64,000 nucleotides of DNA, from assembly GCF_000024425.1 (NCBI RefSeq), contig NC_013946.1, positions 1 through 64,000 on the forward strand. The letters are read 5' to 3'. The position numbers and the translations under genes are program-made. The notes beneath the pieces are model-generated. The model was not told the DNA's origin and searched no databases. It saw nothing but the letters and a program-made list of their open reading frames with translations. This document shows, in pieces, positions 1 to 64,000 of this stretch. This DNA comes from Meiothermus ruber DSM 1279. Its GTDB lineage: Bacteria; Deinococcota; Deinococci; Deinococcales; Thermaceae. Position 1 is the stretch's first letter, and each line of letters opens with the position of its first letter.

Positions 1-36
1 GTAAAATGTACAAACTTGTATAGGGGAGGAGCGGCC

Positions 37-1356
37 TTGACCCAAAACACTGTCTGGCAGAATGTGCTCGAGTACGTGCGCCAAAGTATCACCGAGGTGG
101 AGTACCACACCTGGTTCGAGAAGATTCAGCCGCTGGGGGTGGTCAACGGCTCACTCGAGCTAGGGGTACCCACCAGCTTCTTCAAAGGCTGGATTGAGGA
201 CCACTATGCCGAGCTGCTCACCGAAGCACTGGCCCGTCTGGGGGCCCAGGCACCTCGCTTCGAGCTCAAGGTAATTCCAGGAAAGCCTGTTCAGGAGGAT
301 ATTTTTTCTGCATCCACCCCCAACAAACCCCAAGAGGCGCGCGCCCGGCTCAATCCCAAGTACATCTTCGAGAATTTTGTGGTGGGGCAGAACAACAACC
401 TTGCCCACGCGGCGGCAGTCGCGGTCGCCGAGTCTCCCGGTAACGCGTACAATCCGCTATTCATCTATGGTGGCGTAGGCCTCGGCAAAACCCACCTGAT
501 GCACGCGGTGGGGCACTCGGTAGCCCAGCGTTTCCCTGATAAAAAAATCGAGTATGTCTCCACCGAGACCTTTACCAACGAGCTTATCAATGCCATCCGC
601 GAGGACCGCATGAGCGAGTTCCGCGACCGCTACCGCTCGGTGGATCTGCTGCTGGTAGACGATATTCAGTTTATCGCCGGCAAGGAGCGCACCCAGGAGG
701 AGTTTTTCCATACCTTCAACGCTCTTTATGAGGCCCGGAAGCAGATTATTCTGTCGTCAGACCGGCCCCCTAAAGATATCCTGACCCTCGAGGCCCGCCT
801 GCGCAGCCGCTTCGAGTGGGGATTGATTACCGATATCCAGCCCCCCGACCTCGAGACCCGGGTAGCCATCCTCAAGATGAACTCCGAGTATCGCAATATG
901 CGCGTTCCTGAGGAGGTACTGGAGTACATCGCCAGGCAAATTACCTCCAACATCCGCGAGCTCGAGGGCGCCCTGATGCGGGTGATCGCCTACGCCTCAC
1001 TCAACGGCGTACAGCTCAGCAAAGCAGTAGCCATCAAGGCTCTGTCCGATGTGTTTGCAGCCACTGAGAGTGGCCTGGCTCCAGAAGAAATCCTCAAAGC
1101 TGTGGCCGAGCATTACAACCTCAGGCCGGAGGAGATACGCGGTGCAGGCCGACGTAAAGAGGTCGTGATTCCTCGTCAAATTGCCATGTACCTGATCCGC
1201 GAAATGACCCATGCCTCGCTACCGGAAATTGGGCAGTTCTTCGATGGGCGCGACCATACCACAGTGCTGTACGCCATCCAAAAGATTCAGGAGAGCCTGG
1301 ATACCGAGCCTAACCTCCAACAAACCCTCAAAAGCATTCGTGAGCGCTTGCGTTAG
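37..1356 (+). CDS. dnaA: Chromosomal replication initiator DnaA
   Basis: DnaA is the AAA+ ATPase that binds DnaA boxes and melts the origin. The product is 439 residues, a normal length. The N-terminal helicase-loading domain is followed by a Walker A (GGVGLGKTH, about residue 147), a Walker B (LLLVDDIQF, about 205) and a C-terminal DNA-binding domain with DHTTVLYA near residue 405, the helix that reads the box. I chose the TTG at 37 because AGGGGAGGA (22-30) sits 6 bases before it; an upstream in-frame TTG at 16 would place that ribosome site inside the gene. The origin and dnaN follow, the usual bacterial arrangement. Confidence 0.97.
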
Positions 1357-1700
1357 GTTAGCCAACTGCTTCTCGTATCGGCTGGGTAATTAAATAACAT
1401 AATCACCAGGCCTGGAACTGTGGATAAATTAATTAGCCCTGTGGATAACTCTGTGGATAACTTGTGGATAACCCTGTGGATAGACCTGTGGATAAGTGCG
1501 TCTACGCCGAGCCTGTGGATAAGTGCCCTGTTTTTCCACAGCTTGTCCACAGGTTATGCACAATTTTCCACACCTTTTATCCACAGGCCAAATTCGATAC
1601 CCATGCGGGTTTAGAAGCCCTTATCCACATATCCACAGCCCCTACTACTACTACTACTGATTTTAAAAATTTTTAAGAGAAGTAGGATTCTTAAATTTCA
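1357..1700. other. oriC: Chromosomal origin oriC
   Basis: This is the origin between dnaA and dnaN. Boxes reading TGTGGATAA lie at 1419, 1440, 1452, 1463, 1487 and 1514, with a one-mismatch copy at 1475. The polarity then reverses: TTATCCACA at 1577 and 1621, with close variants at 1532, 1543, 1554, 1564 and 1629. The boxes lead into a trinucleotide run and an AT-rich tract. The rest of the gap up to dnaN (1701-1861) shows nothing I can name apart from the dnaN ribosome site GGAGG at 1852. Confidence 0.95.
1621..1690 (+). other. Origin unwinding element with DnaA-trios
   Basis: Two overlapping DnaA boxes (TTATCCACA at 1621 and ATATCCACA at 1629) are followed by a short GC spacer, five perfect CTA triplets (1642-1656) and then TTTTAAAAATTTTTAA (1661-1676). 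Box, GC spacer, trio run and AT tract in this order match the basal unwinding system described for Bacillus subtilis, where the DnaA filament extends along the trios. I infer that strand opening starts here. Confidence 0.85.
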
Positions 1701-1861
1701 GCGTCGACCAGTTTTCACAAACCCATACCCACTCAAGAAGGCCCCGCAGGAAGCACCAACCCAATTTCGGCGAACAGGGTTGGCTGTTAGAATAACTAGG
1801 CTGACCGGGGCCGTACTTCACACCCAGCGCCCCGACCAGATCGCCCAGCACGGAGGCCAGC

Positions 1862-2947
1862 GTGGAAGTTCGCATCCCCAAACGTACCCTTGCCGAAGGA
1901 CTATCCATTCTAGAGCGGATCATCCCCAGCCGCAGCTCCAACCCTATTCTGACCTATTTACCCATGGAACTTTCCGATCAGGGCCTAATTTTGCGCGGAA
2001 CCAACGGCGAGGTGGATATCGAAGTTAAGCTACCCGCCGAGGTACAGGGCACGGGTCAGGTGCTGGTACCGGCCCAGACCTTTGTGCAGATTGTGCGCAG
2101 CGCCCCAGGTGAACTGGTGGAGTTGATCTTTGGGGGCAAGGAGCGCCTAGAACTGCACTCGGGGGCCTTCAACACCCAGCTTGCCACCACCGGCCCGGAC
2201 GGTTACCCCGAGCTATCGTTTGGCCCGCCAGGCCCTGAAAAAATCGCGGCTTCTCGCCTGGCCCAGGCCATCACCCGTGTGCGCTACGCGGCCAGCACCG
2301 AGGAGTTCCGGGCCATCTTCCGTGGGGTGCAGATCGAGATGTCTCCCACCAGTTTGCGGGCAGTGGCCTCCGACGGCTACCGTCTGGCCTGTTACGACCT
2401 GCCCATGCAGCTTCAAACCCGCAAGCTGGTTATTCCGGCTCGGAGTGCCGACGAGATCGTGCGGGTTTTCAAGGATGCCCAGGGCGAGGTGGCCCTGGCG
2501 GTGGCCGAGGGCACCCTGACGCTGGTGGGTGAGGCGGTGCGGATGTCGGTGAAGCTGATGGAGGGCGAATTCCCCGACTATGGGCGGGTCATTCCGCAGA
2601 GCTTTGTACTGGAGGCCACCTTGCAGGCCGAGGCCTTGCGCGAGAGCCTAAAGCGGGTAGCGGTGCTGTCGGATCGCAACAACCACCGCGTCAATCTTCT
2701 GTTTAATCACAACAAGCTTGATATCGATGCCGAGGGCGATTATGGCCGGGGCAGGGAAGAGCTCGGCATAGAGGCCTCGGGTGAACCCCAGCTAATGGTG
2801 GCTTACAACGCGCAGTTCTTGATTGATGCCCTGGCCCCCATCGAGGGGGCGGTGCGGATCAAACTATCCGGCCCTACCAGCCCCAGCTTGGTGCAGGCGG
2901 TGGAGGATAGTGGCTACTTAGCGGTGGTGGTGCCGCTACGGGTCTGA
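1862..2947 (+). CDS. dnaN: DNA polymerase III sliding clamp, beta subunit
   Basis: The beta clamp encircles DNA and tethers the polymerase. The product is 361 residues, the expected size for three repeated clamp domains. It starts MEVRIPKRTLAEGLSILERI and ends VVPLRV, close to the conserved MPxR/VPLR C-terminus of the family. The start is GTG with GGAGG (1852-1856) five bases upstream. It sits directly after oriC, the usual position. No oddities were seen. Confidence 0.96.
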   Translation: MEVRIPKRTLAEGLSILERIIPSRSSNPILTYLPMELSDQGLILRGTNGEVDIEVKLPAEVQGTGQVLVPAQTFVQIVRSAPGELVELIFGGKERLELHSGAFNTQLATTGPDGYPELSFGPPGPEKIAASRLAQAITRVRYAASTEEFRAIFRGVQIEMSPTSLRAVASDGYRLACYDLPMQLQTRKLVIPARSADEIVRVFKDAQGEVALAVAEGTLTLVGEAVRMSVKLMEGEFPDYGRVIPQSFVLEATLQAEALRESLKRVAVLSDRNNHRVNLLFNHNKLDIDAEGDYGRGREELGIEASGEPQLMVAYNAQFLIDALAPIEGAVRIKLSGPTSPSLVQAVEDSGYLAVVVPLRV

Positions 2948-3077
2948 ATCCCTGTGCGAAGCAAGGGCAGGTCATCCCGAATTTTTGAGCCGTGTGTTGG
3001 TGGGATCGCCAGGTTTGCAGGTCTTTGTCATGTGAGGGCCCTCAGGCTTGGGTGTAAACTTGTAGGCGGCTTGTTAG

Positions 3078-4388
<1,311 letters not shown>

Positions 4389-4405
4389 GGCCTGAGACCG
4401 AGATT

Positions 4406-5830
4406 ATGGGACTCTTGAAACGAACCAAAATTGTGGCCACCCTGGGGCCCGCCTCGCGTTCGCCCGAAGTGATACGGGCCCTGATCGAGGCCGGCGTCGA
4501 TGTTTTTCGCCTCAACTTTTCGCATGGCGTGCCCGAGGACCACCGGGCCTCGGTGCAGATGATCCGGGAGGCCTCGAGCGCCCTCGGCCGCACCGTGGCC
4601 ATCCTGCAAGACCTGCAAGGCCCCAAGATTCGCTGCGGGCGCTTCCGCGAGGGGGCGGTGGAGCTTCAGCCAGGGCAAAAATTCATCATCACCGCCGAGC
4701 CCGTCGAGGGGGATGAAACCCGGGTCTCGACCACCTACCGGGGTCTGCCCAACGATGTGACCCCAGGACAGATTCTGCTTCTGGATGATGGGAACATCCG
4801 ACTGCGGGTGGACGAGGTTCGCATCAACGACATCCACACCACCGTGCTGGTAGGGGGGCGGCTTTCCAACAACAAGGGCATCAACATCCCCGGGGCCGAC
4901 CTTTCGATCCCAGCCCTGACCGATAAAGACATCGACGATATCGCCCTGGGCGCCGAGCTCGAGGTGGACTGGGTGGCCATTAGCTTTGTGCGCAGCCGCG
5001 ACGACCTGCTGCTGGCCCGCCACTACCTGACCCGCCACAACTCCCGCGCCCGGCTGATGGCTAAGATCGAGAAGCCCAGCGCGGTGGCCCGCTTCGACGA
5101 GATCCTCGAGGAGGCCGACGGCATCATGGTGGCCCGCGGCGACCTGGGGGTGGAGATGCCGCTGGAGGAGGTGCCGGCGGTGCAGAAGCGCATCATCCTC
5201 AAGTCGGTGCAGGCTGGCAAGGCCGTAATTACCGCCACCCAGATGCTGGAGTCCATGATCAAAAACCCCAGCCCCACCCGCGCCGAGGCCTCGGATGTGG
5301 CCAACGCCATCTTCGACGGCACCGATGCGGTGATGCTTTCGGCCGAGACCGCTGCGGGCCAGTACCCGGTCGAGGCGGTCTCGTTCATGACCCGGGTGGC
5401 CAAGACCATCGAGGCCACCCAGGAGTACAAAGACCGCCTCAACGCCCTGCGCCCGCCGGCCACCCGCACCGTGCAGGACGCCATCGCTCGAGCTGTGGAC
5501 GATGTGGTGGAGTCCACCGGGGCCAAGGCCGTGGTGGTGTTCACCTCCAGCGGCGGGGCGGCCCGCCGGGTGGCCCGCACCCGGCCCCCGGTGCCGATTC
5601 TGGCCCTGACCCCCAACCCCCACGTGCGCAACCAACTGGCCCTGGTCTCGGACGTGCTGCCCCTGCTGGCCCCCGACCCCAAAGACACCGACGATATGGT
5701 GCAGATTGCGGTGGCCAAGGCCAAGGAAACCGGCCTGGCCGAGGTGGGCGAGTATGTGGTGATTGCCGCCGGGGTGCCCTTTGGGGTGCGGGGTACCACC
5801 AACATGATCCGGGTGGAGCGGGTTAGCTGA
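4406..5830 (+). CDS. pyk: Pyruvate kinase
   Basis: Pyruvate kinase transfers phosphate from phosphoenolpyruvate to ADP in the cytoplasm. The 474-residue product has the N-terminal TKIVATLGPAS motif, DVFRLNFSHG, the active-site loop MAKIEKPSAVARFDEI and MVARGDLGVEMP, and KAVITATQMLESM. A C-terminal allosteric domain is present, but the extra PEP-utiliser domain found in some bacilli is absent. It lies 17 bases after eno on the same strand. Confidence 0.97.
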   Translation: MGLLKRTKIVATLGPASRSPEVIRALIEAGVDVFRLNFSHGVPEDHRASVQMIREASSALGRTVAILQDLQGPKIRCGRFREGAVELQPGQKFIITAEPVEGDETRVSTTYRGLPNDVTPGQILLLDDGNIRLRVDEVRINDIHTTVLVGGRLSNNKGINIPGADLSIPALTDKDIDDIALGAELEVDWVAISFVRSRDDLLLARHYLTRHNSRARLMAKIEKPSAVARFDEILEEADGIMVARGDLGVEMPLEEVPAVQKRIILKSVQAGKAVITATQMLESMIKNPSPTRAEASDVANAIFDGTDAVMLSAETAAGQYPVEAVSFMTRVAKTIEATQEYKDRLNALRPPATRTVQDAIARAVDDVVESTGAKAVVVFTSSGGAARRVARTRPPVPILALTPNPHVRNQLALVSDVLPLLAPDPKDTDDMVQIAVAKAKETGLAEVGEYVVIAAGVPFGVRGTTNMIRVERVS

Positions 5831-5845
5831 AGCCGGAAGGAATCT

Positions 5846-6997
5846 GTGCAAGGGATGCTGAAGCGCCTGGCAATGGTGCTGCTTTTGAGCGGCATCGCGA
5901 TGGCCCAAGGAGTGAACGTGAAACGCCCGGATGCCCCACCCCTGGCAGCTCGAGGCAGTGCGGTGGTGGGGGTCAGAACCCTGCAACTCACCGACCCAGG
6001 CCGCCAAAACCGAAGTATTACGGTTGAGGTCTGGTACCCTGCCAGCGGAATCCAACAAAACACGGTCTACCCGAGCGTGATTGGGCAGACCCCGGTTCAG
6101 ATTGCCGGGCGCGCCAACCGGGACGCCGCGCCTGCCAGTGGTAAGTTTCCACTGATTGTGGCCTCGCACGGCCAGCCCGGTACCCGCTTTCAGTTTGCTT
6201 ATCTAAACGAGCACCTGGCCAGCCAGGGCTTTGTGGTGGCCGCGCTCGATCACCCCGGCTCGACCTACCAGACCCTGACCCAGCCAAACTACATCAGCAG
6301 CATTGTGGACAGGCCGCTGGATATTCTGTTTGCCATCGGCGCGGTGGCCCAGCAGATTCCGAACGCAGACGCTGGCAACGTGGGGCTGCTGGGCTATAGC
6401 TACGGCGGCTACAGCGTAATCAATGCGGCCGGTGCGGGGCTGGACGGCGCGGCCCTGAGCGAATACTGCCGGGCCAGCAACAACGAGGGGCCCTGTTTTG
6501 CCCTGCCCTTCTTTACCCAGCTCGAGGCCCAGCGCGGCCTGAACGCTGTCAAGCCCGATGCCCGCATCAAAGCGGTGTTCGCCATGGCCCCCTACGGCCA
6601 GCCCTGGATAGGGGCCCGCTCGCTGGCGAACCTCAGGGTTCCTTTGTTTGTGGCGGCGGGCGAGGACGACGATGTGGCCACCTACCGGCGCGACGCGCTG
6701 GAGTACTTCCGCCAGGCGGGTTCGCAGGATAAGTACCTCCTGAGCCTGGCCGCCGCCCAGCACAACCCCTTTGTGGAGTGCCCCCCCGAGGTGCGGGGTA
6801 GGGAAGAGGACTACTGGCGCTGCTTTGAGCCGGTGTGGGACATGGAGCGCGCCCACGACCTGGTCAAGCACTTTGCCACCGCTTTTTTCAGACGCTTTTT
6901 GCTGAATGACAACGAGGCAGGGCGCTTTTTGAACCCCAGTCTGCCCGGATTCAAACCGCGCACCACCGTAGGGGTCAGGCTGGAAACCGCGAGGTGA
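5846..6997 (+). CDS. Secreted alpha/beta hydrolase (dienelactone hydrolase/PAF-acetylhydrolase-like)
   Basis: This 383-residue protein has a signal peptide (LKRLAMVLLLSGIAMAQG) and an alpha/beta-hydrolase core. The oxyanion region is LIVASHGQPG, the nucleophile elbow is GYSYGGYS near residue 185, and a late His (AAQHNPF) could complete the triad. This pattern fits predicted periplasmic dienelactone hydrolase or PAF-acetylhydrolase relatives; the substrate is unknown. GTG at 5846 has GGAAGG five bases before it; ATG at 5855 is a possible alternative. It begins 15 bases after pyk, so read-through from the glycolytic genes is possible. Confidence 0.75.
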   Translation: MQGMLKRLAMVLLLSGIAMAQGVNVKRPDAPPLAARGSAVVGVRTLQLTDPGRQNRSITVEVWYPASGIQQNTVYPSVIGQTPVQIAGRANRDAAPASGKFPLIVASHGQPGTRFQFAYLNEHLASQGFVVAALDHPGSTYQTLTQPNYISSIVDRPLDILFAIGAVAQQIPNADAGNVGLLGYSYGGYSVINAAGAGLDGAALSEYCRASNNEGPCFALPFFTQLEAQRGLNAVKPDARIKAVFAMAPYGQPWIGARSLANLRVPLFVAAGEDDDVATYRRDALEYFRQAGSQDKYLLSLAAAQHNPFVECPPEVRGREEDYWRCFEPVWDMERAHDLVKHFATAFFRRFLLNDNEAGRFLNPSLPGFKPRTTVGVRLETAR

Positions 6998-7103
6998 GGG
7001 GGCTGCCGACGCCCTAGCGGCAGGGCGCTGGACTTACGCCTGGCTGTAAAGCGTGATACAACAGCTTTAGGGGTCGGAGGGCCTTGAGTTGGGAGCACCA
7101 GCC

Positions 7104-7295
7104 ATGTCACACCACCTGCAAATCGAACGCCTCCTCGAGGCCAGCCGCCGCATCGATCCGGTTTTCCTGCACACCCATGCCGGCGCGGCAGGCCTGGCCG
7201 TGCCCTTCCAGTACGACCATCTCAAAGGCCGGCGGGTTGCTGCGGTGCTGTGCGGCTCCAACCTGACCCCAGCGCAGATGGAGGCGTGGCTGTGA
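7104..7295 (+). pseudogene. Remnant of a PLP-dependent serine/threonine dehydratase C-terminus
   Basis: The 63-residue frame reads like only the last part of a threonine/serine dehydratase: HTHAGAAGLAV resembles the EPAGAAALAAL segment, and LKGRRVAAVLCGSNLTPAQ resembles the closing GKRVAVVLSGGNL motif. The roughly 250 residues with the PLP lysine are missing and nothing upstream encodes them. Its stop overlaps the azlC start (GTGA), so it may still be translated and couple azlC expression. It could instead be a real small protein; the call rests on motif resemblance by eye. Confidence 0.5.
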
Positions 7296-8032
7296 ACCCT
7301 TCCCTCAACAGCCCGAAAGCCGCCTTCTGGCGGGGTTTTGTGGAGATACTGCCGATGACCATCGGAGTGATTCCCTTTGGGCTGGTCACCGGCATCGCCG
7401 GGCTCCGGGCGGGGCTGAGCACCCTCGAGATCACCCTTATGTCGGCCCTGGTGTTTGCGGGGGCCTCGCAGCTGGTGGCGCTGCAGCTCATGCACTCGGG
7501 GGCGGCAATCCCCCTGGTGTTGCTGGCCGGGTTGGTGGTGAACCTGCGCTACGTGATGTACTCCTCGGCCATCGCCCGGCACCTGGAGCCCTTCCGGGGC
7601 TGGCTCAAACCCCTGGCGGCCTTCCTGTTGGTGGATCAGAACTTCGCCCTCACCATGGAGCGCTATCAACGGCTGGGCCCCCGGTGCACGCCGTGGTACT
7701 TTCTGGGCGGGGGGGTGCCGCAGTACATCACCTGGGTGAGCAGCACCTACCTCGGCGCGTTGCTGGGGGCGCGGGTTCCCGAGCGCTGGGGCCTCGAGTT
7801 CGCCATCCCCCTGGGTTTTATGGTGCTCCTGATCCCTGCCCTGCGCGACCGCCCCAGCCTGGCTGCCGCCCTGGTGGGCGGTCTGGTGGCCACCGCCCTG
7901 GTCAGCCTGCCCTACCGCTTGGGCCTGTTTATTGGCGCGCTCGCGGGCATCGCGGCGGGGGTGTGGCTGGAGAACCGCAAGAGGGGCCGGGCGTGGGAAG
8001 ATGCCCCGAAAGAGATCAAAGAAGGGCCCTGA
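7292..8032 (+). CDS. azlC: AzlC family branched-chain amino-acid exporter, large subunit
   Basis: AzlC is the large membrane subunit of a branched-chain amino-acid exporter, known from azaleucine resistance in Bacillus. The 246-residue product has the family N-terminus (FWRGFVEILPMTIGVIPFGLVTGIAG), the segment FAGASQLVALQLM and several hydrophobic helices. I chose GTG at 7292, which overlaps the preceding stop as GTGA. In-frame GTG codons at 7250 and 7286 are possible. The small partner AzlD follows after 54 bases. Confidence 0.88.
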   Translation: MNPSLNSPKAAFWRGFVEILPMTIGVIPFGLVTGIAGLRAGLSTLEITLMSALVFAGASQLVALQLMHSGAAIPLVLLAGLVVNLRYVMYSSAIARHLEPFRGWLKPLAAFLLVDQNFALTMERYQRLGPRCTPWYFLGGGVPQYITWVSSTYLGALLGARVPERWGLEFAIPLGFMVLLIPALRDRPSLAAALVGGLVATALVSLPYRLGLFIGALAGIAAGVWLENRKRGRAWEDAPKEIKEGP

Positions 8033-8086
8033 CGAAGCAAAAACCCTAACGGCTTCAGAGCACGGCTGCTTTTACCTGAATAGGAC

Positions 8087-8410
8087 ATGACCTCGCTCGA
8101 TATCTGGCTCAACATCCTGGGGCTCGCCCTGATCGCCTTCGCGGTGCGCTACTACCCCATGGCCCTCCTCGAGCGCTTCAGGCTGCCCCCGCTGGTGCGG
8201 CAAGGCCTGCGCTACGTGCCTGCTGCGACCCTGGCGGGGCTGGTTTTCCCGGCCTTGCTTACGCACAACGGCCGGTGGGCCGGGCTGGCACACCCCGAGT
8301 TGTGGGCCGGGCTGGTCGCTGCCTTGGTGGCCTGGCGCTTCAAGAACGCGCTGCTCACCATTGGGGTGGGGCTGCTGGCCCTGTGGCTGCTGCGCTCGGT
8401 GGGGTTATGA
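8087..8410 (+). CDS. azlD: AzlD family branched-chain amino-acid exporter, small subunit
   Basis: The 107-residue hydrophobic protein is the usual partner of AzlC. It has about four predicted transmembrane segments and the conserved RYYPMALLERFRLPPLVRQGLRYV-type stretch in two adjacent parts. Its stop codon overlaps the start of the following permease gene (ATGA at 8407), so azlC, azlD and the permease probably form one transcription unit for amino-acid efflux. Confidence 0.85.
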   Translation: MTSLDIWLNILGLALIAFAVRYYPMALLERFRLPPLVRQGLRYVPAATLAGLVFPALLTHNGRWAGLAHPELWAGLVAALVAWRFKNALLTIGVGLLALWLLRSVGL

Positions 8411-9276
8411 GGCTTGCGTTTTGGGCCCCGATTATCTTTGTGCTGCTGTGGAGCACCGGCTTCGTGGGGGCCAAGTTTGGGCTGCCCTACGCCGAGCCCT
8501 TCACCTTTTTGTGGGTGCGGATGCTGATTGTGGCGGGGTTGCTTTCGGCGCTGGCCGGGGTGCTGCGCTCGGCCTGGCCCAGGGGCTGGGCCCTGAACCT
8601 GCACATCGGGGTCTCGGGGCTGCTGCTGCACGCGGGCTATCTGGGCGGGGTGTTTTTTGCCATCTCGAGGGGGATGCCGGCCGGGCTGGCGGCCCTGATT
8701 GTGGGTTTGCAGCCCATCCTGACCGCCCTCCTGGCCCAGCCGTTGCTGCGTGAGCGGGTGAGCGCGGTGCAGTGGGCCGGGTTGCTGCTGGGCTTTGGCG
8801 GGGTGGGGCTGGTGGTGGGGGAGAAGGCCCTGAGCGCCCGAATCCTGCACATCGAGCCCTCGGCGTTTGTGGCCATCGTCCTGGCCCTGCTCTCCACCAC
8901 CCTGGGCACGCTGTACCAGAAGCGCTTTGCTGCGCAGATGCCCCTGATTGGCGGGACGGTGGTGCAGTACCTGGCGGCGGCAGCGGGGTTATTTGTCCTG
9001 TCCCTGCTCTTTCGCGAGACCATGCAGATCCGGTGGACGCCGCAGTTCATCCTGGCCATGGCCTGGCTGGTGCTGGTGCTCTCGGTGGGGGCCATTCTGC
9101 TCCTGATGTACCTGATCCGGAACAACTCGGCCAGCCGCGTGGCCAGCCTGTTTTACCTGGTGCCCCCGGCCACCGCGCTGGAAGCCTACGTTCTGTTCGG
9201 CGAGCGGCTCGGGGTACTGGCCCTGCTAGGGATGGGCCTGACCGCACTGGGGGTGGCCCTGGTGGTGCGGCGCTGA
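8407..9276 (+). CDS. EamA/DMT superfamily permease
   Basis: This 289-residue protein has ten predicted hydrophobic segments arranged as two EamA repeats, typical of drug/metabolite exporters of the DMT superfamily. Family-like stretches include LLWSTGFVGAKFGLPYAEPF near the N-terminus and FYLVPPATALEAYVLFGE near the C-terminus. The ATG at 8407 overlaps the azlD stop by four bases. Given its partners, export of amino acids or related metabolites is a reasonable inference, but the substrate is unproven. Confidence 0.85.
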   Translation: MRLAFWAPIIFVLLWSTGFVGAKFGLPYAEPFTFLWVRMLIVAGLLSALAGVLRSAWPRGWALNLHIGVSGLLLHAGYLGGVFFAISRGMPAGLAALIVGLQPILTALLAQPLLRERVSAVQWAGLLLGFGGVGLVVGEKALSARILHIEPSAFVAIVLALLSTTLGTLYQKRFAAQMPLIGGTVVQYLAAAAGLFVLSLLFRETMQIRWTPQFILAMAWLVLVLSVGAILLLMYLIRNNSASRVASLFYLVPPATALEAYVLFGERLGVLALLGMGLTALGVALVVRR

Positions 9277-9281
9277 AGCGT

Positions 9282-10352
9282 TCAGGTCGTGGCAACGCTG
9301 GGGTTGCTTTTGGAGGCGATCTCCTTGCGCACCACCGGCGCTACCTCGGTGCCGAGCAGCTCGATGGCCCGCAGAACCTTGCGGTGCGGGAGGGTGCCCA
9401 CGGTGAGCTGGAGCAGGAAGCGCTGGTGACCAAAAATTTTGTGCTGGAACAGGATTTTCTCGATTATCTGCTCGGGGTGGCCCACAAAGTTGGCCCCGCG
9501 CAGGCCGGTGGAGGCCTCGTACTGGGCGCGGCTCTGGGGGGGCCAGCCGCGCTCCTGTCCGATGCGGTTCATGATGTAGCTGCTGCTGGTGTAGGCCAGC
9601 TCGAGGGCCTCCCGGGGGTCGTCGGCGATAAAGCCGTGCGAGTTGATGGAAAGGGGCTGGGGGGCGTGGCCCAGCCGCCGGGCGGTCTGGCGGTAGAGGT
9701 CGAAGAGGGGGGCAAAGCGCTCGGGCATCCCGCCGATAATGGCCAGGGCCATGGGCAAACCCAGCGTGGCGGCCCGTACCACCGACTGGGGCGTGCCGCC
9801 CACCGCCACCCAGACCGGCAGGGGGTTCTGCACCGGACGGGGGTAAACCGGCTGGTCGTGCAGGGCGGGGCGGAACCGGCCGCTCCAGGTGACGCGCTCC
9901 TGCGCGCGGATTTTTAGCAAAAGCTCGAGCTTCTCTTCAAACAGCGCGCTGTAATCGTCCAGGTCGTAGCCAAACAGCGGAAACGACTCGATAAAAGAAC
10001 CCCGCCCGGCCATAATCTCGGCCCGGCCCCCTGAGAGCAGGTCCAGGGTGGCGAACTGCTGGAAGACCCGCACCGGGTCGTCGGAGCTGAGCACGGTGAC
10101 GGCGCTGGTGAGCCGGATGCGCCGGGTGCGCGCGGCAATGGCGGCCAGAACAACCGCCGGGGCCGAGGCCAGGTACTCCTCGCGGTGGTGCTCGCCCACT
10201 GCAAACACGTCCAGCCCCACCTGATCGGCCAGATGGGCCTGCTCGAGCAAGTCCCGCATGCGCTGGGCGGGGTCTTGAAGCTGACCGGTGTAGGGGTCGG
10301 GGGTGTTTTCTACGAAGGTGTAGAGGCCAATTTCAAAGGGTTTGGGTTCCAT
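9282..10352 (-). CDS. LLM-class flavin-dependent oxidoreductase
   Basis: The 356-residue product belongs to the bacterial luciferase-like monooxygenase family, TIM-barrel enzymes that use reduced flavin. Visible family features are [15 protein letters not shown] near the start, [59 protein letters not shown] (here given as one long family block), and [11 protein letters not shown] near the end. It converges on the DMT permease, with 5 bases between the stops. The substrate cannot be inferred. Confidence 0.85.
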
Positions 10353-10410
10353 GCTGGCAGTTTACTTTTTATAGCACTAGTAAACCTGGACTGGATTACC
10401 ATGGGCGGGC

Positions 10411-11421
10411 TCAGGCCTCCCGCCGCACCAGGCTTTGCAGGATTTCCAGCACCAGCGCCCCATACGCGCCCCGTGGGGCCCCGCGCAGCACCGGCTCGAG
10501 CGCCTCCAGCCCCTCGGCCAGCAGCCGCTCGGCCACCTGCTGGGCCTGGGCCACCGCCCCCGACTGCAACAGCCGCTGGTGCAGCCACTGCACCTCCGGG
10601 GCGGGCTTTTGCTCCCTGGGAATGCGCAAAAGGGCCTCGGCCCGGCGGCGCTCCTCGGGGCTGGCCTGCTGCAAAAAGCGCAGCAAAATAAGGGTGCGCT
10701 TGCCCTCCCACAGGTCGCCGGCAATTTCCTTGCCGTACTTGGCGGGGTCGCCCATCAGGTTGAGCACGTCGTCCACAATCTGAAACCCGATGCCGAGCTT
10801 CAGCCCGGCCTCGCTGAAGATAGCGGGCGGCTCTGCCCCGGCGGCCAGTGCCCCCAGCCGCAGCGGGGCCACCGCGGTGTAGTAGGCGGCCTTCTGGCCC
10901 ACCATCTCCAGGTAGTCCGGCTCGCCTAGGTCGAAGCGCTGCCCCTCCATCCAGCTCATCTCCAGGTGCTGGCCCTGGGCGGTTTGTTCCACCATGCGCA
11001 CAAACTCGAGCAACACCGCCCGGGAAGCCCCCGCCTCCACCAGCAGGGCCCACTGCCGGGCGTGCAGCGCGTCGCCCGCGTTGAGGGCCAGCGGCACCCC
11101 GTACAGCTTGTGCAAAGCCGGTTTGCCGCGCCGTTCGTCGGAGGCGTCCTCGATGTCGTCGTGAATCAGGGCCCAGTTCTGGAAAAGCTCGAGCGCCGCC
11201 GCAACCGGCAGCACCCCCTCCAGCGAAGCCCCGTAGGCCAGCCCGGTGTACACCAGCAGCGTACCCCGCAGCATCTTGCCGCCGCGCTCGGGGTAGTCGC
11301 GCAGCATCCGGGCAAACTGGGCCAGCTCGAGGCGGGTAGCCGCCTCGGGCTTGGGCAGCGCGTCCAGCAGGTACTGCTGAATGGCCGCCCGCACCTGGGC
11401 CGGAGAAATATCGGCAACCAT
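10411..11421 (-). CDS. Trans-isoprenyl diphosphate synthase (GGPP synthase-like)
   Basis: This 336-residue enzyme condenses isopentenyl diphosphate with allylic diphosphates, probably to supply carotenoid, quinone or membrane isoprenoids. The first aspartate-rich motif is HDDIEDASDERRGKPALH. The second is FQIVDDVLNLMGD, in which the usual final Asp of DDxxD is Asn. GGKMLRGTLLVY is the substrate-binding region. I use ATG at 11421; a TTG at 11427 is in frame. dxs, the first enzyme of the precursor pathway, lies 4 kb away. Confidence 0.85.
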   Translation of the reverse strand: MVADISPAQVRAAIQQYLLDALPKPEAATRLELAQFARMLRDYPERGGKMLRGTLLVYTGLAYGASLEGVLPVAAALELFQNWALIHDDIEDASDERRGKPALHKLYGVPLALNAGDALHARQWALLVEAGASRAVLLEFVRMVEQTAQGQHLEMSWMEGQRFDLGEPDYLEMVGQKAAYYTAVAPLRLGALAAGAEPPAIFSEAGLKLGIGFQIVDDVLNLMGDPAKYGKEIAGDLWEGKRTLILLRFLQQASPEERRRAEALLRIPREQKPAPEVQWLHQRLLQSGAVAQAQQVAERLLAEGLEALEPVLRGAPRGAYGALVLEILQSLVRREA

Positions 11422-11427
11422 GCCCAA

Positions 11428-11833
11428 ATACTACCCCCACCCGCCCCCGCCCGACACCCGTTACAAAGAGCGTAAACCCCGCCCAACCCGCCAAAAATGC
11501 CTGCGCGATCGCACCCCACCTCACACAAAACCCAACCCGAAGCCAGTCCAGCACAGCACGGAAACCCTTTCACCAAATAACCCATTATGTTTTGCGCAAA
11601 ATGCTATAATACTTTCGTCGAGCAATTCGACAGCGCACTTTGAAAGCCAGGTTTTGCGATGAATAAGGCAAACCCACGCCACAAAAAATCTAAAAGTGCG
11701 GGAAAGTAAGCCCTCATCGCAAAAAACGCACTTTTTACCCCAGTTATCCACAGGGGGGCTGTGGATAACTCCAGTTTCTCATAAATACCCCCTCCAGCAC
11801 CCCTGTACAGCACGGTGTTTAACGGGGTATGCT
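11428..11833 (+). promoter_or_regulatory. Gene-free region and presumed CRISPR leader
   Basis: These 406 bases lack a credible gene. The first 150 are C-rich and form the upstream region of the prenyl synthase gene. From about 11570 the sequence becomes AT-richer. An extended -10 promoter is visible (TGCTATAAT, 11602-11610). Nested inverted repeats follow: TTTTGCGATGA at 11652 with TCATCGCAAAA at 11714, and AAAAGTGCG at 11692 with CGCACTTTT at 11727. A DnaA-box palindrome lies at 11742-11770. The side opposite the degenerate CRISPR repeat is normally the leader, which places it here. Confidence 0.6.
11742..11770. repeat. Perfect inverted pair of DnaA boxes
   Basis: AGTTATCCACAG (11742-11753) and CTGTGGATAACT (11759-11770) are perfect reverse complements around GGGGG. 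Each arm contains a consensus DnaA box (TTATCCACA at 11744, TGTGGATAA at 11760). Outside oriC I did not find another such pair in the window. It could bind DnaA as a regulatory or titration site, or act as a hairpin; no T-run follows, so it is not an intrinsic terminator. Confidence 0.85.
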
Positions 11834-12306
11834 GTTGCAAACAAAAAGCCCCGTAAGGGGATTGAAACGCATCCATCACGCCCAACTTGTTGATTTCGAT
11901 TTGCACTAGTTGCAAACAAAAAGCCCCGTAAGGGGATTGAAACGAATTGCAGGTGAAGCCTGTGTACTTTGGCGACCTTTTGGGGTTGCAAACAAAAAGC
12001 CCCGTAAGGGGATTGAAACGATGGTTAGCAGCGCCAGGCGAATATTACACTATGGCACGAGTTGCAAACAAAAAGCCCCGTAAGGGGATTGAAACGTGGC
12101 GTGAACGCGTTTGCACGTGCCCTTGGTTCCGTTGCAAACAAAAAGCCCCGTAAGGGGATTGAAACAGATAACGCAGTTTGCTCTTCATATCTCCTTCCTC
12201 CTGTTGCAAACAAAAAGCCCCGTAAGGGGATTGAAACGCCAGCCCGCCTGCTCGCCGCTTGCTGCTGCCAGGTTGCAAACAAAAAGCCCCGTAAGGGGAT
12301 TAGAGT
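11834..12306 (+). CRISPR. Orphan CRISPR array, 7 repeats and 6 spacers
   Basis: Seven 35-base repeats starting GTTGCAAAC and ending ATTGAAAC begin at 11834, 11909, 11985, 12061, 12131, 12203 and 12272. The six spacers are 40, 41, 41, 35, 37 and 34 bases. The first six repeats are identical; the seventh loses its last bases (TAGAGT instead of TGAAAC), which marks the trailer end, so the leader is on the left and transcription runs rightward. The repeat contains a CCCC-GTAA-GGGG hairpin, and its last eight bases match the 5' handle left by Cas6 in type I/III systems. No cas gene lies within the window. Confidence 0.97.
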
Positions 12307-12400
12307 CACTCCCAAATGGCTGCCTTGGTGAGCTCGGCTGCTGTTTGGGGATTTGGCTTTATTACCAACAAAGCTTCTAAAAATGGAGTAAGTTTTAAAA

Positions 12401-12694
12401 ATGGCAAAATTGGTTCGGAAATACAACCCCTACACAAATAAATTCGAGATGGTTCCAGAAGACTGGGTTTTGCGGTACAACCCTTTCCAAAACCGCCACG
12501 AGTTTGCCCCAGCGGACAACAGGTTCTCGTATCTGCCAACCAACGGCGAGTTTTCGGCCATTCCTGCGCCGCCGAAATACAACCCGCACCAGGAGACCTT
12601 TTCTCCCGGCAAGCGGGACTGAGAGCCGGTGTACAACCCGCTCGAGGGCGAGTTTGAAATACGGCCAACAAAAAAGGACGACCCCGAGTGGTGA
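12401..12694 (+). pseudogene. YNP-repeat protein gene interrupted by an in-frame TGA
   Basis: The frame encodes a hydrophilic protein built from about five degenerate repeats of the type Y-N-P-x4-F-x3-P: KYNPYTNKFEMVP, RYNPFQNRHEFAP, SYLPTNGEFSAIP, KYNPHQETFSP and, after the stop, VYNPLEGEFEIRP. Translation stops at TGA 12620-12622 after 73 residues, but the same frame continues to TGA 12692 with another full repeat. In the second repeat a Trp sits four residues before the Tyr (DWVLRYNP); the TGA occupies exactly that place (D-stop-EPVYNP), so a TGG to TGA change is likely. The function is unknown. It lies just after the CRISPR trailer. Confidence 0.65.
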
Positions 12695-12747
12695 AGTGCC
12701 GTTTGGGGCGTTTGTCCGGCAAAACCCGGCTTTGTGCGCGGTGGAGG

Positions 12748-12776
12748 TTGTGAGGGGGGTGGGGGTGCGCTACACT
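12748..12776 (+). promoter_or_regulatory. Probable promoter of pspA
   Basis: TTGTGA (12748-12753) and TACACT (12771-12776) are separated by 17 bases. A start would fall near 12783, just before the AGGAGGA ribosome site at 12784-12790, giving a very short leader. The assignment is by motif only. Confidence 0.6.
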
Positions 12777-12796
12777 GGGTTACAGGAGGAACCAAC

Positions 12797-13459
12797 ATGG
12801 GCATTCTCGACCGCCTTTCCCGCCTGATTCGGGCCAATATCAACGATTTGATAAAGCGGGCTGAAGACCCGGAAAAAATTGTCGAACAGGCCCTGGAGGA
12901 TATGCGCTCTGCGCTGCGCGAGGCCCGGATGGAGGTGGCCGAGGCCATGGCCGAGCTGAGGAAGCTCGAGCGCGAGCAGCAAAGCTACGCCGAGCAGGCG
13001 CGGGCCTGGGAGCAAAAAGCCGCCGAGGCCCTCAAGGGCGGGCGTGAAGACCTGGCCCGTGAGGCCCTCAAGCGCAAACAGCAGGCCCAGGCCCTGGCCG
13101 ATGGCTTTGCCCAGCAGGTGGCCCAGCAACAGACCCTGGTCAACCAGCTCACCACCCAGCTCAAGGCCCTGGAGGGCAAAATTCAGGAGTCCGAGGCCAA
13201 GAAAGCCCTGCTCATAGCCCGCAAGAAAGGCGTGGAGGCCGCCGAGACGGTGCGCAGGTTCGAGTCCAAGGTAGACGCCCACAGCGCGGTGGAGGCCTTC
13301 GAGGACATGGAACGCCGCATCGAGGCCATGGAGGACAAGCACGCGGCCCTTTCGGAGCTGGATAAAAGCGACGTGGAGAAGGAGCTGGAAAGCCTGGGCA
13401 GCAACAAGGCTGTCGAAGACGACCTGGCCCGCCTCAAGCGCGAGCTGGGGATGGCGTAG
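12797..13459 (+). CDS. pspA: PspA/IM30 family membrane-stress protein
   Basis: PspA/IM30 proteins coat and repair stressed inner membranes as ESCRT-III-like polymers. The 220-residue product begins MGILDRLSRLIRANINDLI, the amphipathic membrane-binding helix, followed by AEDPEKIVEQALEDM and a long Ala/Glu/Lys-rich coiled coil to the end, as in the family. The start ATG has AGGAGGA seven bases before it. No pspBC, pspF or other partner genes are adjacent; the gene has its own promoter and terminator. Confidence 0.93.
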   Translation: MGILDRLSRLIRANINDLIKRAEDPEKIVEQALEDMRSALREARMEVAEAMAELRKLEREQQSYAEQARAWEQKAAEALKGGREDLAREALKRKQQAQALADGFAQQVAQQQTLVNQLTTQLKALEGKIQESEAKKALLIARKKGVEAAETVRRFESKVDAHSAVEAFEDMERRIEAMEDKHAALSELDKSDVEKELESLGSNKAVEDDLARLKRELGMA

Positions 13460-13502
13460 GGCGCTTTACATTCACCGATTGCGGATAGTTGAAAGCAGGC
13501 AG

Positions 13503-13534
13503 AACCCCCGAGCAAATCGGGGGTTATTGCTTTT
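13503..13534 (+). terminator. Intrinsic terminator after pspA
   Basis: AACCCCCGA (13503-13511) pairs with TCGGGGGTT (13517-13525) around a five-base loop, followed by ATTGCTTTT. It lies 43 bases after the pspA stop and just before the converging gene, which it may also serve. Confidence 0.8.
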
Positions 13535-13537
13535 GGA

Positions 13538-14296
13538 CTAGCTAGAGTTGTGGGTGGTGGCTTCGGCTAAAGCTAAAGCCAAACCGGCTTTAGGTGAGAG
13601 TCCCAGCGGCGGGTAGCCCAGGGCCTGCGCGGCAGGGTCGCCCTCGAGGGCTACCAGCAGGGTGGGGTAGTGGGTGCTGTCCAGGTGGGGCTCGAGCACC
13701 GCCCGCGTGTAGGCCAGCTCCTCGTCGTCGAGCCACTGCACCGCACCAGCAAACCGCAGGGCCTGGCCCTCGTAGACCAGGATTTCTCGTAGCGTTTTCG
13801 GTATCGCCTGGTGGTACGACCAAGCTGCTTGATAGAGGTGCAGCCGGGTCTGCTGGCGGATGTACTCGGGGGAGGGCTTCTCGGAAGTCCAGCAAGGAAT
13901 TGAGACCCAGCCGTAGCGGTGGGCGAGGGCCAGCTCCCGCTCGCTCAGCCCCCATAACCCTTTTTGGGTGGTGTAGCGGTGGGTCCAGCCGCCCCTGGCA
14001 TCGTCCAGCACCGTGAGCGAAACCTTGAGCTGGGCCTGAACTGGGGGTAGCTGCTGGGCGGCTTCCTCCATTGCAGCCTGGGCCAGGGCCTCGGCCTGCA
14101 AGGCCAGCAGTTCCTGCACATAGGCCAGCGCGTGTTCTTTGGCCATGGGGTTGGCGGCAATCAGGGGCACCAGCTCCACATCGTCGCCCTGGGCGTTCAG
14201 TACCTTGGCGAGATAGGCCCGGAAGCGCGTGAGGTCTCGAGGCTTCCGATAGAGCTCCTCCAGGTGGTGCAGCAGGGGTACGTACTGCCAGGGCAT
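13538..14296 (-). CDS. Hypothetical protein, 252 residues
   Basis: I do not recognise this family. The product is soluble-looking, with no signal peptide or membrane segment. It starts MPWQYVPLLHHLEELYRKPRDLTRFRAYL-like, rich in aromatic and charged residues, and has a central stretch AYVQELLALQAEALAQAAMEEAAQQL that should be helical (given here only as a description of composition). It has good coding character, typical high GC at third positions and a clean frame. Only 25 bases separate its start from the divergent gene at 14322, so the two share a promoter region. Confidence 0.7.
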   Translation of the reverse strand: MPWQYVPLLHHLEELYRKPRDLTRFRAYLAKVLNAQGDDVELVPLIAANPMAKEHALAYVQELLALQAEALAQAAMEEAAQQLPPVQAQLKVSLTVLDDARGGWTHRYTTQKGLWGLSERELALAHRYGWVSIPCWTSEKPSPEYIRQQTRLHLYQAAWSYHQAIPKTLREILVYEGQALRFAGAVQWLDDEELAYTRAVLEPHLDSTHYPTLLVALEGDPAAQALGYPPLGLSPKAGLALALAEATTHNSS

Positions 14297-14321
14297 ACCT
14301 ATAGCGTATCCTTAAGGCACC

Positions 14322-14795
14322 ATGGCCGGTATTGCCCTGTTGGAGCTGATGCTCTTGTTGCTGGCGGTGGGGCTTTTGCTCTGGGTGTTTGGGGCCAGCC
14401 GGAACCTGCCGCCCGCGCAGGAAGAGCAGGCCCACCGGCTGGAGGCGGCCCTGGCCGAGATTGGACGGCTAGGGGGGCGGCTGCCCCATCTGCACGATGC
14501 GCTCAAGCCGGCCCAGCAGTACGGGCGAGACCTGCGTAAGCTGCTGCCGCAACTGGCCGAGCTCGAGCGCTTTTTAGCCAAGCCCAGCACCGAAGGCCCC
14601 ACCCGCGACCGCCTGCTGGTGCGCCACCACGAGCTTTTGCAGGGCTTTGAGCGGGGTGTGGAGTACCTCGAGCGCCTGGGGGCCGAGCTGTTGCTGATCT
14701 CGGGTTCCGAAGAGCCCCCGGCCCTGGCCGAGCTGCCGCAGCTCTTAATCGAATTGCGCGAGATTTTACATCCACTAAGCCCCACCCGAGGGTAA
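14322..14795 (+). CDS. Hypothetical membrane-anchored coiled-coil protein, 157 residues
   Basis: The N-terminus is one hydrophobic segment (LLELMLLLLAVGLLLWVFG), after which the protein is charged and probably helical, with heptad-like Leu/Ala spacing (LEAALAEIGRLGGRLPHLHD). This suggests a single-pass protein with a coiled-coil domain. No known domain was recognised. It is followed nine bases later by a lipoprotein gene on the same strand, so a small envelope operon is likely. Confidence 0.7.
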   Translation: MAGIALLELMLLLLAVGLLLWVFGASRNLPPAQEEQAHRLEAALAEIGRLGGRLPHLHDALKPAQQYGRDLRKLLPQLAELERFLAKPSTEGPTRDRLLVRHHELLQGFERGVEYLERLGAELLLISGSEEPPALAELPQLLIELREILHPLSPTRG

Positions 14796-14804
14796 ATTGG
14801 GGCG

Positions 14805-15485
14805 ATGCGACGAATCGCGCTGCTGCTACTGCTGCTGCTGGGGGCCTGCGCGCCCCGCGCCACCGAACCCCAGAGCAATACCGCCCTCATTCAGGGCCCG
14901 GTGGGCTTCTACCCCTCCCAGCCGGGGCTGGACTGGGTCTATCTCCCGCCTCGGGCTTCCCTGGGCGACCCGCCGGTGCGTTTATCGGTGCTGGGCCCCA
15001 CCACCTTTGAGGGCCAGCCAGCCATCCGCTACCGCCTGAGCGGACGGGGCCTCGAGCGCTCCTACTACCGCCAGGTGGATGCCGCCGGGGTGCGGCTTTT
15101 GGGCATGGAAGACTTCGACCGGCTGCAGGTGACCCGCTACACCCCCCCCATCCAGGAATACCCCCCCCAGGCCAGCCTGGTGGTGGGGGCCCGCTGGGGC
15201 GGTCAGACCCGCGAGGTTATCGAGCTGCGCGCGGGTAACAACGTCACCCGGGTGAGCGACCGGGTGCTGGACTACACCTACACGGTGCTGGGTAAGTCCA
15301 ACGTGACCGTACCGGCGGGCAGCTTCGAGGTGTTCCGCATCGCCTGGGAGGTGCGCGATCCCCGGAACCCCAACCTGCGCGAGGGCTTCGAGATCTGGTT
15401 TTACCCTGGGGTGGGCGAGATCTACAGCTCGGTGAACTTTGGCGAACAGGGCGGGCTCTCGCTGATTGACCGCAACTTCAAATAG
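14805..15485 (+). CDS. Hypothetical lipoprotein, 226 residues
   Basis: The N-terminus MRRIALLLLLLLGACAP is a lipoprotein signal with lipobox LGAC; the Cys at residue 15 should be lipidated. The rest is a beta-rich extracytoplasmic domain (repeated V/Y/R strands, for example YTYTVLGKSNVTVPAGSFEV) of unknown function. TAAATT (14793-14798) lies six bases before the ATG and could be a -10 element for a leaderless transcript; GGGG in the gap could instead act as a ribosome site. Confidence 0.78.
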   Translation: MRRIALLLLLLLGACAPRATEPQSNTALIQGPVGFYPSQPGLDWVYLPPRASLGDPPVRLSVLGPTTFEGQPAIRYRLSGRGLERSYYRQVDAAGVRLLGMEDFDRLQVTRYTPPIQEYPPQASLVVGARWGGQTREVIELRAGNNVTRVSDRVLDYTYTVLGKSNVTVPAGSFEVFRIAWEVRDPRNPNLREGFEIWFYPGVGEIYSSVNFGEQGGLSLIDRNFK

Positions 15486-15589
15486 GCCCCTTTGTTCCCT
15501 GGGGTACTGCAACCGACCCACGAACCCCTAAAGTTTAGAACAATGCGCGCGGCGGTCGGGTCATCGCCGGGTCGTTTTGGGAGGCGCCT

Positions 15590-17449
15590 GTGATATTGCA
15601 AAAGGTCAACCAGCCGCAAGACCTCAAAACCCTCACGCAAGAAGAGCTGCTGCAACTGGCCCAGGAACTGCGCAGTGAGATTATCCGGGTGTGCGCCCAG
15701 AACGGCGGCCACCTGGCTTCCTCGCTGGGGGCGGTGGAGCTGATTGTGGCCCTGCACCGGGTGTTTGACTCGCCCAGGGATCGCCTGTTGTTCGATGTGG
15801 GTCACCAGGCTTATGCCCACAAAATCCTGACCGGGCGCAAGGAGGTCTTCCACACCATCCGCCAGGAAGGGGGCATCTCGGGCTTTACCAAGGTCTCGGA
15901 GAGCGAGCACGACGCCATTACGGTGGGCCACGCCTCCACCTCGCTGGCCAACGCCCTGGGCATGGCTATTGCCCGCGATACCCTGGGCGAAAACTACCAT
16001 GTGGTGGGCATCATCGGCGACGGGGCCCTGACCGGCGGGATGGCCCTGGCCGCGCTCAACGTGATTGGCGAGCGCAAGCCCAGGCTGCTGATGATTCTGA
16101 ACGACAACGAGATGTCCATCTCCGAGAACGTGGGGGCCCTGAACCGCTACTTCAAGGAGTATCAGACCAAGAAATGGGTACAGGACACCCAGAAGTGGGG
16201 TAAGCAGGTCTTGGAGGGCATCTCACCCCGGCTCTTTAGCCTGGTAGACCGGGCCAAGGAGGCCGCCAAGCTGATGCTGCACCAGGAGAACCCCTTTTAC
16301 GCCTGGGGCATCCGCTATGTGGGGCCGGTGGACGGGCACGACCTGCCGGGCCTGATTCACATCCTCGAGCAGATCAAAGAACTCGACGGCCCCACCCTGC
16401 TGCACATCGTGACCCAGAAAGGCAAGGGCTACGGGGTGGCCGAGGAAGACCCCATCTACTGGCACGGGCCGCCCGGCTTCAACCCCCAAAAACCCGAGAA
16501 GGTGAGCAAGGGTTACTCCTGGTCGGCGGCCTTTGGCGACGCGGTGACCGAGCTGGCCCATAAGGAGCCCCGGCTTTTCGTCATCACCCCGGCCATGCGC
16601 GAGGGTTCGGGGCTGGTGAAGTACTCCCAGACCCACCCCGAGCGCTACCTGGACACCGGCATCTGCGAGGATGTGGCGGCCACGGTGGCGGCGGGCATGG
16701 CCCTGCGGGGCCTCAAGCCGGTGCTGGCTATTTACTCGACCTTCATGCAGCGGGCCTACGACCAGATCATCCACGACATCGCCATCGAGAACCTGTCGGT
16801 GGTGTTTGCGGTGGATCGAGCCGGGATTGTGGGGGGCGACGGGGCTACCCACAACGGCGTTTTCGACATCGCCTACCTGCGCACCGTGCCCAACGTGCAG
16901 ATTGCCGCCCCCAAGGATGCTCTGGAGCTTCGGGCCATGCTCAAGAAGGCCCTGGAGCTGGGCGGGCCCATCGCCATCCGCTACGCCCGCGACAACGTGG
17001 AAAAAGCCCCCGAGGGGGTCTGGCCCGAGATCGAGTGGGGCCGCTGGGAGGTGCTGAAGGAGGGCTCCAAGGCTTATATCCTGGCCTTTGGCAAGACCCT
17101 AAAGTATGCCCTCGAGGCCGCCCAGGATCACCCCGAGATTGGCGTCATCAACGCCCGCTTCCTCAAGCCGCTGGACAAGGGGATGCTGGAAGCGCTGGCC
17201 CTGGAGGGCTACAAGCTGGTGACCACCGAAGACCACCAGAAGATGGGGGGGTTTGGCAGCGCGGTGCTGGAAGCCCTTAATGAACTGGGCCTGAAACCCG
17301 ATATCCGCGTGCTGGGCCTGCCGGATGTCTTCTTTGACCATGGCTCCATTCCCCGCATGCACCGCGAGGCCGGCATTGACGCTGCGGCCATCCGGGCAGC
17401 CCTGGCCGGGATGGGCCTCGAGGTCAAGACGGCCACCCGCCGGGTGTGA
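15590..17449 (+). CDS. dxs: 1-deoxy-D-xylulose-5-phosphate synthase
   Basis: DXS condenses pyruvate and glyceraldehyde 3-phosphate, the first step of the MEP isoprenoid pathway. The 619-residue protein has the thiamine-diphosphate motif [15 protein letters not shown], the loop [18 protein letters not shown], the substrate region [14 protein letters not shown] and [15 protein letters not shown], and the C-terminal transketolase domain. GTG at 15590 has GGGAGG five bases upstream. It is probably transcribed alone; a riboswitch-controlled unit begins downstream. Confidence 0.96.
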
Positions 17450-17489
17450 ACCCCCTCATCCAGGCTTGCCCTGGCTTTGCTATCCTGAA

Positions 17490-17588
17490 CTTGGTTGGGG
17501 AGTAGCTGACCGCAAACGCGGGTGTCGGGGCCGTCAGTACAGGGCTAAAACCCTCGGTCAAGACAAGTCGAAAAACTTCAGCGAGACC
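17490..17588 (+). ncRNA. yybP-ykoY (Mn2+) riboswitch
   Basis: The sequence shows the hallmark segments of the manganese riboswitch in order: GGGGAGTAGC (17497-17506), the loop L1 region GCCGTCAGTACAGGG (from about 17530), the second arm GTCAAGACAAGTCG (from about 17557) and the closing GCGAGACC (17581-17588). A -10-like TATCCT lies at 17481-17486. The aptamer's 3' end overlaps the first arm of a terminator, so ligand binding should prevent termination, as in known ON-switches of this class. A covariance-model search was not possible. Confidence 0.85.
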
Positions 17589-17617
17589 ACCACGGCAAAA
17601 ACCCGTGGTGGTTTTTG
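17586..17617 (+). terminator. Riboswitch expression-platform terminator
   Basis: ACCACCACGG (17586-17595) pairs with CCGTGGTGGT (17603-17612), followed by a T-run to 17616. The first arm begins with the ACC of the conserved GAGACC aptamer end, so aptamer closure and terminator formation are mutually exclusive. Confidence 0.85.
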
Positions 17618-17644
17618 CATGGTGAAAGGAGCAGACAAGACGCG

Positions 17645-17830
17645 ATGAAAAAAATCTTTTTCAAACTGCTGGCTCTGCTGGTTGGGAGACTGTTAGCCAG
17701 GCGCTTTGGTTATGGCCGGCCCTACTACCCGGCCCATTACGACCCCCACTACCGGGGCGGGTTTTTCAAGCCCTACAAGTACAAGAGGAAAAAGAGCTGG
17801 CGCAAGAAGCTATTGGACTGGCTGGACTAG
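17645..17830 (+). CDS. Small cationic protein downstream of the Mn riboswitch, 61 residues
   Basis: The family is not recognised. The product begins MKKIFFKLLALLVGRLLARR, a short amphipathic or weakly membrane-seeking segment, then turns into a Tyr/His/Gly-rich part (FGYGRPYYPAHYDPHYRGG) and a Lys/Arg-rich tail ending KKLLDWLD. AAGGAG (17624-17629) precedes the ATG. It is the first gene after the riboswitch, so it is probably expressed with high Mn2+. Known targets are membrane exporters with several helices (MntP, TerC-like, P-type ATPases), which this is not. His and Asp residues could bind metal. It may be cotranscribed with the next gene, 37 bases on. Confidence 0.65.
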   Translation: MKKIFFKLLALLVGRLLARRFGYGRPYYPAHYDPHYRGGFFKPYKYKRKKSWRKKLLDWLD

Positions 17831-17867
17831 CCCATGGCTTTATGCACCGGGTGGTAGGCTGGGCTGG

Positions 17868-18491
17868 ATGAAAGTCTTTGCGCTGGCGGCCAACACCTAC
17901 CTGCTGGACACACCGCAAGGCCCGCTGCTGGTGGACTCGGGGCTGCCGGGCCAGCGGCGCAGGCTCGAGCGCTATCTGGGTAGTGTGAAGCCTGCTGCCC
18001 TGCTGCTCACCCACCACCACCTCGACCACGTGGGCGGGGCCCAGATGCTCTGGGAGCGCTACGGGCTGCCCATCTATGCCCATCCGCTGGATATCCCCTT
18101 CATAAGCGGGGAAGCGCGCCGCCCACCTTTTCCGCCCATTCCCGGGCTGGGTGACTGGATTGCCAACAGCCCCCGGCCGGTACCCAAAGAGGCCCTGAGG
18201 CCCGTTGAAGAAGGCGCGGAAGTGATGGGCTGGCAGGTGGTGCACCTGCCCGGCCATACCCCCGGTCAGATTGGCCTGCTGCGTGAAGGGGTTTTGCTGG
18301 CTGCCGACGCGCTGCGGGTGGGTGTGAAAGGCCCCTGGGTTCCCCCGGCCATGGTCAACCACGACACCCAACAGGCCCGGCGCACGGTGGGGAAGATCGC
18401 CCGCCTCGAGGCCCAGAAGATCTACGTGGGGCACGGGCCGCCCACCACTGCCCTGGCGGTGCGCGCCCTGGCCGAAAAGCTGGGGGTCTGA
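17868..18491 (+). CDS. MBL-fold metallohydrolase
   Basis: The 207-residue protein has the complete metallo-beta-lactamase metal set: LLTHHHLDHVGG (HxHxDH), the His in VHLPGHTPGQIG, the Asp in LLAADALRVG and a C-terminal His in YVGHGPP. It resembles glyoxalase II-type hydrolases. ATG at 17868 is chosen because the upstream extension of the frame is the shadow of the small gene. It may be under the Mn riboswitch. It converges on the rhodanese gene, and a role in thiol or sulfur chemistry is possible but unproven. Confidence 0.85.
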   Translation: MKVFALAANTYLLDTPQGPLLVDSGLPGQRRRLERYLGSVKPAALLLTHHHLDHVGGAQMLWERYGLPIYAHPLDIPFISGEARRPPFPPIPGLGDWIANSPRPVPKEALRPVEEGAEVMGWQVVHLPGHTPGQIGLLREGVLLAADALRVGVKGPWVPPAMVNHDTQQARRTVGKIARLEAQKIYVGHGPPTTALAVRALAEKLGV

Positions 18492-18501
18492 GCGCTGCAA
18501 A

Positions 18502-18861
18502 CTAGCGCTGCAAATCCCCCTTCTTCACCGGCAACCCCGCGGCCTGCCAGGCCGAAATTCCCCCGGCCAGGTTGTAGACCTCGAGGCCCTTCTCGGCCAG
18601 AAACTCGGCGGCCTGCTGGCTGCGGCTGCCGCTCTCGCAAAAGCAGATGATGGGCCGGTCTTTGGGCAGGCTTTCCCAGCGCCTGGCCAGCTCGGCCAGC
18701 GGCAGGCCCTGGGAGCCCGGTATTTTGCTTAGTTTGCGCTCGAGGGGGGTGCGCACGTCAATCAGGAGTGCCCCGGCCCTGAGCTTTTCCTGGGCTTCCA
18801 GCGCACTAATCCGGGGCACCCTTGGCCCCAGCCCCAGCAGATTTTTGAACCAACCCCACAT
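18502..18861 (-). CDS. Rhodanese-domain protein, cytoplasmic
   Basis: A single rhodanese domain (119 residues) carries sulfane sulfur on an active-site Cys. The Cys loop is CESGSRS near residue 77, within IICFCESGSRSQQAAEFL; the N-terminal IDVRTPLER motif is present. A short hydrophobic N-terminus (MWGWFKNLLGLG) could associate with the membrane. I start at ATG 18861; the longer frame would run through the operator region. It is divergent from the oxidoreductase-rhodanese-repressor operon and shares its control region. Confidence 0.85.
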   Translation of the reverse strand: MWGWFKNLLGLGPRVPRISALEAQEKLRAGALLIDVRTPLERKLSKIPGSQGLPLAELARRWESLPKDRPIICFCESGSRSQQAAEFLAEKGLEVYNLAGGISAWQAAGLPVKKGDLQR

Positions 18862-18888
18862 ACTTTTCAGTCTAGAGGTCAACCACCC

Positions 18889-18940
18889 TTGCGAAATATA
18901 TCCCCTGGGGGTATACTGAACATACCGGTGGGGGTATATG
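18889..18940. promoter_or_regulatory. Promoter and CsoR/CstR-type operators
   Basis: For the rightward operon, TTGCGA (18889-18894) and TATACT (18912-18917) are 17 bases apart. The spacer contains ATATCCCCTGGGGGTAT, and a second site ATACCGGTGGGGGTAT lies at 18922-18937. These AT-flanked C/G-tract palindromes resemble the operators of CsoR and CstR repressors, and the operon's last gene encodes such a repressor, so autoregulation is likely. The divergent rhodanese gene may be controlled too. Confidence 0.75.
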
Positions 18941-18964
18941 TGGCCCCTCGCCAAAGGAGAAACC

Positions 18965-19642
18965 ATGTTTTTAGACGAGAAAATTCAAGCCCAGGTGCGC
19001 GAGATGCTGGCCCCCATCCAAACCCCTGTGGAGGTGGTGGTCTTTACCACCGCGGGCCTCGAGCTGCCCGGCCAGGAAGTGGGGCTGCAGGACGAAACCC
19101 TGGGCCTGCTCAAGGAAGTGGTGGCCCTGAACCCCCACCTGAGCCTGGAGCAGCGCTCCATCCACTCCGACCCCGAGGCCCAGGCCTTGGGCCTGCGCTA
19201 TGCGCCCACCATCCTGCTACGGGAAAAAGGCTCGAACCGCAACAACATCCGCTTTTTGGGGCTGCCGGCCGGCTACGAGTTCAGCACCCTGATCGAAACC
19301 TTGCTGATGCTGGGCACCGGCGAGAGCAAGCTGGGTGAAAAGTCGCAGGCCGATCTGCAAAAAGTTGCCTCGCCGGTGCGCATGCAGGCCTTCGTAACCC
19401 CCACCTGCCCCTACTGCCCGCAGGCCGTGCTGGCGACCTACAAGCTGGCCTACCACAACCCCAACATCATCGCCGAAGGGGTAGAGGCCAGCGAGTTCCC
19501 TCTGCTCTCGAGGCGCTACAACATCTCGGGGGTGCCCGATACCATCATCAGCGGCGCAACCCAGCAGCGCATTCTGGGTGGGCAGCCCGACCGGGTCTTC
19601 GTGGAGGCGGCCATTAAGGCCAGCGCTGGGGTGGTGGTATGA
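18965..19642 (+). CDS. Protein disulfide oxidoreductase, tandem thioredoxin fold
   Basis: The 225-residue protein has the size and layout of thermophile PDO/glutaredoxin-like proteins: two thioredoxin folds, of which only the C-terminal one has a CxxC (TPTCPYCPQAV, about residue 145). In the N-terminal fold the equivalent loop reads TTAGLELPG, without cysteines. The cis-Pro motif GVPDTI follows the active fold. ATG at 18965 has AAAGGAGA upstream. It is the first gene of the sulfur operon and probably reduces persulfides or disulfides handed over by the rhodaneses. Confidence 0.85.
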   Translation: MFLDEKIQAQVREMLAPIQTPVEVVVFTTAGLELPGQEVGLQDETLGLLKEVVALNPHLSLEQRSIHSDPEAQALGLRYAPTILLREKGSNRNNIRFLGLPAGYEFSTLIETLLMLGTGESKLGEKSQADLQKVASPVRMQAFVTPTCPYCPQAVLATYKLAYHNPNIIAEGVEASEFPLLSRRYNISGVPDTIISGATQQRILGGQPDRVFVEAAIKASAGVVV

Positions 19643-20007
19643 AGGCCATAGCCAGCCTGGTGGTTTTTCTGGTGGCCTCCGCGGGGCTGGCCCAGGGCTT
19701 CAAGGTCGTAACCGTGGACGACCTCTACCGCGCGCTGCCCGATCCCAAAACCTTCGTTATTGATGTGCGCACCCCGCAGGAGTATGCCCGGGGGCACGTT
19801 CCCGGAGCGGTTAACTGGCCCCTGCAACAGATCGAGCAATGGTGGAGCAAAGTCCCCAAGGATCGGGTGGTCTACGTCAAGTGTAACACCCAGAACCGCA
19901 GCAGGGTTGCCGTGCAGTACCTGCTCTCCAGGGGGTATCGGAATCTGAACCTGGTTACCGGGGGCATTCAGGCCTGGATGGCCCGCGGGTATCCCACCAC
20001 CCGATAA
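19639..20007 (+). CDS. Secreted rhodanese-domain protein
   Basis: This 122-residue protein has a signal peptide (MKAIASLVVFLVASAGLAQG) and a rhodanese domain with IDVRTPQEYARGHVPGA and the catalytic loop KCNTQNRSR. It should act outside the membrane, in contrast to the cytoplasmic rhodanese on the other side of the operator. The ATG overlaps the preceding stop (ATGA). The active loop has six residues after Cys, the usual size for thiosulfate or persulfide sulfurtransferases. Confidence 0.88.
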   Translation: MKAIASLVVFLVASAGLAQGFKVVTVDDLYRALPDPKTFVIDVRTPQEYARGHVPGAVNWPLQQIEQWWSKVPKDRVVYVKCNTQNRSRVAVQYLLSRGYRNLNLVTGGIQAWMARGYPTTR

Positions 20008-20020
20008 AGGAGCTTTTGCC

Positions 20021-20308
20021 ATGACCACCGTCCCTGAAGCACCCCCGAATCTTCGCTTTGACGTGCAGGATAAAACCCGGATCATCCACCGGCTGCGCCG
20101 CCTGGAAGGTCAGGTGCGCGGTCTGCAAAAGATGGTGGAGGAAGACCGGGAATGCCGGGAAATCCTCACCCTCCTGAGCGGGGTTAAGCGTGCACTGGAC
20201 TCGGTGGGGGAGGAGATCCTGGAGGCCTACCTGGCCCGCTGCCAGGCTGGCCCAGGGCAGCCCCAACCCGCCCAGGTGATCGAGGTGGTGCGGCTTTTGC
20301 GGAAGTAA
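20021..20308 (+). CDS. CsoR/CstR-family repressor, probable persulfide sensor
   Basis: The 95-residue all-helical protein has the family core IIHRLRRLEGQVRGLQKMVEED. Copper-sensing CsoR uses Cys, His, Cys. Here the Cys in DRECREIL and the Cys in YLARCQ are present, but the His position is Tyr (LEAYLARC where CsoR has LxEHLxxC). Loss of the His with both Cys kept is the pattern of CstR, which senses persulfides, and fits the rhodanese neighbours. The stop codon TAA is contributed by the first bases of a 141-bp repeat. Confidence 0.8.
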   Translation: MTTVPEAPPNLRFDVQDKTRIIHRLRRLEGQVRGLQKMVEEDRECREILTLLSGVKRALDSVGEEILEAYLARCQAGPGQPQPAQVIEVVRLLRK

Positions 20309-20446
20309 TACCGTTTCCGCTTGAATCCTTCACTGTTGAACGCAGTCAGAGGTGAAGTATTCAAGCCGACCGAAGGGAGTAGAAAAGCATTTCGGTAGTA
20401 TCGTTTAGGCTTGCCGAAGTGAACGATACTACCGAAATGCGTATAA
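20306..20446 (+). repeat. 141-bp interspersed repeat, copy A
   Basis: It starts TAATACCGTTTCCGCTTGAA and ends GCGTATAA. Near its right end lies a perfect hairpin: 19-base arms at 20387-20405 (GCATTTCGGTAGTATCGTT) and 20422-20440, with a 16-base loop. Outside the loop it matches copy B (26206-26346, opposite orientation) with about 9 mismatches in 125 positions by hand alignment. It encodes nothing. It may be a MITE-like or REP-like element. Confidence 0.9.
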
Positions 20447-20459
20447 GACCACCAACTGG

Positions 20460-22066
20460 CTAATCTTCTGCAAGCTGACTGGAGATCAGGGCAGGGTGAA
20501 TTCGGTCGCGGCCCGCTTGTTTTGCTTTGTAGAGGGCCTGGTCGGCTTGCTCGAGCCAGCGCTGCACGGTGGCCATCGAGGGGGGGATTTCGCCGCCGGC
20601 CAGACCGGCCGAGATGCTTAGCTGCCAGGCGATGGGGCTGATCTGCAGGGCCCGCACCTCGCTCTGGATGCGCTCCAGCACCCGGTAGGCGTCCTCGAGG
20701 TCGGCCCCGAACAGCACCAGCGCAAACTCCTCTCCCCCCAATCGCACCGCCAGGTCGTCGCTCCGGCTGGCCTTGCGCAATACCTCGGCCAACTGTTTAA
20801 GCAGCTTGTCGCCGACCGGGTGGCCGTAGGTGTCGTTGACCTGTTTGAAGCGGTCGAGATCCAGCAGGGCCAGGGTGATGGGTTTGCTGCGCTCGCTCGC
20901 CAGGCGAATCAGGCGCTGCATCTGGCGCTCAAAACCCCGGTGAGCGGGTCGGTGTAGGCCTTGCTGCGCCATTCGTTGAGGGTCAGGGAGAGCCGCAGCC
21001 GCTCGGTGAGCAGGGGGGCCAGGGCTTCCAGCCTGCGGGTGTCTTTGGGTGCGCTGGAGAAGTAAAGCCGTCCCTCGGTGGGGGTGTCCAGGGCCAGCTC
21101 GAAGGTATAGACGTAAGGGCCGTTCTGCCCTGCCCGAATGGTTACGTCGGAGCGCACCTCGATCCCCACCAGGTTGCCGTACAGAGGTTGGAGCCCCTCC
21201 ATCACGCTGTGCAGCACCCCTTGGGGCGTGAGGTTTTGGGTGGACTGGGCTTTGCTGGAGAGGCTCTCGAGCAGGTTGATCCAGAGCTCGAGCTGCCGCT
21301 CGGCTTTGATAATCCGCTGATAGACCCCCCAGCCCACGCCGCCCAGGGTGACCAGCACCACATAGCCCCATCCCACCAAGACCATGCTGTGGAACGGGTG
21401 CGCAACCTGGGAAGGCCATCCCAGCAGCACCAGGCTGCCCAGCAAGCCACCCAGCACAAACCCCAGCAAACCTTTGCCCAGGCGGGCCTCGGTGGCCTCG
21501 AGGTAGCCTCCCCAGCCGATCAGCACGAAGCCCAGGGCCCAGACCGGATACACAAACCCGCCGGGGGGCCAGCCCAGCGCCAGGGCCCAGCTACCCCCGG
21601 CCTTGAAGATCAGCCCCAGGCCCCAGATCAGGCGGCTTTCACCAGCCTGTCCGTGCAAAGCCGATTCTAGAAGGGGCAGGGCCAGCAGCACCGGTAGCAG
21701 GTCGGTTAGCCACACCATCTGAGAAGAGCGGTTTGGAAGAACAGACAGGGCAGTTACCAGGGCGGCCAGTGCAAAGGGTAGCAGGGCCAGGGTCAGGCGG
21801 GGGGGTTCGTACAGGGGCAGTTGGCGCAGGGTGGCGGCCCAGGTCAGCGCGGCGGCGAACAGCAGGACGCCAGAGGGTGTCAGCGGGGCCTCGAGGCCCC
21901 CCTGGCGCTCGAGGAGCCAGACCGCAGCCTGCACGCCCCAGAGCAGCGTTCCCAGACTGGCCCAGCGCCAGACCGGCTCGGCCCGGGCCGGCCAACAAAG
22001 CGCCAGACCAGAGGCAACAGCCAGCAACAAGAGCCCGACTTCGGGGTGTACTCCCATCACCTTCAT
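20460..22066 (-). pseudogene. Membrane GGDEF diguanylate cyclase, frameshifted
   Basis: The intact gene would make cyclic-di-GMP. The N-terminal half has about eight hydrophobic segments (MGVHPEVGLLLLAVASGLAL onward) and a short sensor region; the C-terminal half is a GGDEF domain with LDLDRFKQVNDTYGHPVGD and an intact RLGGEEF. The two halves are in different frames. The first ends ...KAYTDPLTGVLSARCSA-stop, and the second resumes at GFERQMQRLIRLA. The family consensus LTGLYNRRGFE lacks its five middle residues plus one base at 20935-20940, which fits a 16-base deletion. ATG at 22066 or 22057 is the likely original start. Confidence 0.85.
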
Positions 22067-22205
22067 GAAAGTAGCATTGACATGGAAGGAAGTATCCGAA
22101 AAATGCACATTACTACGTTAATTTTGTTCGAATTTCCCGTTAACTGAAGCGGGCTTTCTTAATCTCGTGGGTTCACGGGCCAACCCAACCCGATAAATTC
22201 GGGCT

Positions 22206-24151
<1,946 letters not shown>

Positions 24152-24167
24152 ATCCTTTTGCTTCGAC

Positions 24168-24199
24168 GGGCCGGGGCAACCCCCGGCCCTGGTTTTTTT
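24168..24199 (+). terminator. Intrinsic terminator after ferredoxin
   Basis: GGGCCGGGG (24168-24176) pairs with CCCCGGCCC (24181-24189), followed by seven T residues (24193-24199). It abuts the stop codon of the converging permease gene. Confidence 0.85.
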
Positions 24200-25482
24200 C
24201 AAGCATCAGATGCCTTGTTTTCGACGGACGACGGGGGCTCTGCTGTCGACTCCAGCAGGGCCCTTCGTTTATCGCGCCGGATGCGCCACCCCAGGTAGTA
24301 CACCGCCACCATCCGCAGCCCCATGGAAGCCAGAATGGGCAGGTGGTAGGGACTGGGAAAGAGCTGGTGATTTTTGTGCAGGTTGCCCAGCGCCCCGCCC
24401 AGCAAAGAGCCCAGCATGCCCCCCACCGCGTAGGCCGTCCAGTACCAGGCCAGGTAGAGGTTGCGTTTTTGCGGTGGCGCGCTTTGCAAGGCCACGTTGG
24501 TCAGGGCGGTGCCGATTCCACCCCAGGCCACCGCATCAAAGACCGCAGCCAGCCAGATGGTCTCGAGGCGGCCTGGCCCACCGGCCAGCCACAAAGGGGG
24601 CAGCACCAGGGCGGCCACGCTGCTGCTGAACAACAACACCTGCCAGTGCCCAATCCGGTCGGCCAGCCGACCCCACAAGGGGCTCAGCACCAGCCCACAG
24701 CTTGCGGCGATCACCGTCCAGAGGCCCACCTGGGTAAAGCTCATGCGGGCGTACTCGAGGAAGAGCGGAAACACGAAGGGCCCTCCCACGCTCACCGCGC
24801 CCAAAAACAGCACCACAAACCCCAAAAAGCCCCGGAAGCGCCGGTCGGAGAGAGGCTGGATGTACTCGGCCAGGCGGGGCGGGCTGCTGGTCATGGGCGG
24901 TTCAAACTGCCGTCGCAGGATGAAGGTGGCCCCCACCCCGGCCCCCACCGCCAGGCCCAGCACCAGCAGGAACCCCCAGGGTTTGCCCAGGGCGTCAATC
25001 AGGGCGCCAGCGGCCAGGTTGCCCAGGGTGCCCACCAGGCCCAGCAGCCCGTTGCGCAGCCCAAAGTAGCGGCCCCGTAGTTGATCTGGCACCAGGTCGG
25101 CCATCCAGCTTGTCCACAGCACGCTAACTGGAGCCAGGATGAGCTGTGAGAGGGCGGCAATGGTCAAAAGGCCTGGTATGCGCCAGGCTTCGGGCATCAA
25201 CGGCACGAACAGAGCCAGCACGAACAGCCCGCGTCCGAACACCGAGAGGTTGGCGCTCAGATCCTTCCGGCTGCCCCGAAAAAACAGGGCCAGCGGCGCG
25301 GCCATCTGTCCGACCATGGGCAGCGCCCCCAGGATGGCCAGGGCCACCGGGGGCGCCCCCAGCCACAGCGCATAGCCGGTCATGACCATGCCGGTGCTCC
25401 AGTTGATGAATAGAATCGCGAGCACGCCCTCCCAGATGGCTAGGATTTGCGAGCGACGCGGTTCACCAGGGGGCGGTGTCAC
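24199..25482 (-). CDS. Major facilitator superfamily transporter
   Basis: The 427-residue protein has about twelve hydrophobic segments in two halves with a central loop (RRQFEPPMTSSPPRLAEYIQP). MFS-like charged loops include GRYFGLRNGLLGL and SPLWGRLADRIGHWQVLLF, the latter matching the GxLaDrxGrrxxl signature between helices in the second half. The substrate is unknown; solute or drug efflux are both possible. The gene is alone on its strand, and the 290 bases upstream (25483-25773) show no further gene. Confidence 0.85.
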   Translation of the reverse strand: MTPPPGEPRRSQILAIWEGVLAILFINWSTGMVMTGYALWLGAPPVALAILGALPMVGQMAAPLALFFRGSRKDLSANLSVFGRGLFVLALFVPLMPEAWRIPGLLTIAALSQLILAPVSVLWTSWMADLVPDQLRGRYFGLRNGLLGLVGTLGNLAAGALIDALGKPWGFLLVLGLAVGAGVGATFILRRQFEPPMTSSPPRLAEYIQPLSDRRFRGFLGFVVLFLGAVSVGGPFVFPLFLEYARMSFTQVGLWTVIAASCGLVLSPLWGRLADRIGHWQVLLFSSSVAALVLPPLWLAGGPGRLETIWLAAVFDAVAWGGIGTALTNVALQSAPPQKRNLYLAWYWTAYAVGGMLGSLLGGALGNLHKNHQLFPSPYHLPILASMGLRMVAVYYLGWRIRRDKRRALLESTAEPPSSVENKASDA

Positions 25483-25773
25483 GAGAGTCCATTATTGACC
25501 TGGGGGTCAGTTTTGCAAAGGGCGTCCTTATCGCACCAACCCGGGGGAGGGGCTCGGCTGGGTAGCCAGAAGAAGGGGGTGAGAACTGCCCGAATGGTCT
25601 GGATATGTATTTTGCGTGAAGCCATGGGTTGGTTTATTGCTCCAGAACGGCAAATTTTTTGATGGCCGACTTAATGCTGTCTACACACGAGCCACCCGGT
25701 TCTTACACACCCCTCGCGCATACTTCCTTTCAGGAACGGGCCCAGGCCCTTCCGAGATCGAAAGGAGAACAGT

Positions 25774-26199
25774 ATGAAGAAGTCCATCCTGATTGCTAGC
25801 CTCACTGCTCTGGCCCTTAGCTTTGCTACTGCACAAGATGTGCGCATTGACCAGGGCGATCCCTCGGCGGTTCTGGTGCAATGGGTCAGCTTGCTGCCCC
25901 AGGAGGTGCAGTTGGACGCCTTGAGCCAGGGCCAGGCCCGGCTGCTCTACGATGCCCTGAGCGGCCTGTCCTATGCTTTTACGCCGGCCCAGGCGCAGGA
26001 GGTGGTGCAGGCCATACGCCAGGCTTTGCCCCAGGATGAGGTGCAGGCCCTCGAGCGCGCCGCGGCTCAGACCGCCAGCCTCAGCGACTCGGACAAGGAA
26101 GCGCTGGTCTATTTCTCCGGAGCCCAGTTTGAGGACAGCCTGCGGACAGCCCTGGCCCAACTCTCGGTGGCGGTTACCCCAGACTACTCAGGCGAATAA
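25774..26199 (+). CDS. Secreted hypothetical protein, 141 residues
   Basis: A signal peptide (MKKSILIASLTALALSFATAQ) is followed by about 120 residues rich in Ala, Gln and Leu with a helical look and no Cys. No family was recognised. GAAAGGAGAAC lies upstream of the ATG. The second 141-bp repeat copy starts seven bases after its stop, and a terminator follows the repeat. Confidence 0.75.
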   Translation: MKKSILIASLTALALSFATAQDVRIDQGDPSAVLVQWVSLLPQEVQLDALSQGQARLLYDALSGLSYAFTPAQAQEVVQAIRQALPQDEVQALERAAAQTASLSDSDKEALVYFSGAQFEDSLRTALAQLSVAVTPDYSGE

Positions 26200-26205
26200 C
26201 CGGGT

Positions 26206-26346
26206 TTATACGCCTTTCGGTAGTATCGTTTAGGCTTGTCAAAGTGAACGATACTACCGTAATGCTTTTCTACTCCCTTCGGTCGGCTTGAACCCTTCAC
26301 CCCTGACTGCGTCCAAAGCTGAAGGATTCAAGCGGAAACGGTATTA
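26206..26346 (-). repeat. 141-bp interspersed repeat, copy B (inverted)
   Basis: Read on the minus strand it starts TAATACCGTTTCCGCTTGAA and ends GCGTATAA, like copy A. Its hairpin arms are CGGTAGTATCGTT (26218-26230) and AACGATACTACCG (26247-26259). The loop (26231-26246) reads TAGGCTTGTCAAAGTG on the plus strand, almost the same as copy A's plus-strand loop, although the flanks are inverted. Copies A and B bound a 5.8-kb segment. Confidence 0.9.
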
Positions 26347-26356
26347 TTCAGACCGA

Positions 26357-26382
26357 AGACCCTCAGTTTTGGGGGTCTTTTT
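26357..26382 (+). terminator. Probable intrinsic terminator
   Basis: AGACCC (26357-26362) pairs with GGGTCT (26373-26378), followed by TTTTT. It would end transcripts that run through the secreted-protein gene and repeat copy B. Confidence 0.65.
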
Positions 26383-26467
26383 CAAATCTACATAAAGGCC
26401 ACCCGAATCCTTCACAGGGCTCTGCCAGGCTATACCCATGTCGTCCACAGCCGATACACTGGATTCG

Positions 26468-27142
<675 letters not shown>

Positions 27143-27162
27143 GCGCGCCCCCCTGAAAACCT

Positions 27163-28434
27163 ATGCGCTTTTTCAATCGTATCGAGGTTCGACTAAGCCT
27201 GCTGATGGCGCTGGTGGTGGTGGCGACCAGCCTGCTCACGGTGGGTCTCAACACCTACCAGCGCGAGCGCACCTTCCGGGAGCTGCCCGCCGAGGTGCGC
27301 GATATCCTGCGGCGCAGCGATAGCCGCCTGCCGGCGCTGGGTTTCCCTTCGGAGCTGCGCGATGTGCTGCTTTCCGGCCAGGAGATTCGCGTGCGGCTCG
27401 AGCCCAACCCCGACCCTGAGAACCCCAACCCGGTCTTTGTGCTGAGCCTGCCCGATGGTTCGGGCACCGAGATTCGGGTGCAGCCGCCGCCCCGCCTGCG
27501 GCGGCCCAACCTGGAGACCCGGTTGCAGCAGAACCTGCTGATTGCGAGCCTGGCCGCGACCGGCCTGGGGGTGCTGCTGGCGCTGATCTTTGCCCGGCGG
27601 ATTGCGCGGCCCATCGAGGCCATTTCCGATGCCGCAGGCCGCCTGGCCCAGGGCGACCTCAAGGCCCGGGTGGGCCCCCAGCCGGGCGAGGACGAGGTGG
27701 CCCGGCTGGCCCGCAACTTCGACCAGATGGCCGAGGCTTTGGAGCGGCTCGAGGCCGAGCGCCGGGCCATGATTGCCGATATTGCCCACGAGCTGCGCAC
27801 CCCCCTCACGGTGATGCAGGGCCGCCTCGAGGCCATCCAGGATGGGGTCATGCCCCTGGAGATGAGCGAGGTAGACCGGCTGCACCAGCAGGCCCGGCTG
27901 CTCTCGCGCCTGGTTGAAGACCTGCGCACCCTTTCGCTGGCCGATGCGGGGCGGCTCAACCTGACCTTGCAGCCCCTCAACCTGGCTGAGCTGGCCGACC
28001 GGATGGCCGACACCTTTCAGGCGGCTCTGGAGGCCAAGCGGATTACGCTCGAGCGGCGGCTGCCCGAAGGGCCCGTCCTGGTGCGGGCCGATTCTGACCG
28101 GCTGGCCCAGGTGATCGGGAACCTGCTCTCCAACGCCCTGGGTCACACCCCGGCCGGGGGGTGGATTGGGCTCGAGGTGGCCGCCGAGGCTGCGCAGGCC
28201 CGCTTGCGGGTGCTGGACAGCGGCCCGGGCATCCCCGCGGAAGCCCTGAACAAGGTCTTCGACCGTTTCTACCGGGCCGAGGCCTCGCGCTCCAGGGCCA
28301 CCGGCGGCAGCGGGCTGGGGCTCTCCATCGTCAAGGCCCTGGTGGAGCTGCACAAAGGAACGGTGACGGCCCGCAACCGTCCCGAGGGCGGGGCAGTTTT
28401 CGAGGTGCGCCTGCCGCTTCATCAGGCCGGTTGA
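27163..28434 (+). CDS. Sensor histidine kinase
   Basis: The 423-residue kinase has an N-terminal membrane segment (LSLLMALVVVATSLLTVGL), a short extracytoplasmic loop rich in Pro and Arg, a second segment (LLIASLAATGLGVLLALIF), a HAMP linker (RRIARPIEAISDAAGRLAQG), the phospho-acceptor helix DIAHELRTPLTVMQGRL and an ATPase domain with NLLSNAL, DSGPGIPAE and GGSGLGLSI. It is cotranscribed with the regulator before it. Its 3' end overlaps that of the converging kinase by 13 bases. The signal is unknown. Confidence 0.93.
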   Translation: MRFFNRIEVRLSLLMALVVVATSLLTVGLNTYQRERTFRELPAEVRDILRRSDSRLPALGFPSELRDVLLSGQEIRVRLEPNPDPENPNPVFVLSLPDGSGTEIRVQPPPRLRRPNLETRLQQNLLIASLAATGLGVLLALIFARRIARPIEAISDAAGRLAQGDLKARVGPQPGEDEVARLARNFDQMAEALERLEAERRAMIADIAHELRTPLTVMQGRLEAIQDGVMPLEMSEVDRLHQQARLLSRLVEDLRTLSLADAGRLNLTLQPLNLAELADRMADTFQAALEAKRITLERRLPEGPVLVRADSDRLAQVIGNLLSNALGHTPAGGWIGLEVAAEAAQARLRVLDSGPGIPAEALNKVFDRFYRAEASRSRATGGSGLGLSIVKALVELHKGTVTARNRPEGGAVFEVRLPLHQAG

Positions 28435-29762
28435 ATCCGGATCCACAGCTCGGCTGCAAGCCCGCGGGGCTCGAGGTTCCTGAGCTCCAAGCGGCCCTCG
28501 TGTACCTGGGCTACCTGGGCCGCCACACTCAGGCCCAGGCCGTTGCCCGGCACCCGGGTGCCGGGGGCGCGGTAGAAGGGCTCGGCGGCCCGTTTGAGCA
28601 CCTCGGGCGGCATGCCCGGCCCTTCGTCCTGTACCCGCAGAATGGCGAACCGGTGGTCGTCGGAGTGGGCCAGCTCGAGCCGCACCGGGGCCCCCGGGGC
28701 GTACTTCTGGGCGTTGGAGAGCAGGTTTTCCAGGGCCTGGCGCAGCAGAAAGGGGTCGCCGGAGGTTTCCAGGTGAAGGGGCCCCTGGTAGGGCACGCCC
28801 GCTTTTTGTGCGACCTCCTGGGCTAGCTGGGCCACGTCCAGCCCCACCCGCTGCCCCCGGCCCTCCCGCGCCAGGGTCAGGAGCGACTCGCTCAGGTGGG
28901 TCATGCGCTCCACCTCCTCCCGCACCACCGATAGGGTCTCCTCGGGCGAGGCCAGCCCCTGTTGCAGTGCGTCGAGCTGCAAGCGCAGCGAGGTCAGGGG
29001 GGTGCGCAGCTCGTGGGCAGCGTTGCGGGTGAACTCGGTCTCGCGTTGGCGGAAGGCCGAGAGCCGCTCGAGCATCTGGTTGAAGGTCTGGCTCAGGTGC
29101 AGGAGCTCCCCGCTGCCCTCGGCGGGCACCCGCAGGCTCAGGTCGCCCGAGTCGGCCACCCGGCGGGCGGCCTGCTGGAGGTGGCGCAGGGGCCGCAGGG
29201 CCGGCCCGCTTACCAGCCAGGCCACCCAGGCCCCCAGGAGTGCCACCACCAGGGCGGTGAACAGCACGGTCTGCTGGTAGCCGGCCAGGCTGGCCCGCAC
29301 CTGGCTGGCCTCGAGCGCCCCCTGCAGGTAAAGTTCGGGGCCCAGGCGCACGCTACGGTAGAGCCAGTTCTGCTCGAGCCGGGCCTCGGGGCGGTTGTCC
29401 AGCGGTATTTCGTCGGGGAAACTCCCCCACTCCCGCAGCACCACCTGCCCCTGCACCAGCCGTGCATGGGCGATGGTGCCCACCGGCGCGGGGTTGGGAA
29501 GGGGAAGCGGGGGCGTGTTGTCGCGCAGGCGCTCCATCCACTCGGTGCCGGAATCGCCGTCCCGATCGCGCCTAAATAGCCGCGGGGGGCCCCGGCGGCC
29601 CTCGAGCTGGTCGGCGATGCGGGCCAGGTAGGCGTTCAGGTCGCGCTCGAGGTTGCCCATCTGCAAGCGCTCGAAGCTGGCGTACCCTAAAAACCCCTGC
29701 ACCAGCAGGGCCAGGGCAATAGCCAGGGCGATAAACAGGGCCAGGCGCAGCCGCAGGCTCAT
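28422..29762 (-). CDS. Sensor histidine kinase
   Basis: The 446-residue kinase has a first membrane helix (LALFIALAIALALLVQGFLG), a roughly 130-residue extracytoplasmic domain, a second helix (TALVVALLGAWVAWLVSGPAL), HAMP, the His box NAAHELRTPLTSLRLQLDAL, NLLSNAQKYAPG, DEGPGMPPE and GNGLGLSVAAQVAQ. Its start overlaps the stop of the regulator gene (29759-29762), so the two are translationally coupled. It is a second, distinct system facing the first. Confidence 0.93.
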   Translation of the reverse strand: MSLRLRLALFIALAIALALLVQGFLGYASFERLQMGNLERDLNAYLARIADQLEGRRGPPRLFRRDRDGDSGTEWMERLRDNTPPLPLPNPAPVGTIAHARLVQGQVVLREWGSFPDEIPLDNRPEARLEQNWLYRSVRLGPELYLQGALEASQVRASLAGYQQTVLFTALVVALLGAWVAWLVSGPALRPLRHLQQAARRVADSGDLSLRVPAEGSGELLHLSQTFNQMLERLSAFRQRETEFTRNAAHELRTPLTSLRLQLDALQQGLASPEETLSVVREEVERMTHLSESLLTLAREGRGQRVGLDVAQLAQEVAQKAGVPYQGPLHLETSGDPFLLRQALENLLSNAQKYAPGAPVRLELAHSDDHRFAILRVQDEGPGMPPEVLKRAAEPFYRAPGTRVPGNGLGLSVAAQVAQVHEGRLELRNLEPRGLAAELWIRIQPA

Positions 29763-30421
29763 GGCTCCACCCCCAGCCGGTAGCCCCCCGGCACCGTGCG
29801 CACCACGCGGCTATCCAGCTTGTTGCGCAGGTGGTGTACACACACCTTGACCACCCCGGTATCGGAGGCTTCCTCCCCCCAGATCAGGTCGAGCAGCTCC
29901 TCGGGGCTGTAGACCCGGCCCGGAAACAGGGCCAGCCGTTCCAGCAGCGCGTACTCCCGCCCGGATAGCTCCACCAGCCGCCCCTCCCAGCGCACGCTGC
30001 GGTCGGCGAGGTCGAGCTCGAGGGGGCCCAACTGCACCCGGCTTTGTTTGACCTCGCTCATCCGGCGCAGCAAAGCCCGCACCCGCGCCAGAAGCTCGGG
30101 CAGGTCGAAGGGTTTGACCACGTAGTCGTCACCGCCTTCGTCCAGACCCATCACCCGGTCGGCCAGGGCGTCGCGGGCGGTCATGAAGAGAATGGGGCCT
30201 TTGTAGCCGGCGGCGCGGGCTTCACGGGCCAGAATAAACCCCCCGTCCTCCGACTCGGGCAGGCGCACGTCCAGAATCATCAGGTCGGGCTCGGCCTCGG
30301 CCAGCAGCGCACGGGCCGTGGTCAGGTCGGGCGCATGGCGCACCTGGTGCCCCTGGGCCTCCAGCGCCCGCAGAACCGGGCGGGCGATGTTGGGCTCGTC
30401 TTCGACCAGCAAGAGCCGCAT
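29759..30421 (-). CDS. OmpR-family response regulator
   Basis: The 220-residue regulator has receiver motifs (LLVEDEPNIARPVLRALEAQ, phospho-acceptor Asp in LMILDVRLPESEDGG, FMTARDA and KPFDLPELLARV) and a winged-helix domain (LVELSGREYALLERLAL, VCVHHLRNKLDSRVVRTVPGGYRL in part). I choose ATG 30421, giving MRLLLVEDEP; upstream in-frame starts exist to 30466. It precedes its kinase with a four-base overlap. Direct repeats upstream could be its own binding site. Confidence 0.92.
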   Translation of the reverse strand: MRLLLVEDEPNIARPVLRALEAQGHQVRHAPDLTTARALLAEAEPDLMILDVRLPESEDGGFILAREARAAGYKGPILFMTARDALADRVMGLDEGGDDYVVKPFDLPELLARVRALLRRMSEVKQSRVQLGPLELDLADRSVRWEGRLVELSGREYALLERLALFPGRVYSPEELLDLIWGEEASDTGVVKVCVHHLRNKLDSRVVRTVPGGYRLGVEP

Positions 30422-30442
30422 GCCTATAGCTTGCATTGTAGG

Positions 30443-30462
30443 GGTTATGGGTGGGTTATAGG
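30443..30462 (-). promoter_or_regulatory. Direct repeats, possible OmpR-type regulator site
   Basis: GGTTATGGG (from 30443) and GGTTATAGG (from 30454) repeat with an 11-base period just upstream of the response-regulator gene. One helical turn between half-sites is usual for OmpR-family dimers, so autoregulation is plausible. The match is short. Confidence 0.4.
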
Positions 30463-30590
30463 TCAAAACTGCTTAGGCACGGGCTTCTTGTAGATGAGAG
30501 AGCCTCTCAGCGAGCCGTAACTGCTCCGTAACCGCCCTGCCCCAGACTTCTTCTCGGGAAAGCCAGAGGGCTTTCCGCAAGGAGGAGAGT

Positions 30591-31055
30591 ATGAACAAAA
30601 CGCTAAAAACCCTGTTGGTGGTCTCGAGCCTGGCGGTAGCGGGCGCCTTTGCCCAGCAAACCCCGGCGCCCCAGCCCACCCCGATGCAGCCCAGGGCCAT
30701 GCAGCGCATGGCCGCGCCCAAGGGCCTGATTGGCAACCTGTACTGGAGCGCGGCCCAGTTCCTGGGGGTCACCCCCGCCGAGCTGGCGGTGCTGAGCGGT
30801 GGTACCAAGACCCTGGCCCAGGTGGCCACCGACCTCGGCAAGACCCCAGCGGCCCTCGAGGCGGCCCTGGTCACCGCCCGCAACCAGGCCATTGACCAGG
30901 CCGTGCAGGCCGGGCGGCTTACTGCCGAGCAGGCCAATACCCTCAAGGCCAGCAGCCAGGCTGTGGCCAAGGCCTTTGTGGCCCAGCCGGTGCAACTGCG
31001 CATGGGCCTGGGGGGCCGGGGTGACTGGGACGGCCCCCGGGGGCGGGGGCGCTAG
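30591..31055 (+). CDS. Secreted hypothetical protein, 154 residues
   Basis: A signal peptide (MNKTLKTLLVVSSLAVAGAFAQ) is followed by a Pro/Gln/Met-rich linker and a helical region (LIGNLYWSAAQFLGVTPAEL, LTAEQANTLKASSQAVAKAF) that resembles short repeat motifs in which each unit ends before a new Thr-Pro or Thr-Ala start. It ends in GGRGDWDGPRGRGR. No family was recognised. It is divergent from the regulator-kinase pair, so it may be a target of that system. Confidence 0.75.
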   Translation: MNKTLKTLLVVSSLAVAGAFAQQTPAPQPTPMQPRAMQRMAAPKGLIGNLYWSAAQFLGVTPAELAVLSGGTKTLAQVATDLGKTPAALEAALVTARNQAIDQAVQAGRLTAEQANTLKASSQAVAKAFVAQPVQLRMGLGGRGDWDGPRGRGR

Positions 31056-31165
31056 GCCCTGTCCGGTGGTAGAAGTCGGGCGTGTGGTTGAAGCTTCGGC
31101 CACACGCCCTTACTACAAAAGCAGAGGCTTACCCGAAACCACTTTTTTGCGGTGGGAGGCGCAGT

Positions 31166-31426
31166 ATGTGGATGATGGATTACCGTGGACGTTGGGATGG
31201 CTTTGGCTACTACGGCTTTGGCTGGATGGACGATGTGCTGTGGGCCCTGCTGTTGCTCGGACTGATTGCGCTGGTGGCGGTGCTGATTGTGCGACTGTTG
31301 CGCAGCCCCACCAATGGCAGCAAAGCGGCCCCCGACCGGGCCCTGGAGATCGCCCGCGAGCGCTATGCCAAAGGCGAGATCAGCCAGGCCGAGTTCGAGA
31401 CCCTCAAGAAGAACCTGAGCGGATAG
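31166..31426 (+). CDS. SHOCT-domain membrane protein, 86 residues
   Basis: A Trp/Tyr/Gly-rich start (MWMMDYRGRWDGFGYYGFG) is followed by one membrane helix (LWALLLLGLIALVAVLIVRLL) and a C-terminal SHOCT motif (ALEIARERYAKGEISQAEFE, then TLKKNLSG). SHOCT is a short oligomerisation motif found at the C-termini of many small membrane proteins. GGGAGG lies upstream of the ATG. It may share a transcript with the preceding secreted protein. Confidence 0.82.
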   Translation: MWMMDYRGRWDGFGYYGFGWMDDVLWALLLLGLIALVAVLIVRLLRSPTNGSKAAPDRALEIARERYAKGEISQAEFETLKKNLSG

Positions 31427-31521
31427 CAGCGGGCGGGATTCGCTGTGCAAAGGTGAACCCCGCCTTCCTAACCCGTTTGCCACCGTTTATCTAGAAAATG
31501 TTGGAAAAAAGGAGGGCCAAA

Positions 31522-32235
31522 ATGGATAACGACGATAAACCGATTGGAACGATTCTGAACCGCCGTAAGGTGCTGGCCGCCCTGGGCCTGGGCGGGCTGG
31601 CCGGGGTGGGTGGGCTAATGAATGGACAGAGGGCCGCAGCCCAGAACAACGCCCTGCCTTCCTGCATTGTGCGCCCGGCCCTGACCGAGGGGCCCTACTT
31701 TGTGGATGTCCAGCTCAACCGCTCCGATATCCGCTCCGACCCCACCACGGGGGTGGTGAAGCCAGGGGTGCCCCTGAGCCTGCGCTTTGTGGTCTCGAGG
31801 GTCTCGGCCAGCGGATGCACCCCACTGCCGGGGGCCATGGTGGACATCTGGCAGTGCGACGCCCAGGGCCTCTACTCCGGGGTACAGGATCGCTTCGCCG
31901 ACACCCGCGGGCAGAAGTGGCTGCGCGGCTACCAGATTACCGATGCCCAGGGGGTGGCCCAGTTCACCACCATCTACCCCGGCTGGTATCCGGGCCGCAC
32001 CGTGCACATCCACTTCAAAATTCGCTACCAGAACCGCGACTTCACCTCGCAGCTCTTCTTCGACGATGCCCTGAGCGACCGCATTTTTGCCAACCCGCCC
32101 TATGTGAAAACGGGCACCCGCACCCGCAACGCCAACGACAGCATCTACCGCAACGGGGGGAGCCAGCTTTTGCTCAACCTGACCCAGAGCGGGCAGGGCT
32201 ATGCCGCTACCTTTGATATTGGACTGAACCTCTAG
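31522..32235 (+). CDS. Secreted intradiol ring-cleavage dioxygenase
   Basis: The 237-residue protein has a Tat-type leader (LNRRKVLAALGLGGLAGVG) and an intradiol dioxygenase domain like the beta chain of protocatechuate 3,4-dioxygenase. The non-haem iron ligands are visible: Tyr in DAQGLYSG, Tyr in GWYPGRT and two His in VHIHFKIRY. PALTEGPYFVD is a family marker. AAAGGAGGG precedes the ATG at 31522 (an ATG at 31498 is also in frame). Export through Tat implies cofactor loading in the cytoplasm. The substrate, presumably a catechol, is unknown, and no aromatic-degradation genes lie nearby. Confidence 0.87.
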   Translation: MDNDDKPIGTILNRRKVLAALGLGGLAGVGGLMNGQRAAAQNNALPSCIVRPALTEGPYFVDVQLNRSDIRSDPTTGVVKPGVPLSLRFVVSRVSASGCTPLPGAMVDIWQCDAQGLYSGVQDRFADTRGQKWLRGYQITDAQGVAQFTTIYPGWYPGRTVHIHFKIRYQNRDFTSQLFFDDALSDRIFANPPYVKTGTRTRNANDSIYRNGGSQLLLNLTQSGQGYAATFDIGLNL

Positions 32236-32315
32236 CCTTCACCAAAACTCCATCCTTTTTTTACGCAAACCTTATGCCGCACGGGGATACTTCCCCGCGG
32301 AAAGGAGAACCCGTG

Positions 32316-33224
32316 ATGCCGCTGGCCCTGTTCAAACCGCGCCCGTACCGGCACCAGGCCCACTACGAGGGGGTGCTGGGCACGACCCTGACCCTTCAGG
32401 TGCGCGCCCGGGGTTCGCAGCAAGCCCGCGCCGCCGAGGCCGCCGTTCTGGCTGAGATCGATCGCCTCGAGCGCATCTTCAGTAGCTTTTCGCCCGAATC
32501 CGAGTTCGCGCGCTGGCAGGCCCAGGGCGTAGCCCAGCTTTCGCCCGAGCTCCAGGCCTTGCTGCGCGCCGCCGAGGGCTGGATGGCCCACACCCACGGG
32601 GCCTTTAACCCGGCGGCTGCGGCCATCCAGGCTTTATACAGGCAAAACCCCGAGCCCGCCGAGGGCGAACTCGAGGCCCTGCGCCGGGCCCTCCAGGGCC
32701 CCTTGTGGCGGCTGGAGGGCCGCACGGCCCACAAGCTCACCGCGCTGCCCCTCACCCTCAACGCCCTGGCCAAAGGGCATATCGCCGACCGCGCGGCCCA
32801 GGCCGCGGTGGCCCAGGGGGCCGAAGAGGTGCTGCTCAACCTGGGCGGGGAGATCCGGCATATCGGGTCGCAGCCGGTGCGGGTTGCGGTGGCCAACCCC
32901 TGGGCTGGGGCCGACAACGCCCTGCCGCTGGCCCGCCTCACGATCTGCAGCCAGGGGGTGGCCACCAGCGGGCGCTCGCAGCGGGGAGCGCATCTGTTCG
33001 ACCCCCGCACGGCCCGGCCTGCCACCCAGGTGGTGCAGGCCACGGTGGTGGCCCCAGACGCGGCCACCGCCGATGTGCTGGCCACGGCTTTCTGTGTGCT
33101 CGAGCCCATGCTCAGCCTGGCCCTGGCCGAGGTATTTGGGGTGGGCTGCTTATTGGTGGAGGCCAACGGGCGCACCCACACCAACCCCCGCTTTGCACAA
33201 GAAGAAACCGAGGTGACCCGATGA
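32316..33224 (+). CDS. apbE: FAD:protein FMN transferase ApbE
   Basis: ApbE attaches FMN covalently to Ser/Thr of extracytoplasmic redox proteins. The 302-residue product has the family N-terminal region (EGVLGTTLTLQVRA, AVLAEIDRLERIFSSFSPESE), LTLNALAKGHIADRAA, NLGGEIRHIG and the C-terminal metal and flavin motif with DPRTARPATQVVQATVVAPDA in part (DPRTARPATQV). No signal peptide or lipobox is visible, so it may act in the cytoplasm or have a truncated start. GTG at 32313 is an alternative. It is followed by two candidate redox partners. Confidence 0.88.
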   Translation: MPLALFKPRPYRHQAHYEGVLGTTLTLQVRARGSQQARAAEAAVLAEIDRLERIFSSFSPESEFARWQAQGVAQLSPELQALLRAAEGWMAHTHGAFNPAAAAIQALYRQNPEPAEGELEALRRALQGPLWRLEGRTAHKLTALPLTLNALAKGHIADRAAQAAVAQGAEEVLLNLGGEIRHIGSQPVRVAVANPWAGADNALPLARLTICSQGVATSGRSQRGAHLFDPRTARPATQVVQATVVAPDAATADVLATAFCVLEPMLSLALAEVFGVGCLLVEANGRTHTNPRFAQEETEVTR

Positions 33225-33757
33225 AGCGTTCCTTGATCAGCCGTCGAAACTTTATACACCGCAGCATTGGCCTGGTGCTTACCCTGTGGGCCGGCCAAAG
33301 CCTGGCCCAGACTCGCTGGGCCGGCATGAAGCTGGACATTACCTTCGAGTTTGTGGGGAACGGTTTTCGCTACCGCCCGCCCTATGTGGCGGTCTGGCTC
33401 GAGGACGCCCAGGGCCTGCCGGTGCGCACCCTGGCGGTCTGGTTTGAGCAGTCCCGCAAGGGCCCGCGCTGGCTCAACGAACTCCGGCGCTGGTACCGCA
33501 GCAATGAGCCCACCGAGGCCGTCTCGGGCCCCACCCGGATGCCGGGGCGCTACACCCTGAGCTGGGACGGCAAGGACGACAAGGGCAACCTGGTTAATCA
33601 GGGTGACTATTACGTGTGCGTTGAGCTGGTGCGCGAGCATGGCCCCTACGAGCTGTTCCGCGAAAAAGTCATCCTGGCCCAGACCCCCTTCAAGCGCAGC
33701 TACAACGTGGCCGGCGAGCTTAAGGAGGTGAGCCTTTCCTATGACCGGCAGGGTTAG
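33221..33757 (+). CDS. DUF2271 protein, probable flavinylated periplasmic redox carrier
   Basis: The 178-residue protein has a Tat-like leader (LISRRNFIHRSIGLVLTLWA) and a DUF2271 domain: YVAVWLEDAQG, VRTLAVW, YTLSWDGKDDKGNLVNQGDY and VELVREHG. DUF2271 is known to be genomically linked with ApbE. The region EAVSGPTRMPGRY is where an S/T-G-A-T flavinylation motif would be expected; here Pro replaces Ala. Its ATG overlaps the apbE stop (ATGA), and the next gene overlaps its end by 17 bases. Confidence 0.8.
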   Translation: MKRSLISRRNFIHRSIGLVLTLWAGQSLAQTRWAGMKLDITFEFVGNGFRYRPPYVAVWLEDAQGLPVRTLAVWFEQSRKGPRWLNELRRWYRSNEPTEAVSGPTRMPGRYTLSWDGKDDKGNLVNQGDYYVCVELVREHGPYELFREKVILAQTPFKRSYNVAGELKEVSLSYDRQG

Positions 33758-34367
33758 GATGCCAGTGGAAAAAGCGCAGAAACCACTGCGCTCGAGGGTT
33801 TATGCCCTGGCCCGCTGGCTGCACCTCTACGCTTCTATGTTGAGCCTGCTGGTGGTGCTGTTTTTTGCCGCTACCGGCATCACCCTCAACCACCCCGAGT
33901 GGGTATTTGGCAATACCCAGACCATCCACACCTACCAGGGCACCCTGCCCCAGGGCTGGCAGCAAGGGGGCGAGATCAACTGGCTCAAAGCCGCCGAGGC
34001 CTTGCGGGCTGCCCACGGCCTGAGGGGTCGGGTGAACGATACCCGCGCCGACGACCAGGAGGCTTCCATCAGCTTCCGCGCCCCCGGCTATGCCGCCGAT
34101 GCCTTCATTAGCCGGGCCGACGGCAGCTATACCCTCAAGGTGGTGGCCCAGGGGCCGGTAGCCGTCCTGAACGATCTGCACCGCGGGCGCGATGCTGGCC
34201 CGGCCTGGGCCTGGCTGATTGACCTCTCGGGCGGGTTTTTGTTGCTGGTGGCGCTTACGGGCTTCGTGCTCTCGCTGTACTTCCGCAAAACCCGCAGCGC
34301 GGCCTTGACCGTGGCGTTGACGGGCCTTGGTGTTCTGTTGCTTCTGACCTGGCTGGCTATACGGTAG
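33741..34367 (+). CDS. PepSY-associated transmembrane protein
   Basis: The 208-residue protein has an N-terminal membrane helix (LHLYASMLSLLVVLFFAATGITLNHPEW in part: LLVVLFFAATGITLNHPEW), an extracytoplasmic PepSY-like region, the motif VLNDLHRGRDAG and two further helices (GGFLLLVALTGFVLSLYF and ALTGLGVLLLLTWLAIR). This layout is that of PepSY transmembrane proteins linked to flavin-based electron transfer. AAGGAGGTGAG lies upstream, inside the preceding gene. With ApbE and DUF2271 it forms a three-gene extracytoplasmic redox operon. Confidence 0.82.
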   Translation: MTGRVRMPVEKAQKPLRSRVYALARWLHLYASMLSLLVVLFFAATGITLNHPEWVFGNTQTIHTYQGTLPQGWQQGGEINWLKAAEALRAAHGLRGRVNDTRADDQEASISFRAPGYAADAFISRADGSYTLKVVAQGPVAVLNDLHRGRDAGPAWAWLIDLSGGFLLLVALTGFVLSLYFRKTRSAALTVALTGLGVLLLLTWLAIR

Positions 34368-36081
34368 CCCCTTTGGGGTCTTTGCCCGCGGCCAGCGCGT
34401 AGGCAATAAAACCGGCCAGCGCAGCAAACCCCACCCCGGTGCGGGCCTGGCCGGTCTCGGGGTCGAAGGACTCGCAGGCGTAGCCCTGATCGAGGGGGGC
34501 CTGCTCGAGGATCATGAGCGCGTCCCCTGCCGGCCGCATCAGCCCCGAGAGAATCCGGTTGGCCAGGCCAAAGCCCGAGGGAAAGGGAAAATGGGCCGAG
34601 CCCTCGCCGGGGAAGCGCCCTTTGTAGTGGTGGGGGTTGTCGCTTCCCAGAATCCACAGCGCAGTGGCCTGCCAGATGGGGTCCTGGCGGCTGCAAAAGC
34701 CCAGGTGCGGGAGCAGCAGCAGGCTGCCCGCGGGTTCGTCGGCGAAGGTGTGGGGGCCCCCCGGCTCAAAGCTGAAAACGAAGCGTCCGTTGCGCTCGGC
34801 CTGGCGGTAGAGGGTCTCGCGGATGGCCCGGGCCTCGAGCCTGAGCGCCTCGGCCTCCGGCCAGAAGGGGGCCAGCCGTTCCAGCGCCACGCACCACAGC
34901 GCGTTGTCGTAGGTCAGGTAGGGCTCCCTGACCGGGTCGTCGGTGGGGGAGAGGAAGGTGCGGTAGAGGGTGAGGGAGGGGTGCTTTTCCTCGGCCACCC
35001 GCGCCAACACCCAGGCCAGGGGTTCGCGCAGCTCGGCCACCAGCTCGGGGTTGGGGCCGGTGGCCTCGAGGTAGCGGGCCAGGGCCAGGGGGTAGGCCGC
35101 GGCCTGGTCGAGCTCGAAGCCGGGATACAGGGGCGGCCCGCCCAGGTACTGGGCGTGCTCCCCCGGCCAGCGGGCGTAGCGCTGGAAAACCGCTTTCAGC
35201 ACCGCCCTTGCCCGTTTGCGGTCGGCCTTGAGCAGGGCCGGAAAAAACCACAAAAGCGCGTCGCGGGCCCAGTAGGCCCCCGAGACGTAGTAGTGGGGGC
35301 TCCTCGAGGTGAGCACCACGGGCTCGCCCTCCAGGGTGTCGGCCTGGGCGTAGAAATAACTGAAAATCAGATGCCGCCGGTAGACCTCGTAAAGAGGGCC
35401 AGCGTAATTGGTGCTCAGCAGGGCCAGTTTGTGCAGGGTTTTGCGCAGCAGGTTTTCCCAGCCCACCCGCCGCAGGTGCAGGGCGGTGGTGCGGGCCCCG
35501 TCAGCCTCGGGGGCCAGGCCCAGGTAGAGCGTGACCGGGCCGGCGTCCCACTCGAGCACGAACTGCAGGCCCCAATCTATGTGGCGCGGCGGGGGGTCGG
35601 CCTGCAGGCCCAGGGCCAGCAACGTACGCTCGGCGCGGGCTTCCAGCACATGGCTCCCCGTCCAGGTATCGTGCCCGCTGCGAAAAAGGCAGTCGAGCGG
35701 CTCCTCCCGGAAGCGCCGCAGGCCCAGGTACTCCAAATTGCCGGCCACTTGAATGGGCCCCGGCAGGCGGGGTTCGATGTGCAGGGCCACCCCCCGTTCA
35801 CCGTAGGGGGCCAGCAGCGTGACCGTGAGGTGCTCGTTCTCCCAACAGGGAATCCAGTCCGCGAGGCGCGAGAGCTGCCAGCCCTGCCCGGATACTTCCA
35901 GAAGCGGCGCCCCCACCCAGTCCAGCAGGCCATTGAGCCCCAGGGAGGCCACCCCAATGCGCGCAATCGAGGGGGCTTTGGGGCTGGCTTCTAGGTGCAC
36001 CTCGAGGTTCCCGGTGGGCAGGTGCTCGGGGGGTGCGTCCAGGATGGGGGCGGGCGTCATCAGCTCCATAAGGCGGCTCAC
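34357..36081 (-). CDS. Glycoside hydrolase-like protein ((alpha/alpha)6 barrel, GH125-like)
   Basis: The 574-residue protein has an N-terminal beta-rich domain and a C-terminal helical barrel. YYVSGAYWARDALLWFFPAL contains the acidic RD motif of six-hairpin glycosidases. The late block ADEPAGSLLLLPHLGF, DPIWQATALWILGSDNPHHY and FPGEGSAHFPFPSGFG resembles the equivalent block of GH125 alpha-mannosidases. Substrate and family remain uncertain; glycogen-debranching-like enzymes are the alternative. GTG at 36081 overlaps the preceding stop (GTGA). It is the last gene of the sugar ABC transporter operon. Confidence 0.6.
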   Translation of the reverse strand: MSRLMELMTPAPILDAPPEHLPTGNLEVHLEASPKAPSIARIGVASLGLNGLLDWVGAPLLEVSGQGWQLSRLADWIPCWENEHLTVTLLAPYGERGVALHIEPRLPGPIQVAGNLEYLGLRRFREEPLDCLFRSGHDTWTGSHVLEARAERTLLALGLQADPPPRHIDWGLQFVLEWDAGPVTLYLGLAPEADGARTTALHLRRVGWENLLRKTLHKLALLSTNYAGPLYEVYRRHLIFSYFYAQADTLEGEPVVLTSRSPHYYVSGAYWARDALLWFFPALLKADRKRARAVLKAVFQRYARWPGEHAQYLGGPPLYPGFELDQAAAYPLALARYLEATGPNPELVAELREPLAWVLARVAEEKHPSLTLYRTFLSPTDDPVREPYLTYDNALWCVALERLAPFWPEAEALRLEARAIRETLYRQAERNGRFVFSFEPGGPHTFADEPAGSLLLLPHLGFCSRQDPIWQATALWILGSDNPHHYKGRFPGEGSAHFPFPSGFGLANRILSGLMRPAGDALMILEQAPLDQGYACESFDPETGQARTGVGFAALAGFIAYALAAGKDPKGATV

Positions 36082-36269
36082 TGCTTCTTGAGGTTATCGA
36101 AGTAGACCCAGATAAAGTACAGCGCTAGCAACACCAAGAGCACAAACAACGCCGTCACGATGCCCCGCAGCCAGTCGGCGAACATCACGCCCACCAGCAC
36201 CCCTGCAGCAAAGCTGACCAGATGCGTGCGGTACTGCCGCTGTATCCTGCGGCCCAGGCTTTCCTTCAT
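36078..36269 (-). CDS. Small membrane protein, 63 residues
   Basis: A basic N-terminus (MKESLGRRIQRQYRTHLVSF) is followed by two hydrophobic stretches (AAGVLVGVMFADWLRG and IVTALFVLLVLLALYFIWVYF). No family was recognised. It lies between the ABC permease genes and the glycosidase-like gene, coupled to the latter by a GTGA overlap, so it is part of that operon. Confidence 0.7.
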   Translation of the reverse strand: MKESLGRRIQRQYRTHLVSFAAGVLVGVMFADWLRGIVTALFVLLVLLALYFIWVYFDNLKKQ

Positions 36270-36339
36270 CCAGTCCAGATTACCAGGAAACCCATCCTAT
36301 CGCGCTTCCCTCTGTTTTTGTCGCCCGCCCTGGAGGGCC

Positions 36340-37152
36340 CTAGCCCTTGACCCCGGTCAGTACCACGCCCTCGATAATCTGCCGCTGGAAGAATAGGAAG
36401 ACCAGCAACACCGGCAGCACCGCCAGGCTGCTGGCCGCCATAATCAGGTTCCAGGCGGTGCCGGCCTCGCTTGAAAACAGCGCCACCCCCACCGGTACGG
36501 TGCGCATATCAGCGGTTTGCACCACAATCAGGGGCCACAAAAAGGCGTTCCAGTTGCCCAGAAAGGTAAAGATGCCCAAAGCCGCCAGGGCCGGACGCAC
36601 CAGCGGGAAGGCGATGCGCCAGAACACCCCAAACTCGCTCAGCCCGTCTATTCGCCCGGCATCCAGCAGGTCGGTGGGCAGGGTATCGAAAAACTGCCGC
36701 ATCAGAAACACCCCAAACGCACTGATGAGGCCCGGAAAGAGCAGACCCCAGTAGGTGTTGCTCCAGCCGTACTCGGTGCTCATCACATACCAGGGGATGA
36801 TCAGCATCTCGGTGGGCACCATCAGGGTCGAAAGGATTAGCACGAAGATAAACCCCTTGCCGGGGAAGCGCAGCTTGGCCAGGGTGTAACCCACCAGCGA
36901 GTCGAAGAACAGCACCGAGGCCGTGGTGATGATCGCCACAATCAGACTATTCAGGAACCAGCGGGGGAACTGCGTATCGAACAGCACCTCGCGGTAGTTG
37001 TCCAGGGTGGGGGCCTGGGGCAGCAGCCGGAGCTCGAAAATCTCGGCGAAGGGTTTGAGGGAGGTCAGGAACATCCACACAAACGGAAAGAACATCACCA
37101 GGCTGCCCAGGGTCAGCAGGAGATAGATTAGGAAGGTAGACAGGCGTTTCAT
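36340..37152 (-). CDS. Carbohydrate ABC transporter permease, MalG type
   Basis: The 270-residue membrane protein has six predicted helices and the EAA loop (DAGRIDGLSEFGVFWRIAFP, then LVRPAL), where ABC permeases touch the ATPase. It ends VVLTGVKG, typical of CUT1-family inner permeases. The start overlaps the stop of the partner permease (TGATG). It pairs with the gene at 37152-38066 to form the translocation pore. Confidence 0.92.
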   Translation of the reverse strand: MKRLSTFLIYLLLTLGSLVMFFPFVWMFLTSLKPFAEIFELRLLPQAPTLDNYREVLFDTQFPRWFLNSLIVAIITTASVLFFDSLVGYTLAKLRFPGKGFIFVLILSTLMVPTEMLIIPWYVMSTEYGWSNTYWGLLFPGLISAFGVFLMRQFFDTLPTDLLDAGRIDGLSEFGVFWRIAFPLVRPALAALGIFTFLGNWNAFLWPLIVVQTADMRTVPVGVALFSSEAGTAWNLIMAASSLAVLPVLLVFLFFQRQIIEGVVLTGVKG

Positions 37153-38066
37153 CAGTACTCCACCCGTCGCGACAGCAGCCGCAGTTGCACCAGGGTGATG
37201 ACCAGGATAATCACGAACAGCAGCACCGTGATGGCGGCAGCATAGCCCAGGTCAAACCGGGCAAAGGCTTGCTGGTAGATGTACAGAGCCAGGGTGAGCG
37301 TGGAGCCCAGCGGCCCGCCCTGGTCGGTGAAGTTGAGGTTGACCACCTGGGTGAACAGCTGCAAAAAGCCGATGGTGCCGATTACCGCCGAGAAGACCAT
37401 CACCGGGTTCAAAAGCGGAAGGGTGATGTGGCGGAAGAGCTGCCAGTTATTGGCCCCGTCAATCCGAGCGGCCTCGTAGTAGTCGCGGGGGATGTTTTGC
37501 AGACCCGCCAGAAACAGCACCACCTGAAAACCCAGGTTTTGCCACACCACCACCATCGTCACTGTGGCCAGGGCCTGGGAGGGGCTGGTCAGGAAGGGCT
37601 GGGGCGGGATACCAAACACCCCCAGAATCTCGTTAACGATGCCAAAGTTGGGTGATAGCATCCAGCTAAACACCCAGGCGATGGCAGCCGCAGGGGTGAC
37701 GTAGGGCGCAAAGTAGATGGCCCGGAACACGTCCCGAAAGCGCGTCACCGCGTTGAGCAAGAGGGCGATGCAAAGCCCTAGCAGGAGCTGCAGCGGAACG
37801 CCCAGCAGGGTGTAGGCCAGTGTGTTTTGCAGGGCTTTGAGCAGGAGCCGGTCGTCCAGCATCTGATGGTAGTGCTCGAGGCCCACAAAAGGCCGTTGGC
37901 TGGGGTCGGCGTGCCAGTCGAAGAGCGAGAGCCACAAAGCCTGGAAGGCTGGCCAGATGCGGATAAACAGGAAAAAGGCCAGCGGGACGATTAAGAAGGC
38001 CAGGGCCCAGAGCGCCTCACGGTGGGCCAGCGAGACGCCGCGTCGGGCGGGTTCAGACGGTCTCAT
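37152..38066 (-). CDS. Carbohydrate ABC transporter permease, MalF type
   Basis: The 304-residue membrane protein has a CUT1-type N-terminus (WALAFLIVPLAFFLFIRIWP), the segment WHADPSQRPFVGLEHY and the EAA loop EAARIDGANNWQLFRHITLP. I start at ATG 38066; a TTG at 38090 is in frame. It lies after the substrate-binding protein gene, separated by 138 bases with a hairpin, and is coupled to the second permease. Confidence 0.92.
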   Translation of the reverse strand: MRPSEPARRGVSLAHREALWALAFLIVPLAFFLFIRIWPAFQALWLSLFDWHADPSQRPFVGLEHYHQMLDDRLLLKALQNTLAYTLLGVPLQLLLGLCIALLLNAVTRFRDVFRAIYFAPYVTPAAAIAWVFSWMLSPNFGIVNEILGVFGIPPQPFLTSPSQALATVTMVVVWQNLGFQVVLFLAGLQNIPRDYYEAARIDGANNWQLFRHITLPLLNPVMVFSAVIGTIGFLQLFTQVVNLNFTDQGGPLGSTLTLALYIYQQAFARFDLGYAAAITVLLFVIILVITLVQLRLLSRRVEY

Positions 38067-38141
38067 AAGAGAATGCCATTTCGGACTCAAAGGGGCTGCT
38101 TTGAATCCTGAGATCCCTTACGGGCGTTCGGTCTTGGGAGG

Positions 38142-38178
38142 GCCGGGGTTCCTCACCGCTGGGCGAGGAATCCCCGGC
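38142..38178 (-). other. Hairpin between binding-protein and permease genes
   Basis: GCCGGGGTTCCTC (38142-38154) pairs with GAGGAATCCCCGGC (38165-38178), with one bulged base. No T-run follows on the transcribed strand. Such hairpins after a binding-protein gene commonly stabilise the upstream mRNA and lower permease expression; that role is inferred here. Confidence 0.5.
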
Positions 38179-38204
38179 TCGGGTATTGCAGGGTTTCAGT
38201 CCTG

Positions 38205-39449
38205 CTACTTCCAGAAGGCATCCAGCAGCTTCTGCTCCTCGGCGGCGGCTATGCGCCAGGACTCTGCGGGGTCTCTGTTCTCCAGGAGCACCCGGTTGAT
38301 GGCATCGGTCATGACCTTGCGCTGCCCAATTTCATCCACAAAAGGCGTGGCCTTGGCATAGGACAGCGAGAGCACGAAGGGGCCAAAGATCCTGTCCAGC
38401 GTGAGCTTGGGGTCTTTGATCAGGCTCTTGCGGGCCGGCAGCTCACCCACCTTCTCGAGCCAGTAGCGCTGGGTTTCCTCGGAGACTAAAAACTCCAGAA
38501 ACTTGAGCGAGGCCGCCAGCTTGGGCCCGGTGGCCAGGGGGGTCAGGCCGTGCATCCAGAAGGAGCCGTAGTTTACCTTGCGACCGCCAACTTTTTCTAC
38601 GGGCAGCTCGGCCACCCCCCAGTTGAACTTGGCCCCGCTGCGGATGGTGCCGATGGCGAATGAGCCGTCAACAATCATGCCCACCCGGCCGGCGATAAAG
38701 GCGTCGCGGTAGGCGTTGTTGCCGGGGAAGAACTGGTTGCCCAGGGTGCCCACGTTGTACTTTTTGAACCAGTCGGTGTAGAAGGTGAAGGCCCTGAGGC
38801 CGGCGGCATCGCCGTAGAGCACCCGGCGCCCGTCGTCGGAGTAGGGCCGCCCGCCAAACTGCCGAACCAGTACCTCGCGTACCAGGTGGTGATCCTGCCC
38901 GTCGGGGGCCATGGCGTAGCCCAGCTGGCTGAACCGGTTGCCGTCCTTAACGGTGAGTTTGGCTGCGATGCTCAGGAACTCGTCCCAGGTTTTGGGGGGG
39001 TTCTTGAAGCCGGCGGCGTTCAAGAGGTCGCGGTTGTAGAACAGGGCCAGCGAACGCACCGCGGTGGGCATGCCGTAGAGCCTGCCCCCTACCTTGGCGG
39101 CCTGGGCCAGGCTCGAGAACTCGTTGTCCAGCACCCTGGTGTACTCGGCGGGCAGGGGTTGCAGATACCCGGCCTTGACCCAGGTGGGCAGCCAGCCATA
39201 AAACAGGTTGACCACATCCGGTCCCTGGCCCGCGGGAATCGAGGAAGCCACCTTTTGCTGATAGGCGTCGAAGGGGAAGGTCTGATGCAGCACCTTGATG
39301 CCGGGGTTGGCGGCCTCGAATTTTTTGATCAGCTCATTCACCGCCTCGACCTTGCTTTTGAAGTCGTACTGCCAGTAGGTGATGGTGACCTGACCCTGGG
39401 CCAGTGCCGCTCCCAGCAAAACGGTCAGGATGAACAAGGCTTTTCGCAT
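38205..39449 (-). CDS. Sugar ABC transporter substrate-binding protein
   Basis: The 414-residue secreted protein starts MRKALFILTVLLGAALAQG, followed by VTITYWQYDFKSK and the family pattern FEAANPGIKVLHQTFPFDAY, GQGPDVVNLFYG and FIAGRVGMIVDGSFAIGTI. There is no lipobox Cys; the mature protein may be periplasmic. AAAGGAGGT lies six bases before the ATG. It heads the operon with two permeases, a small membrane protein and a glycosidase-like enzyme. No ATPase gene is present in the operon. The ligand is unknown, probably an oligosaccharide. Confidence 0.92.
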   Translation of the reverse strand: MRKALFILTVLLGAALAQGQVTITYWQYDFKSKVEAVNELIKKFEAANPGIKVLHQTFPFDAYQQKVASSIPAGQGPDVVNLFYGWLPTWVKAGYLQPLPAEYTRVLDNEFSSLAQAAKVGGRLYGMPTAVRSLALFYNRDLLNAAGFKNPPKTWDEFLSIAAKLTVKDGNRFSQLGYAMAPDGQDHHLVREVLVRQFGGRPYSDDGRRVLYGDAAGLRAFTFYTDWFKKYNVGTLGNQFFPGNNAYRDAFIAGRVGMIVDGSFAIGTIRSGAKFNWGVAELPVEKVGGRKVNYGSFWMHGLTPLATGPKLAASLKFLEFLVSEETQRYWLEKVGELPARKSLIKDPKLTLDRIFGPFVLSLSYAKATPFVDEIGQRKVMTDAINRVLLENRDPAESWRIAAAEEQKLLDAFWK

Positions 39450-39473
39450 CAACTACCTCCTTTAACCTCGATG

Positions 39474-39512
39474 GGTCATACCCATTATATGACCAACCGG
39501 TCACCCGTCCAA
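39474..39512 (-). promoter_or_regulatory. Promoter and operator of the sugar ABC operon
   Basis: On the minus strand TTGGAC (39507-39512) and TATAAT (39484-39489) are 17 bases apart. The arms GGTCATA (39474-39480) and TATGACC (39488-39494) form an inverted repeat across the -10 element, and a further TGACC...GGTCA pair lies at 39490-39503. A repressor binding there would block RNA polymerase. The regulator is not encoded nearby. Confidence 0.75.
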
Positions 39513-39625
39513 AAAGAGCCCCACGACCCACAGCGGATTTTTCCTCATCCTGGGGCGCAAATGGTTTTTTGAACAGGAAAACCTGGCTGGCTGCGACGGG
39601 TTCTGGGGCGAGGCGGCCCGGATGC

Positions 39626-40051
39626 TCAGGCCAGCTTCGGAAGTGATGCGCGGCCGTGGGGGATGAGCTCGAGCCTCCGCCCGTGCTCGGTAGGGGTCAG
39701 GCGGATCTCCAGGCTGTCCGGAAACACCTCGGGCTTCCCCCACTCGATCAACACCAGGCGGGCCTCGGGCAGGTAGTCCTCGAGGCCCAGATTAAAAAGC
39801 TCCTCCTGGTCGGCCATGCGGTAGGCATCAATGTGCACGATCAGGCCCTGCGGGCTGGGGTATTCGTGAATCAGGGTGTAGGTGGGGCTGGTCACCTCGC
39901 CCCGAAACCCCAGGGCCTGGGCGATGAACTGCACCAGGGTGGTTTTGCCCGCGCCCATAGGCCCCGTAAGCAGCACCAGCGCCCCTTCGGGCAGGCTGTG
40001 TGCGAGCCGGTGGGCAACCGAACGGGTGTCTTCCAGATGCTTCAGCAGCAC
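39626..40051 (-). CDS. tsaE: tRNA threonylcarbamoyladenosine biosynthesis ATPase TsaE
   Basis: TsaE is the small ATPase of the complex that makes t6A37 in ANN-decoding tRNAs. Visible motifs are the Walker A LTGPMGAGKTTLVQFIAQAL, TSPTYTLIHEYP and HIDAYRMADQEELFNLGLED, and VLIEWGKPEVFP. I choose GTG at 40051, giving a 141-residue product that begins just before HLEDTRSVAHRLA as in relatives; TTG at 40090 would add 13 residues. It is divergent from the MFS gene. Confidence 0.9.
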   Translation of the reverse strand: MLLKHLEDTRSVAHRLAHSLPEGALVLLTGPMGAGKTTLVQFIAQALGFRGEVTSPTYTLIHEYPSPQGLIVHIDAYRMADQEELFNLGLEDYLPEARLVLIEWGKPEVFPDSLEIRLTPTEHGRRLELIPHGRASLPKLA

Positions 40052-40125
40052 GCTTACTAGCTTATCGCCTAGATGAGCCTGTGCTTCCAATCCGCCCAGG
40101 CCGCGGGTGTCATAATGGCGCGGTC

Positions 40126-41331
40126 ATGTCGAAGAGCGCCTCTATTCCCTTCATCCTGATTTCGGTACTTATCAACGTGATGGGCCTGGGTCTGGTCATT
40201 CCGGTCTTGCCCAAGCTCATCGAGACCCTGGCCGGCGGCGTGGAGGCCGGGGCCCGGCTCAATGGCCTGTTTTTTGCGGTGTACGCCGTAATGCAATTCG
40301 CCTTTGGCCCCATCCTGGGCATGCTCTCCGACCGCTACGGGCGCCGCCCGGTGCTGCTGGCCTCGCTGGTGGGCACCGCCGTGGATTACTTGATTGCCGC
40401 CCTCACCCAGTCCATCTGGGTGCTGTTTGCGGCGCGGGTGATTGCCGGGGCATTGGGGGCCAGCCTCTCGACCGCCAACGCCTACATTGCCGATATTTCC
40501 AAACCCGAAGAGCGGGCCCGCAACTTTGGCCTGATTGGGGCTACCTTTGGGATGGGTTTCGTGCTGGGGCCGGTGCTGGGCGGGCTACTGGGCAACATTG
40601 ACCTGCGCCTGCCTTTCTACTTTGCGGCGGGACTGGCCTTCCTCAACTTTTTGTATGGCTACTTTGTGCTGCCCGAGTCGCTCAAGCCGGAAAACCGCAA
40701 CACCCAGGCCCGCTCGCTCAACCCGTTTGTGGCCCTGGGGATCTTGCGCAAGACCCCCATCCTGCGGGGGTTATCCCTGAGCCTCGCGCTCATCTTTCTG
40801 GCCTTCGGGTCTTTGCAGAGTGTGTGGGTGCTGTACACCGCCTACAAGTTTGGCTGGGAGCCGCTCGAGGTGGGCTTCTCGCTGTTTCTGGTGGGCTTGG
40901 GCGGGGTGATTGTCCAGGCCGGGCTGGTTCGGCCCGTGGTGGCCCACCTGGGGGAGCGCCGGGCCCTGACCCTGGCCCAGAGCATGGGGCTGTTCTCCTT
41001 CACCTTGTACGGCCTGGCCACCCAGGGCTGGATGATGTACGCCATCATCGCCCTGGCCGCCCTGAGCAACCTGGGCCAGCCCCTCATTCAGTCCTTCCTG
41101 ACCCGCGAGGTCTCGCCGCAGGAGCAGGGCACCCTGCAAGGGGCGCTGGCCGGGCTGCAAAGCCTGACGGTGGCGGTGGGCGGTCTTTTGGGTGGGTTCC
41201 TCTTTTCGGTGGTGGCGAGGCCCGAGGTGGCCCCCTGGCTGGTGGGGCTGCCTTTTTTTGTGGGGGCCCTGCTCTACGCCACGGCGGCGGCCAACACCGC
41301 CCGGCTGTTTCGCGGCCTGCGAGGCAGTTAG
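40126..41331 (+). CDS. MFS efflux transporter, TetA/TCR-like
   Basis: The 401-residue protein has twelve predicted helices. The N-terminal part reads [20 protein letters not shown], with [18 protein letters not shown] (the loop 2-3 MFS signature) and [19 protein letters not shown], all as in the drug-H+ antiporter 1 family that contains TetA. CATAAT (40111-40116) lies nine bases before the ATG. Four bases overlap the convergent macrodomain gene. The substrate is unknown. Confidence 0.88.
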
Positions 41332-41819
41332 CGGCGCCGGGCCAGGGCCTGCCGGATGGCCTCGGCGTCGGCCTGGCTGTAGCCGTACAGGGTGATCTCC
41401 AGCGGGTCGGGGGCGGCCTCGAGCTCGTCCAGCATAACTTCTGCCACCTGGGGCACGCCCAGCCCGCCCACCCCGGTGCCCAGCAGGGGAAAGGCCAGCC
41501 GGTAGAGCCGGTGCTCCAGGGCCAGCCGCAGGGCGGCCTGGGTAGCGCTGCGGACGGTGTCCAGGGTAGCGGGCTGGTCGCCCAGCACCGCCGCGTGAAT
41601 CACCTTGCGCACGGGTAGCTGGCCGGCCCCGGTGAGGGCCGCCTCGCCCACCCGGATGGGCCCGTGGCGGTCACACTCCCCCTGAATGCTGGGGCCGCCC
41701 CTGCGCCGGATGGCCCCGGCCACGCCACTTCCCAGAATGAGGTGGTTGTTGGCTGCGTTGACGATGGCGTCGCCGGCAAACTCGGTGATGTCACCCTGGG
41801 CCACCTGGATGCGGGCCAT
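41328..41819 (-). CDS. Macrodomain protein (ADP-ribose hydrolase/binding)
   Basis: The 163-residue protein is a single macrodomain. [33 protein letters not shown] shows the ADP-ribose-binding elements (DAIVNAAN and GSGVAGAI), and [14 protein letters not shown] the second phosphate loop. Such proteins remove or bind ADP-ribose or O-acetyl-ADP-ribose. It is next to a type II toxin-antitoxin module on the other strand, with no obvious link. Confidence 0.9.
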
Positions 41820-41881
41820 ACCGTTATTTTAGAGGCCTACCCATCAAACGCCATGTGATGTATATAATGTATAATCGGGTC

Positions 41882-42160
41882 ATGGTGCGTAAGCAGCTCT
41901 ACCTGCGGCCCGAGCACGAGCGGCTTCTCAAACAAAAAGCCCGGGAGACCGGCCTTTCCGAGGCCGAGCTGATGCGCCAGGCCCTCGACCAATTTTTTCG
42001 AGATGTGGATGCGCCCCTACCAGGTCATGTGGAGGCCCTGGGGGCTTTTCTGAGGGAGGCCCAGCAGATTTCCAAACAGCATCGCCTGCCGGCAGAATGG
42101 CGCTTCAGGCGTGAGGAGGCCTACACCCGCGAGGCTCGCTGGGAGCGGGAGAAAACGTGA
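41882..42160 (+). CDS. Antitoxin of a VapBC-type module (ribbon-helix-helix-like)
   Basis: The 92-residue protein begins MVRKQLYLRPEHERLLKQKARETGLSEAELMRQALDQF in parts: KQLYLRPEHERLL and GLSEAELMRQAL fit a ribbon-helix-helix DNA-binding fold. The C-terminal part is basic and aromatic and would bind the toxin. TATAAT (41870-41875) lies six bases before the ATG, so the transcript is probably leaderless. The stop overlaps the toxin start (GTGA), the usual arrangement. Confidence 0.85.
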   Translation: MVRKQLYLRPEHERLLKQKARETGLSEAELMRQALDQFFRDVDAPLPGHVEALGAFLREAQQISKQHRLPAEWRFRREEAYTREARWEREKT

Positions 42161-42591
42161 AATATCGCTATCTGGTGGATACCAACCTCCTGATCTACCC
42201 CCTGGATGCTCGAGACCCCCGTAAACAGCAGCAGGCTGCCAATGTGCTCCTCGAGCTAGTCCAGGAGGGTCGGGCAGCCCTACCGGTGCAGGCCCTGAGC
42301 GAGTTTGCCAGCGTAGCCCTGCGCCGCCTCGAGCCGCCCCTGAGCCCGCAACAGGTGGGGCTCGAGGTCGAGCGGCTGATGCAGGCCTTTCCGGTGCTTC
42401 CCCTCACCGCGCCGGTGGTGCTGGAGGCCCTGCGGGGCGTAACCCAGCACCGGCTCAGCTACTACGACGCCCAGGTCTGGGCCACGGCCCGACTCTACCA
42501 GGTGCCCCTGGTGCTTTCGGAGGACTTTCCCACGGGGGCGGTGCTGGAGGGGGTGCGGTTTCTTAATCCGCTGGAGGATGCGCTTGGCTAA
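42157..42591 (+). CDS. PIN-domain ribonuclease toxin (VapC-like)
   Basis: The 144-residue PIN protein has the acidic residues expected for Mg2+-dependent RNA cleavage: Asp in YLVDTNLLIY, Glu in ALSEFASVAL, Asp in SYYDAQVWATA and Asp in LSEDFPTG. It starts with GTG at 42157, overlapping the antitoxin stop. It appears intact, in contrast to the PIN gene at 57630. Confidence 0.88.
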   Translation: MKYRYLVDTNLLIYPLDARDPRKQQQAANVLLELVQEGRAALPVQALSEFASVALRRLEPPLSPQQVGLEVERLMQAFPVLPLTAPVVLEALRGVTQHRLSYYDAQVWATARLYQVPLVLSEDFPTGAVLEGVRFLNPLEDALG

Positions 42592-43694
42592 ACCTGGTAG
42601 TGCACGTAGGGGTTCTCGTGCGGGGGCCCGTCGGATATCCAGAGCTCCTTTGTTCCCAGGTTCATAATCACCGAAACGATGGTGCGGTAGGGCTCGCCCA
42701 GCGCGTATTCCTCCGGGCTGGCGGTGCGGCAGACCGCATAAGGGGCGCCATCCCGGTCGGATAGGGCCGCTTTGAGGTCTTCCAGGCCGGGTTTTTCCAC
42801 CTCGCCCAGCCGCAGGGCCAGGCGCTCGGCCCGGTGGTGCGAGCGGTCGAGCCACTCGATGGGCGGCACCTCGATGCCGTAGCGCTCGGGGGCCAGGTAG
42901 TGGTTGGCGTGCACCAGCTGGCGCTCGTCCTGCCAGCGGCAGACGCCCTGGGGGGAGACCTCGATATCCACGGCCTGGGCCCCCTGCCCCAGCAGGAAAT
43001 TGCCCGAGGCGGTGCGGGGTTCTTCCAACACCACGGCCTGGGCGGCCTCCAGGGTTTTTTGCCGCAACGCCTCGTAGGTGCGCAGGTGGAAGGGTTTGCC
43101 CAGCCCGGCCCAGTTGTCGCCCACCGAGACCAGCCCGTTGATGCACAGGCCCAGACCGTGGGAGTTGAGCCCGATCTTGCCACCAAAAATACCGGCCTCG
43201 GTAAAGGCCAGGATGCGGGTTCCGTCGGGCTCGGTGATGTGCTGCAAGGCCCCCTGTACCCCTTCCATCCAGTCCCAGTTCTGGCCCAGCCACAGGTGGC
43301 CGTCGGCGCTGTGGGCGGGCATCAGGGCAAAGGCGGTGCAGCCGTTGGGGGCCTCGCGGGCCGGGTAGACCGGGGGGGTGTCCTGGGCGAACTGATGATA
43401 GACGATCTCGTAGCGCACGTTGAGGGTGGCGATATCGACCAGGGGTTGCCCCGACCCCGCGGCGATGCCCTCGAGGCCCTGGGCGTAGGCTGGGTTTTGC
43501 TCCCGGATGGCCTGGAAGTAGCGGGCCCCCCGTTCGCGGGCCTCGCTGGGGGAGAGCTTGCACTCCACCTCGAAGCGGTGAAAGTAGAGCTCGAGGTTGT
43601 GGGCGATTTGCCCGGCCCAGGCGGTTCCTTGCTGATGGCCTTGCTCGTAGGGCGGGCCGGAGAGTTGCAGATAAGGTAGCATACCCTCTGCCAT
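42588..43694 (-). CDS. C45-family (isopenicillin N acyltransferase-like) Ntn hydrolase
   Basis: This 368-residue protein resembles the C45 peptidase/acyltransferase family. EQGHQQGTAWAGQIAHNLEL is the N-terminal marker, and APNGCTAFALMP contains the catalytic Cys that becomes N-terminal after autocleavage. GQNWDWMEG and GKIGLNSHGLGLCINGL follow as in relatives. A broad role in amide or peptide acyl transfer or hydrolysis is likely; the substrate is unknown. ATG at 43694 or 43682 are both possible starts. It lies seven bases after the phosphatase gene on the same strand. Confidence 0.8.
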   Translation of the reverse strand: MAEGMLPYLQLSGPPYEQGHQQGTAWAGQIAHNLELYFHRFEVECKLSPSEARERGARYFQAIREQNPAYAQGLEGIAAGSGQPLVDIATLNVRYEIVYHQFAQDTPPVYPAREAPNGCTAFALMPAHSADGHLWLGQNWDWMEGVQGALQHITEPDGTRILAFTEAGIFGGKIGLNSHGLGLCINGLVSVGDNWAGLGKPFHLRTYEALRQKTLEAAQAVVLEEPRTASGNFLLGQGAQAVDIEVSPQGVCRWQDERQLVHANHYLAPERYGIEVPPIEWLDRSHHRAERLALRLGEVEKPGLEDLKAALSDRDGAPYAVCRTASPEEYALGEPYRTIVSVIMNLGTKELWISDGPPHENPYVHYQV

Positions 43695-43701
43695 TATGGG
43701 C

Positions 43702-44505
43702 CTAGGGGCCCAGGTGGAATGTAAACCCCGGCCCACCGCGCCACAGGGCGTGATCCACGTTGAAGCACAGGCCATCGTTGTACTCCAGCGGGTAGAACAC
43801 CCTCTGGGGCGGGTAGCCAATCAGGCTGTAGATAGGGGTGTGGCCGTGTACCAGCCGGTGGCCGCCCAGTTGCCCCAGAAATTCCTCGGTCAGGGCGGTG
43901 CCCCCCTCGAGGAAAGCAAACCGGCTGGAAAACTGCTCGGCCAGAAGATCCCATGTTTCAACCCTGTCCGAGTGCAGGATGTCGTACAGGTTGCGGTTGA
44001 TCTGCGCCAGGCTCTCACCCCATTCCAGGTAAAACAAACTGTCGGCGTGCATCAGCAGGGTGTTTTCGACCAGGGCCAGGGCGGGGCGGTTGGAGAGCCA
44101 CTCAATATGGGCCTCGTTCAGGCGCTCGAGATCCCGGGCCTGGCCGCCGACCTGTTTCCAGATCTCGCGAAAAGTCACGCTTTGGCCCTGGCGCTTGAAG
44201 CTGGGAATCTCGGTATCGGTAAAGTGGTGCGCGGCCAGCAGCATCAGGTCGTGATTGCCCAGAAGGGCGTGCACGGCACCGCCGGCAGCGGTAGCCTCGA
44301 GCTCCAGGCGCATCAAAAGCTCAATCACCCCCACCCCATCGGGGCCGCGGTCGGTGTAGTCCCCCAGGAACCAGAGCTGATTGGAACCCCCGATCCACTC
44401 AAGCCCCTCGCCAATGAAGCCCTCGCGTTGCAGGAGCCGGATGAGGGGCTGAAGGCAGCCGTGGATGTCGCCGACGACGTAGTGCACCGCCCGACAGTGT
44501 ATCAT
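43702..44505 (-). CDS. Metallophosphoesterase (PPP-family Ser/Thr phosphatase-like)
   Basis: The 267-residue protein has the full set of metallophosphatase motifs: VVGDIHGCLQPL, FLGDYTDRGPDG, LLGNHDLML and a C-terminal HGHTPIYSL. This is the bacterial PPP-type protein phosphatase pattern (PrpA-like), though nucleotide substrates are possible. The start codon is ATG at 44505; its TATCAT context also forms the -10-like element of the divergent chromate gene. It probably shares a transcript with the Ntn hydrolase. Confidence 0.88.
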   Translation of the reverse strand: MIHCRAVHYVVGDIHGCLQPLIRLLQREGFIGEGLEWIGGSNQLWFLGDYTDRGPDGVGVIELLMRLELEATAAGGAVHALLGNHDLMLLAAHHFTDTEIPSFKRQGQSVTFREIWKQVGGQARDLERLNEAHIEWLSNRPALALVENTLLMHADSLFYLEWGESLAQINRNLYDILHSDRVETWDLLAEQFSSRFAFLEGGTALTEEFLGQLGGHRLVHGHTPIYSLIGYPPQRVFYPLEYNDGLCFNVDHALWRGGPGFTFHLGP

Positions 44506-44512
44506 CCAAAGG

Positions 44513-45106
44513 GTGAAGGTGCCGCGCAGCCGACTGTTTCTGGCTTTTTTGCAGGTGGGTTTGGTGGCTTTTGGCGGGGGTGGACAGGCCCAGATTTATC
44601 AGAGCATCGTGCTCAAGCACCGCTGGATGGAGGAGCGGGAGTTTCTGGAAACCACCGCGCTGTGCCGCATCCTGCCGGGGCCGGTGTTCGCCAACACCGC
44701 GGCCCACATCGGAACGCGCCTGGGTGGGGTGCTGGGGGGGGTGCTGGCCCTGCTGGGGGTCTTGACCCCGGGGGCCTCCCTGATGCTGCTGTTGAGCTTT
44801 GCCTATTTTCGCTTTGGGGCGGTGCCCGGCTCGCTGGCCGAACACGCCCTCAACGGGGTGGCGGCGGCGGCCATCGGGCTGATTCTGGCTACCATGCTGC
44901 GCCAGGCCCCCATCGCGCTGGACTCCCTCAAGGCCATCGGGCTGGCCCTGGTGGTGTTTGTGACCTATGGCCTGCTGCACTGGCCGCTGCTGCTGGTGCT
45001 GCTGCTCACGGTGCCGGTGGGGATGGGCCTGTACTGGTCGGAGGCCGCAGAAAATCCGGCCCACCATCGGGCAGGCCAGGGGATGGAGGCCGATGGCCGT
45101 GGGTGA
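44513..45106 (+). CDS. Chromate transporter, N-terminal half (short-chain CHR)
   Basis: The 197-residue membrane protein is one CHR domain: LAFLQVGLVAFGGGGQAQIYQS, LCRILPGPVFANTAAHIGTRLGGVLGG in parts (CRILPGPVFANTAAHIG) and several helices. It is the first of two half-size genes that together match a full ChrA. GTG at 44513 is seven bases after TATCAT (44500-44505), fitting a leaderless start. It overlaps the second half by 14 bases. Confidence 0.87.
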   Translation: MKVPRSRLFLAFLQVGLVAFGGGGQAQIYQSIVLKHRWMEEREFLETTALCRILPGPVFANTAAHIGTRLGGVLGGVLALLGVLTPGASLMLLLSFAYFRFGAVPGSLAEHALNGVAAAAIGLILATMLRQAPIALDSLKAIGLALVVFVTYGLLHWPLLLVLLLTVPVGMGLYWSEAAENPAHHRAGQGMEADGRG

Positions 45107-45617
45107 AACCCTCGAGGTCTTCCTGGCCTTCCTGCGCTTTGGGGTGCTTAGTTTTGGCGGAGGCATGGCCAACCTGCCCGAGATGGCCCGCGTCATCATC
45201 GGCAACGGCTGGGTCACCCGGCAGGAGTTTGCCGATGGCTTTGCCCTGGGGCAGTTTGTACCGGGGCCCAATATGCTGGCGGTGCTGTTCTATGGCCTGA
45301 GCGCTGCGGGGCTGGGCGGGGCCCTGGCCGCTGCCCTGGGCATGTTCTTGCCGGGCGCGGTGGGGGCCATGTGGCTGGTGTGGGGCTGGGCCTGGATGTC
45401 CAGAGCCCAGTGGAGCCGGGCCCTGCGCAAGGCGTTGGTGCCCATCAGCATGGGCCTGGGCGCCAGCATGGTTCTGGTGCTGGTTCAGCTCAGCGTGGAC
45501 TCACTCTTCTGGGGCCTGGGGGTGCTCCTGGCCTGTTACCTGATTTACCGCGGTGTGAGTGTGGTAATCGTAATTGCTGGAGGGGGGCTGTTGGGGCTGC
45601 TGACGGGGCTTTTGTAA
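45093..45617 (+). CDS. Chromate transporter, C-terminal half (short-chain CHR)
   Basis: The 174-residue membrane protein is the second CHR domain: VFLAFLRFGVLSFGGGMANL, ALGQFVPGPNMLAVLFYGL and further helices. Short-chain CHR pairs act as heterodimers exporting chromate or, in some cases, transporting sulfate. ATG at 45093 lies inside the end of the first half gene. The GGWI variant differs: the expected FGG motif is present in both halves. Confidence 0.87.
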   Translation: MAVGETLEVFLAFLRFGVLSFGGGMANLPEMARVIIGNGWVTRQEFADGFALGQFVPGPNMLAVLFYGLSAAGLGGALAAALGMFLPGAVGAMWLVWGWAWMSRAQWSRALRKALVPISMGLGASMVLVLVQLSVDSLFWGLGVLLACYLIYRGVSVVIVIAGGGLLGLLTGLL

Positions 45618-45627
45618 GGCGCTGGTG

Positions 45628-46428
45628 TTATGCCAAGGCCCACTCGAGGGCGACCAGATGTTCGGTGGGTCGGAACCCCACCGAGGTGTAGAGGTCTTTG
45701 GCGAAGTAGTGCAGGTCGGCCAGGATCACCAAGTCTTTTGCACCCAGCTCACCAAAGCCGTATTGGGCAACGTGGTATAGCAGGGTTCCAGCCAGCCCCT
45801 GGCGGCGAAAGTCGGGATGGGTGTCCACGCTCTGAAAACGCCCCAGCCCGTCTTTGGCAAATAACCCCATCGAAGCTGCCAGTTGCCCACCCACAAACGC
45901 CCCGAACCAGTTTCCCCAACCTGCGGCAATCATGCGTCGGTACTCGGCAGCTTTGTGCTTCAGAAAGATTTCATACCCTTCGCCCTCACGTTCTTCGGCA
46001 GGCAGGGCGGCGTTTTGGATCAGCGCCATTTCCAGCCACTGCGCCCAGTCGGTGTCCGAATGGAAGGCGCGGCACTGGCAATGGGTGTTTAGGGTGCGGG
46101 GGGGATGAACCTTCTGCGTTGTTTGTACCACGGTTTGTTCCAACCAGAAACCCGCCTCGAGGAATTCCTGCGCTGCCCCTTGTTCACCGTTCACAAAATC
46201 CCAGGTAAACACAAAGTGGTTCAGCAAGCCCAACTCATCGTGAAAAATCTGCTTCCAGCGTTGCAAATCGCCGGGTTCGGGCGGCGCTTGGAAAATCAGG
46301 TAGTTGCCCCAGCGGTAGGTGGGGTTTTGCGGAGTGCGCACCACGATGTAGCTGGGCTTGACTTCGATATGGCTCTCGAAACTACGCAGCATCAGCTCGG
46401 TGCGGAGGCCCAGTGATTTTAGCTTCAT
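45628..46428 (-). CDS. GNAT acetyltransferase-domain protein 1
   Basis: The 266-residue protein has a GNAT C-terminal domain: GRFQSVDTHPDFRRQGLAGTLLYH carries the acetyl-CoA pyrophosphate loop RRQGLAGT, followed by LVILADLHYFAKDLYTSVGF. The N-terminal half is less clear but may be a degenerate GNAT fold. It is the last of five consecutive acetyltransferase genes on this strand. The substrate is unknown. Confidence 0.8.
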   Translation of the reverse strand: MKLKSLGLRTELMLRSFESHIEVKPSYIVVRTPQNPTYRWGNYLIFQAPPEPGDLQRWKQIFHDELGLLNHFVFTWDFVNGEQGAAQEFLEAGFWLEQTVVQTTQKVHPPRTLNTHCQCRAFHSDTDWAQWLEMALIQNAALPAEEREGEGYEIFLKHKAAEYRRMIAAGWGNWFGAFVGGQLAASMGLFAKDGLGRFQSVDTHPDFRRQGLAGTLLYHVAQYGFGELGAKDLVILADLHYFAKDLYTSVGFRPTEHLVALEWALA

Positions 46429-46557
46429 AGCCGTTCTCGAAAAGAGATTTGGGTAGTACCCATTGCAAACCCCAGCTTCTTGTTGATGATCAACAGCGGG
46501 GCGTAGTTGGCGTAGCGGAGCGAAGCAGGGGGCGCGCTTGCATCGTGAAGGGGCGGA

Positions 46558-47445
46558 TCAAAGCGTCTTGCTGAAGTCTAGCCATTGGTTGACCTCGGTG
46601 AATCCGGCGGACTGGTAGAACTCTAAAGTATCTGGCTCGCAGGCGACGCAAGCGGTCTTTGCCCCCAGCGCCTTCAGGCGGCGGAAACCTTCGGTCAGCA
46701 CCGCCCGCCCCAAGCCCCTGCCCTCGAAGGTCGGGCGGGTGCCCACCGGCTCGAACTCTCCGATCCTATTAACCGGGTCGTACCAGATGATGCAGTACGA
46801 GGCGAATCGGCCTTCGGGGCTGACCGTCACCAGATCCAAGTCGGGGCGGTAGAGGGGGGCGGAGCGGATGTTGAGGTAACTCTGCATGGAAAACCGCGAA
46901 GGGTGCCAGACCTCGAGGTGGATGTCCACCCGCTCCCCCATTTCATGTGGCTCGAGGTGGCGCACCACGAAGCCCTCGGGCAGCCTGGGTGGGGGGATGT
47001 CCTTGTCCAGCGGGCGCTCGAGGAAGTACATCATGAAGGGGCTCTGGGCGTACCCGAGGGCTTGTAGGGTCTGGATGGTCTCGAGGTTGCTGCGGGCCGC
47101 GCTGGTGCTGACCCTAGCCGTGGGATCGAGACCAAGGGCGTGTGTCTCGGCGTGGGTGACCATCGCTCGAAGCAACTCTGACCGTTCCTCCGGCGAGAGC
47201 CACGGGGCCATGTAGAGGTCGAACTTGGCTCGCTTCTGGAGCACGAAGCCCACCACCGCGCCGCCCTGTTCCCAAATGCGAATCCCCTCCTCGGGTTTGT
47301 AGCTGGCATTTTGAAGCACGCCCCAGACAAAGTCGCCGGGGCACATAAGCTCGCTGGGTGTGGGGGTGCGGCGCCAGCACTCGATCACGAAGGCGGTCAG
47401 CGGCTCTAAGTCGGCAGGCCTGTAAGGTCTCGAGTCGAAGGTCAT
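46558..47445 (-). CDS. Tandem GNAT acetyltransferase-domain protein 2
   Basis: The 295-residue protein has two GNAT-like halves. The second contains FEPVGTRPTFEGRGLGRAVL with the acetyl-CoA loop EGRGLGRA and ends EFYQSAGFTEVNQWL. The first half has a weaker fold with LLRAMVTHAETHALGLDP. No function is established. It is separated from genes 1 and 3 by 129 and 199 bases; the latter gap holds a 10-bp hairpin. Confidence 0.8.
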   Translation of the reverse strand: MTFDSRPYRPADLEPLTAFVIECWRRTPTPSELMCPGDFVWGVLQNASYKPEEGIRIWEQGGAVVGFVLQKRAKFDLYMAPWLSPEERSELLRAMVTHAETHALGLDPTARVSTSAARSNLETIQTLQALGYAQSPFMMYFLERPLDKDIPPPRLPEGFVVRHLEPHEMGERVDIHLEVWHPSRFSMQSYLNIRSAPLYRPDLDLVTVSPEGRFASYCIIWYDPVNRIGEFEPVGTRPTFEGRGLGRAVLTEGFRRLKALGAKTACVACEPDTLEFYQSAGFTEVNQWLDFSKTL

Positions 47446-47501
47446 TCAATAGCCCCGTGAATGCTTTGTACAAGGTTTGGAACTCATACTAAATCTGCGC
47501 T

Positions 47502-47526
47502 TGAGTGGCGCATAAAGCGCCACTCA
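47502..47526. repeat. Perfect hairpin in the GNAT cluster
   Basis: TGAGTGGCGC (47502-47511) and GCGCCACTCA (47517-47526) are perfect reverse complements around ATAAA. No T-run is present on either side, so a terminator is unlikely; the rest of this 199-base gap (47446-47644) holds a second short stem TTCCGG...CCGGAA and no gene. Confidence 0.7.
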
Positions 47527-47644
47527 CTTGCCGCACCGAATAGGTTCCGGCTTCGCCGGAATCGCGCAAGCGACTTGGCCTGAGGGGCGACCGAGGGTCT
47601 TTTCCGTTGCTTTTCGGTCAGTTATAAGCAGAATCGGTAGCACA

Positions 47645-48610
47645 CTAGTTTTCCTCGCGCAGAACCTTTACCAAATCAATCCACGCGGGCATTTTCTCGA
47701 AGCCCAGGGCTTCGTTAATACCGAGCATCGAGCGGTTGGTCTGGGCGTTCTCGGTGCGGACTGCGGTTTTACCCAGATTTTTGGCGTGGGTCAGCGCTGC
47801 GACCTTGAGCGCCAGCGCGACGCCCTTGTGCCGGTGCGCCCGCTTTACTGTGGTGAAGCCGGTATTCAGGTCGTTGTCGGCGGGGCGGTGGAAGAGCATC
47901 GAGACGCCTGCGTACTCGCCGTCCTTCACCGCCAGGAACCACAGCTCAGGGCGGAAGTCTGGGTTGGAACGGACGTTCTCCCAGTAGCGTTCCATGTCAG
48001 GAAAGGTGAAGCTCTCGCCGGGTGGCAGCGGTACGTCGTGGCTGCCCTCCTTGTCCAGCTCGTACATCTTGTGCTCCCGCTCCGGGTCGGAGGCCAGCTC
48101 GGCAAAGCTCCTGACCTCGTAGCCCTGAGCCAGCACCTTTTCCACGGCCTTGGCCCACTGCGCGGGGTCGAACTTGGCCAGCTCGAGCTTCGATTCCCAG
48201 GTCCGGAACTCCTCGCGAAAGCCCCGTTTTTCTGCAAAACGCAGGGCCTCGGGTTTGTCGGCGCGGGTGGAGGCCAGCAACTTGATGGGGTCGTGGGGTT
48301 GCAGTTCTTGCATCATGCGCTCGTAGAGGGCAGTGCCGATGCCCTGGTTCTGGTGCGTGGGATGCACCGAGACTCCCACCCCGAACTTCTGCGGGTGATA
48401 GATCCACTCCATGTGAAAGAACGACGCCCAGCCCACCACCTCCCCGTTTTTCTCGGCCACCAGGCGGCGCAGGATCAGGCCGGGTTTCCTGCGCTCGTCG
48501 CTGGCCTTGAGGGTCTCGGCTAGCACGGGGTTGTCGGGCCAGATGAGGTTGCGTACCCGGGCCATTTCGGGGTAGTCGGCGGGCGTAAAGGGTCGAATCG
48601 AAAAGCTCAT
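47645..48610 (-). CDS. Tandem GNAT acetyltransferase-domain protein 3
   Basis: The 321-residue protein has an active-looking N-terminal GNAT domain (RPFTPADYPEMARVRNLIWP, VSVHPTHQNQGIGTALYERM with loop QNQGIGT) and a second domain with KRAHRHKGVALALKVAAL. NRSMLGINEALGFEK is shared nearly identically with genes 4 and 5. It is closely paralogous to them by eye. The tandem-GNAT layout resembles mycothiol synthase, but nothing supports that role here. Its start overlaps the stop of gene 4. Confidence 0.85.
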   Translation of the reverse strand: MSFSIRPFTPADYPEMARVRNLIWPDNPVLAETLKASDERRKPGLILRRLVAEKNGEVVGWASFFHMEWIYHPQKFGVGVSVHPTHQNQGIGTALYERMMQELQPHDPIKLLASTRADKPEALRFAEKRGFREEFRTWESKLELAKFDPAQWAKAVEKVLAQGYEVRSFAELASDPEREHKMYELDKEGSHDVPLPPGESFTFPDMERYWENVRSNPDFRPELWFLAVKDGEYAGVSMLFHRPADNDLNTGFTTVKRAHRHKGVALALKVAALTHAKNLGKTAVRTENAQTNRSMLGINEALGFEKMPAWIDLVKVLREEN

Positions 48611-49599
48611 GATAACTCCTGTTCAGCGGGGCTCGAGGTCTCTTCCCCAAGCGCCAGCACATAGTCCGTCCAGATGGGCTGCTTCACAAAGCCCAGGGCC
48701 TCGTTGATGGCAAGCATGGCCCGGTTGTTCGACTCGTTGCCGGTGCGGATCTCCCGGATGCCCATGGTCTGAGCGAACTGGATGGCTTTGAGCTTGAGGG
48801 CCAGGGCCAGGCCCTTACGGCGGTAGGCCCGGCGGGTGCCGGTGAGGCCGGTTTGCAGATAGTCGCCGTCGGTTTTCCAGAGGGTGCTCAGGGCCGCGTA
48901 CTGCCCGGTGTGGGGGTCTACGGCCACGAAATGGCCCTCGGGCAGGTAGTACTGGCTCTCGAAAATCCATTTGCAGTAGTCCTCGAAGCGCACCTCGCTC
49001 AACTCCCCAGGGCGGGGGACATCCTGGCGAACCTCGAGCCAGAGGTCGTAGAGTTTCTGCCGGTGCTGGGGGTCGGCCTCCAGCTCCTTCAGGCTTCTGA
49101 GCTGGAAACCGGCGGCCTCCACTGCCTCGATTTTGCCGGCCCAGGAAGCGAGGTCGAAGTTCCGCACATCAAGGCGCGACTCCCAATACCTCATCTTCTC
49201 CACGTAGCCCAGCTTTTTGAGCCAGGCCATGGCCTGGGGCTGGTCTTCGCGGGTGGTGCTCAGAATCGAGATGGGGTCGTGGGGCTTTAGGGCCTCCATC
49301 GCCTGCCGGTACAGCGCTTTCCCGATTCCCTGGCTGCGAAACCTCGGGTGTACCGTGACCCAGACCGCAAACTTTTGGGGGTGGTACATGCCTTCAAACT
49401 GGGTGTAATGGGCCACCCCCACCACCTGCCCATCCTGCTCGGCCACAAAGCGCCCCCACTTAATTTCCGGGGCGTGGCGGTCGCCCTCGCGCAGCCCGGC
49501 TACGCTATGGGCCTCGTCGGGCCAGGCCGCCTTCAGTACCTCAGCGATGGCCGGGTAATCGTGTTCTTCAAAGGGTCGGATCGTAAGATTGGGTTTCAT
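48607..49599 (-). CDS. Tandem GNAT acetyltransferase-domain protein 4
   Basis: The 330-residue protein parallels gene 3 along its whole length: IRPFEEHDYPAIAEVLKAAWP, VTVHPRFRSQGIGKALYRQAM (loop RSQGIGK) and a second domain with RRAYRRKGLALALKLKAIQF and NRAMLAINEALGFVK. I start at ATG 49599 (MKPNLTIRPF); the frame extends to 49647. It overlaps gene 3 by four bases (ATGA-type), so the two are coupled. Confidence 0.85.
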   Translation of the reverse strand: MKPNLTIRPFEEHDYPAIAEVLKAAWPDEAHSVAGLREGDRHAPEIKWGRFVAEQDGQVVGVAHYTQFEGMYHPQKFAVWVTVHPRFRSQGIGKALYRQAMEALKPHDPISILSTTREDQPQAMAWLKKLGYVEKMRYWESRLDVRNFDLASWAGKIEAVEAAGFQLRSLKELEADPQHRQKLYDLWLEVRQDVPRPGELSEVRFEDYCKWIFESQYYLPEGHFVAVDPHTGQYAALSTLWKTDGDYLQTGLTGTRRAYRRKGLALALKLKAIQFAQTMGIREIRTGNESNNRAMLAINEALGFVKQPIWTDYVLALGEETSSPAEQELS

Positions 49600-49618
49600 G
49601 GATTCCTCGGATGCGGGG

Positions 49619-50602
49619 CTAGGGCTGCGGGTCAGAAGACCCGCCAAAAGCAGGCTGGCCAGGTTTTAGGGGTACGGGGCTGAGGCGCAGCAGCACCCTG
49701 GCCGGCTCCTTCACAAAGCCCAGGGCCTCGTTGATGGCGAGCATGGGGCGGTTGATCTGATGGTTGGAGGTGCGGATGTACCGGGCCCCATAAACCCGGG
49801 CGAATTCCGCTGCCCGCAGCTTGAGGGCCAGCGCCAGGCCCCGCCGGCGGTGGCTTCTGCGCACCCCGGTGAGGCCGGTTTGCAGGGTCTGGGGGCGGTG
49901 GGACTTGAAAAGCATGGTCAGCCCCACCAGATGCGTACCCTCGAGGGCCACGAAGAACCCCTCGGGCAGCAGGTTGGGGCCTTTGAGGCTGCGCTCCTGC
50001 CAGACCTCGAAGGGCCAGGGGGTGATGGGCTCGGCGGTGGGCACATCTCCCAGCAACTCGATTTCCAGTGCATACAGGTCACGCTGAAAGGCTTCCTCTT
50101 GCCAGGGCAGGGCGCTCAGGGGCTGGATGGTGAGGCCGGGCGGCAGGGGGCGGGCCAGGGGGCTGGGGTCGAAGTGGGCCAGGTCGAGCACTGAGTCCCA
50201 GCGGCGCTCCACCTCGACAAAGCCCTGGGCGGTTAGAAAGCGGTACTGGGGCCAGTCTTCCCGCACCGTGGTCTGCAGCGCATGCGGCTGGTGTGGGGCG
50301 ATGCGCCCCTGCAAAAACTGCCACAAGGGCCCTTCCAGGGCCTGGTGGTGGGGGTGCAGGTAGTACTGCACCTCGAGCACCCCCGGCCTGGGGTCGTAGT
50401 AGGGGGTGGCGTACTCCAGCACCCCTACGGCTTCTCCCGCCACTTCAACCACAAAGCGCGCCAGCACATCGCCCTGGGTTCGAGTGCGGTCGAGGTGCTG
50501 CAGCCCGGCCAGGTCGGGCGGACTTTCGGGGTGGGCGGCCTGCCGCACCGCTGCGTAGGTCTGATAATCGGCCGCCGAAAACAAAAAAGGCCGAACCTGC
50601 AT
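49619..50602 (-). CDS. Tandem GNAT acetyltransferase-domain protein 5
   Basis: The 327-residue protein is the first of the cluster in transcription order. The second domain is well kept (RRSHRRRGLALALKLRAAEF, NRPMLAINEALGFVK). In the first domain the expected acetyl-CoA loop is degenerate: VQYYLHPHHQALEGPLWQFL replaces the VHPxxxxxGIGxALY pattern of genes 3 and 4, so this domain may not bind acetyl-CoA. ATG at 50602 has AGGAGGA upstream. Confidence 0.83.
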   Translation of the reverse strand: MQVRPFLFSAADYQTYAAVRQAAHPESPPDLAGLQHLDRTRTQGDVLARFVVEVAGEAVGVLEYATPYYDPRPGVLEVQYYLHPHHQALEGPLWQFLQGRIAPHQPHALQTTVREDWPQYRFLTAQGFVEVERRWDSVLDLAHFDPSPLARPLPPGLTIQPLSALPWQEEAFQRDLYALEIELLGDVPTAEPITPWPFEVWQERSLKGPNLLPEGFFVALEGTHLVGLTMLFKSHRPQTLQTGLTGVRRSHRRRGLALALKLRAAEFARVYGARYIRTSNHQINRPMLAINEALGFVKEPARVLLRLSPVPLKPGQPAFGGSSDPQP

Positions 50603-50777
50603 TGAACAATTCCTCCTTTAGCTACAAGCCCTGGAACAGCCAATAACCCTGTGGCCCCGACTGCGTCCACCCGACACTGTAGCAGAGAAAGGCCCCTGCC
50701 GCACGTAACGCCGCGGGGCCTCTTTTGGTGCAAATGTCCTGCGCGGGTGGGGGCTGGGTGGATATGCTGGGCGCGCT

Positions 50778-53451
50778 GTGTGGATGTGGGGGGTGGTCAT
50801 CTCGAGCTTGCTAACCACCTTGCTGGTGGTTGTTTTTAGCCATCGAGGGCGCTGGGGACATACGCCTTTTTACATGCTTCTTGGGGCAGTGGGCCTGCTG
50901 GTCTGGTCGAGCGCCTGGTTTCCGGGGCTTTACTTCGGTCTTTTGGCCCTGCAGGTGGGGCTGCTGCTGGCATCGCTGGATCAGCCGCCGCGCTGGGGCA
51001 GAACCTGGCGGGGCCTGCTTTTGTTGGGCGGGCTGGGCCTGGGTGTTGATTTTTTGCTGCGCGCGCTGGGCCTCCCGCTGCCATCCAGGGCCGGCCATCT
51101 GGTGGCCCTGGGGCTGGGGGTGCTGCTGGGCGGGGGGGTGGTGCGCTGGCTTTACCCAAGGCTGGCCCCCAAGGGCCCGGTTCGGGCCCTGGCCGTGGTG
51201 CTACCGCTGCTGGCGCTAACCAACAGCGGGCTGCTTTTTCTGGCGACCCAGGAGAGGCTGGACAGGCTGGTGCTGGGGTTTTTGCTACAGGTTATATCGG
51301 CCGGGCCCCTGCTGGCTTTTTACCTCGAGGCGCTGCAACACCAGCGGCGCAGCGCCTCGATTGAGTCGGTGTACGCGGCCCTGCTCGATACCGTGGCGGC
51401 GCTGCCCCACCGCTCGGAGGCAGAGCTATGGTCGCGGCTCCTGGCCTCGGCCGTGCAGGTGGTGCCCGGTGCCCAGGCCGGTAGCATCCGCCTGCGGCAG
51501 GGGGCCGATTTCGTCTTTGTGGCGCAGCAAGGCTTCGACGAAGGTGTTTTGGGGCTGCGCAGCAGCGCCCACGAAGCAATGGCCTGGCATGGAGACCCTT
51601 TACAGTGGCGCCGGGGGCAGCCCCGCATTGCCAACCACGCCGATTTGCAGCGAATCTGGGCCACCCAGGCGGCCAATTGCCGGCTTTATGAACGCCTGAA
51701 CCGGGCCAGCCACCAGCGCATCCAGCAGATCCGCTCGACTCTCTGTGTGCCCATACCGTTGGGCGATGAGGTGATGGCGGAGATCAACCTCGACGCCTTT
51801 CACGACCGGGCCTTCGATCACCGATCGATCGAGGTGGCCCGGCAGTACGCCCAGCAGGTTCGGGCGCTTTTGGCCGTGCATCGCCAGCAAAGCGAGCTCG
51901 AGGCCCGGGTACGCGAGCTCGAGGTCATCGAAGCCCTGAGCGGGGCCTTGCGGGGACTCAAAGGCACCAGCGAGATCACCAGGCGGCTGCATAGCAGCGC
52001 TGCTGCTGCTAGATCCCGATGGTGAACAGCAGCGCTGCTATGCAGCCGCCGGGATGTTCCTGGAGATCAAGGACACCCTGGTGCCCAGGGGATGGGGCCT
52101 GGGCTGGGCGGCCATCGAGACCCGCGCGCCCATCTGGCTGGATCAGGCCCACCTCGATCAGCGGGCCTACGGACAGTTCAGGCACCCCCCAGAGGCTTAC
52201 TCGGAGATTGTAATCCCCCTGCTCAACTCCCAGGGCCAGCCCCTGGGGGTGCTGATCTCCGCGCGCAACGGCGAGCGGGCTTACCTCGAGCGTGACGTGC
52301 GCCTGCTGCAAATCATCGGCAACATCGCAGCCAACACCCTGGAGCGCGTGCGGGCCAACGAGAGCCTCGAGGCCGAAATCGCCGAAAAAACCGCCCTGCT
52401 CGAACTCTCACAGATGCTGGGGGGCAACGATGCGGCCTTGTTGCCTGCGGCGATGGAGAAAATTCGCCAGATGGGTCACGCCGACGCGATCGCCTTGGGG
52501 GTGCAGGAGCCGGATGGATACCACCTGCGCTGGCTGACGGGCCATCTGGGGGCCGAGGCCAAGGAGTTTTTGCAGAAGCCCCTGCCCCTCGAGCACCCTT
52601 TGGTCAACCTAATCCCGATAGAAAAGGCATTTCGGGTTGGCGATACCGCCGCACACCCTTTGCTGAAGCCGTATGCCAGGGTGGGTATACGCGGCCTGTA
52701 CCTGCGCACGGTGGTTCATGAACCCGAGCTGAAGGTGGTCCTGGCCCTGATGCGGCTGGAGCCCAGCCCGGGCTGGGGCCCGGCGGAGGATCGGCTGCTG
52801 GAGGGGGCTGCCCAGATTTTGGGGGCCTTGCTCCTGCGCCTGGAGCGCACCCGGCAGCTCGAGACCGCCTACGAAGGGGCTTTGCGAGCCATCGGCCTGG
52901 CCCTGGAGGCGCGGGATCGCGAGACCGCCGGGCACACCGACCGGGTTGCGGCCCTGGTCGAGCAGCTAGGCCGGGCGCTGGGCCTGAGTGAGGCCGAGCT
53001 GCGCGACCTGCGCTGGGGGGCCTACCTGCACGATGTGGGCAAGCTTGCTCTCTCCGATGCCATCCTGCTCAAGCCCGATAAGCTAACCCCTGAGGAGTTT
53101 TGCACCATGCGAACCCATACCCATCTGGGGGACGACCTGGTGCGCAACCTGCCCTTTGTACCCCTGGCGGCGCGCCAGATTGTGCGGCACCACCACGAGC
53201 GCTGGGACGGGCGGGGCTACCCCGATGGCCTGGCCGGGGAAGATATCCCCTTGGCAGCCCGCATTTTTGCTGTCTGCGATGTTTTCGACGCCCTTTGCTC
53301 CCACCGGCCTTACAAAACCGCCCTATCGCCGGAGCAAGCCGCCCAGGAGCTTTGGCGCAGCGCCCAGAGCGGGCACCTCGACCAAAATTTGGTGAAGGTA
53401 TTCCTCGAAACACAGGGCCTCGAGGCTGCCACCTCGCAGGCTGCCGACTGA
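50778..53451 (+). pseudogene. Membrane GAF-GAF-HD-GYP phosphodiesterase gene, frameshifted
   Basis: Intact, this would be an 890-residue cyclic-di-GMP phosphodiesterase. The N-terminal 180 residues hold about six hydrophobic segments, followed by two GAF-like sensor domains and a C-terminal HD-GYP domain with HDVGKLALSDAILLKP and HHHERWDGRGYPDGL. The frame breaks near 51999: the first part ends RRLHSSAAAARSRW-stop and the rest continues in the +1 frame as LLLLDPDGEQQRCYAAAG. Removing G51999 restores one open frame. The break lies within a perfect 24-bp inverted repeat. The second part could start at ATG 52054 and make a soluble GAF-HD-GYP protein. Confidence 0.88.
51982..52050. repeat. Perfect 24-bp inverted repeat at the frameshift
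   Basis: The arms 51982-52005 and 52027-52050 are perfect reverse complements over 24 bases, with a 21-base loop. The left arm starts GGCGGCTGCATAGC and the right arm ends GCTATGCAGCCGCC. It lies entirely inside coding sequence. The base that breaks the frame (G51999) is needed for perfect pairing. Confidence 0.95.
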
Positions 53452-53506
53452 GACATGGGTAGGTTCGTTACGCGCCACACGGCTTTTTGCGCTATGATGA
53501 AAACCA

Positions 53507-54226
53507 ATGGTCGAATTTTCACGAGATTTACTAGGCTTGGAGCAGCGCATCGTCATGGTCACCGGAGCGGGGCGGGGCTTTGGGCGTTCAATTGCCCGTT
53601 CTTACGCCCGCAATGGGGCCACGGTTATCACGGTAGACCCCGACGTGGAGATGGCGACCGCCATCGCCTCCGAGGTTGAGCAGCTTGGCGCCCCGGCCAT
53701 TCCCATCCGGGGGGATATGTCGGTGGTGCTGGATGTGATCAACACCTTCGAGAAAATCGAGGAGCTCTTTGGGATGCTGGATGGGATAGTCCACGTGACC
53801 AGCGCTGAGAGCAAAACCCCCTTTGTAGAGCTGCTGGAGGCCGAGTGGTACGATCTGCTCAACGCCGATGTAAAGTCGAGCCTGTACGTGTTGCAGCAGG
53901 GCCTGCGCTACTTGAGCGGGGGGGGGTTCGTCACCCTGGTACTCCCCCCCCTGCAGCGCGAACAGCCCCACGTGGCCGCCATTCGCGGTGCGGTGACCGG
54001 CCTGATTGAAGGGGCCACCCGGGTCTTCCCCACCAACGTGCGGGTCAACGGGGTCATCCCCAGCCGCGACCCGGTGGGTGAGGAGCACGACCGATCCCTG
54101 GTGCGGGTGGCTGTTGCGCTGGGCTCGATGGTTTCAGAAGGGGTGCGGGGCCAGCTCCTGGAGGTTCTGCTGCCCGATCCCCCCCACCAACCAGAGATCT
54201 ACGATCTGCTGAGGGAGCTGCCATGA
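53507..54226 (+). CDS. SDR-like protein lacking the catalytic Tyr and Lys
   Basis: The 239-residue protein has the NAD(P)-binding Rossmann start of short-chain dehydrogenases (RIVMVTGAGRGFGRSIARSYARNGATVITVD in parts: VTGAGRGFGRSIA). In the second half the usual Ser...TyrxxxLys is absent: LVLPPLQREQPHVAAIRGAVTGLIEGATR occupies the place where YxASKGAVxGL is expected. It may bind a nucleotide without catalysis. TATGAT (53493-53498) lies eight bases before the ATG. It is followed by nrdR after 37 bases. Confidence 0.82.
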   Translation: MVEFSRDLLGLEQRIVMVTGAGRGFGRSIARSYARNGATVITVDPDVEMATAIASEVEQLGAPAIPIRGDMSVVLDVINTFEKIEELFGMLDGIVHVTSAESKTPFVELLEAEWYDLLNADVKSSLYVLQQGLRYLSGGGFVTLVLPPLQREQPHVAAIRGAVTGLIEGATRVFPTNVRVNGVIPSRDPVGEEHDRSLVRVAVALGSMVSEGVRGQLLEVLLPDPPHQPEIYDLLRELP

Positions 54227-54263
54227 GGCCACCGACGACCTCACTGGCTGGATTGCAAGGCCT

Positions 54264-54785
54264 ATGAACTGTCCTTTTTGTGGGAACCCCGATAGCCGCG
54301 TGCTGGACTCGCGTCCTTCCGACGAGGGCTCGGTGATTCGCCGCCGCCGGGAGTGCCCGGTCTGCAAGCGCCGCTTCACCACCTATGAGCGGGCCCAGGT
54401 GGAGCCGCTGCTGGTCATCAAGCGCTCGGGGCGTAAAGAGACCTTCGACCCCAACAAACTTTTGCGCGGCCTGAGCCTGGCCGCCCGTAAACGGCCCATC
54501 GATCCGGAGGTGTTGCAGGAGTTTGCCTTCGGCTTCGAAGATACCGTCAAGGAGATGGAAATTACCTCCGAGGAGATCGGGCTGCGTTCGCTGGCCTTCC
54601 TGAAGGAGCTCGATCCGGTGGCCTACATTCGTTTCGCCTCGGTTTACCGCGAGTTTGACAGCCTGGAGAACTTTATTGAAGAGGTGCGCAAGCTGGATCG
54701 CAAGCCAGGCAAGGGTAAAAAAGCCCAGAAGGCAGAAGAAGAAACACCTGACCTGGCCGATGAGGCCAAGCTGGGAACAGTCTGA
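54264..54785 (+). CDS. nrdR: Transcriptional repressor NrdR
   Basis: NrdR senses ATP/dATP and represses ribonucleotide reductase genes. The 173-residue product has the N-terminal zinc ribbon (CPFCGNPDSRVLDSR and CPVCKRRFTTYER) and the ATP-cone domain (LLVIKRSGRKETFDPNKLLRGL, then VLQEFAFGFEDTVKEM). The C-terminal tail is Lys/Glu-rich (KPGKGKKAQKAEEE). The length is slightly over the usual 150-160. It is 37 bases after the SDR-like gene. Confidence 0.95.
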   Translation: MNCPFCGNPDSRVLDSRPSDEGSVIRRRRECPVCKRRFTTYERAQVEPLLVIKRSGRKETFDPNKLLRGLSLAARKRPIDPEVLQEFAFGFEDTVKEMEITSEEIGLRSLAFLKELDPVAYIRFASVYREFDSLENFIEEVRKLDRKPGKGKKAQKAEEETPDLADEAKLGTV

Positions 54786-54820
54786 CCCCATGGCCCGCTG
54801 GGCGGTGTTAGACTATAGGT

Positions 54821-55558
54821 GTGAGTGACCCGCTGGCCGAGTTGAACCGTTTACAGGAACGCGACCTCGAGCTTGACCAGATTCGCGAAGATCAGTCCCG
54901 CGTTCCCGATGAGCTGGCCCAGGCCCGTGAGCACTTCAGGAAACTGGAAATTTCTCTGGGCGATTTGCAAGAGCAGCTGCGCGAGGTGCGCCTGGCCTAT
55001 AACAAGCTCGACCTCGAGCTGCAAGACCTCAAAAGCAAGCGCGAAAAAGCCAAGGCAGCCCAGGCCCAGGCCACCGGGGCTAAAGAGCAGACCCAGTACG
55101 GCGAGCAGATTCGCCAGTTGTCGGGCCTGATTGAAGACCTCGAGGGCAACAACAAGGATATCGTCGGTCAGATTATGCCGCTGCTCGAGCAGATCGAGAA
55201 GCTGGAGGCGGAACTGGCCCAGGTCAAGGCCCAGATGGAAGAGGCCCGGCCTAAGCTCGAGGCTTTGGAGACAGCCAACCAGGCGCGGGTGGATGCCCTC
55301 GAGGCCGAATACCAGTCCAAAAAGGTCAGCCGCGACCAGTTAGCGGCCACCATCCCCACTGCCATTGTTAAGGAGTACGAGTCCATCCGCCGGGCTCGCA
55401 AAGGCACCGGCCTGACCAAAATGGCCAAGGCCGGCAACGGCTACCGCTGCACCGCCTGCAATGTGCAGCTTCCCATGCACGTGGCCCAGCAGGTTCACCA
55501 GGCCAGCAAGGTGGTGCGCTGCCCCTCCTGCGGGCGCATTCTTTGGAAAGGCGCGTAG
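54821..55558 (+). CDS. Zinc-ribbon coiled-coil protein (DUF164-like)
   Basis: The 245-residue protein is a long coiled coil (residues 5 to about 180, rich in Leu/Glu/Gln/Lys) followed by a C4 zinc ribbon: YRCTACNVQLPMHVAQQ and VRCPSCGRILW. This layout is that of the CT398/DUF164 family of unknown function, thought to bind nucleic acid or act as a scaffold. TAGACT (54809-54814) lies six bases before the GTG, so the transcript is probably leaderless. Confidence 0.85.
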   Translation: MSDPLAELNRLQERDLELDQIREDQSRVPDELAQAREHFRKLEISLGDLQEQLREVRLAYNKLDLELQDLKSKREKAKAAQAQATGAKEQTQYGEQIRQLSGLIEDLEGNNKDIVGQIMPLLEQIEKLEAELAQVKAQMEEARPKLEALETANQARVDALEAEYQSKKVSRDQLAATIPTAIVKEYESIRRARKGTGLTKMAKAGNGYRCTACNVQLPMHVAQQVHQASKVVRCPSCGRILWKGA

Positions 55559-55574
55559 TCGCGGTCGCCTCCCC

Positions 55575-56066
55575 ATGCCCTATACCCCCATCCTGGCTAC
55601 CCTGGGCTTCGTGCTGTCGCCGGACAGGCAGGAGGTGCTGCTGGTGTACCGCAACGCCCGGTCTCAGGATCCGGCCTATGGCCTATACAACGGCCTGGGC
55701 GGCAAGCTCGAGCCCCACGAAGACGTGGTGGCGGGCATGCGGCGGGAAATCCTGGAAGAATCCGGCCTCACTGCACTGCAACTCCACCTGCGCGGCACCA
55801 TCTCCTGGCCGGGGTTTGGCCGGCAGGGCGAGGACTGGTTCGGCTTCATTTTTCTGATTACAGAATGGACAGGCAGCCCCCATGCAGCCAATGGCGAAGG
55901 CGAGCTGCACTGGGTACCCATCCAAAAAATTCTGCGCCAGGAGCTGCCCATGTGGCCGGGCGACCGGTACTTCTTGCCGCTGGTCTTCGATGCCGATCCA
56001 CGGCCTTTTCATGGAGTGATGCCCTACCGCGGGGGCCAGGTGCTCTCCTGGTCGTTTAGCCGCTAG
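55575..56066 (+). CDS. Nudix hydrolase (MutT-like)
   Basis: The 163-residue protein has a complete Nudix box (GGKLEPHEDVVAGMRREILEESGL in parts: GGKLEPHEDV, REILEESGL), which binds Mg2+ and cleaves nucleoside diphosphate-X substrates. LYNGLGGKLEP and the C-terminal LPLVFDADPRPFHG resemble 8-oxo-dGTP diphosphatases. ATG at 55575 lies 16 bases after the zinc-ribbon gene; the frame extends upstream only as a shadow. Confidence 0.9.
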   Translation: MPYTPILATLGFVLSPDRQEVLLVYRNARSQDPAYGLYNGLGGKLEPHEDVVAGMRREILEESGLTALQLHLRGTISWPGFGRQGEDWFGFIFLITEWTGSPHAANGEGELHWVPIQKILRQELPMWPGDRYFLPLVFDADPRPFHGVMPYRGGQVLSWSFSR

Positions 56067-56243
56067 TCGGCCTGTCCTCCGCACTGAGGCCGTCCGAAAC
56101 CGTTCCGTTTACCTCGGAAGCAACAGGCCCCGACGGAGATTAACACCATCTCATGCCAGCGGGGTTTCTTTCTGTTACCATGACGTTACGTCGTCCCTGC
56201 TATTTACGGTTATTTATCACATTAAGGGAGGAGCCAGGCCTGT

Positions 56244-56522
56244 ATGATAACCATTCACCGTTCGGGACAGTATCGCTTTTACGTCAACTCGGGCTATAAC
56301 CTCGAGCCCCCCTACATCTGCGTCAAGCATGAGGGGCACGTCGCCAAGTTTTCGCTCCAGCCGCTGGCCTTGCAGTCCAACAACGGTTTTTCCCGCACCG
56401 AGCTGAGCCGCATCCAGCAGGCCGTTCTGGATGCCCGCGACCAATTGCTCAAACACTGGGCCAACGTCCGGGGCACCGAGGGCGAGAAGCCCAGCGGGGA
56501 GCTGCTCCTGCACCAGGAGTGA
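56244..56522 (+). CDS. DUF4160-like small protein, 92 residues
   Basis: The protein starts MITIHRSGQYRFYVNSGYNLEPPYICVKHEGHVAKF in parts (QYRFYVNSGYNLEPPYICV), a pattern resembling DUF4160 proteins (RIYMYYxDHNPPHFHAxYG). The C-terminal half is helical (LSRIQQAVLDARDQLLKHWA). DUF4160 proteins are often found as small accessory or toxin-antitoxin-like genes; no function is known. GGGAGGAGCC lies upstream. The 177 bases before it hold no gene. Confidence 0.7.
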   Translation: MITIHRSGQYRFYVNSGYNLEPPYICVKHEGHVAKFSLQPLALQSNNGFSRTELSRIQQAVLDARDQLLKHWANVRGTEGEKPSGELLLHQE

Positions 56523-56526
56523 GGCT

Positions 56527-57291
56527 TTAGACGGGCCGGCCCGCCATCATAAAGCTGGCGGTCATGCCGCCGTCCACCGGCAGGATCGCCCCGGTGATAA
56601 AGCTGGCTTTTTCGGAGGCCAAAAACACCACAGCCTGGGCCACCTCCTCGGGCCGGCCTAAGCGGCGCAGGGCGTGCAGGTCTTCCCAGTCCTGCCGGGT
56701 GAGTTCGGGGTGCGGGGACATCTGGATGGCCTCCAGCACGTTTTCGGTAGCGATGGCTCCAGGGGCCACCGCATTGACCCGGATCTTCATGGGGGCCAGG
56801 TCGAGCGCCAAGGAGCGGGTCAGGTTGACCAGACCCCCTTTGGAGGCATTGTAGGCCGCGTTGTTCTGTTCGGCGAACAGGCCCTGCACGCTGGCTACGT
56901 TTACAATCGCACCCCCGCCCTCTTTGACCATCTCCCGCGCGGCCAGCGCCGAGAGGTGCATGGGGGCGGTCAGGTTGACCTCCAGGGCCTGCCGCCAGTC
57001 GGCCAGCCCCACCTTGAGCGCCGAACCGGGGGGTGCGATGGCCGCATTGTTGACCAGGACGTGCACCCCACCCCACTGCTTGACCGCCTGCTCGACCAAA
57101 CGCTCGCGGTGCTCGGGCTGGGCCAGGTCGGCGTAGACGAACAGGCCCCCCAGGCGCTTGGCTACCTCGAGGCCCTCGGGCCGCACGTCGCACAGAACCA
57201 GAAGAGCCTGCTCCTCCGCAAAAGCCTCGGCGATGGCCCGTCCAATGCCCCGGGCTGCGCCGGTGACCAGTACCACTTTGCCGTGAAACAT
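56527..57291 (-). CDS. Short-chain dehydrogenase/reductase
   Basis: The 254-residue classical SDR has the cofactor loop [21 protein letters not shown], catalytic Ser in [11 protein letters not shown], Tyr and Lys in [10 protein letters not shown] and the C-terminal [16 protein letters not shown]. Asp after the second strand (LCDVRPEG) suggests NAD(H) preference. The substrate is not evident. I start at ATG 57291; a TTG six bases before is in frame. It is convergent with the DUF4160-like gene. Confidence 0.9.
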
Positions 57292-57382
57292 GCCCAAAGT
57301 TTATCCAAAGCCAGCTTGTTGTGGGGCCGCTGGAAGCCTGAGAGGAGCCCACCCCTCGATTGCTTTCTGTTACGGTAAGTTT

Positions 57383-57637
57383 ATGGCGCAAGGATTGGTA
57401 AGTGGAAAATATCAACTTACTTTACCGGTAGAAGTCCGCAAGGCGCTGGGCATCAAGCCGGGCGACCGCGTGGAGTATGTGGTCAAGGAGGGGCGTCTGG
57501 AGATCTGGGTGATCCGCCCTGACCTGTCCAAGGTGCTCGACGAGGTGCTTGCCGAGCACGACTTCGCCGCGCTACGCGCCGAGACCCACGATGATGCCGT
57601 GCGGTACGTGCGGGAGATGCGGAGCCTGGATGATTAG
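57383..57637 (+). CDS. AbrB/SpoVT-family antitoxin
   Basis: The 84-residue protein has a swapped-hairpin AbrB domain: GLVSGKYQLTLPVEVRKALG, IKPGDRVEYVVKEGRLEI. The C-terminal part (HDFAALRAETHDDAVRYVREM) would bind the toxin. TACGGT (57371-57376) lies six bases before the ATG. It overlaps the start of a PIN-domain gene by eight bases. The antitoxin seems intact while its toxin is broken. Confidence 0.87.
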   Translation: MAQGLVSGKYQLTLPVEVRKALGIKPGDRVEYVVKEGRLEIWVIRPDLSKVLDEVLAEHDFAALRAETHDDAVRYVREMRSLDD

Positions 57638-58014
57638 CCTGGACACCAACGTGATATTTTCGGCGCTCAACAAGGCGGGTGTCCACCACGACCGCGCCCG
57701 GCAGCTCCTGAAAAAGTATGGGGCGCTGGTTCTCTCGCCGGTGGTACACGCCGAGCTGATGGCCTCGAGCGATGCGCCGGGCATCCAACTTTTCCTGCAG
57801 AAAGCCCAGATATCTACCCTCTGGGAGGTGCCGCCCGCGGTGTGGGAAGCGGCGGGTAGGGGCTTTGGACAGTAGGCGCAAGGGCGGGCTCCCGCGAAGA
57901 ACCCTGGCCGACTTCCTGATTGCCGCCCATGCCGAGTATCACGGGCTCGGGGTGATGAGCTTCGACGACACGGTTTTCACCGCGGTCTTCCCCAGCCTGC
58001 GGTTAATCCGCTAG
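57630..58014 (+). pseudogene. PIN-domain toxin gene with a one-base frameshift
   Basis: The first part encodes MISLDTNVIFSALNKAGVHHDRA and SPVVHAELMASSDAPG with the first two acidic PIN residues, then runs to a stop at 57873-57875. The +1 frame continues GLPRRTLADFLIAAHAEYHGL and MSFDDTVF with the remaining two acidic residues. Removing one G from the GGGG run at 57859-57862 gives a continuous 127-residue PIN protein (EAAGRALDSRRKGGLPRRTL). A one-base insertion in vivo or a sequencing error in the run could explain it. Confidence 0.85.
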
Positions 58015-58024
58015 GTGCCAAGCG

Positions 58025-58906
58025 TTAAGACCGGGGGGCGCGGGTTTTGCCGTCCAGGGTCAGGAGGGGGCCGTACAGCTCGGGCCGACGGTCGCGGAAG
58101 AAACCAAAACCGGCCCGGAAAGCGCGGGCTTCCTCCAGGTTGAGTTCGGCCAGCAGGATGGTCTCTTCGCTGCGGCCGGCCTCGGCCAGCTTGTTGCCCA
58201 TGTAGTCGGCGATGAAGGAGGAGCCGTAGTAGGTCTGGGTGTGGCCCTCCACCACCTCGGTGCCCACCCGGTTGGCCGCCGCCAGGTAGCAGAGATTCGC
58301 GACCGCATGGCCGATCATGGCCCGCTGCCACATGTCTTTGGTATCCACCCCGCCCGCCTCGGCCGGCTCGGAGCCGATGGCCGTGGGGTAGAGCAGAATC
58401 TCGGCCCCCAGCAGGGCCATGCTGCGGGCGCACTCGGGGAACCACTGGTCCCAGCAGATGCCGGCCCCCACGTGGCCGAAGCGGGTAGGGAAGGCCTTGA
58501 AGCCGGTATCGCCGGGGTTGAAGTAGTATTTCTCCTCGTAGCCGGGGCCGTCGGGGATGTGCGACTTGCGGTAAACCCCCAGCACCTCCCCCGAGGCGTC
58601 AATCAGGGCCAGGCTGTTGAAGTAAGCCTGCCCCGCTTTTTCGAAAAACGAGATGGGGAGCACCACCTGTAGCTCCCGGGCTAGCTGCTGGAAGTGCGGC
58701 AGAAAAGGGTGATGCTCGACCGGGTGGGCCAGGGCAAAGAACCTTTCCCGCTCGACCTGGCAGAAGTAGAGGCTCTCGAAAAGCTCGGGCAGCAGCACGA
58801 TCTGCGCGCCCTGGGCGGCGGCCTCGCGCACCATCTGGGTGGCCTTGGCCACGTTCTGCTCGCGGTCGGCGGTCATGGACATCTGAACAACGGCTAGCTT
58901 GGTCAT
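58025..58906 (-). CDS. aguB: N-carbamoylputrescine amidase
   Basis: AguB hydrolyses N-carbamoylputrescine to putrescine, ammonia and CO2. The 293-residue protein is a nitrilase-fold amidohydrolase with Glu in LLPELFESLYF, Lys in GVYRKSHIPDGPGYEEKYYF and catalytic Cys in GAGICWDQWFPECAR. The KYYF-NPGDTGFKAF segment is typical of AguB. It follows agmatine deiminase by ten bases, which supports the assignment over other amidases. Confidence 0.92.
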   Translation of the reverse strand: MTKLAVVQMSMTADREQNVAKATQMVREAAAQGAQIVLLPELFESLYFCQVERERFFALAHPVEHHPFLPHFQQLARELQVVLPISFFEKAGQAYFNSLALIDASGEVLGVYRKSHIPDGPGYEEKYYFNPGDTGFKAFPTRFGHVGAGICWDQWFPECARSMALLGAEILLYPTAIGSEPAEAGGVDTKDMWQRAMIGHAVANLCYLAAANRVGTEVVEGHTQTYYGSSFIADYMGNKLAEAGRSEETILLAELNLEEARAFRAGFGFFRDRRPELYGPLLTLDGKTRAPRS

Positions 58907-58916
58907 GGCGGCTCCT

Positions 58917-59963
58917 CTAGCGTGTTTGGCCCGGCCATATGGCGCCGGCGGGCTGCTGCTGGGTGACGCAGTGGAAGCTGCCCCCGCCGGTGATCAGGTA
59001 GCGGCTTTGGAGGCCGATCACCTCGCGGCCGGGGAAGAGCGGGCGCAGGATTTCCAGGGCCTGTTCGTCGTGGGGGTCGCCGTAGATGGGCACCAGCACG
59101 GCGCCGTTGGCGATGTAGAAGTTGGCGTAGGTGAGGGGGAGGCGGGTCTCGCTATCCAGCCAGAGCGGGTTTTTGGGGAGGGGCAGCTCCACGATGCGAA
59201 AACCCCCCAGGCTTCGCAGGATTTCCAGGTTCTCCTGCAGGGGGCGGTGGTTGGGGTCGTCGGGGTCTGGGCAGACCGCCGTCACAATGGTATAGGGCGA
59301 GGCAAAGCGGGTCAGGGTGTCGATGTGTCCGTCGGTGTGGTCGCCCTCGAGGCCGTTGCCCAGCCAGATCAGGTGCTCGATGCCCAGAAACTGTTGCAGG
59401 TAGCCCTCGAGCGCCTCCTCGTCGAGGCCGGGGTTGCGCGCCGGTGAGAGCAGGCACTGCCGGGTGGTGAGGCCCACCCCCTGACCGTTGACCTCGAGGC
59501 TCCCCCCCTCCATCACGATGCCCGCCTCGAACAGCCCCATGCCCAGGATGCGGGCCATCTGCAAGGGCATCTGGTTGTCCTGCTGGGCTGGGTACTTCCC
59601 GCCCCAACCGTTGAACTCCCAGTTGACGGCGGCCACCTCAACTGGCCCCGACGGGGGGGTACGGGTTACAAAAATCGCCCCGGAGTCGCGCAGCCACAGG
59701 TCGTCGTGGGGGATGCGGTGAAAGGTGATGGGGCCCGCCAGCCTTTGCCGGGCGTCCCGCTCGGATTCTTCGTCGTGCAGCACCAGGTGCACCGGCTCGA
59801 AGCGGGCCAGGGTGTTCACGAAGGCCGCGAACTCCTGCCGCACGGGCTCCAGGTAGCCCAGCCATTTTTCCTCGTCGTAGGGCCAGGCCGTCCAGGTGGC
59901 GGCGTGCGGGGCCCATTCGGCGGGCATACGAAAGCCCAGGGCGCGGGGGGTGAGGTTCTCCAC
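58917..59963 (-). CDS. aguA: Agmatine deiminase
   Basis: AguA converts agmatine to N-carbamoylputrescine. The 348-residue protein shows LGFRMPAEWAPHAATWTAWP, DDLWLRDSGAIFV, NWEFNGWGGKYPAQQDN, GHTDGHIDT in the form EGDHTDGHIDTL, and a C-terminal TGGGSFHCVTQQQP with the catalytic Cys. I choose GTG at 59963 (ENLTPRALGFRMPAEW). TATACT lies about ten bases before it on the minus strand, so the leader is very short. It heads the aguA-aguB pair. Confidence 0.93.
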   Translation of the reverse strand: MENLTPRALGFRMPAEWAPHAATWTAWPYDEEKWLGYLEPVRQEFAAFVNTLARFEPVHLVLHDEESERDARQRLAGPITFHRIPHDDLWLRDSGAIFVTRTPPSGPVEVAAVNWEFNGWGGKYPAQQDNQMPLQMARILGMGLFEAGIVMEGGSLEVNGQGVGLTTRQCLLSPARNPGLDEEALEGYLQQFLGIEHLIWLGNGLEGDHTDGHIDTLTRFASPYTIVTAVCPDPDDPNHRPLQENLEILRSLGGFRIVELPLPKNPLWLDSETRLPLTYANFYIANGAVLVPIYGDPHDEQALEILRPLFPGREVIGLQSRYLITGGGSFHCVTQQQPAGAIWPGQTR

Positions 59964-59992
59964 AAAGCCAAAAGTATAGCAGGTTGACCGGG

Positions 59993-61099
59993 TTATTGCA
60001 GGGCGGCCTCGAGGTCGGCCCAGAGATCCTCGACATCCTCGATGCCCACGCTCAGCCGCAGCAGGGAAGGGGGTAGGTGCTCCTGCCCCGGAATGGCCGC
60101 CCGGCGCTCCATGGTAGACTCCACCCCCCCCAGGCTGGTGGCGTGGCGGATCAGCCGGACGCGCCGACAGACCGCGTCGGCCTCGGCGGCCCCGCCGTGC
60201 AGCTCGAAGGAGATGATGCTGCCAAAGCCCTTCAGCACGCGCCTGGCGGTGGCGTGGGTGGGGTGGGAGGGGAGGCCTGGGTAGCGCACACGGGCCACCC
60301 GGGGGTGCTGCTCGAGGCGAAGGGCCAGCGTCTGGGCGTTCTCCTGGGCTTTTTGCAGGCGGAGGGCCAGGGTGCGCGCCCCCCGCACGGCCAGGAAGGC
60401 CTCGAGGGTGCCGGGGGTGGCGCCGCTGAGTTCCCTGGACTTTCGCAGGGCCTGCCACAAAGCCTCGTCGCGGGTGGTGGCCACCCCCCCGAGCAGGTCG
60501 GAGTGGCCCCCGATAAACTTGGTGGCCGACTGAATGGAGACCGTGGCCCCAAACGCCAGGGGCTGCTGGTTGAGGGGGGTGGCAAAGGTGTTGTCCACCG
60601 CCAGAATGGCGCCGGGCTTGCGCGGGGCCTGTCCGATGGCGGCCAGATCCACCACCGTGAGCAGCGGGTTGGAGGGGGACTCGAGCCAGATCAGGTCGGC
60701 CTCGCCACAGGCCCGCACCCAGCCCTCGGTGTCCTCCAGGGCCAGCCGACGCACCGACCAGCGCTTCTTCTCGGCTCCGGCCAGGGCCAGCCCCACCACC
60801 CCCTGGTAGCAGTCGTCCGGCAGCACCACCAGCGCCCCCACCGGAAGCTGATCAAAAACCGCCGCCACCGCGGCCATACCCGAGGCAAAGGCCACGGCCT
60901 TCCCATCCTCGAGCCCCCCCACCAGGGCCTCGAGGGCCTCCCAGGTGGGCGTGCCGCCGTCGCGGGCGTAGGCCCGTTCCTGCCCCAGGATGAAGTTGGA
61001 GGCCGGAACCAGCGGGGTATTGAGGGGTTCGCCGGGCGCGGTTGGGCGGCCAGCGGCCACCAGCCAGGAGGCCGGTCTGAGTCGGGAAGGCTTGTCCAT
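59993..61099 (-). CDS. Cys/Met metabolism PLP-dependent enzyme (cystathionine synthase/lyase type)
   Basis: The 368-residue protein is a trans-sulfuration-family PLP enzyme: LVPASNFILGQERAYARDG, AFASGMAAVAAVFDQL, LESPSNPLLTVVDL, DNTFATPLNQQPLAFGA and SATKFIGGHSDLLGG, where Lys binds PLP. GVESTMERRAAIPGQEHLPP in part is the C-terminal signature. Gamma-synthase and gamma-lyase cannot be separated by eye. ATG at 61099 (MDKPSRLRPAS) is preferred. It lies 29 bases upstream of aguA and may be cotranscribed. Confidence 0.87.
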   Translation of the reverse strand: MDKPSRLRPASWLVAAGRPTAPGEPLNTPLVPASNFILGQERAYARDGGTPTWEALEALVGGLEDGKAVAFASGMAAVAAVFDQLPVGALVVLPDDCYQGVVGLALAGAEKKRWSVRRLALEDTEGWVRACGEADLIWLESPSNPLLTVVDLAAIGQAPRKPGAILAVDNTFATPLNQQPLAFGATVSIQSATKFIGGHSDLLGGVATTRDEALWQALRKSRELSGATPGTLEAFLAVRGARTLALRLQKAQENAQTLALRLEQHPRVARVRYPGLPSHPTHATARRVLKGFGSIISFELHGGAAEADAVCRRVRLIRHATSLGGVESTMERRAAIPGQEHLPPSLLRLSVGIEDVEDLWADLEAALQ

Positions 61100-61133
61100 G
61101 CCCGCAAGTATACCCACCTGCTACACTATTGTC

Positions 61134-61367
61134 ATGGTGCAACTGTTCAACGCCGATACCGGCGCGCCCATCGGCCAGATTAGCGAGGCCCAGCTTTCGT
61201 TCCTGGTCGCCCAGATGGAAGAGGAACACGCCCAGGATCAGGACTACTACCTGAATGCGGATTTACTGGAGACCTGGCGTGAGCAGGGCGCCGACCCGGC
61301 CCTCATCGAGCTGCTGGCTAAAGCCATGGGGGATGGGGAAGAACTGAGCATCCGCTGGTCGAGGTAG
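61134..61367 (+). CDS. Hypothetical protein, 77 residues
   Basis: A small acidic cytoplasmic protein: QLFNADTGAPIGQISEAQLS, then QMEEEHAQDQDYYLNADLLE and GADPALIELLAKAMGDGEEL. No family was recognised, but the frame is clean, and TACACT (61122-61127) lies six bases before the ATG, a strong leaderless-type start. It ends one base before the stop of the converging phosphatase gene. Confidence 0.72.
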   Translation: MVQLFNADTGAPIGQISEAQLSFLVAQMEEEHAQDQDYYLNADLLETWREQGADPALIELLAKAMGDGEELSIRWSR

Positions 61368-62000
61368 CTACGAGAGTGTGGCCTCGTCCATCAGCCCCTC
61401 GGCCCAGGCCTCGAGGTGGCCCACATCCCCAATCGAGAGGGCGGTGCCTTCGGGGTAGAGCAGACGGGTGATGGAGGTGTTCTGGATTTGAAACTTGCGC
61501 CAGGAACCATTCTCCAGCTCGAGCACAATCTTGAGCGCGGCCCGGATCACCCCCCCGTGGGTCACCACGATAAACCGGCCTTCCGGTAGCTCCTCGATAA
61601 ATTCCTGTACCCGCGCGGCCAGGTCGGCCATGCTCTCGCCGCCGGGGCGCTTGGTGTTCCAGGGGTCGCGCTGGATGGCCTCGTGGAACTCGGGGTAGAG
61701 CACCTGCATCTCGCTGCGCAACAGCCCCTGCAACTCGCCGGCGTAAATCTCGCGCAGGCGGGGGTCGAAGGTAGGTGTAAGGCGCAGGGCCTCGGCGATG
61801 GGCTTGGCGGTGAGGGCCGCCCTTTGCAGATCGGAGCTGTACAGGCCATCGAAGCCCTGGCGGCAGGCGGCCAGGCGCTCGGCCACCCGGAAGGCCTGGT
61901 GCAGGCCCTGCGGGGAGAGATTGATGTCGTAATGCCCCTGAAAACGCCCCTCCGCGTTCCAGGGGGTCTCGCCGTGGCGTACCAGCCAGAGTTCTTTCAT
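61368..62000 (-). CDS. Histidine phosphatase family protein (phosphoglycerate mutase-like)
   Basis: The 210-residue protein has the phosphohistidine motif LWLVRHGETPWNAEGRFQGH, SDLQRAALTAKPIAEAL, the acid residue in REIYAGELQGL and VVTHGGVIRAAL with the second His. These define the histidine phosphatase superfamily. Candidate roles include cobalamin or sugar phosphate dephosphorylation; cofactor-dependent mutase activity cannot be excluded. It lies 15 bases after purM on the same strand. Confidence 0.88.
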   Translation of the reverse strand: MKELWLVRHGETPWNAEGRFQGHYDINLSPQGLHQAFRVAERLAACRQGFDGLYSSDLQRAALTAKPIAEALRLTPTFDPRLREIYAGELQGLLRSEMQVLYPEFHEAIQRDPWNTKRPGGESMADLAARVQEFIEELPEGRFIVVTHGGVIRAALKIVLELENGSWRKFQIQNTSITRLLYPEGTALSIGDVGHLEAWAEGLMDEATLS

Positions 62001-62015
62001 AGGAAGGTGCCGGGC

Positions 62016-63019
<1,004 letters not shown>

Positions 63020-63023
<4 letters not shown>

Positions 63024-64000
63024 AGCTCGACCCCCAGCATCTCGCCCAGCATCTTTTTGACCACGTCGGCCTTGGCGGTGCCCTTGGTCTCCTTCATGAT
63101 GGGGCCCAGCAGGGCGTTGGCGGCCTTGAGGTTGCCACCCTTGACCTGCTCCACCACCTTGGGGTTGGCAGCCACCACCCGCTCCACCAGGGGCCGCAGC
63201 GCGCCCTCGTCCGCGACCGCCCGCAGGCCGCGTTCCTCCACCAGCTTCAAGGGGTCGGCCCCTTCCATCACCTCGGGGAGTAGCTGGCTCAAGACCCGGT
63301 TGGTGATCTCGCGTCGCTCGAACAGCCCTGCCAGCGCGGCCAGGTGCTGGGGGGTGAGGGCAGTCTCCTGCACTTCCACCAGCCGCTCGTTCAGATAACC
63401 GGCCACCTCGGCGTTGAGCAGGTTGGCGACGGTCTGGGGGTTGCCCTGGTGGTGGGCCAGGGTTTGGTCGAAGAAGCGGGCCAGCGAGGGGTTGTAGGCC
63501 AGGATTTCGGCGTCGTAGGGGCGCACCCCGGCCTCCACGTAGCGGGCGTATTTCTGGGCGGGCAGCTCGGGCATGGCCGCGCGGAGCCGCTCAAGCCAGG
63601 CCTCGTCCACCACGATGGGGGGCAGGTCGGGGTCGGGGAAGTAGCGGTAGTCGGCCTCACCTTCCTTCAGGCGCATCACGTAGGTTTTGCCGGCGGCCTC
63701 GTCGAAGCCTAAAGTGGCCTGCTCGACCCTGCGCCCGCTGCGCAGGATTTCCTGCTGCCGCCGTATCTCGTACTCGAGGGCCCGCGCCACGCTGCGGAAG
63801 GAGTTCAGGTTCTTGATCTCGACCTTGGTTCCGAGCGGCTCTCCCACCCGCCGCACCGAGACGTTCACGTCGGCCCGCATCTTGCCCTCCTCGGGGTTGG
63901 CGTCGGATACCCCCAGGGTCTGGGCGATCGAGCGAATGTGGGAGAGAAAAACCCGGGCCTGCTCGGGGGTGCGGATGTCCGGTTCGGTGACCATCTCGAT
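63020..64000 (-). CDS. gatB: Asp/Glu-tRNA amidotransferase subunit B (5' end outside window)
   Basis: GatB is the kinase and tRNA-binding subunit of GatCAB, which converts Glu-tRNA(Gln) and Asp-tRNA(Asn) to the amide forms. The visible C-terminal 326 residues include EMVTEPDIRTPEQARVFL, MRADVNVSVRR, GTKVEIKNLNSFRSVARALE in parts, the DYRYFPDPDLPP motif and the YqeY-like tail (LKAANALLGPIMKETKG, ADVVKKMLGEML). The frame runs off the right edge at 64000. It is cotranscribed with purM through a four-base overlap. Confidence 0.95.

Follow-up and report, generated by a model that had tools for sequence, protein, structure and literature searches.

A perfect palindrome of two facing DnaA boxes in Meiothermus ruber is, judging from its conservation in relatives, probably a conserved binding site for a DnaA pair in a type III CRISPR leader. 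There is strong support for counting the DnaA sites as genuine leader elements, since their position is fixed and their bases are frozen whereas the rest of the leader has diverged.

The window, that is, the whole stretch of DNA analysed, comprises the first 64 kb of the single 3,097,457-bp contig of M. ruber. The palindrome reads AGTTATCCACAG-GGGGG-CTGTGGATAACT, with both arms perfect, and ends 63 bp before the first repeat, or 65 bp when the distance is counted from the end of the 9-mer, as it is in all comparisons below. A sequence-only reading had placed two consensus DnaA boxes, facing each other in 12-bp perfect arms, at this distance from the repeat and about 10 kb from oriC; the coordinates match, and the last exact oriC box of the window ends at 1629. 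The window contains 10 exact boxes, compared with 0.22 expected from shuffles, and both boxes of the palindrome are the exact 9-mer of M. ruber's own oriC.

Table 1 Features of the M. ruber window around oriC and the first CRISPR array.
Feature	Position	Strand	Remarks
dnaA	16..1356	+	sole M. ruber gene with the DnaA-box-binding domain (PF08299)
oriC-side cluster	1419..1629	.	8 exact DnaA boxes (same 9-mer)
Conserved leader	11500..11833	+	near-identical to G000:C1 about 198,990-199,327
Putative -10 TATAAT	11605..11610	+	139 bp upstream of palindrome
Hairpin just 3' of -10	11617..11631	+	arms covary among relatives; positive control for RNA structure
boxA-like motif CTTTGAAAGCC	11638..11648	+	kept also in Thermus, Marinithermus-like and Truepera genomes
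Perfect palindrome	11742..11770	.	12-bp arms and 5-nt centre; RNA fold -18.4 kcal/mol, z -2.3
DnaA box 1	11744..11752	+	TTATCCACA, exact consensus; kept in 46 leaders
DnaA box 2	11760..11768	-	TTATCCACA on minus strand, faces box 1 over 7-nt gap
Leader segment, palindrome to first repeat	11771..11833	+	contains TTTCTCATAAA and a conserved GACGG-type motif
CRISPR array	11834..12306	+	six intact 35-nt repeats and a seventh, degenerate (from about 12272)

The whole M. ruber genome contains 32 exact boxes (reversed control pattern, 7), with 10 of the 32 at oriC and 4 in two CRISPR leaders. Inverted pairs with a gap of 2-24 nt occur three times: in the window leader, in a second CRISPR leader (199239) and in the oriC flank (3097422). 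The only two short-gap pairs outside oriC are therefore both in CRISPR leaders, and the random scatter of similar palindromes that would have spoken against the sequence-only reading was not found genome-wide. Closeness to oriC, which had been part of that reading, was ruled out as an explanation because copies of the pair sit far from oriC, one near 199 kb in M. ruber itself and others in relatives. Apart from the pairs, three tandem exact boxes lie in an intergenic region (G000:C1:3045320-3045361; L035:9321-9362), preceding a 156-aa ORF, which has no Pfam hit, and a RidA-family gene.

The second copy of the palindrome, located by a whole-genome search for the extended palindrome, occupies 199237-199264 and has a gap shorter by one base. 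Its leader is nearly identical to the first over roughly 330 bp upstream up to the repeat, and fronts a single repeat without spacers. HMM searches identified cas10, csm2, csm3, csm4, csm5, cas6, a csx1/csm6-like gene and cas1 upstream; after cas1 come cas2, recognised by eye and interrupted by an in-frame stop, and another csx1. By its gene content this locus is type III-A. The stop in cas2 (G000:C1 about 198677-198955; L002:941-1216) reads ..QLKQLL*KKLEL.., and the second array consists of one repeat with no spacer; adaptation may have been lost in this M. ruber strain.

The inverted pair (gap 2-24 nt) was present in 37 of 111 Deinococcota genomes, and its reversed control pattern gave no match in the 111 genomes searched. 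We took 40 stretches around short-gap sites for comparison, most of which lie 65 bp from a CRISPR array or a solo repeat. In the Meiothermus group, 36 of the 39 short-gap exact pairs are in leaders (one, at a contig end, was judged by its leader sequence); the three others are a site in G033 and the orthologous sites of G025 and G026, which, read by eye, appear to be thymidine phosphorylase coding sequence. Because this first set of leaders was chosen by its boxes, we built a palindrome-free model (R1) from the palindrome-to-repeat stretch and the repeat of 26 sequences and searched it against the 111 genomes. R1 recovered the same leaders and two more in the Meiothermus group, at G024:C5 and G028:C39, whose box 2 differs at a single base (GGTGGATAA and TGTGAATAA, plus strand). 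All full Meiothermus-group leaders adjoining an intact repeat carry the pair, these two with the one changed base.

R1 also matched two more arrays in the Marinithermus-like genome G009 (2,269,167 bp), where box 1 is CTATCCACA, and arrays in the Truepera-like genome G108 (3,260,398 bp). A pattern combining the boxes with the repeat end identified five leaders in G108 and one in the Truepera-like G095, and in four of the five G108 leaders (L157-L159) a third exact box lies 32 bp upstream of the pair. A scan for occurrences outside the phylum, restricted to repeats ending GGATTGNAAC, returned 13 Deinococcota leaders and two other sites without a CRISPR array (L187 and L188); the scan is not exhaustive and missed the T. 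radiovictrix-like and M. hydrothermalis-like leaders.

Counting pairs with up to one mismatch, there are 46 pair-bearing leaders, representing 35 distinct sites, in Meiothermus, Calidithermus and genomes resembling Allomeiothermus, Marinithermus and Truepera. The box-to-repeat distance is 61-66 bp in all 46 of them (65-66 in the Meiothermus group, 61-62 in the Marinithermus-like and Truepera genomes). Thus relatives do keep the palindrome upstream of homologous arrays. Between families (Meiothermus, Marinithermus-like and Truepera), the compared leaders agree in 18 of 18 box bases, whereas the remaining leader is 38-47% identical, about the level obtained by aligning unrelated sequence. The gap between the boxes ranges from 6 to 10 nt across leaders; two proteins bound to them would thus not keep a rigid arrangement in common.

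DnaA probably occupies the palindrome. The same TTATCCACA 9-mer is found at oriC in M. ruber, Thermus, Truepera-like and Marinithermus-like genomes, and each of the 21 genomes tested encodes exactly one PF08299 protein, DnaA. We therefore take DnaA as the reader of the 9-mer, which is the genome's own oriC box and has DnaA as its sole PF08299 candidate.

What the bound protein would do there is suggested by the spacing. Across families the palindrome-to-repeat distance is 61-66 bp, while the distance to the -10 candidate is 108-140 bp, the candidates in distant leaders being guesses, and that to the boxA-like motif is 67-106 bp. Both kinds of distance are fixed within the Meiothermus group, so the comparison rests on three lineages. 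The spacing seems to be tied more to the repeat than to the promoter, which favours a role at the leader-repeat junction, and for this reason we lean to spacer integration over transcription control. DnaA bends DNA, and the most likely single role, which we hold tentatively, is that of a host architectural factor for spacer integration at the first repeat. Bound about six helical turns before the leader-repeat junction, a DnaA pair would bend the leader, so that Cas1-Cas2 would be guided to integrate new spacers at the first repeat. DnaA would in this way take the part of IHF, which serves types I-E and I-F; folding of the leader by IHF for integration is described for type I-F (PMC12259127). 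The M. ruber genome encodes one HU/IHF-family (PF00216) protein, and a single such protein cannot form an IHF heterodimer. It is conceivable, though we are doubtful, that DnaA is a required host factor of CRISPR adaptation that replaces IHF in the type III systems of Meiothermus, Marinithermus and Truepera, in which case acquisition would follow the level or state of DnaA and hence replication status.

A serious possibility is that the DnaA pair mainly controls transcription of the array, acting in the transcribed leader as a roadblock, an attenuator or an antitermination-linked switch. The TATAAT is conserved throughout the Meiothermus group and is followed by the covarying hairpin and by the CTTTGAAAGCC motif, which is boxA-like; because these elements precede the palindrome, the palindrome is probably transcribed. 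Lying about 140 bp downstream of the putative promoter, it could allow bound DnaA to slow or gate RNA polymerase. However, the promoter-to-palindrome distance shifts across families and the palindrome-to-repeat distance hardly does; the promoter is only putative, and a simple promoter scan gave no call at the TATAAT. In either role, integration or transcription, DnaA would make the array sensitive to its own amount or state. Two further features of this region were seen. The hairpin and the boxA-like motif after it (11617-11648), present also in Thermus and Truepera leaders, look like an antitermination signal of the rRNA type, and a conserved palindrome, TTTTGCGCAAAA, at 11590-11601 directly upstream of the TATAAT in the Meiothermus group is a possible operator.

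It is unlikely that some other protein, such as Cas1-Cas2, a CARF regulator or another Cas-linked factor, is the reader of a palindrome whose identity with a DnaA box is accidental. Cas2 does contact inverted repeats in type I-F leaders (PMC12259127), and many dimeric regulators bind inverted repeats. However, the half-site here is the exact 9-mer that is repeated in the oriC of the same genomes, and the variable gaps misfit a rigid dimer.

A role of the palindrome as an RNA hairpin or DNA cruciform, with the match to DnaA boxes incidental, had also been raised by the sequence-only reading, and the perfect arms and the predicted RNA fold (Table 1) would suit it. We consider it quite improbable. 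Of nine arm pairs at each of the 35 distinct sites, 4 of 315 are broken and none is compensated; RNAalifold on 21 leaders likewise gave no compensated pair in the palindrome stem. The flanking base on each side is mostly kept, but further out the arm pairing drops towards chance. The four changes, which all break pairing, give the variant boxes CTATCCACA (twice), TTATTCACA and TTATCCACC; three of the four presumably fall within published relaxed DnaA-box consensuses and the fourth is a near match. In contrast, the hairpin after the putative -10 is kept in most of the same leaders with differing arms (GTCGAG/TTCGAC, GCCGGG/CCCGGT, GTTGGA/TCCAAC, GCTAGA/TCTAGC, ACCCGG/CCGGGT and CGTCACG/CGTGACG; best stem per sequence, some of them weak). 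The arms of the palindrome are thus uncompensated where another hairpin of the same leaders covaries freely, and selection therefore acts on the 9-mer sequence and not on a hairpin. No terminator-like site was detected in 11430-12420 and no U-run follows the palindrome stem, so it is not an intrinsic terminator, and it would take a large coincidence for a hairpin to match the consensus DnaA 9-mer exactly. On the uncompensated arms, the missing U-run and the covarying control hairpin, we ruled out a hairpin, cruciform or terminator as the main function.

Still less probable is that the pair chiefly titrates DnaA and is in CRISPR leaders by accident. The Truepera-like G108, with 14 of its 41 exact boxes in five CRISPR leaders, would fit titration. 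However, most Meiothermus genomes have 2-6 sites of only two boxes each, the M. ruber leaders hold only 4 of the 32 exact boxes, and a fixed distance to the repeat would be needless. A datA-like cluster of several boxes at one locus is not what was found: the leaders have two boxes, or three in most Truepera leaders. That the palindrome is a functionless remnant of a recently copied leader, as the near-identity of M. ruber's two leaders might suggest, is hardly credible, because the boxes do not vary even between leaders that otherwise share 38-47% identity, a pattern that already contradicts it, and the segment is gone from relic leaders.

These relic leaders (L139 and L140, in G043:C24) lie by degenerate solo repeats and have lost both the DnaA palindrome and the CTCATAAA segment. 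In Thermus, about 28 leaders (g4 and g5) can be aligned with the M. ruber leader, and over the 300 bp upstream none of them has a box, even with one mismatch allowed. They share with M. ruber the promoter, the hairpin, the boxA-like motif, TTTCTCAYAAA and a related repeat, but have no DnaA boxes and carry a different conserved segment there. This segment (L143-L173 and L176), around GTTATTCGCC..TGCATATTCCAAGCTTCATC, takes the palindrome's place and is perhaps the site of another factor. Thermus oriC keeps 10-11 exact TTATCCACA boxes, so a shift in DnaA specificity does not account for the loss. Since Thermus type III arrays, although box-less, acquire spacers (PMC7515739), the pair is not generally needed for type III adaptation, and its loss in Thermus offers a natural comparison. 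The pair was also not found in two leaders of genus g14, of the same family as the Marinithermus-like G009. In the Meiothermus group, the G035 array showed no box in the only about 96 bp before its contig end, and the arrays of G041 and G042 are cut by contig ends.

Full-text literature searches returned no paper joining DnaA with CRISPR leaders; two surveys of CRISPR leader motifs were outside their scope, one of which reportedly sorts motifs according to taxon and subtype and may include the palindrome motif. A host-factor site in a CRISPR leader is of a known kind; DnaA as the host factor is unexpected, its novelty being unconfirmed. The finding bears on two questions, the way in which Cas1-Cas2 locates the leader where IHF is lacking and the regulation of type III arrays. 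With a frozen DnaA site at a set distance from the first repeat, one host factor becomes a candidate. The conserved pair points to a connection, so far unsuspected, of CRISPR immunity with the control of replication; if this is true, the replication initiator would be coupled to adaptive immunity.

Among known systems, DnaA regulates operators outside oriC, at dnaA, nrd, mioC and others. These resemble the leader site in having consensus boxes near a promoter that are kept by selection; in M. ruber, however, they would act on a CRISPR array, and their spacing follows the repeat more than the promoter. The datA and DARS loci of E. coli are non-origin clusters of DnaA boxes and so are alike in lying outside the origin, whereas the M. 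ruber sites consist of two facing boxes only and occur in several copies per genome, each at an array. The closest functional parallel may be the IHF site of type I-E and I-F leaders, where Cas1-Cas2 is directed to the first repeat by a host DNA-bending protein that binds the leader at a fixed position (I-F: PMC12259127); M. ruber differs in having a DnaA-box pair, a type III-A system and a single HU/IHF-family protein, and its role in adaptation is one that we infer.
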